Source: a virus
DNA length: 31,015 nucleotides
Strand: one strand, 5' to 3'
Virus record (IMG/VR): IMGVR_UViG_3300035633_000361
Span: 1-31,015 of that record
The translations under genes and the position numbers were made by a program. Shown here one piece after another: positions 1-31,015 of this stretch (its first letter is position 1; every line of letters begins with the position of its first letter). The notes below the pieces were generated by a model. That model had not been told where the DNA came from and did not search any database. It saw only the letters and a program-made list of their open reading frames with translations.

Positions 1-449
1 ACCACAATTATTCCTGTATCGCTTAATGTTCTAAAAGCTAAATCTAGATCATGTTGTACGCCCTTTGTACTATGATCTCCGTCAACATGAAAAAAATCAA
101 CGTTATCGATTTCTAACTCATCAACTTTCTGAGTATCAAGTTCTAAAATCTCTGCATCATAATCAGCAATTATCTTCTCTGCCCACTTCTTAAAAGAGCC
201 GTCTTGACCACCCTGACCACCATGCTTTCCATTGTTCGCATCAAAACCAATATATTTAGCATTCGGGCAAGCCTGTAGAAAAGCCCATGCAGAATACCCA
301 GCCCTCACACCAATCTCTGCTATCTTTTTAGGATTTTGTTGCTTACAGAGGTCGTATTTTACTTTATAATATTCTTTATATTGCTTAATTCTCTTCTTAG
401 TAGCTGTTGGGTCTTTTGGGTATACAATCGACTCTTTAAATTCAAACAT
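1..449 (-). CDS. Class I SAM-dependent methyltransferase (3' end cut by window edge)
   Basis: The first 149 residues are visible; the C-terminus lies beyond base 1. The N-terminus is Lys/Tyr rich, followed by the SAM-binding glycine loop AEIGVRAGYSAW (about residues 45-56) and, at residues 111-128, a segment reading VDFFHVDGDHSTKG that matches the acidic motif and DGDH signature of small Methyltransf_24-like or TylF-like enzymes. The ATG at 449 overlaps the end of the upstream glycosyltransferase by 8 bases, so it is the last visible gene of the sugar cluster and probably modifies a sugar or another small acceptor. The substrate cannot be read from the sequence. The family call is good; the role is inferred from context. 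Confidence 0.8.
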   Translation of the reverse strand, partial: MFEFKESIVYPKDPTATKKRIKQYKEYYKVKYDLCKQQNPKKIAEIGVRAGYSAWAFLQACPNAKYIGFDANNGKHGGQGGQDGSFKKWAEKIIADYDAEILELDTQKVDELEIDNVDFFHVDGDHSTKGVQHDLDLAFRTLSDTGIIV

Positions 450-1437
450 TTAATTTCTCCAAGAGATTGACTAATTTATTCATATTTTCTTGTCTATTAC
501 CTATCTGCAATATTCTTCTTCTCGCATTCTTACCTAATTCAATCATTTTATTTTTGTTCTCGATTAGTTCCCCAATTTTGCTTATAAAGTCATTAATATT
601 GTTATCAGAAACCAATCCAGTTTTCTCATGTATCAAATAATCTTGCATTCCACTTAATTTAGCATTCGTACCAACAACAGGACATTCTGTTATCATTGCC
701 TCTGCGGGAGGCATGTGCAGACCCTCAGATTCAGTTGGTGCGATCCAAATACTTACGCCGTTATAGAAGTTATTCTTCGTCTTGGCATCTGGTTTTTGTA
801 CATACATATCAATTAGTTTATTCGCAGGGTTCTTTTCTGAACCAAACAACCATAACTTTATATCATAATCTTGCTTTAGTGTTCGAGAAGCATCAAGAAT
901 CCAATCAGTTCTTTTTCTTCTTCCATGAACGCCCTCTCTATACAACCCTCCCAAAACCACTTCTTTCTTTTCACTTCTTAAACTCAAAGGGTACAAATCT
1001 TCAAAATCATATCCAGGTCTGACTATATATGATTTAACCCCGTATTCTCTAAGTTTATCACGCATACATATACTGTTTACTAATTTAATTGTTGGTTTCT
1101 TCAAAACCTTATTAACAATCTGCTTTTCGTCCATCTGCCAAGTTTCCCATGCTCTAATCCAATGACATTTAATACCGCATCTATCAGGCAACTTGACAGT
1201 TGATGCTACAGATTTATAACCCGTTGATATGACAGCGTCGGCGCTAGGAATTTGTCTTTGAGTGCTTGGGTTTAAATACTTTGCTTTCAACTTATTCCAT
1301 GTGTGAGCATTTCTACCAGTTCCGATTATGATAACCTCATGACCAAGATCTACAAGCACATTTGCAGACTTAACAACAGTAGCAGATCCACCATTGTCAC
1401 CCAGCCCAACTTGTCTCAAATCAAACATTATACGCAT
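442..1437 (-). CDS. Glycosyltransferase, GT4-like (GT-B fold)
   Basis: A 331-residue protein with a retaining GT-B layout. The N-terminal GGSATV stretch with following hydrophobic strands (VIIIGTG) forms the acceptor half. The C-terminal donor half carries IKLWLFGSEKNP and then ESEGLHMPPAEAM, the E-x7-E motif that binds the nucleotide sugar in family 4, followed by CPVVGTNAK. This gives a complete single-domain enzyme, slightly short for GT4. The start ATG overlaps the stop of the coiled-coil gene (TAATG) and has an AAGG ribosome site, so the two are translationally coupled. Nucleotide sugar and acceptor are unknown. It probably acts with its neighbours in building or modifying a surface or virion glycan. 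Confidence 0.85.
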   Translation of the reverse strand: MRIMFDLRQVGLGDNGGSATVVKSANVLVDLGHEVIIIGTGRNAHTWNKLKAKYLNPSTQRQIPSADAVISTGYKSVASTVKLPDRCGIKCHWIRAWETWQMDEKQIVNKVLKKPTIKLVNSICMRDKLREYGVKSYIVRPGYDFEDLYPLSLRSEKKEVVLGGLYREGVHGRRKRTDWILDASRTLKQDYDIKLWLFGSEKNPANKLIDMYVQKPDAKTKNNFYNGVSIWIAPTESEGLHMPPAEAMITECPVVGTNAKLSGMQDYLIHEKTGLVSDNNINDFISKIGELIENKNKMIELGKNARRRILQIGNRQENMNKLVNLLEKLNV

Positions 1438-1790
1438 TATTTTTTACCTTGGAGTTGTTGCACCTGTGTTTTAAGATTAGTTATTCTTTCTTGTTTTTCC
1501 TCGTTGTCTTTTTGTAAAGATACAACCTTAGCTTTTAAAACAGTAACATCATTTTCATCTACATCTGCGCCCAACATAGTAAAACCAGAAACTAAATCGT
1601 TCAACTTTCCCTCAGTAGAATCAACTCTCATTTGAAGTCCTCTTATTTCACTAACCATTTCATCAAGCATTTCCATCATCTGAGTCAGCGGCAGATTACC
1701 ACCATAAGCACCTGAGTAGTGGTATTCTAACATAGCTCTTTTCAATTTATCAATCAAAGGCATCCTTTTATTTAAGAATTCGTTTGGCAT
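1437..1790 (-). CDS. Small coiled-coil protein inside the glycosyltransferase cluster
   Basis: A 117-residue protein of unknown family. The N-terminal third (about 1-50) is amphipathic with Tyr/Gly-rich YHYSGAYGGN. Residues 55-117 have heptad spacing of Leu/Val/Met (VTVLKAKVVSLQKD, ITNLKTQVQQLQ), predicting a coiled coil that runs to the C-terminus. No enzyme motif, Cys pair or membrane segment is present. It is coupled at both ends: its ATG overlaps the stop of the upstream gene and its stop overlaps the ATG of the GT4 gene. A clear AAGGAG precedes the start. It may be a scaffold for the transferases or a small virion protein that is itself glycosylated; both are guesses. Confidence 0.7.
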   Translation of the reverse strand: MPNEFLNKRMPLIDKLKRAMLEYHYSGAYGGNLPLTQMMEMLDEMVSEIRGLQMRVDSTEGKLNDLVSGFTMLGADVDENDVTVLKAKVVSLQKDNEEKQERITNLKTQVQQLQGKK

Positions 1791-2695
1791 TATTTACTCT
1801 CCTTCTTATTCAGAATTTCTCTCATTTTATCAAAAGCCACTTTCGGATTCAAATCATATTTTGGATTTGTAATAAATGTGACAGGGGTATTTTTCACATT
1901 GTAAGTCTTTGTGTGATATACCTTCTCATGACCAAATTCTAATGCTTCTACCCCATGTAGCAAAGATAAATTTGGTATCGCACTTTGCGACCCGAAAGTA
2001 AAAAAAGCTCTTTCAAGAACTACCAACAATAGACCAACCAGAGAAGATTTCTCACCTAGTGTGATATTATTTATATCATAAAATCTTTTCTTCTCATCTG
2101 GAATGTACTCGCCCTTCTTACCACATACAACAAAATTATATTTCTTCATCAAATCACTATCAGCAACCATGTTATAGAATTCTGGCCATTTATTCCAGTT
2201 TCTCTGAAACCCGTTACGATAACGCGGAGCAAGGACAATAATCTTCTTATCAGTTGGAATATAAGAATCAATTAACTTATAATTTTCAATTCTCGGGCTA
2301 TATTCAAATAACATACTATTTCTAGCAAACTGATTTTTGTTATCAAATTTACCTCTACCAAGAAGTGGATACACATGCTTGATAATATTAAATCGTTTAC
2401 TATATTTTTCTTTAAATCTATCTACCAGATTTGTATAATCTTCGCTCTTCAAACCTCTTAAAGTAAAGCAGTCTGGCCGAAGTGTATCATAATCTCCTGA
2501 TATTCTTAGAGGAACAAGAACATCAGCAAATGTCCCATATAAATCAAACCTTTCTTCTCTTGTCAATACTATATACTTTATGCTTCGCTTTATATTCTTC
2601 TCTTTTTTTGCCATAAAAGGTAGAAGAGGGGCAAACCTACCAGCCTCCCAAAAAAATTCTCCAACAAATGGTCCCATTAGAACAGCCTTATCCAT
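1790..2695 (-). CDS. Probable GT-B glycosyltransferase-like protein
   Basis: A 301-residue protein starting at ATG 2695, which has AAGGA 9 bases upstream; a TTG at 2704 in the same frame is less likely. The N-terminus MDKAVLMGPFVGEFFWEAGR resembles the acceptor-side loop of GT9-like proteins. The C-terminal half has IIVLAPRY, NKWPEFY, FVVCGKKGEY and then RAFFTFGSQSAIPNLSLLHG, the arrangement of the donor-binding part of GT9/GT-B enzymes, where a Ser/Gly-rich turn precedes a helix near the nucleotide. Similarity is structural in feel rather than a clear family match, so it may be a catalytically divergent or inactive member. It sits 2 bases after the GT2 gene. Confidence 0.6.
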   Translation of the reverse strand: MDKAVLMGPFVGEFFWEAGRFAPLLPFMAKKEKNIKRSIKYIVLTREERFDLYGTFADVLVPLRISGDYDTLRPDCFTLRGLKSEDYTNLVDRFKEKYSKRFNIIKHVYPLLGRGKFDNKNQFARNSMLFEYSPRIENYKLIDSYIPTDKKIIVLAPRYRNGFQRNWNKWPEFYNMVADSDLMKKYNFVVCGKKGEYIPDEKKRFYDINNITLGEKSSLVGLLLVVLERAFFTFGSQSAIPNLSLLHGVEALEFGHEKVYHTKTYNVKNTPVTFITNPKYDLNPKVAFDKMREILNKKESK

Positions 2696-2697
2696 AA

Positions 2698-3534
2698 TTA
2701 CCAATCCTTGAGTAATCGCTCATCATTAATAATTTTCTTATAAAACTCATCAAACGGTAAAGACTCAATATCATCTTCTTGTTTTGCAAACTGAATAATC
2801 TTATTTTTATGTTCATCTGGTTTACCACGATTTTTTGCAAGTCGATTGCAAACAGATCCTGCAATATTACCACAATGAACACCAAGTTTACTCTGCAAAC
2901 CCATTATATAACTCTTACCGCCAGACTTTTCTTGAAGGAGTCTCCAATACATTTGATCGTGCTGCTTATCCTGCCCAACTAATCGCTTTAAATCAAGATA
3001 ACCAACATCTCTAAAGAAATTTGGTCTAACACTCCACAATCCTGATCCTCCAAGACTACCAACCACAGCTTTTAGATCATCATCAATCTGATATCTCTCA
3101 GTGATACTCTTTATTCCTCCAGGTCTCTGACCAATTACTTTGATATAGTTCAGTTTATTATCTCTTACATATTTCCATGCCTTACTTAACTTTTTATCCC
3201 AAGCAGCAGTCATTATAATATCGTTATCAATAAGAAGTATAAACGCACATCTGGACTTATTCGGATCTTGTTCGTGTTGAAGACCAAACATATTCCATGC
3301 TGTCGCTTTTGAAAATGCGTTGAAAGTTGTTGTGGGAGTAGTAAAACAAACTTGGTCAACAACACCTTTTTCAAACATATCTTGAAAATATTCAAAATGT
3401 TCTTTCAGTCTATAAGATGTCCCATTATTATAGACATATATTTCGTGAGGTATTGTAGAATTCCTTCTTAAAGCTTCAATACATTTTTTTGTAATTGCGA
3501 GACGGTTTCTTACAGAAATAAATATCTTGATCAT
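2698..3534 (-). CDS. Glycosyltransferase family 2 (GT-A fold)
   Basis: A 278-residue protein. The N-terminus MIKIFISVRNRLAITKKCIEAL is the classic GT2 opening (strand, Arg-Asn loop, then a helix), followed by EIYVYNNGT, the usual nucleotide-facing NNG turn. FILLIDNDIIM around residue 100 supplies the DxD metal-binding motif. A later segment, GGSGLWSVRPNFFRDVGYLD, matches the acceptor-side Gly/Trp-containing region, and GQDKQHDQMYWRL may carry the catalytic base region. Its ATG overlaps the stop of the GT9 gene by 4 bases (ATGA). It probably adds one sugar in the same glycan made by its neighbours; donor unknown. Confidence 0.8.
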   Translation of the reverse strand: MIKIFISVRNRLAITKKCIEALRRNSTIPHEIYVYNNGTSYRLKEHFEYFQDMFEKGVVDQVCFTTPTTTFNAFSKATAWNMFGLQHEQDPNKSRCAFILLIDNDIIMTAAWDKKLSKAWKYVRDNKLNYIKVIGQRPGGIKSITERYQIDDDLKAVVGSLGGSGLWSVRPNFFRDVGYLDLKRLVGQDKQHDQMYWRLLQEKSGGKSYIMGLQSKLGVHCGNIAGSVCNRLAKNRGKPDEHKNKIIQFAKQEDDIESLPFDEFYKKIINDERLLKDW

Positions 3535-4823
3535 TTTATAAGTTTCTCCAGTCGATCCATAGACTCGGAAATATCAATATTATCATAACAAGGGCTGTAA
3601 GTATCTACACCTGCATGTGGGCATGATTTATGACCGTGAATGAAACATGGAGCACAGTGTCTCTTTGCATCAACCCAATCAGCATTAGGATAAGTCTTCA
3701 AACGAATAAAACCGGGGAATGGACCATATATCCCATAACAAGGAACGCCAAGCGACGCAGCAATGTGATTAAGAGCAGAGTCAGTCGCAATCACACATTT
3801 TGAAAGCTTAGTCAGAGCAATTGTATAATCAAGAGATTTTGAATGGTGAGCAAAGTTATAGGTTTTCTCTTTCGCTTCTGTTTTCAAAATTTTCATAAAT
3901 TCATCAACATTTTCTGCTTGTTTTGGCGTATCAGTTATAACAACATTATGACCTCTACTGGTGAGTTCTTGAATAATGTTTGCCCAGAATTGAGGTCTTG
4001 GGGTTCGAATTGGTGAGCTTGCTCGAAGTTGAAGTACAATAAAATCTTCAATTCCCCACTTCTCAAGCTGATCTTTTACATCTTTCACTCTTTCGGGTTT
4101 AGCTTCTTGTTTTGGGACTAACTTTTCATCCGGCAAATTCAACCCCAACCACTTTGAAAACAAGTTATATGAGTTCTCCGTCTCAGCTTGTCTACATCTC
4201 TCAATCACACCTTCAAATAGCGCATGATAATCGGCTTGGGTGAGATACTTCAACGAGTAGGGGAGATCAAGAAGATTGTCTATACAATCCCAAGTCTCAA
4301 CCATTGCCTGATACTGCGGTCCACACGCAAAGTTGATTGTACAGTCTGGATATTTTTCTTTCAGGTAGATTAGGTTTGGTTGAATGAACAGAAGGTCTCC
4401 GATACCACCCGTTCTAAATACAAGAAGTGTTTTTCCGTTTAGGTTTTGACCAGTATAAGGTCTAAAGAGATTTTTGAATTTAATAGTGGAGGGTTTGAGT
4501 AATTTATTCTTCATAGTCTCGTCATATTGGAGTTGTTGAAATACACCCAAACCCATAACATATTTTGCCTTCTTCTTTAACGTTTGAACTTTAAAGAAGT
4601 TTTGAATAAAACTAAAAGTTCTAGCGGCTTCAGCGACAATAATATTAGGCGGGGATTCTCTTAAGTCAGAAAGTTTATCAACCTTTCTCAGACCACGATC
4701 ACCAATTCCAAGTTCTCTCAATTTCGCAGCGGACACAGGTTTGAATTTTCTCTGCAAAGCATCCTCGTGCCATAGACTCGTTTCCTCGTTCTGCATGTTG
4801 TCGATATTCAAATCTAGAGCCAT
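3531..4823 (-). CDS. GT9 (heptosyltransferase-like) glycosyltransferase with N-terminal extension
   Basis: A 430-residue protein. Residues 1-130 are an extension without a recognised fold. The GT9 core begins at LLVFRTGGIGDLLF (about 133-146), the GxGD loop of ADP-heptose:LPS heptosyltransferases, and continues with FACGPQYQAMVE. The donor half has FIVLQLRASSPIRTPRP, then CVIATDSALNHIAASLGVPCYGIYGP, the conserved D-S-x-x-x-H signature for nucleotide-sugar binding. A Cys cluster near the C-terminus (HCAPCFIHGHKSCP, later SPCYDNID) is common in GT9-type proteins of environmental phages. First gene in transcription order of the sugar cluster, with AAGGA and GGTGA upstream of its start. Points to LPS-type sugar chemistry and so to a Gram-negative host. 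Confidence 0.85.
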   Translation of the reverse strand: MALDLNIDNMQNEETSLWHEDALQRKFKPVSAAKLRELGIGDRGLRKVDKLSDLRESPPNIIVAEAARTFSFIQNFFKVQTLKKKAKYVMGLGVFQQLQYDETMKNKLLKPSTIKFKNLFRPYTGQNLNGKTLLVFRTGGIGDLLFIQPNLIYLKEKYPDCTINFACGPQYQAMVETWDCIDNLLDLPYSLKYLTQADYHALFEGVIERCRQAETENSYNLFSKWLGLNLPDEKLVPKQEAKPERVKDVKDQLEKWGIEDFIVLQLRASSPIRTPRPQFWANIIQELTSRGHNVVITDTPKQAENVDEFMKILKTEAKEKTYNFAHHSKSLDYTIALTKLSKCVIATDSALNHIAASLGVPCYGIYGPFPGFIRLKTYPNADWVDAKRHCAPCFIHGHKSCPHAGVDTYSPCYDNIDISESMDRLEKLIK

Positions 4824-4847
4824 GATTCACCAAGTTTCCTTTCTCTC

Positions 4848-5669
4848 TTAGTCGTTTTCTTTCTTCCAATGTTTGTCTACCTTATTGAAAAATTCTTTTT
4901 TCTTCTCATCGCTCAGATCACCAATTGAAGTAATACCATGCTTTTTCATCATTGCTCTGAAAAAAGCTTGATATCCTTCTTTTGTATCTGGATAGTCTTT
5001 TCCATGAACCTCATGAACGATATCCATTTTTCTATCAATATGAAATTCAAGATATTGATCAAAAGCTTCTGACATTTCATCTTCAATCTTTTGCATATGT
5101 TCTTCAGCGTCTTCTTCTGGTACATGACCAATCGTATTTTTAAGTTTTTGTTCCTTCCAATCCATTTCTTCTCCCCCTTTGGGTGTTGGACTCGTACTGC
5201 CCCTAGCAAGACGATTTGATATCGGATGGTCATATGGGCGACCAGGACCTACTTGCGGTATAGTTGATCCCATATGGGCAGGCTTTCCGATTTTTCCAAT
5301 TAATTCTATAAGTCGCTTCATGATCCTCTTCTTTCTTTCTGGAAAGTCTGCAAACCCAAACGTCTCCTTGATATCAAATGCTTCAGGAGAGTCAGTGTCT
5401 TCAACGCGCTTTTCAAGTTTATCTATAGCTTTCTTAAACTTATCAAGACCTAATCTACGATTCATTTTCGTATTCACCATACCCCGACGCCCACGGTAAT
5501 CACCACCAATATTCTTAATATATAAATCAAACATTGTTGGTTGATTACCGTGACGCAGGTCGTTTAGGTCTTCTTCGTCAACTTCTTTACCGAGCGTGTT
5601 GATTAAATCCCACCAAAGTTTATTCCTGAAGTACTTTTTGGTATCTTCGTCAGTATCAATATAGTCCAT
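4848..5669 (-). CDS. Charged hypothetical protein, possible virion protein
   Basis: A 273-residue, highly charged, soluble protein of unknown family. It is rich in Asp/Glu/Lys, has no membrane segment and no Cys, and contains a Gly/Pro-rich middle linker (HMGSTIPQVGPGRPYDHPIS, about 133-152) between two helical halves. The C-terminal half repeats acidic helices (EEDAEEHMQKIEDEMSEAF) and ends with a KHWKKEND tail. Its ATG follows the stop of the upstream gene by 2 bases and no good ribosome site is visible, so it is probably translated by coupling. Position between the Ala/Lys-rich gene and the sugar cluster suggests a head or internal protein, but this is inference only. Confidence 0.65.
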   Translation of the reverse strand: MDYIDTDEDTKKYFRNKLWWDLINTLGKEVDEEDLNDLRHGNQPTMFDLYIKNIGGDYRGRRGMVNTKMNRRLGLDKFKKAIDKLEKRVEDTDSPEAFDIKETFGFADFPERKKRIMKRLIELIGKIGKPAHMGSTIPQVGPGRPYDHPISNRLARGSTSPTPKGGEEMDWKEQKLKNTIGHVPEEDAEEHMQKIEDEMSEAFDQYLEFHIDRKMDIVHEVHGKDYPDTKEGYQAFFRAMMKKHGITSIGDLSDEKKKEFFNKVDKHWKKEND

Positions 5670-5671
5670 GA

Positions 5672-6478
5672 TTAAAGTTTAGCCATCTGAGCTTTTGCTT
5701 TTTGAACTTTAGCTTGAATTCTACCTTTACATTTATCAGGATTTTTTGCACTTGAACACTGAGCCATACCTTTCTGAAGAGCGTTGATTTTTGCTTGTTG
5801 TGCTGTTTTGCGATATTTAGACAAACAAGCACTACGATCTGCTGCACCCTTACAAGCTTTGGCTGCCTGTGAGAAAAATCTCTGATATGCCTTGATGCCT
5901 GCTGCGGCTGCTGCGGCTGCTACTGCTACAGCGGCTACTGCTTTTCCACCAGGAGATGTGGCAAGTGCTTTTGCGCCTTTACCAACCTGTTTGGCGGCAT
6001 CAGCAGTTTTTCGGGCAGCACCTCTTGCCTGATGTGGAAGGCTCTTTTTTAAACCACGAGCTTTTGCTTGCACATCAAACTTTGCAGCTCCCATTTTTTC
6101 ACCTGCTTTACTTGATAACTTCCCCAATTTTTCGCCAGCGGTTTTTGCCGCACCTCTAAATTTGTGTGGAACACTCTTTTTGAGGCCACGGGCTCTCTTC
6201 TGAGTGTCAAACGCCACGTCTTTTAATGAAACTTCTGTCAGAAGCGTATCAATATTTTCATCGCTGATAAACTCCACTAGTGGTTCAACGTAATTGACCA
6301 CGGTGTTAATTTCACTCTCAGTTAGGCTTTCCGCAAAATCGCCTTTAACGAGAACGGTTAGAAGTTCATTCTCATCAGCTTCTTTGATGTAAGCAAACAG
6401 AGTAGAGCGATCTTCAGGATCAACATCGTGTTCGTTAATGTAACATGCTGTAAAGAGTCTTAGATCATTTAAATTCAT
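5672..6478 (-). CDS. Ala/Lys-rich protein with internal duplication and Cys-helix tail, probable internal virion protein
   Basis: A 268-residue protein. The ATG at 6478 has GGAGGAA 6-8 bases upstream and is preferred; an ATG at 6493 with GGAAG is possible. The N-terminal 75 residues are acidic. A duplicated unit follows: RARGLKKSVPHKFRGAAK and KARGLKKSLPHQARGAAR, each trailed by a Lys/Ala/Gly-rich helix. Next comes a polyalanine hydrophobic stretch (AVAAVAVAAAAAAAGI) and a C-terminal helical module with spaced cysteines (CKGAADRSAC, then CSSAKNPDKCKGRIQ) of a kind I associate with structural proteins of T4-like phages. Strongly basic overall, so DNA contact inside the head is plausible. Function not known. 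Confidence 0.7.
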   Translation of the reverse strand: MNLNDLRLFTACYINEHDVDPEDRSTLFAYIKEADENELLTVLVKGDFAESLTESEINTVVNYVEPLVEFISDENIDTLLTEVSLKDVAFDTQKRARGLKKSVPHKFRGAAKTAGEKLGKLSSKAGEKMGAAKFDVQAKARGLKKSLPHQARGAARKTADAAKQVGKGAKALATSPGGKAVAAVAVAAAAAAAGIKAYQRFFSQAAKACKGAADRSACLSKYRKTAQQAKINALQKGMAQCSSAKNPDKCKGRIQAKVQKAKAQMAKL

Positions 6479-6530
6479 CTTTAATTCCTCCATGTTTCTT
6501 CCGCGATTTTATTCGCGTATATGTAATAAA

Positions 6531-8705
6531 TTATTTCCTCACATCTGCCATCGTCTTGACGAGAAGACCGTTTGCTACAGCAGTGAGTGGATTCTTTGCA
6601 CTACGGATTTCAGAAACTTCAAAAGGAAGATCATAACCCGAAAGTACAGTTTTGAATAAATTGATAAAACCTTTGGGCATACTTGTCCCGCCCGATACCA
6701 CGATTGGGATTGGATCTTCAATCTCGACGTCCACATGATCTGAAAATTCCTTGATAATCTTTTTTACGGTATAATTTATCAAAGCATCATGATAATGATA
6801 GAGCGCTTGAAGAATTATCTTTTTCTTTTTATTTTGTTCCGTTGAAGCGAGAGGATCGTTAAGATCCAATGAACCCTCCTTTACGCTCGTCACTCGATTC
6901 TGCACAACACCACAAGATTCAGCAGCATTACTATCAATCCAATCACCAGCTCTAGCGGTAGAGAACTTTAGAGCTTCAATTCCTTTATATGCAATTGCAC
7001 AATTATGAACAAAAATCCCATTATCTATAGCAAAATTGTGATATTTATCCACAGTTAAATCATAAACATCTCTATGAATATTCAATTTTTCAACTTTTAC
7101 AACTTTATGATTAAGAGGGGGTTTAGTATGTTGATTCTTAATACCCTCTTTAAAATGATTTAAATATTCTTCACCCTTCAGACCTTTATTCCAAGGAACA
7201 CATCCTTTTTTAAATGTTCCTGAATTAACTGTTTCTTTTCTGTGCAACCACGGTTTCTGCTCTGAACATTGTTTTGACAATTCATTTCTTCTTTTCTCTA
7301 TTTCTATATCATTATTCATAATTTCTTCATATTTTAACCCTTTTTTCTTCAACGACATTTTCTCTTTTATTAGACCACTTTTATCTTCAAAAATTTCATC
7401 AAATGTTTTTCCAAGTCTTTGTTCTTTTATAGTATTTCCCGATGTACTTTTCAAAACACCTTCAGATATACTTTTTGATATTTCAGCGGCTCGTTCAGTT
7501 CCGTATATTTCCTCATTCGTCTTACCCAATCTTTGTTCTTTTATAACTTTTGCTGCTGCTTTTCCACCGATACTTGATATTTCTCTATGAAATTCACAAT
7601 GTTCTTGTTTAGAAAGTTGAATTAAATTTTCGGGAGTGTTATCAATTTTATTAAAATTTTTATGGTGGATAACAAACCCTTTTTTTCTATTTATACCCAA
7701 CTCTTCTCTTGCAACCATTGAATGAATTGTTTCCCAATACCGATGTTTATTGTTATAATAAGATAAATATTCCGGCATTTCATTCCATTTCCCAACTTCA
7801 GTATATAATGGCATTAAACTATCGTTCTCTTTTAATTCACCAGCTTTAATATAATCACCATTTCTTTTCATTATTAAATGATCTTCAGTGCAATCAAAAT
7901 ATGTATCATTATCAAGATGAATTCTAACTATTTCTCTAGTTCCAGTTTTTCTCGGTGAATGTGCTAAACCGGGAACAATTTTCCCATCGTCTTTACAAGA
8001 ATAAACCCAAAATTTTTCTCCATTATAATTATCAGTTAATTCTTTTATTGTTTTTATTTCTCCATTTAACAGAGGGATTTTTGTTTCACCAGTTAAACAA
8101 TTTGCCATTCCAGCACCGAAGCTAATTCCAATACCGCTAAATTTCTCTTTTGCACATTCAGAAAAGATAATCGCCATAGCTTCATTTACAGAAGTATGAT
8201 TGATACCTAGACTGCTCAAAATCTGTCCGAATACGCGCTCGTGATATATCACAGATCTACCTTCGTCAATTGCTTCTGCTGGAACAGAATAAGAACAATA
8301 TGCATCTTTATCCTTGACATCACCAATCAAATCTTTTAACATTAAAGTCAAAACATCAATAGCATAAATTTCCTTTGGTGATATCAAACCACTTTCCATC
8401 GGTCTAGCAACTTTTTGACCAAAAATGTTTGCAAAATTAAAAGCATCAGAACCAATTATAAAAAGCTCCCCGTCATCACTCTCAACATAGCTAATATCAC
8501 TCAATTGAGATAGTGAAATTTCCTCTTTATCAATCGGTAGAAAAACATTTCGCGTTATATTAACCTTGTCTTGGTCTGACCTCGCACAGCATAAATGCAT
8601 CGTTCCAACATCAAGACCAATGCATAAAGTAGATGTCTGTTTCTTTTTCTTTGGTGTTTCTTTATCATCATCGTCGATTAGTTCATGCAAACTTCCATCA
8701 CTCAC
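6531..8705 (-). CDS. Actin-like ATPase (MreB/ParM/Alp superfamily) interrupted by an intein
   Basis: Read from GTG 8705 the precursor is 724 residues; removing the intein (residues 203-568) leaves about 358, normal for a bacterial actin. After an acidic/Lys-rich leader, LCIGLDVGTMHLCC (about 27-40) is the phosphate-1 loop, and GIGISFGAGMAN joined to CAIAYKG is phosphate 2, where the intein sits. GDWIDSNAAESCG and the adenosine motif VVSGGTSMPKGF follow, and ANGLLV closes the protein. The usual Asp of phosphate 2 appears to be Ser (ISFGAG), as I recall for some Alp proteins. The GTG lies 4 bases after the upstream stop and has GGAGG at 8714-8718; ATG codons further upstream would force a long overlap. 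Likely roles are DNA or particle positioning by filaments. Confidence 0.85.
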   Translation of the reverse strand: MSDGSLHELIDDDDKETPKKKKQTSTLCIGLDVGTMHLCCARSDQDKVNITRNVFLPIDKEEISLSQLSDISYVESDDGELFIIGSDAFNFANIFGQKVARPMESGLISPKEIYAIDVLTLMLKDLIGDVKDKDAYCSYSVPAEAIDEGRSVIYHERVFGQILSSLGINHTSVNEAMAIIFSECAKEKFSGIGISFGAGMANCLTGETKIPLLNGEIKTIKELTDNYNGEKFWVYSCKDDGKIVPGLAHSPRKTGTREIVRIHLDNDTYFDCTEDHLIMKRNGDYIKAGELKENDSLMPLYTEVGKWNEMPEYLSYYNNKHRYWETIHSMVAREELGINRKKGFVIHHKNFNKIDNTPENLIQLSKQEHCEFHREISSIGGKAAAKVIKEQRLGKTNEEIYGTERAAEISKSISEGVLKSTSGNTIKEQRLGKTFDEIFEDKSGLIKEKMSLKKKGLKYEEIMNNDIEIEKRRNELSKQCSEQKPWLHRKETVNSGTFKKGCVPWNKGLKGEEYLNHFKEGIKNQHTKPPLNHKVVKVEKLNIHRDVYDLTVDKYHNFAIDNGIFVHNCAIAYKGIEALKFSTARAGDWIDSNAAESCGVVQNRVTSVKEGSLDLNDPLASTEQNKKKKIILQALYHYHDALINYTVKKIIKEFSDHVDVEIEDPIPIVVSGGTSMPKGFINLFKTVLSGYDLPFEVSEIRSAKNPLTAVANGLLVKTMADVRK
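7002..8099 (-). other. Intein with HNH homing endonuclease, inside the actin-like protein
   Basis: The 366-codon insert starts with CLTGETKIPLLNG (block A, nucleophile Cys1) and ends DVYDLTVDKYHNFAI...GIFVHN (blocks F and G) before a Cys at extein position +1, so all splicing residues are present. Block B is DCTEDHLIM with its His. The middle carries an HNH nuclease, VIHHKNFNKIDNTPENL, with HCEFH after it, and repeated NUMOD3-like units (LGKTNEEIYG, LGKTFDEIFE) that would bind the homing site. It interrupts the actin phosphate-2 loop between Asn and Cys. The endonuclease looks intact, so it may still be mobile. Splicing has not been shown; this is from sequence blocks. Confidence 0.92.
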
Positions 8706-8709
8706 GTTT

Positions 8710-9303
8710 TCATCCTCCACGATTCTTTTTTGATAACCTTGACAATATATCTGCCGATTCATCGGCGCTATCATCTCTTTCCTCACTTCGAATTGATGAG
8801 CGCCCCTTCATAGTGGCACCTTCAACATCAACTTGAGGAATAAAAGAATCAAGCTCTTCAATATCTGGTTCGGTATTCTTCTCTCTAATCTTATCAACTG
8901 TTTGTATGCGAACTTCTCTTTCTTTAATCAATTCTGCAAGTAAATCCAATTTTCTATTTATTTGTTCCTCATTCTTGGGACTTTTATCCGGCTCACGTAC
9001 AGCAAGCTTCTCAATCATTTTTTCAATTCTATCTAGTCGCTTGTTTGTTTCTTTACGATATGATTTCAATTGGTCGTTTGGTTTATCCGGTTTTGGGTAA
9101 AAATCCTCAGATTTATATATTTTTTGTTCTCCTGTGCGACTATCAGCGACAATTTCATAATTTTCAATGCCAGCCTTTTTCAAATAAGCCGCAACAAGAG
9201 GAATGCTCATTGAGGTTATATTGATATGAACTGGACTATTTACAGGGGGCATTCCAGGTATCTCTAGAAAATGCCCCTTCTCATGAACTTTTAGTATAAT
9301 CAT
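8710..9303 (-). CDS. Coiled-coil protein coupled to the actin-like gene, possible filament partner
   Basis: A 197-residue protein of unknown family. Residues 1-60 look like a small globular domain (strand-rich, EIPGMPPVNSPVHINIT, then a helix and EIVADSRTGEQKIY). Residues 75-145 are long charged helices with heptad Leu/Ile (KRLDRIEKMIEKL, NRKLDLLAELIKE), predicting a coiled coil. The C-terminus is acidic/Ser-rich and ends in a basic SRLSKKNRGG. The tail encodes the ribosome site of the actin-like gene 4 bases downstream. In ParM/Alp systems a small adaptor is encoded beside the actin, so a partner role is a fair hypothesis, but no ParR-like DNA-binding motif is visible. AAGGG precedes its ATG. 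Confidence 0.65.
   Translation of the reverse strand: MIILKVHEKGHFLEIPGMPPVNSPVHINITSMSIPLVAAYLKKAGIENYEIVADSRTGEQKIYKSEDFYPKPDKPNDQLKSYRKETNKRLDRIEKMIEKLAVREPDKSPKNEEQINRKLDLLAELIKEREVRIQTVDKIREKNTEPDIEELDSFIPQVDVEGATMKGRSSIRSEERDDSADESADILSRLSKKNRGG
8714..8718 (-). promoter_or_regulatory. SD that fixes a GTG start for the actin-like gene
   Basis: GGAGG on the minus strand is 8 bases before GTG 8705 and is built from the last two Gly codons of the upstream coiled-coil gene, whose TGA is at 8710-8712. The arrangement couples the two proteins' translation and decides the start. Confidence 0.7.
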
Positions 9304-9306
9304 GTT

Positions 9307-10194
9307 TTATCCCTTCAAATAATCACCCACACTCTTTTTCTTTTCCCACATCTTGCAACTCCAAAATCTAGCTTTCCATTTTGGGCCTGGATTATCACAA
9401 TTATGTCTAGCTCTAAAACTCTTCCTTCGCTCTGGGTCATCACGTTTGATCTCCATGTTTGGGTCTCCAAATTTTACAAGAACAACGTTTCCCTTATCAT
9501 TCTTCACATACACTCCAAACTTTTTATTACCTCCAGAAATTCGAAATGGTTTATTTAAAGGCTTATTCTCTTTCTCTTCTTTTATTGGAACACAATTGGG
9601 TACTAATTTTCCTTTTTCTCTCTTCATACCAACCATTTCGTATCCTTTCCAACATGGGTTTTCTTCTTGCAAAAGATTTAGATATTCTTCAAGTTGATTA
9701 TTTTTTGAAAATTTATTGTCTGGTATATTCATAATAGGTTTCTCCCGATTAAATGCTTTTGAAATTGTCTTCTTCTGATCTGGGTGAACAAGAAGCTCAG
9801 AAATACCAACCGCAGTTATCCATCGAAATGCTTGATGTTCATTTGAAAGTTTAACTTTCTGATTTGGATTCTTTAGAGTGCAGTAAAAATTATAACATAT
9901 TGTCTTTCTCGTTCCTTGGTCTGCGATATACTCATATTTATCAATTATATAAACAGGTTCTACATCAAGGCCCGTTTCTTCCTTAATCTCTCTCTTACAA
10001 CATTTAACCAAATCTTCTCCGATTGGTTTGTCGCATTTACCCCTCGGAAACTCCCAATGCCCGGGCCAATGGTCATTCTCATCTCTCTGTATTAACAACA
10101 ACATCTTCTCAAAGTTATCTCCTTCTTTAACAATAACGCCAGCCGCTGCACTCACAACTCTCTTAATTTTATCACGATCCGCAATTAGGCTCAT
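9307..10194 (-). CDS. Nudix hydrolase fused to two phage Cys/Trp modules
   Basis: A 295-residue protein. Residues 12-140 are a MutT-like Nudix domain with box G52...E60...REIKEETGL (68-76); the loop between the first Gly and Glu is two residues longer than the standard box. From about 166 there is a helix, then PCWKGYEMVGMK...VPNCVP (180-203), then KFGVYVKNDKG...FGDPNMEIKRDDPERRKSF and RARHNCDNPGPKWKARFWSC (225-280). I know both of these later modules from many large-phage proteins of unclear role, often virion-linked. The fusion suggests a Nudix enzyme packaged in or tethered to the particle, acting on a nucleoside diphosphate derivative. Its start overlaps the upstream stop by 4 bases and AGAGG lies 8 bases upstream. 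Confidence 0.85.
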   Translation of the reverse strand: MSLIADRDKIKRVVSAAAGVIVKEGDNFEKMLLLIQRDENDHWPGHWEFPRGKCDKPIGEDLVKCCKREIKEETGLDVEPVYIIDKYEYIADQGTRKTICYNFYCTLKNPNQKVKLSNEHQAFRWITAVGISELLVHPDQKKTISKAFNREKPIMNIPDNKFSKNNQLEEYLNLLQEENPCWKGYEMVGMKREKGKLVPNCVPIKEEKENKPLNKPFRISGGNKKFGVYVKNDKGNVVLVKFGDPNMEIKRDDPERRKSFRARHNCDNPGPKWKARFWSCKMWEKKKSVGDYLKG

Positions 10195-11426
10195 GGTCCC
10201 AACCTCTTATATACATATAATTCAAGAACCATTCTTGGTTGAAGATTTACAGTGTCCAACTTAATAGCTAGAATAGTCTTATTATTTTGTAAAATCCAGT
10301 GATCGCCATATTGTAATTCACCTGCGGGTCCGTTAACAATCAACGCAGATTTATCATCAATCGTTTCTGGAATGGTGATATTATAGGTGGCAGTAGAATC
10401 TTGAAGTTGAACAGAATCAACAATATGATAATATCTTGTATTGAAAATGTAATCATGCACAAGTTCTGTTTCACACGTTGAATCACCTGTAAAGGTTGAA
10501 CCGTCTTCTTCCTCAAGCCCCCAATCAATCGTTGTCTTATACTGTATACGATTAACAGGTGGTTCATGCATTGGGTAAATTGAGTATACAGAACCATATT
10601 TAATATTGATATCAATTTTTTCTGCTAGATAGTCAGATTCAAGAACAAGATAAGCTGGTATTTCAATCTCATATTCAATTGATGCTGTTGCTCTCCAATC
10701 AGCAATGCTATCCGTTCCACCATAGCGATCACTGTTATCTCCCAGCCCTGTCAGCTTGTAAATTGGTTTTATCTCTGCTGGAAAGACAAGTTCATTTCTA
10801 GCAGTTGATCTAACCAAGTATTCATAAGCTCCATTATTCTCCCAATCCAGAGTATATGTTTTTCCCGTATAAGGATTTGTGTATCTAAAATTGATTAGTT
10901 CTTCAGGAAGGATAATAAATGAACTGAAGAACTTAGGATAAATCCAGCGATCAAGCCCACCAAAAACTTGTATCCACAACAATCGAATGTCACAATACTC
11001 GTAAAAACTTTCACATAATGCTAGAAGCTCAATTGTGCCTTTCATTCGAAGAAAACCAACATTAATGAGTGTGTTTTCGTCTTGGTAGATTGGATCAAAT
11101 ATATATTTGATAAAACCTGGCATTAAATTTGGGTGTCTCCATAAAAATCTACCCGCTGCCAGTGCATCAGCAACGTCAAGCTCACCAGACGGGTTCATTA
11201 TCAGTGCAGGTCGATTTAATTTGTCAAGTTCCCTTCCTTCTAGTTCAGCTTGTTTTTGTAAGTATTCAACAGCTTTATCATAGGTAGCCACAACTTTCAT
11301 ATCAAATGGATATAAATAAGTACCAAAATAATCAAGTGTGGCTTTCAAGAAATCCGCATACACATTATTAATAAAACGGTACATGTAGCGATACGGATTT
11401 AGAGGTTCTGGATCACCCTGTGCCAT
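10191..11426 (-). CDS. Large hypothetical protein, probable virion (tail/baseplate) protein
   Basis: A 411-residue soluble protein, aromatic-rich and strand-rich. The N-terminal half is helical with Tyr/Phe clusters (PYRYMYRFINNVYADFLKATLDYFGTY begins it) and FLWRHPNLMPGFIKYIFDP. The C-terminal half is beta-rich with a Gly/Asn/Thr pattern (NPYTGKTYTLDW, INGP-like and YGDHWILQNNKTILAIKL), resembling domains of phage tail or baseplate proteins, but I recognise no named family. The final segment ends MVLELYVYKRLGP. GAGG precedes its ATG by 8 bases. It lies in a row of three large genes that could form one structural module. Confidence 0.6.
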   Translation of the reverse strand: MAQGDPEPLNPYRYMYRFINNVYADFLKATLDYFGTYLYPFDMKVVATYDKAVEYLQKQAELEGRELDKLNRPALIMNPSGELDVADALAAGRFLWRHPNLMPGFIKYIFDPIYQDENTLINVGFLRMKGTIELLALCESFYEYCDIRLLWIQVFGGLDRWIYPKFFSSFIILPEELINFRYTNPYTGKTYTLDWENNGAYEYLVRSTARNELVFPAEIKPIYKLTGLGDNSDRYGGTDSIADWRATASIEYEIEIPAYLVLESDYLAEKIDINIKYGSVYSIYPMHEPPVNRIQYKTTIDWGLEEEDGSTFTGDSTCETELVHDYIFNTRYYHIVDSVQLQDSTATYNITIPETIDDKSALIVNGPAGELQYGDHWILQNNKTILAIKLDTVNLQPRMVLELYVYKRLGP

Positions 11427-11438
11427 TTAGCTTTCCTC

Positions 11439-12035
11439 TCAATCTAGTTTAATGATTTGATCGCTTCGATCAACAATTTGATAATGTCTTCTTGCTTTTC
11501 TATATTCCTCGTTATATTCATCTAGCATTTTCAGCGCAGACGTTGTTGAGATTTGTAAACCGCTTGTTCTCACGACCTTTTTCCTAAGTCTTTTTACGAT
11601 ATTATGTCTCTCAGTTATAAGAAATATAAACTCGTTAATATATGCATTCATTGTAAATGCATATATATTTAACGTATCATATAAAATTCGATCATCAATT
11701 TCTATTTTAGCAAGTGTGATTGTTTCGTTTGTCAGAAAAGAAATATCCTGAAAGAATTCAGGTTTTATTTCTTTGAACTGATTCTGAATATCAAGGGTTT
11801 CTTTTCTGTAATTATGTAAATTTATAAACGTTTCGCAGAATTTTGATCCTTCAAGATTCTTAAACATGTTAATTTTAGTACCACCGATCTCGGTGGTACT
11901 AAAATCTTGATCAACGCTAAAAAGGAGAAATGTAGATTTCTTACTGAAGAACATTCCGATATTATAGAACCCGCTCAGAAACGGCATTCGAATGTTATAA
12001 TTTCTATCAAAAGACTTCCCAAGTTGTAATGGCAT
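11439..12035 (-). CDS. Hypothetical protein containing a 34-bp palindrome in its coding sequence
   Basis: A 198-residue protein of unknown family. It starts MPLQLGKSFDRNYNIRMPFL and has a strand-rich first half, then long helices with Ile/Leu (NAYINEFIFLITERHNIVKRLRKKV), ending in a basic/Tyr segment YRKARRHYQIVDRSD. There are no Cys clusters or clear membrane spans. GGAGA lies 8 bases before the ATG, within the end of the preceding gene. A perfect palindrome (11872-11905) encodes residues about 44-54, around TTEIGGTK. Possibly a structural or assembly protein, judged only from its position between two large genes of that kind. Confidence 0.65.
   Translation of the reverse strand: MPLQLGKSFDRNYNIRMPFLSGFYNIGMFFSKKSTFLLFSVDQDFSTTEIGGTKINMFKNLEGSKFCETFINLHNYRKETLDIQNQFKEIKPEFFQDISFLTNETITLAKIEIDDRILYDTLNIYAFTMNAYINEFIFLITERHNIVKRLRKKVVRTSGLQISTTSALKMLDEYNEEYRKARRHYQIVDRSDQIIKLD
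11872..11905. repeat. Perfect 34-bp inverted repeat within a coding sequence
   Basis: Left arm ATTTTAGTACCACCGA (11872-11887), two central bases TC, right arm TCGGTGGTACTAAAAT (11890-11905): 16 of 16 pairs match. It can fold as a long hairpin in mRNA from either strand or act as a two-fold protein site. It lacks a downstream U-run on either strand, so it is not a standard terminator, and it sits deep inside the 198-residue protein gene. Confidence 0.9.
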
Positions 12036-12038
12036 TCT

Positions 12039-13985
12039 TCATTCTCCAATCATGTCAAGAAGTGTTCCAACATTCTCTGTTTTTTCATTTTTTTCTTCAA
12101 GAAATTGTTGAATCGCATTCATGACTGAATTTCTATCATGTGATGTATTTTCAATTTGAAATTTCAAATCGCGATATTTTGGTTTGCCTTCAAACTCCCA
12201 ATAGTATAATGCAAGCAGCGTTTTAATTCCAAGTTGCGTTAGCGGAAAACGTTCTTCTTTAAAATCATAACCTTGGTGTTCTTCAATGTATGCAATAAAA
12301 TCTTCTTTAAAATCTTTAGGTATCTCTCCTTCAACTTCGTCAGCAAGCCATTTTACAACACGGACAATAGCAGGGGTCTTTTTAATTTTTGTTTCGGATT
12401 TTGGTAACTCTTCCGCTTTTGAACCTTCATACATCATCTTTACATCAGTTGAGGCTTTAGCCTTAGAGACTTCATTTCCGAGTCTGAAAGCGATTTCCAT
12501 CGGAATTACCTCATTTACAATTTGTTCTCGGCTGAAGTTGTTCTCAACGGGAAGTTTTAGACCAAGTTCAGATACATAGTGCTTGTGAAGCTCAGAGATC
12601 GATACAACGCTCGGTGCAATTCTAAGGTATGCAGTTACATGTGATCGAATATCTCCCTCAGAAACGTCACTCAAGCCGTATGTCGAAAGCAATTTTTGAT
12701 ACTCTGCAAATACACCCATCTCTTGATAAGCTCGAAAACGTTTTATACATATTGACTCGATCTGTTCGTGCTTTCCGTCAAGAAATGAATACACAAACGG
12801 ATCCGTGAAACATCTCAAGCGAAGATACTGAACATCTCTACGGTCAGCATCATTTGCTCCGGATTTTTCTAGCTTCTTAGTTACGAATTTCATATATGCA
12901 TGAAATAAAAATAGATCAAAAGCAACCACCAAATTATGCTCCGCCAATTCTGATGGTGTGTATCTAAAAATCGGTATTGATGGAATAGCAATACCCTTAT
13001 CATAATATTCCTTCTCGGTAACTCTTTCAAACACTTTTGTTAAATATTCAAGAGATTTATCATCTCTTTCACTGATGGTGGGGAGAAATTCAACGGCAGA
13101 ATCTTTTCCGAACATACTCTTTCGCATCTCATTTGCGAAATCATGAATCGGTTGATTCGACATTGCGATGACGCCCATCTTCGTCTCAAGATTCATCAGA
13201 TTGCCTTTTAGAAACTTATCAACAAAATCCGACTTTACCTGCTCAACAACTTTCTCGCGCTTCTCCATCTCACTCTTGTCATCAATTTCTGGTATATTAA
13301 TATCTGCGGACTCAAGAAAAGAATTCAAATCTTCAATCGCCTGACTCGTTTTCCATGCTTCTTCTTCGACTTCTTTAGAGACAGGTTCGGGACTTGCGCC
13401 GGGGCCGGGCGCTGTTATCCCGGACTGTATACTGTTAAGAATCCCTCTCTGTAGATTTCGAATTTCATCAAGTGCAGACAACTTTAGAATAATTGATTGA
13501 AGTGTCATTTGATTTAGAACGGAAAAATATTCATCTTTGAATTTACTCATCAAAGCTAAAATTGCAGAAAAAACTCCAAGATTTATGATAATTTTGGTAA
13601 AATCTGTTGAATTATGAATAAGTTCAATTTTTACAACATTCTCATTTGAATCTGCAACTTTTGTAAAGGTCAATTTGAGATTGTGTTTCTGTGAGAAACT
13701 TCGAACAATCTCTACCTTTTCTGAATAGGGGTCGTAGTCACCACCTTGATTTGAGATGACCATTTGAATTGCTTTAAGAAGATCTCGAATGTTAATATAA
13801 TCCAATCGGCTAACTTTTGAAATCGGCCCATTGCTAATTTGAATTACAAACTTAGGTGCAATAAAATCCTTTGAATGTGATAGCCCACTTGAGATAGAAA
13901 CTCTCAGATATCCGTCACTTTGAAAGTTATCATCTTGGTGTGTTAATAGTGCTTGATTTACCCATTCAATGTCCGAATTGTTCAT
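12039..13985 (-). CDS. Large hypothetical protein (648 residues)
   Basis: No family recognised. Residues 1-160 are strand-rich: GYLRVSISSGLSHSKDFIAP leads into KFVIQIS and LDYINIRDLLKAI, which vaguely recalls the sheet-plus-helix layout of PC4-like nucleic-acid-binding domains; treat this as weak. A linker rich in Pro/Gly (ITAPGPGASPEPVSKE, about 189-204) separates a mostly helical remainder with long charged helices, a GYDFKEERFPLTQLGIKTLLALYYWEFEGK region near residue 580 and a C-terminal amphipathic helix. No membrane span or Cys motif. It is the first gene after the 411-bp non-coding region and has AAAGGAG 7 bases upstream. It could be a structural, scaffold or DNA-associated protein. Confidence 0.6.
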   Translation of the reverse strand: MNNSDIEWVNQALLTHQDDNFQSDGYLRVSISSGLSHSKDFIAPKFVIQISNGPISKVSRLDYINIRDLLKAIQMVISNQGGDYDPYSEKVEIVRSFSQKHNLKLTFTKVADSNENVVKIELIHNSTDFTKIIINLGVFSAILALMSKFKDEYFSVLNQMTLQSIILKLSALDEIRNLQRGILNSIQSGITAPGPGASPEPVSKEVEEEAWKTSQAIEDLNSFLESADINIPEIDDKSEMEKREKVVEQVKSDFVDKFLKGNLMNLETKMGVIAMSNQPIHDFANEMRKSMFGKDSAVEFLPTISERDDKSLEYLTKVFERVTEKEYYDKGIAIPSIPIFRYTPSELAEHNLVVAFDLFLFHAYMKFVTKKLEKSGANDADRRDVQYLRLRCFTDPFVYSFLDGKHEQIESICIKRFRAYQEMGVFAEYQKLLSTYGLSDVSEGDIRSHVTAYLRIAPSVVSISELHKHYVSELGLKLPVENNFSREQIVNEVIPMEIAFRLGNEVSKAKASTDVKMMYEGSKAEELPKSETKIKKTPAIVRVVKWLADEVEGEIPKDFKEDFIAYIEEHQGYDFKEERFPLTQLGIKTLLALYYWEFEGKPKYRDLKFQIENTSHDRNSVMNAIQQFLEEKNEKTENVGTLLDMIGE

Positions 13986-14052
13986 AAACGTCTCCTTTTG
14001 ATTTGTCCTTCTACTTGGACTTTGAAATTTACAACCGCCTCAGCGCTGATGA

Positions 14053-14096
14053 CGTTCCTCCACTGGTACGAGCGAAGCGAGTACCAGGAAGGAACG
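14053..14096. repeat. Extended hairpin with GCGAAGC mini-hairpin tip
   Basis: CGTTCCT (14053-14059) pairs with AGGAACG (14090-14096); after a CCA/GA internal loop, CTGGTAC (14063-14069) pairs with GTACCAG (14081-14087). The tip is GA-GCGAAGC-GA: GCGAAGC is a known unusually stable DNA mini-hairpin, and the flanking GA/GA can form tandem sheared G-A pairs. The whole 44 bases can therefore fold almost continuously, in DNA or RNA. Confidence 0.75.
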
Positions 14097-14300
14097 GCAC
14101 TTAAAATTAATCTCCCCCAAGGGTTGAGGTTTACCAGTGAAAGAGATAAGTTTGAAAAAAAGAAAAGACTAGTATAGGAATTGTTCTCAATATAACAAAT
14201 AGGTCTTTTCGGGGACCACATAACCGCATAGCTATTACGCAGTAATTAGTTCGAGCTGACCTTATATCTGCCTTTTTAAAAAGCTAGGGATCAACCCCTT

Positions 14301-14327
14301 TTGACAAACCTTGTTTACACGTATAAT
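14301..14327 (+). promoter_or_regulatory. Promoter-like TTGACA/TATAAT pair with short spacer
   Basis: Both hexamers are perfect sigma-70 consensus matches (14301-14306 and 14322-14327) but the spacer is 15 bases rather than 17. It would drive a transcript antisense to the next minus-strand gene, and its -10 box abuts a repeat that could act as operator. Weak call because of the spacing and the lack of a downstream plus-strand gene for 1.1 kb. Confidence 0.35.
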
Positions 14328-14361
14328 AGCTTTAGCCAAAGCTAGAAAATTGAAAATGAGC

Positions 14362-14381
14362 AAGCTTATATATATAAGCTT
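14362..14381. repeat. Perfect 20-bp palindrome
   Basis: AAGCTTATATATATAAGCTT is a perfect palindrome with an alternating AT centre. Its right end is shared with the third AAAGCTAG-type repeat. Such sites suit a dimeric DNA-binding protein or easy DNA melting. Confidence 0.85.
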
Positions 14382-14396
14382 TACACAAAGCTAGAA

Positions 14397-14774
14397 TCAT
14401 CGAATTGACAGACTTCGAAAACCGTTTCGACTTCCAATTACACTCTTCATAACCTTCTCATTAATTCCATAAGTTTTACATACAATCTCACATGCCTTCA
14501 CATGACCCTTTCCCTGCTTTCTCAAAACATCATAAAATTCAATTCCTTTATACAAGAGTTTTCGGGATTCTGGGTTTTTCAGTCGATCTTTTATTTTTCG
14601 GTTTAATTTAATTTCTGCTCTTAAATTTATGACCCCACGCTTAACCCACTCCGGATCTAGCTCGTAAAGCTTTATAACCTCAGCGATGATTCGAGAGAGA
14701 GTTTGGAGTGTATTTGGTTCTTCTTCCTCAACTGACGTTATCTCTAATGTCGAGGTGTCGTCACTTATGTGCAT
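14397..14774 (-). CDS. Small helical hypothetical protein, possible DNA-binding
   Basis: A 125-residue protein if read from ATG 14774, which overlaps the upstream stop by 14 bases and has GGAG 12 bases upstream; earlier in-frame ATGs (to 14834) lack an SD. An acidic N-terminus (SVEEEEPNTLQTLSR) precedes a helix-rich, basic body (LRAEIKLNRKIKDRLKNP) and a C-terminal segment GHVKACEIVCKTYGINEKVMKSVIGSRNGF that has the rhythm of a helix-turn-helix, ending in Arg/Ser. No family recognised. Its stop codon touches the repeat cluster, so a role in regulating that region can be imagined but not shown. Confidence 0.6.
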   Translation of the reverse strand: MHISDDTSTLEITSVEEEEPNTLQTLSRIIAEVIKLYELDPEWVKRGVINLRAEIKLNRKIKDRLKNPESRKLLYKGIEFYDVLRKQGKGHVKACEIVCKTYGINEKVMKSVIGSRNGFRSLSIR

Positions 14775-15318
14775 CTTTGTTTTGATCTCCTTTCTTTTCT
14801 TCTTGAGGTTTTGGTTCATCTTTTGGGTCCTCATAGCTCTCTAAGAATTTTGTCAATTCAACTGTTAGCTGTTTGAACATATAATCCACATTCTTGATGC
14901 CTCTTGCCTCTACTTGGCTGATTATGATGTTTCTCATATCAACTAGAAATTTGTTAGGATCAAAAACTTTTTCATCCTGATCTTTGCTCTTTATGACGAT
15001 CTTTTTGTTTGGACATTGTTCGCCTTCTCTCAACGGAGGATGAATCGTTCCACATTGAGGACAAACATCTCCACGAGTTTTTGCAGGACTGAACCCACCA
15101 CCAGAGGGAGCACTACCTGTCGTTGCTGGTTGCGTATTGACTCCAGTTTGAAGTTCTGATATGATCTGCTGACCTCGTTGCTCATCGGCGGGATTCAAAT
15201 CATTGTTTGTGTAAACCTGATTTGATCTGGGAAGATTTGGTGGCATCATCGCTCCTTGCGATTGACGTTTTAATGCCTCTATCAATTCTCTTGCTCTTTT
15301 TTCATCTTCAGGGTTCAT
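14761..15318 (-). CDS. Zinc-ribbon protein with repeated N-terminal helix motif
   Basis: A 185-residue protein. Two related helices at the N-terminus, MNPEDEKRARELIEALKRQ and LNPADEQRGQQIISELQTG, look like an internal duplication separated by a Pro/Asn linker. A Gly/Ser/Thr-rich linker (ATTGSAPSGGGFSPAKTRGD) leads to CPQCGTIHPPLREGEQCP, a compact zinc-binding knuckle, then a helical domain (LVDMRNIIISQVEARGIKNV) and an acidic/Lys-rich disordered tail. GGAGG lies just upstream of its ATG. It is the first minus-strand gene at the divergent junction. Possibly a late-gene regulator or a packaging helper; family unknown. Confidence 0.65.
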   Translation of the reverse strand: MNPEDEKRARELIEALKRQSQGAMMPPNLPRSNQVYTNNDLNPADEQRGQQIISELQTGVNTQPATTGSAPSGGGFSPAKTRGDVCPQCGTIHPPLREGEQCPNKKIVIKSKDQDEKVFDPNKFLVDMRNIIISQVEARGIKNVDYMFKQLTVELTKFLESYEDPKDEPKPQEEKKGDQNKDAHK

Positions 15319-15356
15319 AATACCTCCAGCGTTTTACGATTTGTCTTTTGTTCCTT

Positions 15357-15385
15357 TTGATTCAAAAAATGTCCTGATCTATATA
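15357..15385 (+). promoter_or_regulatory. Candidate promoter for the right-hand gene block
   Basis: TTGATT (15357-15362), a 17-base spacer and TATATA (15380-15385) give a plausible sigma-70-type promoter about 65 bases before the transglycosylase start. It lies in the 132-base divergent gap where the two blocks meet; the same AT-rich core could also serve the opposite strand. Confidence 0.45.
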
Positions 15386-15450
15386 TATTAATACTTGAAG
15401 CGGGAGTAATGTTTCTTGTTATGGAACAAAAAATAACTGAGGGAGGTATA

Positions 15451-16149
15451 ATGAAAAAAATCACAACATTTATATTGTCGCTTCTTCTAATTTTTGCTAC
15501 AATCGGTTCAACAAGCGTTCCAACAGAATTTGAAGTTTACATGAAAGCTTCAAGCATGGATATGATGATTGATCGAGAACTAAATGATTATAATGCGATA
15601 CACGAAGTCTATAAACTTGATGCAATCATCGAAGCTGAAAGACCAATTACAGATGACGAAATAAATGAAATACAGTTGGTTGATTTGTACCACATTGATA
15701 AAAATCTTGTCAAGAAAAAATTACATAGCATGACAACAAGAGAACGTCGAGATGCAATCAAAGATGCAATTGATTGTTATTCTGACGAATATGGTGTAGA
15801 TGCAAATTTGATTAAAGCGATTGCAAAAGCCGAAAGTTATTATAATCCCTACGCAAAGTCTAATAAGGGTGCTGTGGGGATTATGCAGCTCATGCCGAAA
15901 ACGGCCAGATATTATGGCGTTGAGGACCGCCATAATGCATTTGACAGCGTTCGCGGTGGTATTAAATTCATTTTGTACTTGAAGTCAAAGTACAAAAATG
16001 TTAAATACGTAATTGCAGCATATAATGCTGGACCGGGTGCTGTTGATAAGTATAATGACATACCACCATATGCCGAAACGCAAGAGTATGTGAAAAGGGT
16101 GATGAAATTTTATAAGGAATACAAGAATGCTGACCAAAGAACAGCTTGA
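15451..16149 (+). CDS. Secreted lytic transglycosylase (SLT domain)
   Basis: A 232-residue protein from ATG 15451, which has GGGAGG 4-5 bases upstream; an in-frame ATG at 15409 would bury the signal peptide. Residues 1-22 (MKKITTFILSLLLIFATIGS) form a signal peptide. The SLT domain spans about 100-225: catalytic Glu128 in IAKAESYYNP, GAVGIMQLMP (141-149), AAYNAGPGAV (189-198) and PPYAETQEYV. It cleaves the glycan strands of peptidoglycan in the periplasm, leaving 1,6-anhydro ends. The middle (25-95) is helical and unassigned. First gene of the plus block; its 3' end overlaps the helicase gene by 23 bases. It could serve in lysis or host-wall remodelling. Confidence 0.9.
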   Translation: MKKITTFILSLLLIFATIGSTSVPTEFEVYMKASSMDMMIDRELNDYNAIHEVYKLDAIIEAERPITDDEINEIQLVDLYHIDKNLVKKKLHSMTTRERRDAIKDAIDCYSDEYGVDANLIKAIAKAESYYNPYAKSNKGAVGIMQLMPKTARYYGVEDRHNAFDSVRGGIKFILYLKSKYKNVKYVIAAYNAGPGAVDKYNDIPPYAETQEYVKRVMKFYKEYKNADQRTA

Positions 16150-17365
16150 TGTGAAGATGGCTATAATAGAAGATTTGATCAGCCGTGGATTCCCTAAAAT
16201 TTCACATTCTTTTGATATCAAAATAAATGGTTACGCCGGAACCGGGAAGACATTCTTACTTGCAAATATTCGTAAAGAATTATTTGCTCGTCTTCCCGGT
16301 CTTTTTTCTGCTGCTTTCTGCACATATACAGGAAAGGCTTCTTCTGTCATCCTCAGCAAATTAGAAGAAAATCAGGCTTTGTTTCCAGAAGACTATGTCG
16401 GCACAATTCATGGCCTTATATATAAGGTGATTCGTGCTTGGGATAAAGATTTGAACAGATTTGTAATTAAGGGGTTTCGAAGAAGAAGCATAGAAGAATT
16501 CTACCATAATATAATTTTTGTTGATGAAGCGTCTATGGTGTCACAGACGATCTGGGACGATCTTCATTATTTCGGTGTGCCAATTATAGCGGTTGGTGAT
16601 CACGGGCAACTCCCACCTATTGGTGATGACCATAACCCTATGCAGAATTCAAATTATACATTGACTGAGATCCATCGACAAGCCCTCAATTCACCGATTC
16701 TCAAACTTGCAGATTTTGCGAGAAAGTATGGGTATATACCAAGAAACAAAACTTTTGGGGATGGCGTGTTCAAAATTGGATGGGGTAATGAAGATTGTAA
16801 AACATTAGTTGAAAAAGCTGATCATGAAGATGATATGATAATGCTTTGCGGTTTTAATCATTCAAGAATTAATCTTAATAAGATGGCTCGAGAAAAACTC
16901 GGATATAAATTTGCAGAGCCTTACATTGGTGAAAGAGTCATATGTTTACAAAATAACCGTGACATTGGAATAATGAATGGGCAACTCTCTACCGTTGTAT
17001 TCACAATGCCTGGAGATATGGGTTGTTTAAAATTAACCATAGACCCAGATGGTTTTGAAGACCTGATTGAATGTTATGCAACGATGCACGGTTTTAATAA
17101 TAGATTTATAAATACACTTGACTATCTTTACACAAAAGATGGAAGAAGGCAAAAAAGAACTGCTAGAGATCACAAATTTGAGCAATTAGATTTCTTTGAT
17201 TTCGGATATGCTATATCTGTCCATAAATCTCAGGGGAGCGAGTGGAGAAGAGTTATATTATTTGAGCAATTCTGTAAAGCTTGGTCTGACACTTGGAATC
17301 GTTGGCTTTATACGGCAATAACCAGAGCTAGAGAGAAGCTCTTCATAGTTTCTGATTTTTACTAA
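16127..17365 (+). CDS. dda: Dda-like SF1 DNA helicase
   Basis: A 412-residue superfamily 1 helicase of the RecD/Dda type. Motif I is INGYAGTGKTFLL (Walker A Lys41), motif Ia CTYTGKAS, motif II IIFVDEASMVS (Asp133-Glu134), motif III AVGDHGQLPPIG, motif IV LTEIHRQ, motif V FGYAISVHKSQGSEW and motif VI LYTAITRAREKLFIV near the C-terminus. T4 Dda is 439 residues, so the length fits. Dda is a 5'-3' helicase that helps start replication and recombination and moves proteins off DNA. AAGGA lies 9 bases upstream of the ATG, inside the end of the transglycosylase gene. Belongs to the replication block that follows. Confidence 0.9.
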   Translation: MLTKEQLDVKMAIIEDLISRGFPKISHSFDIKINGYAGTGKTFLLANIRKELFARLPGLFSAAFCTYTGKASSVILSKLEENQALFPEDYVGTIHGLIYKVIRAWDKDLNRFVIKGFRRRSIEEFYHNIIFVDEASMVSQTIWDDLHYFGVPIIAVGDHGQLPPIGDDHNPMQNSNYTLTEIHRQALNSPILKLADFARKYGYIPRNKTFGDGVFKIGWGNEDCKTLVEKADHEDDMIMLCGFNHSRINLNKMAREKLGYKFAEPYIGERVICLQNNRDIGIMNGQLSTVVFTMPGDMGCLKLTIDPDGFEDLIECYATMHGFNNRFINTLDYLYTKDGRRQKRTARDHKFEQLDFFDFGYAISVHKSQGSEWRRVILFEQFCKAWSDTWNRWLYTAITRAREKLFIVSDFY

Positions 17366-17375
17366 GGAGAAACAA

Positions 17376-17615
17376 ATGACACCGTACGCAAAAATTCAAA
17401 TGATGAGAGAGATGCGGGAACCAATTATAGATCAATGCGAAGGGTGTGGGAACATTCAACCAGAAACATCCTTATGTAATGTATATGTCAAACCGGAAGT
17501 TAAATGGATTCCCGGAAAATGCCCAATGTCAACTCACGTTGTTGAAGAGATTCAAAAAGATACAAAGAAAGTTAACCCGCTAAAAGCATCAAAAAAGAAG
17601 AGCCGCAAAAAATGA
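17376..17615 (+). CDS. Small Cys-containing protein
   Basis: A 79-residue protein of unknown family. CEGCG (about 21-25), a Cys at SLCNVY and another at GKCPMS could bind one zinc. The C-terminus is Lys-rich (NPLKASKKKSRKK), as in nucleic-acid-binding proteins. AAGGAG lies 7 bases before the ATG and the gene follows the helicase by 10 bases; its stop overlaps the next ATG (ATGA). May be a small accessory of the replication machinery. Confidence 0.6.
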   Translation: MTPYAKIQMMREMREPIIDQCEGCGNIQPETSLCNVYVKPEVKWIPGKCPMSTHVVEEIQKDTKKVNPLKASKKKSRKK

Positions 17616-17791
17616 TCCGTGTAATACGAGAAGATATAAGCAAGATGGCTCGGGAAACAGCAGATCACGAGAACCCCGCATTTCTTCTTGTTATCATGCT
17701 TGGATGTTCACTTGGTTTGCTATTCTTATTTCTAACTCTTGAGGGAAAAACTCTTCAAAGTTGGTTCAATTATATGAGTGGTTTATTTTGA
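17612..17791 (+). CDS. Small single-span membrane protein (59 residues)
   Basis: A short gene joined to its neighbour by an ATGA overlap. The N-terminus is charged (MIRVIREDISKMARETADHE), then NPAFLLVIMLGCSLGLLFLF (about 21-40) is a single hydrophobic span, and the tail TLEGKTLQSWFNYMSGLF is short and amphipathic. No signal-peptide cleavage site is obvious. Family unknown. Its stop is 9 bases before a 14-bp inverted repeat. Confidence 0.55.
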   Translation: MIRVIREDISKMARETADHENPAFLLVIMLGCSLGLLFLFLTLEGKTLQSWFNYMSGLF

Positions 17792-17799
17792 TCTTCGGG

Positions 17800-17841
17800 A
17801 TGGTATTTTCATCATACGGAACAAATTGATGAAAATACCAT
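17800..17841 (+). repeat. 14-bp perfect inverted repeat just before an SD site
   Basis: ATGGTATTTTCATC (17800-17813) and GATGAAAATACCAT (17828-17841) are exact reverse complements around a 14-base loop, followed by TTTT and then GGAGG 9 bases downstream of the stem. It could be a weak terminator, an operator, or an RNA hairpin limiting translation of the gene at 17857 and the clamp loader behind it. Confidence 0.8.
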
Positions 17842-17856
17842 TTTGGAGGTAATTGA

Positions 17857-18255
17857 ATGTCTGATTGTCTTGAGAAATTAAAATCAAAGTTAACTGAATA
17901 CGGATTGCAGATTCAGGTTGAAAATTATATTGAAGAGCATAATGAAATCTATCTAGCAACAAGTGACATGTCTATATTTTTTTCACTTGATGAAGATGTT
18001 GCAAAAATTTCATTTATAGCATCGTTGCCACCAGAGATTGTTGCTAGTGATATGCTCATCTTGAAAGAAGTTGATGGGATGGGAATTGTCGTAATGGAAT
18101 CTTACATATTTAATTCCAAGAAACAACTTCTTAACGGAGAAGAGGCAAGACAATATTTCTTCTCAAGAATTGGAGAACAAGCCATTCGGCAATTCACCAA
18201 AGAACAAATTCAGATGCAGATGTTATTAAATTGTGAAAACTGTCATGAATGTTGA
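17857..18255 (+). CDS. Hypothetical protein preceding the clamp loader gene
   Basis: A 132-residue acidic protein, strand-rich in its first two thirds (QVENYIEEHNEIYLATSD, then SIFFSLDEDVAKISFIA), with a Gln/Met-rich helix (FTKEQIQMQMLL) and a Cys-rich end (NCENCHEC). The end has four residues that could bind a metal. No family recognised. GGAGG lies 7 bases before the ATG, directly after the inverted repeat. The next gene starts 10 bases later, so the two are probably co-expressed. Might be an accessory of the replisome. Confidence 0.6.
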   Translation: MSDCLEKLKSKLTEYGLQIQVENYIEEHNEIYLATSDMSIFFSLDEDVAKISFIASLPPEIVASDMLILKEVDGMGIVVMESYIFNSKKQLLNGEEARQYFFSRIGEQAIRQFTKEQIQMQMLLNCENCHEC

Positions 18256-18265
18256 AGGGAGAAAT

Positions 18266-19267
18266 ATGGATATAGAGTCAAGTTTGTGGGTTGAGAAGTA
18301 TAGACCTAGAACTTTAGATGATTTAGTTTTACCGGAAAGATATAAAAGAGATTTTCAAAAGTTTATAGCTAGACAAGACCTTTCAAATTTACTATTCTCT
18401 GGACCACCAGGAGGTGGAAAAACAACAATTGCTAGAATTCTGTGTTCAAAACACGGTGTCTTGTTTAATCGTACAGATAATCTTTTATTTGTAAATGGTT
18501 CATCACAAAAACAAAGAAATATTGCATATGTAGACAACGTGATTGAGCCTTTTCTTCGACACCCCCCACATGCCGATAAGTTTCGTGTAGTTCTTATTGA
18601 TGAAGCTGATAATTTGACAACTGATGCTTTTCGTGCGCTCCGTGGTGTCATTGAGAAATATCACAGATTATATGGGCGTTTTATATTCACCTGCAATTAC
18701 CCATCAAATATACCGGATCCACTTCACAGTAGATTTGTTCATTACAAATTTCAACAGATGCCAAAAGAATTTATTATCAATTACTGTAAACATATACTTG
18801 ATTCAGAAAACATTGAATATACAGAAAAAGGAATTGAAGTTGTTGTAAATCAATTATACCCAGATGTAAGAAAAATTGTTAATGCGATTTATCAGCACTG
18901 TTGGGAAGAACCCAAAGATAAAAATAAAGTCGGAAGACTGGAAGTAAGCGAAGATGATGTCACAACAAATGAAACAGCAATTATTTCAAATATGATATCT
19001 ATCATTGAGGGAATTGAAGCGGGAAATGAAGCAAAGCTTGGTAACAGTGTAAATAAGATAATTGAAATTCTATCAAATGAAGAAGTTGATTATAGATATT
19101 TGTATACAAATCTTTTTTATCGTGATAAACTTCATCTTGCAGCTAAAATTATTGTCAACAAGTACAGTAATTCTCATCAGGGGTGTCTGATACCATCAAT
19201 GCATTTTTCAGCAATGGTATTCGAAATCGTTAGAGCACTGAGAGCTTTGAAAAGAGCAAGCACATGA
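18266..19267 (+). CDS. Clamp loader ATPase, T4 gp44/RFC small-subunit-like
   Basis: A 333-residue AAA+ protein from ATG 18266, which has AAGGGAG upstream; an ATG at 18233 would overlap the previous gene. SSLWVEKYRPRTLDDLVLPE (5-24) is the RFC/gp44 signature opening. Walker A is GPPGGGKTT (46-54), Walker B VVLIDEAD (108-115), sensor 1 FTCNY (141-145) and the arginine-finger region HSRF (154-157). It opens the sliding clamp and loads it on primer ends using ATP, together with a small subunit. T4 gp44 is 319 residues. In T4 the small subunit gp62 is encoded next; the next gene here does not resemble gp62. The clamp itself lies about 3 kb downstream. Confidence 0.92.
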   Translation: MDIESSLWVEKYRPRTLDDLVLPERYKRDFQKFIARQDLSNLLFSGPPGGGKTTIARILCSKHGVLFNRTDNLLFVNGSSQKQRNIAYVDNVIEPFLRHPPHADKFRVVLIDEADNLTTDAFRALRGVIEKYHRLYGRFIFTCNYPSNIPDPLHSRFVHYKFQQMPKEFIINYCKHILDSENIEYTEKGIEVVVNQLYPDVRKIVNAIYQHCWEEPKDKNKVGRLEVSEDDVTTNETAIISNMISIIEGIEAGNEAKLGNSVNKIIEILSNEEVDYRYLYTNLFYRDKLHLAAKIIVNKYSNSHQGCLIPSMHFSAMVFEIVRALRALKRAST

Positions 19268-19629
19268 AATTGAGTCGATTTCAAAAAAACAAAAGTGATA
19301 AAAGAAGGATGTTTATACTTAGTACACTTGAAATAGATGTAGAGGAAGCCTTTCGAATGGAATTGGCTGTTTGTATTAAATGTCAGGGATCTGGTTTATC
19401 AACTAGTGTTAATAAAATATGGGATACACATTCATATTGTGACATATGTAAAGGTGATGGTTATTTCTATAAAGAAGAAAATATGTTGAATTCTAGGTTC
19501 TGTCCAAAATGCGAAGGAGCTGGTTGTAATGATTGCGAAAATAAAGGATTGGTTGACTGGGTTAAATTTGCTCGTATCTCTGAAAAGAAAACTTCACGTT
19601 TATCCATGCAAAGGGTGTCTGGTTTTTAG
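19264..19629 (+). CDS. DnaJ-type Cys-rich zinc protein
   Basis: A 121-residue protein whose ATG overlaps the clamp loader stop (ATGA). It carries CIKCQGSG, CDICKGDG, CPKCEGAGCNDCENKG: repeats of the C-x2-C-x-G-x-G motif found in the DnaJ zinc domain, but without a J domain. NKGLVDWVKFAR near the end matches the GILDWVSYVR segment of the protein at 21866, so these are relatives. The N-terminus is basic. Such modules occur in several large-phage proteins; the partner is unknown. It occupies the place where T4 has gene 62, but nothing here suggests a clamp loader subunit. Confidence 0.65.
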   Translation: MKLSRFQKNKSDKRRMFILSTLEIDVEEAFRMELAVCIKCQGSGLSTSVNKIWDTHSYCDICKGDGYFYKEENMLNSRFCPKCEGAGCNDCENKGLVDWVKFARISEKKTSRLSMQRVSGF

Positions 19630-19834
19630 TTCATGTAGAGAATTGTGTGATAAAATTGAAAACGATGAAGACAAATTGAGAAGAACCATGTTTGGTAATA
19701 AAGCTTGTCCAGATTGCGGTGGGACACAATTATATGAAGGACCTTCTGGTGGAATATCTACAAATATTAAATGTGCTAGTTGCGGTCACTGGTTTAATGT
19801 TTCGCCATTCACGGTTGAGAGGATCAATCGATGA
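19529..19834 (+). CDS. Small zinc-ribbon protein with two Cys clusters
   Basis: A 101-residue protein that overlaps the previous gene by 101 bases in another frame. AAGGAG 9 bases before ATG 19529 supports this start; the Cys group PCKGCLVFSSCRELC (about 26-40) begins just at or before the end of the overlap, so the start cannot be much later. A second group, CPDCGG...CASCGHWFNV (60-90), is a classical zinc ribbon. Small, basic at the N-terminus. Possibly a nucleic-acid-binding accessory to the primase encoded next, whose ATG overlaps its stop (ATGA). Confidence 0.6.
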   Translation: MIAKIKDWLTGLNLLVSLKRKLHVYPCKGCLVFSSCRELCDKIENDEDKLRRTMFGNKACPDCGGTQLYEGPSGGISTNIKCASCGHWFNVSPFTVERINR

Positions 19835-20853
19835 TAGGAATTTATCAAGATTCTTTTCTTGATTATTTAAGAAGTAATCTTGGTCAAAAGGTTAAAATAA
19901 CTACAAAAAATATAATCGTGCCGTGTCCTTGGTGTGAATATAAGAAAGATAAAGACCACTATCATTTATATATCTCTCTTGAAATGCCAATCTTTCACTG
20001 CTTTCACGCATCCTGTGAAAGAAGCGGTAACCTATCAAAGTTCATTCGACAGCTACATGGAACAGATATTACAGATACGTTTGTAGATAAAGATAAGATA
20101 CGTGAATATCAAAGAGAGAAAAATTTATTAAAAGAATCATTTGAAACGAAAAGATTAAAATTACCACCTCTCAATTCTGAAAGATTTAAATTAAAAGAGT
20201 TGTATATTAAGAAAAGACTTAAATTCGCTCCGATCCCTACAGAAACAATAAAGGGTTTAATATATGATATTAATTCATTTATAGAAATGAATCATATACC
20301 AATACCACCAAATCTATTTCGAATATTAGACTATTTACAATCCAATTTTGTGGGTTTTCTGACCGAGAATCACTGTACTCTTGTCTGTCGAAATATAAAT
20401 AGTTCACATTCTATGAGGTATTATAAAGTAAAGATTGCAGATTCTTATTTTGTTGATTATTACAAATTATCTGGCAATGACCCAAAATCAAAGAAAATTG
20501 TGCTTGCAGAGGGAGTATTTGATATCTTCGCGGAACAAATATATGATTCTTTGAAAATAAAAAACGATGTCAGAATGTATGCTTCTTGTTTCAATTCAAA
20601 ATATAGTTCTTTGATTCAGAGTATTGTTTATTATGAACAATTATTTCGACCTGACGTTGTCATACTTTCTGACCGTGGTGTAGAGATGGATTGGTATCGA
20701 AAGATGTATTTTTTCAACTCGCACATAATCAATTCTTTAAGCATATACATGAATGTTGCTGGAAAAGATTTTAATGATGTGCCAGTTGAACCTAGAAGAA
20801 TATCTATTAATGAGGGAGCTAAATTTTATGGCAAGCGCAAGAGAAAGACTTAA
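19831..20853 (+). CDS. DNA primase, DnaG/T4 gp61-like
   Basis: A 340-residue protein. The zinc domain is PCPWC (Cys32, Cys35) with HCFHASC (57-62), the CHC2-type finger of primases, with SGNLSKFIRQ after it. The central part (85-190) is helical. TOPRIM motifs follow: IVLAEGVFDIF (223-233, Glu228), VVILSDRGVE (276-285, Asp281) and AGKDFNDVP near 310. It makes short RNA primers for lagging-strand synthesis with the replicative helicase. T4 gp61 is 342 residues. The helicase (gp41-like) is not in this window. GAGG precedes its ATG. The C-terminus is Lys/Arg-rich. Confidence 0.85.
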   Translation: MIGIYQDSFLDYLRSNLGQKVKITTKNIIVPCPWCEYKKDKDHYHLYISLEMPIFHCFHASCERSGNLSKFIRQLHGTDITDTFVDKDKIREYQREKNLLKESFETKRLKLPPLNSERFKLKELYIKKRLKFAPIPTETIKGLIYDINSFIEMNHIPIPPNLFRILDYLQSNFVGFLTENHCTLVCRNINSSHSMRYYKVKIADSYFVDYYKLSGNDPKSKKIVLAEGVFDIFAEQIYDSLKIKNDVRMYASCFNSKYSSLIQSIVYYEQLFRPDVVILSDRGVEMDWYRKMYFFNSHIINSLSIYMNVAGKDFNDVPVEPRRISINEGAKFYGKRKRKT

Positions 20854-21208
20854 AGAGATTTTTGACAACACAATTGAATCGGGAACTTTATATGAAGGTT
20901 CCCTTGAGAATCTTGATCACTATTCTTTGTTTTGTAAAGCGGCATCAACAAATCAGTTGTTCAAACTTTTTGGTAGTAATGTTTGCATGTTTAATTATGC
21001 CCGTGAAGGGAAGGATGGAATTTTAATGGTATTTTTCATTCCAATCAATTCTGAAGATACGGGTGCAAAAACCGTTGCTGAGAGAGTGATGGAAATAATT
21101 CGAGAAACAGAGAAATGTTTTATCACTCTTGATTATGCAAAATCAGAAGAAATAAAGGAGGAGAAATTTGTCTATGTGACAGTTCTCAAACTGTTAAACG
21201 GAGGATAA
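20828..21208 (+). CDS. Hypothetical protein between primase and HNH genes
   Basis: A 126-residue protein from ATG 20828, overlapping the primase by 26 bases; GGGAG lies 9 bases upstream, which decides against earlier in-frame ATGs. An N-terminal helix (SARERLKEIFDNTIESG) is followed by an alternating strand/helix domain with VCMFNYAREGKDGILMVFFI and later a helix ERVMEIIRETEKCF and a closing strand KFVYVTVLKLLNG. No motif recognised; it could be a small globular binding protein. Nothing odd in composition. Confidence 0.6.
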   Translation: MASARERLKEIFDNTIESGTLYEGSLENLDHYSLFCKAASTNQLFKLFGSNVCMFNYAREGKDGILMVFFIPINSEDTGAKTVAERVMEIIRETEKCFITLDYAKSEEIKEEKFVYVTVLKLLNGG

Positions 21209-21212
21209 AATC

Positions 21213-21713
21213 ATGCAAAGGTGTGTGGTTTTGAACGCAGACTATAGCTTTTTGAATGTGGTTGACTGGCGAAGAGCTATCTGTCTGGTGGTCAAAGAAA
21301 AAGTGAAAGTATTAAAATACGGTGATGCAATCATTCATTGTGGAAGTACGATTATGAAAGTACCAGCAGTTATTATGCTGTTAAAACTTGTGCGTCACAT
21401 TTACAAGTCAAAAGTACCATTCACAAAGAAAAATATCTTCATCCGAGATAGATATGAATGCGCTTACTGCGGAACTAAGGATAATCTGACAATTGATCAC
21501 ATTATTCCTCAGTCTCGTGGTGGAAAAACTGACTTTGACAATTGTGTTGCTGCTTGCCGCCCATGCAACAACCTAAAAAACAATCGCACACCATCTGAGG
21601 CGAAAATGTTTCTTAGAAAGAAAGCATATCAACCAACAATTGCTGAATTTTTAATGATAAAATTAAAACAGCTTGGTGTTGTAGAATTGTTGAAAGAAAT
21701 GGGTCTTTATTGA
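21213..21713 (+). CDS. HNH endonuclease
   Basis: A 166-residue protein. The core is at 80-130: CAYCG (83, 86), LTIDHIIPQSRGG with Asp95-His96, then FDNCVAACRPCNNLKNN (Asn and Cys115/118), a complete Cys4-zinc HNH fold like McrA-type and many phage or prophage enzymes. The N-terminal region (1-70) starts MQRCVVLNADYSFLNVVDWR, a conserved lead typical of freestanding HNH proteins of this group. It makes DNA breaks, with a role in packaging, defence or homing not resolvable here. GGAGG upstream of the ATG. It sits inside the replication block as an apparently standalone enzyme. Confidence 0.85.
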   Translation: MQRCVVLNADYSFLNVVDWRRAICLVVKEKVKVLKYGDAIIHCGSTIMKVPAVIMLLKLVRHIYKSKVPFTKKNIFIRDRYECAYCGTKDNLTIDHIIPQSRGGKTDFDNCVAACRPCNNLKNNRTPSEAKMFLRKKAYQPTIAEFLMIKLKQLGVVELLKEMGLY

Positions 21714-21725
21714 AAGGAGTGGGAT

Positions 21726-21959
21726 ATGAGAGAGAAAAGAGCGCGATGGATTCGAAATCAGTTGATCCGAATGAATCCAGCCATGTTAGATACTTTAAGC
21801 GATTATTACGAAGAAAAAGCTCCGAATATGCAACCTAGAACATTATACAGGAGATTAAAGAAATTATGGACTCAAAACCACAAAGACAAGACACGTTGGA
21901 TAAAATCTGCGAAGAAACTGGAGAATACACCTGCCCCGAATGTTCAGGAACAGGAATGA
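21726..21959 (+). CDS. Small basic hypothetical protein
   Basis: A 77-residue, Arg/Lys/Trp-rich protein (MREKRARWIRNQLIRMNPAM, then LYRRLKKLWTQNHKDKTRWI) that could bind nucleic acid. No known motif. AAGGAG lies 7 bases before the ATG. Its 3' third overlaps the following gene by 94 bases in another frame. The acidic C-terminus (APNVQEQE) is short. Confidence 0.5.
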   Translation: MREKRARWIRNQLIRMNPAMLDTLSDYYEEKAPNMQPRTLYRRLKKLWTQNHKDKTRWIKSAKKLENTPAPNVQEQE

Positions 21960-22174
21960 GCAGCCACGTCCCAATTAAAGCAAGATGTCTTGTTTGTAAC
22001 GGTACTGGTATATTGGATTGGGTTTCGTATGTTAGATATGAAAGGATAGATTGGATCATTCAATCAAGATCAACAATTTGTTCAGATACGAAACCCAAAA
22101 ATCCAAAAGCTGGAGATATTGTTTCTGAAAATGGGAAATTTTTAATATTTAACGGAACAAAATGGTTGAAATGA
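21866..22174 (+). CDS. Cys-rich DnaJ-like module protein, relative of the 19264 protein
   Basis: A 102-residue protein. CPECSGTG (about 23-30) and CLVCNGTG (41-48) are C-x2-C-x-G-x-G knuckles, followed by ILDWVSYVRYERIDW, which matches the LVDWVKFAR segment of the earlier Cys-rich protein. The C-terminal end GDIVSENGKFLIFNGTKWLK resembles a short Trp-containing module common at the ends of phage structural proteins. AGGAG lies 12 bases before the ATG, which is a loose fit, and the overlap with the previous gene is long. It may be a structural or regulatory accessory. Confidence 0.6.
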   Translation: MDSKPQRQDTLDKICEETGEYTCPECSGTGMSSHVPIKARCLVCNGTGILDWVSYVRYERIDWIIQSRSTICSDTKPKNPKAGDIVSENGKFLIFNGTKWLK

Positions 22175-22195
22175 AAAAGTGAAAAGGAGATTCAC

Positions 22196-22945
22196 ATGAG
22201 AGAAATTGTATTAATGTCTTCAAAATATCTTGACATGATTAATTGCTTGACAAGTCTTGCAGAAATTTGTACTGATGCCGATATTAAACAAGGTGTTATT
22301 CGTCAGAGAAGTAACAGCAATACTGCCGTATTTGATATTGATCTGTCATCGCTGATAGAAGACATTGACATTCCATTGATTCAGCTAAAGAACAAACTTG
22401 TTTTGCTGAAGACCTTCGTAGGTCAGAGTGATGTATCATTGGTTCTAAATGATGATGGATCTTTCATATTTTCTGATCAATATTCATCATTGAAGATTGA
22501 ACACCCCGAGGTGGAGTTCATGGAAAATAAATTCATGACAGTTGAAGAAAGAGAGAATATCTTCAATTTAGACGAAGATGAATTTATTCTATCATGTGAC
22601 ATCCCACCAATTGTTACCGAAAGAATCAAAGTCGTAACAAGAAACTTTAACATACCGACAATTCAGGTTAAGTTCAATAAAGACATTGCTTCAATTGAGG
22701 CTTCTACACAATCAAAAGATCAGTTAGCCACGTTTATCAAAGAGATGAATCTCAACATGGAAATAGAGAACGCATTCTCAAATGTACCCGTCATTCCATT
22801 TCTTATGGAGCATGACACGGACGTTATTTTCAGCATGTATAAAGATCCAAATCAGAACGTAGCACTCAATCGATTTGAGACAAAACTCGGTGAAGATATT
22901 GAGATCAATGTTTATTCTAGATCATCAATTATAATGGGTGAATAA
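22196..22945 (+). CDS. Probable sliding clamp, T4 gp45-like
   Basis: A 249-residue, acidic, strand-rich protein. QGVIRQRSNSNTAVFDIDLS, then a strand-helix (IPLIQLKNKLVLLKTFV), a run VSLVLNDDGSFIFSD and SSLKIEHP follow the pattern of the first gp45 domain; a second domain with a similar order starts near residue 130 (FILSCDIPPIVTERIKVV). Length fits gp45 (228 residues). It would tether the DNA polymerase to DNA and, in T4, also activate late transcription. The call rests on pattern and on position in a block with the loader, primase and exonuclease, not on a signature motif. AAGGAG precedes the ATG. Confidence 0.65.
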   Translation: MREIVLMSSKYLDMINCLTSLAEICTDADIKQGVIRQRSNSNTAVFDIDLSSLIEDIDIPLIQLKNKLVLLKTFVGQSDVSLVLNDDGSFIFSDQYSSLKIEHPEVEFMENKFMTVEERENIFNLDEDEFILSCDIPPIVTERIKVVTRNFNIPTIQVKFNKDIASIEASTQSKDQLATFIKEMNLNMEIENAFSNVPVIPFLMEHDTDVIFSMYKDPNQNVALNRFETKLGEDIEINVYSRSSIIMGE

Positions 22946-24077
22946 CGTGCATCCAAGCTCCCTTCTTAGCTACTACCCAACGTATTCAATTCTTGACGAG
23001 GTTGTTGCGAAAAACAACTATAACAAAATTAATCTCTTCATTGATTTTAAAAATACTCTACAATCAACTTACATGGAACATGCAATTGTTAATATCGTTG
23101 AATCAACAAAGAAATCTCAGTTCATTGATACTTCTGTTTTTTCTGCGTTAATTGCTTTTCTTTCGTTTCATAAGATGTGGTCAATTAAGAGGGGAATTGA
23201 TATTGATTTTTTTGTCTTCTATGAGGTTGGTCATTCTTATTACCATATAAATATTGATAAGAAGTACAAATATTCAAGAAAGATTGATGATTTATATGGT
23301 CTTGATAGAGAGGATCGAGATCTATTTTATCAGACACTTCAAGCGAATTTTGAACTCGTTGATCAAGCCTGTAATAAGATGCCTGGAATTCGAGTTCTAA
23401 AAATGCGAAATCTTGAAGCTGACTTCATCCCTTATTATTTAATGACGAGAAATCTGGTTGAGTATGGTGATCAGACTGTTAATCTTATATATTCAAATGA
23501 TCATGATTTGTGGCAATGTCTTCAGGATCACACCTACATCTTTTCAAAAGTGAACCGAAACAAGAAAATATTTGAAGCTGGTGAAACGATGTCCAGATTT
23601 TTGAAAGAGAGGGTAGATATTCCAGATGAATATCTCCCTCTCGCCATGAGCATTATTGGTGATAAGGGAGACGATGTTGATGGTATTGAAAAAATCGGCC
23701 CGAAAACCTTCATCAGTTTTTTTGGCGAATTAAATTCGATATCTGGAAATATGTCAGAAATTTATGATAGAGTGATGTCTGATATCCCCATCTTCAAAGT
23801 TTCTCCTGAAGAAGTTCGGAACAAACAATTGAAGCGTGTAATACAAGCCGAGATCAATGAAAAAAGAATATCAAACAATCTTAGATTGGTTTCTTTTGAA
23901 TTGATTTCAAGAGCATTGGATAACCCAAAAACAACAGAAATGTTAGATAGACGGAAGTCAATTGAGTCTCATTTTAAGAATGATAAAAAGGTGGCATCGT
24001 CTGATGCTATGAAAAAAGCTCTAGAGAGAAATGGAGTATTTTTAGAAGAGGCATCAATAGACTTTCTCTATATATGA
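22938..24077 (+). CDS. 5'-3' exonuclease / flap endonuclease (T4 RNase H-like)
   Basis: A 379-residue FEN-family nuclease. Metal ligands are at INLFIDFKNT (Asp36), RNLEADFIPYY (Glu160, Asp162), LIYSNDHDLWQ (Asp188, Asp190) and IIGDKGDDVDGI (Asp242, 245), followed by EKIGPKTFISFF, the helix-hairpin-helix DNA grip. It removes RNA primers and flaps during lagging-strand maturation. T4 RNase H is 305 residues; extra length lies in the N-terminus and C-terminus. The start is a GTG: 22938, overlapping the clamp stop by 8 bases, or the in-frame GTG at 22947, which has GGTGA 5 bases upstream and may be the true one. Confidence 0.85.
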   Translation: MNNVHPSSLLSYYPTYSILDEVVAKNNYNKINLFIDFKNTLQSTYMEHAIVNIVESTKKSQFIDTSVFSALIAFLSFHKMWSIKRGIDIDFFVFYEVGHSYYHINIDKKYKYSRKIDDLYGLDREDRDLFYQTLQANFELVDQACNKMPGIRVLKMRNLEADFIPYYLMTRNLVEYGDQTVNLIYSNDHDLWQCLQDHTYIFSKVNRNKKIFEAGETMSRFLKERVDIPDEYLPLAMSIIGDKGDDVDGIEKIGPKTFISFFGELNSISGNMSEIYDRVMSDIPIFKVSPEEVRNKQLKRVIQAEINEKRISNNLRLVSFELISRALDNPKTTEMLDRRKSIESHFKNDKKVASSDAMKKALERNGVFLEEASIDFLYI

Positions 24078-24084
24078 GGTCTAT

Positions 24085-24807
24085 ATGCTAAATCAAAATA
24101 GAGTTCTGAACTACATTAAAGACAATCTAGCCTTTCCGTTTATGCAGCTAGAGTTAACCGATGAACAGATTATAGAATACTTTACGAAATATACGATTAA
24201 AGAGTTCTCGTATTACGTTCCTGAAGTAAAAACAATGCCATTGAATGTAACTCTTGAAATGAATCGTGTTCCAAACAAACAAAACGAGTTTTATCTTCAC
24301 GAACCTCAAGGTTTAGAAATCCTCAATGTAGTTGATATATATTTTGATCAAGGAGATTGGTATGCCCTTGGTCATCCTCCCTTTGGCGTATTTAATCATT
24401 TTGAACTGAGAGACTGGGCACTTCGTGTGGAAATGGCTGGTCAGACCAAAATGTTTTCGTCATTTGATCACACATTTGAATTTAAGCATCCAAATATAAT
24501 TCGTGTTTCTCCAGTCTTCCCATCTCAACTTCGACAAGTGGCTGTTGAGTATGAGAGACAACAGAACCCTGATTTAAGTGGTATACCAAATGATCTACAT
24601 CATGAGTTTGAACATCTAGCTCTTGCTGATATTCAAATTGTAATTGGTCGTATTCGTAAAAGATATGGTGGTGGTAATCTTCGAACTCCGTTTGGAGAAA
24701 TCCCACTTGAGTCTGAAATACTTGAAGAAGGTAAGGAATTAAAGAGAGAAGTTATAGAAAAACTTGAGAGATTATATATTCCCAACGTCCGAGTTGACCA
24801 TGGTTAA
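24085..24807 (+). CDS. Probable virion structural (neck/tail-type) protein
   Basis: A 240-residue protein. It opens with a helical part (FMQLELTDEQIIEYFTKYTI, then KEFSYYVPEVK) and has strand-rich middle segments (HPNIIRVSPVFPSQLRQVAV), then a helix HHEFEHLALADIQIVIGRIR and a Gly-rich turn KRYGGGNLRTPFGEIPLESE, ending with a long charged helix. I associate this order with neck or connector-type proteins in large myoviruses, but no name is firm. It lies between the exonuclease and RuvC genes, away from the left-hand structural block. GAGG lies upstream of its ATG. Confidence 0.5.
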   Translation: MLNQNRVLNYIKDNLAFPFMQLELTDEQIIEYFTKYTIKEFSYYVPEVKTMPLNVTLEMNRVPNKQNEFYLHEPQGLEILNVVDIYFDQGDWYALGHPPFGVFNHFELRDWALRVEMAGQTKMFSSFDHTFEFKHPNIIRVSPVFPSQLRQVAVEYERQQNPDLSGIPNDLHHEFEHLALADIQIVIGRIRKRYGGGNLRTPFGEIPLESEILEEGKELKREVIEKLERLYIPNVRVDHG

Positions 24808-24871
24808 AAAAGGTAATAAAATCAATTAAAGAATTAGAAATTCAAATTTTGGATACTTACAAAAGGCAATT

Positions 24872-25414
24872 ATGAAAAAATTAGGTGTTATATTGGGTGA
24901 TAAACCCAAAGGAAAATCAAAATGCAAATTCGTAGAAACAAACGAGGCCGTATTCGTAGGAATTGACCCAAGCTTAACCGCGACAGGTATCGTCGTCCTC
25001 GACCAAGACGCTTGCGTTCTCAAAAAGGAAGTAATAAAGACTACTCCCAAGCAAGAAATCGAAGAAAGATTTATTCAAATAATAAAGGCATTAAGATTCA
25101 TACCACATATACTCCGTCTTAAGCGGGTATATATTGAGGGGATATCATATGGAAGTAAAGGAAACAGAGCTTATCAATTAGGGGCGCTGCATTTTATGAT
25201 TCGGCTTCTTTTATATGAGAATCGAATAAAATATTCAGTTATAGCCCCTAAGACCCTCAAGGTTTTTCATGCAAAAGACGCAAATGCTGATAAAAATAAA
25301 GTCGTTGAAATGGTTGAAGCACAATTCGGTGAGACTTTTAGTGATCACAATCTCGCTGATGCTTACGGATTAGCAAGAATGGCTTTGGAGGAACATTATA
25401 ATGAAGGGTCGTAA
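24872..25414 (+). CDS. ruvC: RuvC-like Holliday junction resolvase
   Basis: A 180-residue RNase H-fold nuclease. FVGIDPSLTATGIVVLD (Asp32), RVYIEGISYGSKG (Glu89) with YQLGALHFMIR, then KTLKVFHAKDANADKNKVV and FSDHNLADAYGLARM (Asp158, Asp163) supply the four acidic residues of RuvC. It cuts four-way junctions that arise in recombination and would block packaging. The basic N-terminus (KPKGKSKCK) is a short extension compared with bacterial RuvC. T4 uses endonuclease VII for this job, so RuvC use is a difference from T4. AAGG lies before the ATG; a 64-base spacer precedes it. Confidence 0.9.
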   Translation: MKKLGVILGDKPKGKSKCKFVETNEAVFVGIDPSLTATGIVVLDQDACVLKKEVIKTTPKQEIEERFIQIIKALRFIPHILRLKRVYIEGISYGSKGNRAYQLGALHFMIRLLLYENRIKYSVIAPKTLKVFHAKDANADKNKVVEMVEAQFGETFSDHNLADAYGLARMALEEHYNEGS

Positions 25415-25844
25415 GTTTGGTCCTGGAGCACAAGATTATTATGGACAGGATGTTGAAGGTCCTGGCGAGTTTGAAGATGCAGAAAAACCTGAACCAGAAG
25501 AAAAGAAGCGTAAATATTACTGGAGGACAGAAATGAATATAGATAGATATTTAAATAAAATACAAGAGGCTGGTTGGGAAGGTATGCCCAAAGGCTGGGA
25601 CGAAGAAAGCATCAAGAAATTTGCAAAAAGTCTTGTTAAAGGTGGAGCAAAGAAAGAGGGGTTCTTTGATGCATGTGTAAAGAAAATGGAAGATGAGAAA
25701 GGATTTGACAAAGATAGGGCAAAGAGATTTTGTGCTGGAATAAAAGACGAAGTATATGATAGCACATATTGGAGAGGAAAAGGTAAGACACCTCAAGAGG
25801 TTGGGAAAGATGTTAAAAAACACAAAAATGTCCCGGAAGATTAA
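25401..25844 (+). CDS. Phage Trp/Cys-motif protein, with a second in-frame start
   Basis: A 147-residue protein overlapping RuvC by 14 bases. The N-terminal 44 residues are Gly/Pro/Glu rich (FGPGAQDYYGQDVEGPGEFE). The rest has GWEGMPKGWDEESIKKFAKS, then FFDACVKKMEDEKGF, AKRFCAGIKDEVYDSTYWRG. This W-Cys-Cys-WRG pattern is one I know from head-associated proteins of large phages. GGAGG lies 9 bases before ATG 25401, but ATG 25533 inside the frame has TGGAGG at 7 bases, so a 103-residue product starting MNIDRYLNKI may also be made. Confidence 0.65.
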   Translation: MKGRKFGPGAQDYYGQDVEGPGEFEDAEKPEPEEKKRKYYWRTEMNIDRYLNKIQEAGWEGMPKGWDEESIKKFAKSLVKGGAKKEGFFDACVKKMEDEKGFDKDRAKRFCAGIKDEVYDSTYWRGKGKTPQEVGKDVKKHKNVPED

Positions 25845-26007
25845 TATATTAGAGACGTATTTACATCGACTTTACCCTCAATTTCTTGATCAGAAGATTG
25901 TTGAGGGTGATAATGTGAAATGTGATAATTGTGGGAGAATTGTTAAAGTTATTGAGGAAGGAAAAGGACAACTAATATGTTGCGGCCTTCCAATGAAAGT
26001 AATATAA
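25810..26007 (+). CDS. Desulforedoxin-like small iron protein
   Basis: A 65-residue protein from ATG 25810 (AGAGG 9 bases upstream); ATGs at 25756 and 25828 are alternatives. The first 35 residues are a helical lead (MSRKINILETYLHRLYPQ). The last 30, VKCDNCGRIVKVIEEGKGQL then ICCGLPMKVI, match desulforedoxin and the N-terminal domain of desulfoferrodoxin: Cys38-x2-Cys41-x15-Cys57-Cys58, the exact spacing of the Fe(SCys)4 site, with the VKV and CCG-PM context. It would carry a single redox-active iron and pass electrons, perhaps to oxygen-detoxifying partners. The superoxide-reducing domain is not attached. It overlaps the previous gene by 35 bases. Confidence 0.75.
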   Translation: MLKNTKMSRKINILETYLHRLYPQFLDQKIVEGDNVKCDNCGRIVKVIEEGKGQLICCGLPMKVI

Positions 26008-26022
26008 ACGGAGGTAAAATCT

Positions 26023-26208
26023 ATGGAACAACTAGCAATTGCAGGATTTATTTGCTTTGTAGTTGGTGGTGTATTTGGTTGGGTGTTAAAAGCTAACTGG
26101 AAGAAAATTAGTGGTCGTGTTGGTGAAGACCTAGGCGAAGCGCTTGATCGCATTCGTAAAGAGAGGGATGAACTTCTAGAAGAGCTTAAAAAATATAAAA
26201 ATAAGTAA
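26023..26208 (+). CDS. Small membrane protein with a coiled-coil tail
   Basis: A 61-residue protein. Residues 4-23 (LAIAGFICFVVGGVFGWVLK) form one membrane span with a short N-terminus outside the membrane core, and the rest (VGEDLGEALDRIRKERDELL) is a charged helix with heptad Leu. The plan resembles inner-membrane spanins or holin-like helpers but is shorter than usual spanins, and no second spanin is seen. GGAGG lies 9 bases before the ATG. It is adjacent to the PAP2 phosphatase gene. Confidence 0.55.
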   Translation: MEQLAIAGFICFVVGGVFGWVLKANWKKISGRVGEDLGEALDRIRKERDELLEELKKYKNK

Positions 26209-26220
26209 GAGGTATATATC

Positions 26221-26676
26221 ATGAACATTGATGAGCTGTGGGAAAAAATAACCAATGCTTCTACGGATACCGTTGAAGATATTGGTGATATTCTTCAATA
26301 TGCTCTACCAGTTCTCGGTCTTCTATCTGCTGTGATCATGGGTAATGCAGGAATGTGGGATGCATGGTTATATGCACTTGGAGGACAAGCTGGTCTTTCA
26401 ACAATCCTGAAAAGATTGTTCAATTTTACGTCAATCGGTACAAGACCAAATGGCGGTGATAATGCAATGCCAAGTGGTCACACTACGGCTGCATTCATGG
26501 GTGCAACTTTTGTGTATCTCTCAGGAGCCGCACCAATTGCAGTTGTTGGTGCATACGTTCTTGCAGCATTCACTGGTTACAGTCGAGTTCGAGCAAATAA
26601 GCACTGGTGGAGAGATGTGTTCGTAGGGGCAATGTTAGGCGCAGCTACTTCTGTTGCTGCTGTCTTTCTAGCTTAA
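26221..26676 (+). CDS. PAP2-family membrane phosphatase
   Basis: A 151-residue integral membrane protein. Motif 2 is MPSGHTTAA (83-91) with the active His87, and motif 3 is SRVRANKHWWRD (121-132), SR-x5-H-x3-D, with His128 and Asp132. Motif 1 is looser: LKRLFNFTSIGTRPNG (63-78) has the RP but the preceding Lys is farther away than in the standard K-x6-RP. Hydrophobic spans are near 28-42, 90-118 and 133-150. Family members dephosphorylate lipid phosphates (undecaprenyl diphosphate, phosphatidate, lipid A). A phage copy near sugar-transfer genes suggests envelope-lipid or LPS alteration; substrate unknown. AGAGG precedes the ATG. Confidence 0.85.
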   Translation: MNIDELWEKITNASTDTVEDIGDILQYALPVLGLLSAVIMGNAGMWDAWLYALGGQAGLSTILKRLFNFTSIGTRPNGGDNAMPSGHTTAAFMGATFVYLSGAAPIAVVGAYVLAAFTGYSRVRANKHWWRDVFVGAMLGAATSVAAVFLA

Positions 26677-26695
26677 TGACGGGAGGCGCGTTGGT

Positions 26696-26950
26696 ATGAA
26701 ATTACATGAAATATATTTTGAGTTGAAGCAATTAAGGGAGTACGAAGAATCAACTTATTTTGCTATGTGCAAGCAGTTTGACTGTCCAAGAAAGCAAATT
26801 CTGTGTTATAAGATTGCACGTAGACTTTGTGCTCCAAATAAAGTCTGCCAACGCGCCATTGACCGTGAAATTGACGCTGTTGCTTGGAAGTACGATATGC
26901 CTACGGAAGAACCAAATAACTATCCAGGGCAATTGGATGAGGATGTATAA
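26696..26950 (+). CDS. Small Cys-containing hypothetical protein
   Basis: An 84-residue protein. Helical N-terminus (MKLHEIYFELKQLREYEEST), then five cysteines within residues 24-51 (MCKQFDCPRKQILCYKIARR, then LCAPNKVC), and an acidic, Pro-containing end (MPTEEPNNYPGQLDEDV). The Cys spacing could bind a metal or form disulphides. No known family. GGGAGG lies 9 bases before the ATG. Its stop overlaps the next ATG by one base (TAATG), so it is coupled to the phosphoesterase gene. Confidence 0.55.
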   Translation: MKLHEIYFELKQLREYEESTYFAMCKQFDCPRKQILCYKIARRLCAPNKVCQRAIDREIDAVAWKYDMPTEEPNNYPGQLDEDV

Positions 26951-27342
26951 TGGCTAAATTTATTGTAGTTAAGCATGAAGCTAAAAGAGCTGGTACTCAT
27001 TATGACCTTCGATTTGAGATGCCAAATTCAAATTTGTGGGCATCATTTGCAGTTCGAAAAGGAGTACCTCTTGAACCCGGAAAGAAAGTTTTGGCTGTTA
27101 GAACGCATGACCATTCGCGAGAAGAAGCACTTTTTCTCGGTACGATAGCAAGTGGATATGGAGCAGGAAAATTTACAAAGTGGGATGATGGAAATTGCAT
27201 AGTTAAAAAATTTACATCAAAGCACATTGTCGTTGATTTTAAAGGCAAAAAAATAAAAGGGTTGTACCATCTCATTAATACGGGTGTCATTGATCGAGAG
27301 TATAAAAAACAAAATTATTTACTCTTTAAGAGCAAGATGTGA
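26950..27342 (+). CDS. Standalone LigD-type 3'-phosphoesterase (PE domain)
   Basis: A 130-residue protein that is almost only the PE domain of DNA ligase D. FIVVKHEAKRAGTHYDLRFE (4-23) gives the metal and phosphate ligands His9, His17, Asp19 and Arg21; WASFAVRKGVPLEPGKKVLA follows, then RTHDHS (His55) and GTIASGYGAGKFTKWDDGN (64-82). In LigD this domain trims 3'-ribonucleotides and removes 3'-phosphates so ends can be ligated. Here neither polymerase nor ligase domain is attached, as in some archaeal and bacterial free-standing PE proteins. In a phage it would heal damaged 3' ends. Coupled to the gene before it. Confidence 0.85.
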   Translation: MAKFIVVKHEAKRAGTHYDLRFEMPNSNLWASFAVRKGVPLEPGKKVLAVRTHDHSREEALFLGTIASGYGAGKFTKWDDGNCIVKKFTSKHIVVDFKGKKIKGLYHLINTGVIDREYKKQNYLLFKSKM

Positions 27343-27350
27343 GGCATAAA

Positions 27351-28073
27351 ATGAAGAAATTGAATCAGCATTTACAAAGAGTGCAAGAAGTCAGTGGAAT
27401 GGGAGACATTCATGCACAGATCATTGGTTTTTTTCAGAAAAACCCAAATCCAAATGACAAACAAGTTCACGCGTTTGCTGAGAAAATTGGTATGAATGAA
27501 CATGAACTTGAGAGACATATTTATATGCTCTTAAGCAGTGTGATTAGTGGTGGAAAAGCCCCCAAATATACAGGAGATTATGATTCGAAACAACTTGAGA
27601 TGGGTAGAAAAGTTGAGATGGAACATACATCTGAGCCACTAATCGCTGAGAAAATTGCAAAAGATCATCTTGCTGAATTAAGTGACTATTACACAAGACT
27701 TAAGAAGATGGAAGAGGGTGCTGGTGTTAAACACGAGCAACTATCAGTTCTTCGAGAGATTTTTGTTCAGATGGGAGAAATCTACTCAATGAAACCCGGA
27801 CCAAGAAGAGATATGCAACTTCTTCGTCTGGCAATTATAGCAGAATACGATGCCACAAATCTTTATGAAGAAATGGCTCAATTAACAGACGATGAAAATA
27901 TAAGAGATGTAATGCTTCATGTTGCAAATGAGGAGAAAGAACACATAGGAGAATTTGAATTTCTATTGGAACATATAGACGAGGATCATGAAAAACATGA
28001 AGACAAAGGCGAAGATGAAGCGGAAGAAATAACAGGACTTAGTGACGAAGAAGACGAGGACGAAGAAGACTGA
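27351..28073 (+). CDS. Fusion of a phage helical domain with a rubrerythrin/ferritin-like domain
   Basis: A 240-residue protein from ATG 27351, which has GAGG 6 bases upstream. Residues 18-65 are a small helical unit; QLEMGRKVEMEHTSEPLIAE and KIAKDHLAELSDYYTRLKKM (81-120) form a repeated phage-type motif that I recall as DUF5661 (number from memory). Residues 155-208 are a ferritin-like pair of helices: RLAIIAEYDATNLYEEMAQ (Glu165, Glu173/174) and VANEEKEHIGEFEFLLEHID (Glu195, His198), the di-iron signature of rubrerythrin and encapsulated-ferritin proteins. The tail is Glu/Asp-rich. It could act as an iron or peroxide scavenger, perhaps tied to the particle by the first domain. Confidence 0.75.
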   Translation: MKKLNQHLQRVQEVSGMGDIHAQIIGFFQKNPNPNDKQVHAFAEKIGMNEHELERHIYMLLSSVISGGKAPKYTGDYDSKQLEMGRKVEMEHTSEPLIAEKIAKDHLAELSDYYTRLKKMEEGAGVKHEQLSVLREIFVQMGEIYSMKPGPRRDMQLLRLAIIAEYDATNLYEEMAQLTDDENIRDVMLHVANEEKEHIGEFEFLLEHIDEDHEKHEDKGEDEAEEITGLSDEEDEDEED

Positions 28074-28114
28074 ATTTGGAACAAACAACCAAACTCGAAA
28101 AGGAGAAGTCTGTG

Positions 28115-28999
28115 ATGAAGACGTATAGTCAACGTGTGTTTGATCTTGCAACAGATTTCATGAAAAATCCAGAATTTGTTGAAGTTGATTATGATGAAGT
28201 TGCAAGATTCAGTGATATGATGAAAGGTACAGTTCAAAGAAGGTTCAAACAAAGTCCCACCGATGATAAAATTCTTTTATGTCTATCAAACCTCGTAGCG
28301 AGTTCAATCAACTATTGCTACTGGTACGGAACAAGCAACATAAGACCAAATGGATCTTCGTCAAGCAAGATGTACTCAATTGTAGAGGAATGTCTAAAAT
28401 CAGAAATGCATTTTTCTGATTTCAGATCACCGAGACAACAATTGAAAAGTTCAATTGATTTAATTGTTTCTCGTCTTGCTGAAGAACGATTTCCTCTTCT
28501 TGAAGAAAGGCAAAAACATTTGTACGAATTGTTGAACGGTGGATATGAACTTTCAAAATATCTTGTTGAAACTCATCATGATTCGGTTCCTGCTGTAAAT
28601 TGTGCAATGGAGATAATTGTCCAAAAATTTCCAGGTTTTGCCTCAGATATGTTTCTAAAAAGAGCATCATTATTCTTTCTAATGCTGCACCGTATGTTCG
28701 GTTGGTATGATGATGCGCTTCGAGAGATGCATGTTCCCGCTGATTATCAAGTCCCAAAACTGCTCGAATTCTTTGGTCTAATCAAATACAGCGACGAATT
28801 ACAAAGTCGAATTGAACACAACGTTCAAATACCAAAGCATTCCCAAATTGAATGCGAAATAAGAGCAGCCACAATTCTTGCGTGTAAGGCACTCTGTGAC
28901 ACAACTGAATGGAATATTTCAGATGTAGACGCTTGGTTCTGGCTGCGCAGAAAAGAGTGTACCAACAAATTTCACCTCACTATCACAACTGATTACTAA
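28115..28999 (+). CDS. Queuosine-salvage (Qng1/DUF2419)-like N-glycosylase
   Basis: A 294-residue protein from ATG 28115 (AAGGAG 9 bases upstream); TTG 28076 is less likely. The N-terminus is helical, NYCYWYGTSNIRPNG follows, and the C-terminal half has LKRASLFFLMLHRMFG, then VPADYQVPKLLEFFGLIKYS, ECEIRAATILACKALC and DVDAWFWLRRK. These match the queuosine salvage family, with the order of its D-Y-x-VP, EIRAAT and D-x-x-W elements. Those enzymes release the queuine base from its nucleotide so it can enter tRNA. A phage version may feed tRNA modification or make a deazaguanine base for DNA; no other deazapurine gene is visible here. Confidence 0.75.
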   Translation: MKTYSQRVFDLATDFMKNPEFVEVDYDEVARFSDMMKGTVQRRFKQSPTDDKILLCLSNLVASSINYCYWYGTSNIRPNGSSSSKMYSIVEECLKSEMHFSDFRSPRQQLKSSIDLIVSRLAEERFPLLEERQKHLYELLNGGYELSKYLVETHHDSVPAVNCAMEIIVQKFPGFASDMFLKRASLFFLMLHRMFGWYDDALREMHVPADYQVPKLLEFFGLIKYSDELQSRIEHNVQIPKHSQIECEIRAATILACKALCDTTEWNISDVDAWFWLRRKECTNKFHLTITTDY

Positions 29000-29017
29000 A
29001 AAAGGAGATCGTAAAAT

Positions 29018-31015
29018 ATGGCAAAGAAAGTAGTGTTATCCGATAATGCGTTAACCGTAGCGCAAAGAAGATATTTTATGGAGGGAGAAGACTGGGAGGG
29101 TTGTTGTGAAAGAGTTGCGAATGTAGCATCTGCAAGCGAAATGCAAAATCGAGATTCTTTTAAAGATGGTTTTTATGATATAATTTACAACCAAGATTTT
29201 CTGCCTGGTGGTAGGATTCTTAGAAACTCTGGACGCCCAAGAGGGTCATTATTTAATTGTTATCACCTTCCCATTGGTGATTCAATTGAAGAGATCGGCC
29301 AATTCATAAAAGATGCTCTAATTCTATGGTCAGAAGGCGGGGGGGTTGGTTGTAATTTTACACCACTTCGCCCCAAAGGTGACCCCATTCTTGGCAAAGG
29401 TGGCCATTCATCTGGTCTTGTCAGTTTCATGGAAGCAGCAGATTTCGTTTCAAGAAAGATAGAGAGTGGTGGGTCACGAAGAGCGGCAGCAATTGGTCAT
29501 ATAGATGTTTCACACCCAGAAATTTTTGATTTCATTGACGCAAAAACTTTTAAATTATACAATGAGCTAAAGCAGTATTTGAAACCAGAACTTTTTGAAG
29601 AAAACCCAACGCTTGCAAAAGCAATTAAGGAAAAACTAACAAGCGATCTATCGCATTTTAACATATCAGTAACATTAAATAACGAATTTCTTGAAGCTGT
29701 TGAGAGTAACGCAGACTGGACATTCAAATTTAAACAGAAAGATTATGGAACAGTAAAGGCAAGAGATATATGGGCTAAGATCGTCAAAAACATGATTTCT
29801 TGTGCAGAACCAGGAATCATTAATTGGTCAAATTTTCAGAAGAATAATTCATATTATTTTGAACCCGTGTTGGGGACAAATCCATGTCTTACGGGTGATA
29901 CGCTCGTTGCAGTGGCAGATGGAAGAAATTATGTTCCTATTAAACAACTCGCTGAAGAAGGCAAAGATGTGCCTGTATATAGTTTGGGATTAGATAACAA
30001 AATGACTATAAAATGGGGACGTAATCCCAGACTTACGGGTAAAAAAGTTGAAGTTTGGAAATTAGTTCTGGATGATGGTTCTGTTATCAAAGCTACACCA
30101 AATCATAAATTTGTTACATTAAATGGAGATGAAGTTCAATTAAAAGATTTAAAATCGGGAGAAAGTTTAAGAATAAATAAAAAAATACGAAACTCTGAAT
30201 CAACGGGTATTAATAGTTATTGGCATTTTATTGGAAAGGATTTGCCAGAGTTGTCTTATGAACATACAATGATTTATAACTTTTTTAATTCAAATGACCC
30301 GTTTGTAAAATATTCTGGTTATGATATTCATCATAAAGATTTTGATAAATTAAATAATAATATAGAAAATTTAGAAAAGATGCTACACGAAGATCATTTA
30401 TCATTACACCATGAAAATATGTTTGGTGAAAATAACCCAATGAATCGCTTTCCAGAAAAGAATTGGTTAATAAAACAAGATTGGTCTGGAGAAAATAATG
30501 GAAGATATAAAGGCTATAATGGACAAGATTTATTTGATATAGCTGTTGATTATAGTAAAAAATCTGAAAGACGATTGACAAGAAAAGAATGGGATAATAT
30601 TTGTAGAAAAGACGGCCTTCCTGTAGATCAAGTCGGTGTAAATCAAGTTGATTATATAAAATGTACCCATGATTTGTTGAAACGCGCCGCAATTGAAGCA
30701 AATGTATATGTGTACGAATCTTCTTCTGAAATAAGATATTATAAAGAGTTTCTAAAAATAAAAGAAGAAACTGATTTGGATGTGTTTTATGATAAGGGAA
30801 CCTTTGTTAACAAAAAATGTGAAGGTTGTGGTGAATCATTTATAACACCTTGGGGGTTAAGAGAAAGATGTTTTTGTTCTGTTGTGTGTTCAAATAAATA
30901 TAAAAATAATAATTATGGTAGTTTTGAAGAGAAACAGAAAAAAACAAGAAAAGAGCAAATCAAAATATTTAACAACCTGAAATTTGAATTAAAAAGAGCA
31001 CCTTGGAAGAAAGAA
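29018..31015 (+). CDS. nrdJ: Class II ribonucleotide reductase, interrupted by an intein (3' end beyond window)
   Basis: The gene starts at ATG 29018 (AAAGGAG upstream) and stays open to the window end, 666 codons. The first 289 residues are the reductase: FLPGGRILRNSG (61-72), FNCYHLPIGDS with redox Cys81, EGGGVGCNFTPLRPKGDPI (106-124), KGGHSSGLVSFMEA (127-140), ESGGSRRAAAIGH (149-161) and VSHPEIFDFIDAK, then LSHFNISVTLNNEFLEAV. This is the B12-dependent NrdJ pattern, which works without oxygen or a second subunit. The next motif, GTNPC, is cut by an intein at residue 290; the rest of the enzyme lies outside. It supplies deoxynucleotides for phage DNA. Confidence 0.85.
   Translation, partial: MAKKVVLSDNALTVAQRRYFMEGEDWEGCCERVANVASASEMQNRDSFKDGFYDIIYNQDFLPGGRILRNSGRPRGSLFNCYHLPIGDSIEEIGQFIKDALILWSEGGGVGCNFTPLRPKGDPILGKGGHSSGLVSFMEAADFVSRKIESGGSRRAAAIGHIDVSHPEIFDFIDAKTFKLYNELKQYLKPELFEENPTLAKAIKEKLTSDLSHFNISVTLNNEFLEAVESNADWTFKFKQKDYGTVKARDIWAKIVKNMISCAEPGIINWSNFQKNNSYYFEPVLGTNPCLTGDTLVAVADGRNYVPIKQLAEEGKDVPVYSLGLDNKMTIKWGRNPRLTGKKVEVWKLVLDDGSVIKATPNHKFVTLNGDEVQLKDLKSGESLRINKKIRNSESTGINSYWHFIGKDLPELSYEHTMIYNFFNSNDPFVKYSGYDIHHKDFDKLNNNIENLEKMLHEDHLSLHHENMFGENNPMNRFPEKNWLIKQDWSGENNGRYKGYNGQDLFDIAVDYSKKSERRLTRKEWDNICRKDGLPVDQVGVNQVDYIKCTHDLLKRAAIEANVYVYESSSEIRYYKEFLKIKEETDLDVFYDKGTFVNKKCEGCGESFITPWGLRERCFCSVVCSNKYKNNNYGSFEEKQKKTRKEQIKIFNNLKFELKRAPWKKE
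29885..31015 (+). other. Intein with HNH homing endonuclease in the reductase gene (3' end missing)
   Basis: At least 377 codons. It starts CLTGDTLVAVADG (block A) right after GTNP, so it splits the NPC active-site motif of ribonucleotide reductase. Block B is KATPNHKFVTL with its His. The nuclease is YDIHHKDFDKLNNNIENL with LHEDHLSLHHENMF, followed by NUMOD3-like GENNPMNR and GENNGRYKG, a possible recognition segment (RRLTRKEWDNICRKDG) and a zinc finger CEGCGESF...CFCSVVCSNKY. The C-terminal splice blocks are past the window edge, so completeness is unproven. It is distinct in sequence from the actin intein but of the same general HNH type. Confidence 0.9.

What the first reader, a model, noticed from the sequence alone, without database searches (positions are those of the whole stretch)
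29885..31015. Second HNH intein splitting the NPC motif of a class II ribonucleotide reductase
Seen: block A Cys directly follows GTNP, so it interrupts the catalytic motif; the insert has an HNH nuclease and a C-x2-C/C-x-C-x3-C zinc finger. Two inteins in 31 kb, both in catalytic motifs, suggest this phage group is actively colonised by homing elements.
Basis: partly seen in the sequence, partly recalled or inferred. Interest (0 to 1): 0.7.

Follow-up and report, generated by a model that had tools for sequence, protein, structure and literature searches.

The report
Phage intein in ribonucleotide reductase active site
A virus gene for the DNA-building-block enzyme ribonucleotide reductase is interrupted, right before its catalytic cysteine, by a self-splicing mobile protein element (an intein) with a DNA-cutting HNH domain; this is a new example of a known kind, and its closest cousins mostly lack a histidine that textbook inteins use to finish splicing.

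Summary
ORF 29018-31015(+) is the first 289 residues of a class II (B12-type) ribonucleotide reductase, cut after GTNP by an intein that starts at TGT 29885. Block A, block B (T-x-x-H), an HNH motif and a four-Cys finger are present. The record ends inside the intein, so the C-terminal splice blocks are not in hand.

Relatives fill the gap. Six distinct close reductases (60-69% identical) have an uninterrupted NPCGE. L012 and L025 carry homologous HNH/finger inteins at the same junction with the rest of the reductase downstream. A search with the intein finds about 100 loci, essentially all in reductase genes at this site (phages, huge phages, some bacteria, Lokiarchaeota). It is a new member of a known, horizontally mobile kind.

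Two corrections. First, the expected HN|C ending is unlikely: of 65 distinct complete relatives, 59 lack the penultimate His and 18 end in Gln; such endings are known to splice (Chilo iridescent virus intein). Second, the phage group is not broadly colonised: seven nearest-relative records (1.05 Mb) show no intein, and the window's other intein is absent from the five of them in which its host gene was found.

The parts
29018..29884 (+). N-extein: residues 1-289 of a class II (NrdJ-type) ribonucleotide reductase, ending GTNP
   Evidence: Pfam RNR domains; NrdJ_Z best; 60-69% identity to intact relatives L003-L009; GGAG ribosome-binding-like site just upstream
29885..31015 (+). Intein, first 377 residues; truncated by the end of the record (complete finger-bearing relatives are mostly about 435-500 aa)
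   Evidence: TIGR01445; alignment with complete inteins at the same site; predicted Hint N-half
29885..29944 (+). Block A and start of splicing domain: CLTGDTLVAVADGRNYVPIK, nucleophile Cys1
   Evidence: Cys1 invariant in all aligned relatives
30077..30118 (+). Block B: GSVIKATPNHKFVT with T-x-x-H (intein Thr71, His74)
   Evidence: H74 invariant, T71 nearly so
30314..30409 (+). HNH endonuclease motif, H149-H150 ... N162 ... H171/H175 intact
   Evidence: Pfam HNH_3; H149, H150, N162 and H175 invariant and H171 nearly so in a 32-sequence alignment
30818..30889 (+). Four-cysteine finger C-x2-C-x15-C-x3-C (FCS-type), probable DNA-binding module
   Evidence: Conserved in over half of the distinct relatives; relative L025 scores over the Pfam zf-FCS cut-off, the window's own copy does not

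Best explanation
The insert is a class 1 intein with a nested HNH homing endonuclease, lodged at the NP|C junction of a phage class II ribonucleotide reductase so that the catalytic cysteine is the +1 splice residue. Expected course: Cys1 makes an N-S acyl shift after Pro-1 helped by block B T-x-x-H; the acyl group moves to the catalytic Cys; the intein's last residue (most likely Asn, possibly Gln, probably without a penultimate His) cyclises and releases it; an S-N shift restores the NPCGE loop. Until then the reductase lacks its active-site loop. At DNA level the HNH domain, guided by its FCS-type finger, would cut intein-less alleles at the conserved codons so that repair copies the intein in. 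Shown here: site, splice blocks A and B, HNH residues, finger, Hint fold (predicted), empty sites in close relatives, homologous inteins at the same site, decoupled histories. Inferred: the unseen C-terminal half, actual splicing, actual DNA cutting.
For: TIGR01445 and HNH_3 hits. Cys1, H74, H149, H150 and N162 invariant, T71 nearly so. Same junction in complete genes L012, L025 and LR756501. Empty NPCGE in L003-L009. +1 Cys aligns with T. maritima NrdJ Cys322. The complete relative L025 is predicted as a Hint domain at both ends: Z 20.2, 1.6 A over 139 residues against the Mtu RecA intein. The reading frame stays open through 377 codons. Intein and extein histories are poorly coupled: window vs L036 intein 46%, extein 26%; window vs L025 intein 37%, extein 57%.
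Against: The C-terminal blocks of this copy are not in any held sequence. In the intein tree the window copy falls, weakly (80/81), with inteins of its own reductase clade (L012, L025), so inheritance with losses in the relatives is not excluded for this particular copy. No expression or splicing data.
Confidence: 0.93

Rival explanations
1. The intein is an ancestral resident of this reductase clade, inherited vertically and lost cleanly in the relatives, rather than a recent arrival by homing.
For: The window copy groups weakly with the inteins of clade-mates L012 and L025 (80/81); holding window and L025 together is not rejected (p-AU 0.114).
Against: Window and L025 inteins are 2.7 times as far apart as their exteins (2.05 vs 0.76), whereas several closely similar pairs of carriers have ratios near 1 (some of those ratios rest on the same trees and are not independent proof of vertical descent); all sampled nearest reductases (L003-L006, L008, L009) are empty and L003 is the sister of the window in the extein tree, so several exact deletions would be needed.
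Confidence: 0.25
2. Degenerate or dead intein: the gene is a pseudogene and the reductase is not made.
For: The copy is cut by the record's end; reductases of some Campylobacter phages are described as decaying around inteins (PMC3653736).
Against: Continuous frame, intact Cys1, T-x-x-H and HNH residues; extein 60-69% identical to intact relatives over its whole length.
Confidence: 0.05
3. The insert is half of a split intein or a trans-splicing arrangement, with the C-terminal half elsewhere.
For: Only the N-terminal part is seen; split reductase inteins exist (NrdJ-1, PDB 8ubs matches the profile).
Against: Frame is open to the very edge and past the HNH and finger; most relatives examined that reach the junction are continuous, though L041 and L091 have the reductase in separate frames.
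Confidence: 0.03

Closest known systems
Reductase large-subunit (RIR1) inteins; allele groups RIR1-l / RIR1-i shared by bacteria, phages and iridoviruses (PMC1635734)
   Same: Reductase large-subunit host gene; phage and cellular carriers
   Different: Exact allele letter could not be assigned here: the reference set of insertion sites is not held
Chilo iridescent virus reductase intein (C-terminal Gln, splices natively; PMC4031507)
   Same: Reductase intein in a virus with atypical block G, as in 18 of 65 relatives of the window copy
   Different: Sequence not compared here; the window copy's own last residue is unknown
Inteins in nrdA of Ackermannviridae phages (LIMEstone1, pertopsoe, Vibrio phage YC) and Synechococcus phage S-CBWM1
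   Same: Same Nx|C junction, same ADGRN block A signature, HNH-region similarity (27-31% identity over about 220-250 aa)
   Different: Class I reductases (adjacent nrdB), no four-Cys finger in the aligned region, canonical HN|C ending
HNH intein in the reductase of the 735-kb uncultured phage LR756501
   Same: Same NP|C junction, 40-41% identical intein although the extein is only 25% identical
   Different: Shorter (312 aa), no finger, ends KN|C
NrdJ-1 split intein (PDB 8ubs)
   Same: Hint fold; reductase intein
   Different: Split and without endonuclease (established knowledge)

Membership tests
Intein, class 1 | N-terminal Cys/Ser nucleophile in block A | tested here: met
   Cys1 at 29885, TIGR01445 43.8 bits over cut-off
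Intein, class 1 | Block B T-x-x-H | tested here: met
   T71-P-N-H74, aligned with relatives
Intein, class 1 | Blocks F and G with terminal Asn/Gln and +1 Cys/Ser/Thr | not testable with these tools
   Record ends first; met in complete relatives at the same site
Intein, class 1 | Hint fold | tested here: met
   N-half of window copy: 4lx3 TMt 0.85, 1.6 A; complete relative L025: Z 20.2; predicted models, not solved
Intein, class 1 | In-frame insertion with empty homologous sites | tested here: met
   Uninterrupted NPCGE in L003-L009
HNH homing endonuclease | H-H ... N ... H motif intact | tested here: met
   Pfam HNH_3 over cut-off; residues invariant or nearly so
HNH homing endonuclease | Cuts the intein-less allele | not testable with these tools
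   Needs a cleavage assay
Class II (NrdJ) ribonucleotide reductase | NrdJ-type sequence; no radical-transfer Tyr pair; no NrdB partner | tested here: met
   NrdJ_Z 195 bits vs class I 98, though below the equivalog cut-off because only the first half is present; relatives read VTVY, not YY; PF00268 absent from 11 records, which may be fragments
FCS-type zinc finger | C-x2-C ... C-x3-C with FCS | tested here: inconclusive
   Pattern conserved; Pfam zf-FCS reaches its cut-off in L025 but is not reported for the window copy

The most novel reading that the evidence does not exclude
The window intein belongs to a distinct clade of HNH/FCS-finger inteins specialised on the reductase catalytic-cysteine codon, spread across phages, huge phages, bacteria and Lokiarchaeota, in which loss of the penultimate His is the rule, C-terminal Gln is common and a long F-G hairpin is standard, so that the clade as a whole finishes splicing by other means (for example the retained block F His).
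Probability: 0.4. Interest if true: 0.45.

Novelty: new member of a known kind. Interest (0 to 1): 0.28.

Why it matters
By itself it adds one more phage reductase intein. The useful part is the comparison set: about 100 loci, 65 distinct complete inteins at one codon with 59 lacking the penultimate His and 18 ending in Gln, against about 5% of functional inteins with an alternate penultimate residue in the literature (PMC4031507). That gives a natural series for testing how splicing step 3 works without His, and matched empty and filled sites for testing HNH intein homing across reductase classes.

Tried and rejected
Intein alone as a single-sequence query in viral contigs found nothing; an alignment query was needed. 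Exact 30-mers to extend the record to the right: none. The idea that the window intein is simply closest to huge-phage inteins (BLAST) is not upheld by the tree, where it sits on a long branch near L012/L025/L097 with weak support. The idea that ADGR-type inteins also sit outside reductases: L063 and L110 show reductase domains in Pfam; L084/L093 have none at E 0.001 but read as a divergent reductase by eye. The ADGRN signature's strength is partly built in, since the search patterns used part of it; the C-terminal residues were not part of the patterns. SP-beta, for the allele letter: record not held. A zinc-finger match for the window copy itself: none reported in Pfam up to E 10.

Full report
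What is there. The window is a complete public virus record of 31,015 bases, a linear fragment. Its last gene, 29018-31015 on the + strand, starts with ATG behind a GGAG motif and runs off the right edge. Residues 1-289 are a ribonucleotide reductase large subunit (Pfam lgN and lgC) of the NrdJ type (NrdJ_Z 195 bits, class I 98 bits). After GTNP the sequence turns into an intein at TGT 29885: TIGR01445 begins at residue 290, block B T-x-x-H follows, then an HNH_3 domain and a C-x2-C-x15-C-x3-C finger. The record ends after 377 intein residues.

Class and site. An empty-site relative, L003, aligns with T. maritima NrdJ so that the Cys of NPCGE falls on Cys322, the thiyl-radical cysteine from established knowledge. 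Relatives read VTVYRDG near the C-terminus, not the class I Tyr-Tyr pair, and no class I small subunit occurs in eleven related records (the records may be fragments). So the intein interrupts a class II reductase immediately before its catalytic cysteine, which serves as the +1 splice residue.

What the missing half should look like. L003-L009 (60-69% identical over the N-extein) read straight through NPCGE. L012 (43%) and L025 (57%) carry homologous inteins at the same junction and continue into the reductase. L012 and L025 share HNH and finger with the window. The complete L025 intein is predicted as a Hint domain formed from both ends (pLDDT 92-98 there; Z 20.2 to the Mtu RecA intein), with HNH and finger inserted. 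The window model shows the N-half of the same fold.

A reductase-bound family. An alignment query found 80 virus loci (best of 137) and 31 genome loci. Of the 100 loci L025-L124, a reductase profile hits 96, Pfam supports two more and two read as divergent reductase by eye. Nearly all insert at NP|C; a few bacterial ones (L117, L120, L121, L123) sit one codon later, NPC|S. Hosts include class I NrdA of Ackermannviridae and S-CBWM1, dimeric class II enzymes, and class II enzymes with RNR_Alpha / RNR-II insertion domains in Lokiarchaeota genome bins. Reductase inteins shared by bacteria, phages and iridoviruses are already described (PMC1635734), as are inteins in phage reductases (PMC3653736). 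This is therefore a new member of a known kind.

An atypical ending. Among 65 distinct complete inteins of the family at this site, 59 lack the penultimate His and 18 end in Gln instead of Asn. The block F His is kept in 61 (60 by script, plus L098 misread by the pattern), and the stretch from it to the end is 17-28 residues (median 25) against 12-13 in the other inteins seen here (volactin intein, L010, L013, L014; read). In the L025 model this stretch is a long beta hairpin. A review puts alternate penultimate residues at about 5% of functional inteins and reports that the Chilo iridescent virus reductase intein splices with its native Gln (PMC4031507); mycobacteriophage inteins also often lack the His (PMC5050341). 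Redundancy was removed only by identical N-termini, so related rows still count more than once.

Mobility. The extein tree puts the window with L003-L009 and L025 (SH-aLRT 99); all but the window and L025 are empty. Window and L025 inteins are 2.05 apart against 0.76 for their exteins, and intein and extein distances correlate weakly over 1,225 pairs (Spearman 0.29). The window intein is 46% identical to one in L036, whose extein is only 26% identical. Yet the intein tree weakly groups the window copy with L012 and L025 (80/81), so for this copy old residence with losses is not excluded. The general picture is turnover; the direction for this copy is likely gain, not proven.

The claim about the phage group. 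Two inteins lie in the 31-kb window, none in seven nearest-relative records totalling 1.05 Mb (two of them, G005 and G006, share the identical reductase locus), and two each in the more distant G008-G010. The other window intein, in a volactin-like actin gene, is missing from the five relatives in which that gene was found. This particular virus is intein-rich; its group is not.

Mechanism. Splicing as in class 1 inteins: Cys1 attack, transfer to the catalytic Cys, terminal Asn/Gln cyclisation, S-N shift. Blocks A and B are seen; F, G and activity are inferred from relatives. Homing by the HNH domain is inferred from the intact motif and the filled/empty pattern.

Noticed in passing
window 7002-8099 (-), within gene 6531-8786 (-): Complete 366-aa HNH intein in a volactin-like actin gene, at GAGMAN|C, canonical HN|C end; the same gene is uninterrupted in records G002, G003, G005, G006 and G007. 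The site looks like a phosphate-binding loop of the actin fold, untested.
   Followed up: partly
L010 and L011, 6748-7866: A different intein three residues upstream (NVT|CTNPCGE) in related reductases, so two neighbouring insertion points are used in this clade.
   Followed up: partly
L013, L014, L015, L016: Closely related phage reductases with a 125-aa mini-intein, a 320-aa intein, two inteins, and an empty site at the same NP|C codon: a small natural gain/loss series.
   Followed up: partly
L117, L120, L121, L123: Inteins of the same family one codon downstream (NPC|S, +1 Ser) in bacterial B12 reductases, as if the insertion point had slid by one codon.
   Followed up: no
L105-L112, L115, L119, L122: The family is present in many Lokiarchaeota genome bins, in class II reductases; whether chromosomal or of viral origin was not checked.
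   Followed up: no
L024 (LR756508.1 143896-152318): One ORF of a 484-kb phage appears to hold three inteins (1387 aa; portal-like context by eye).
   Followed up: no
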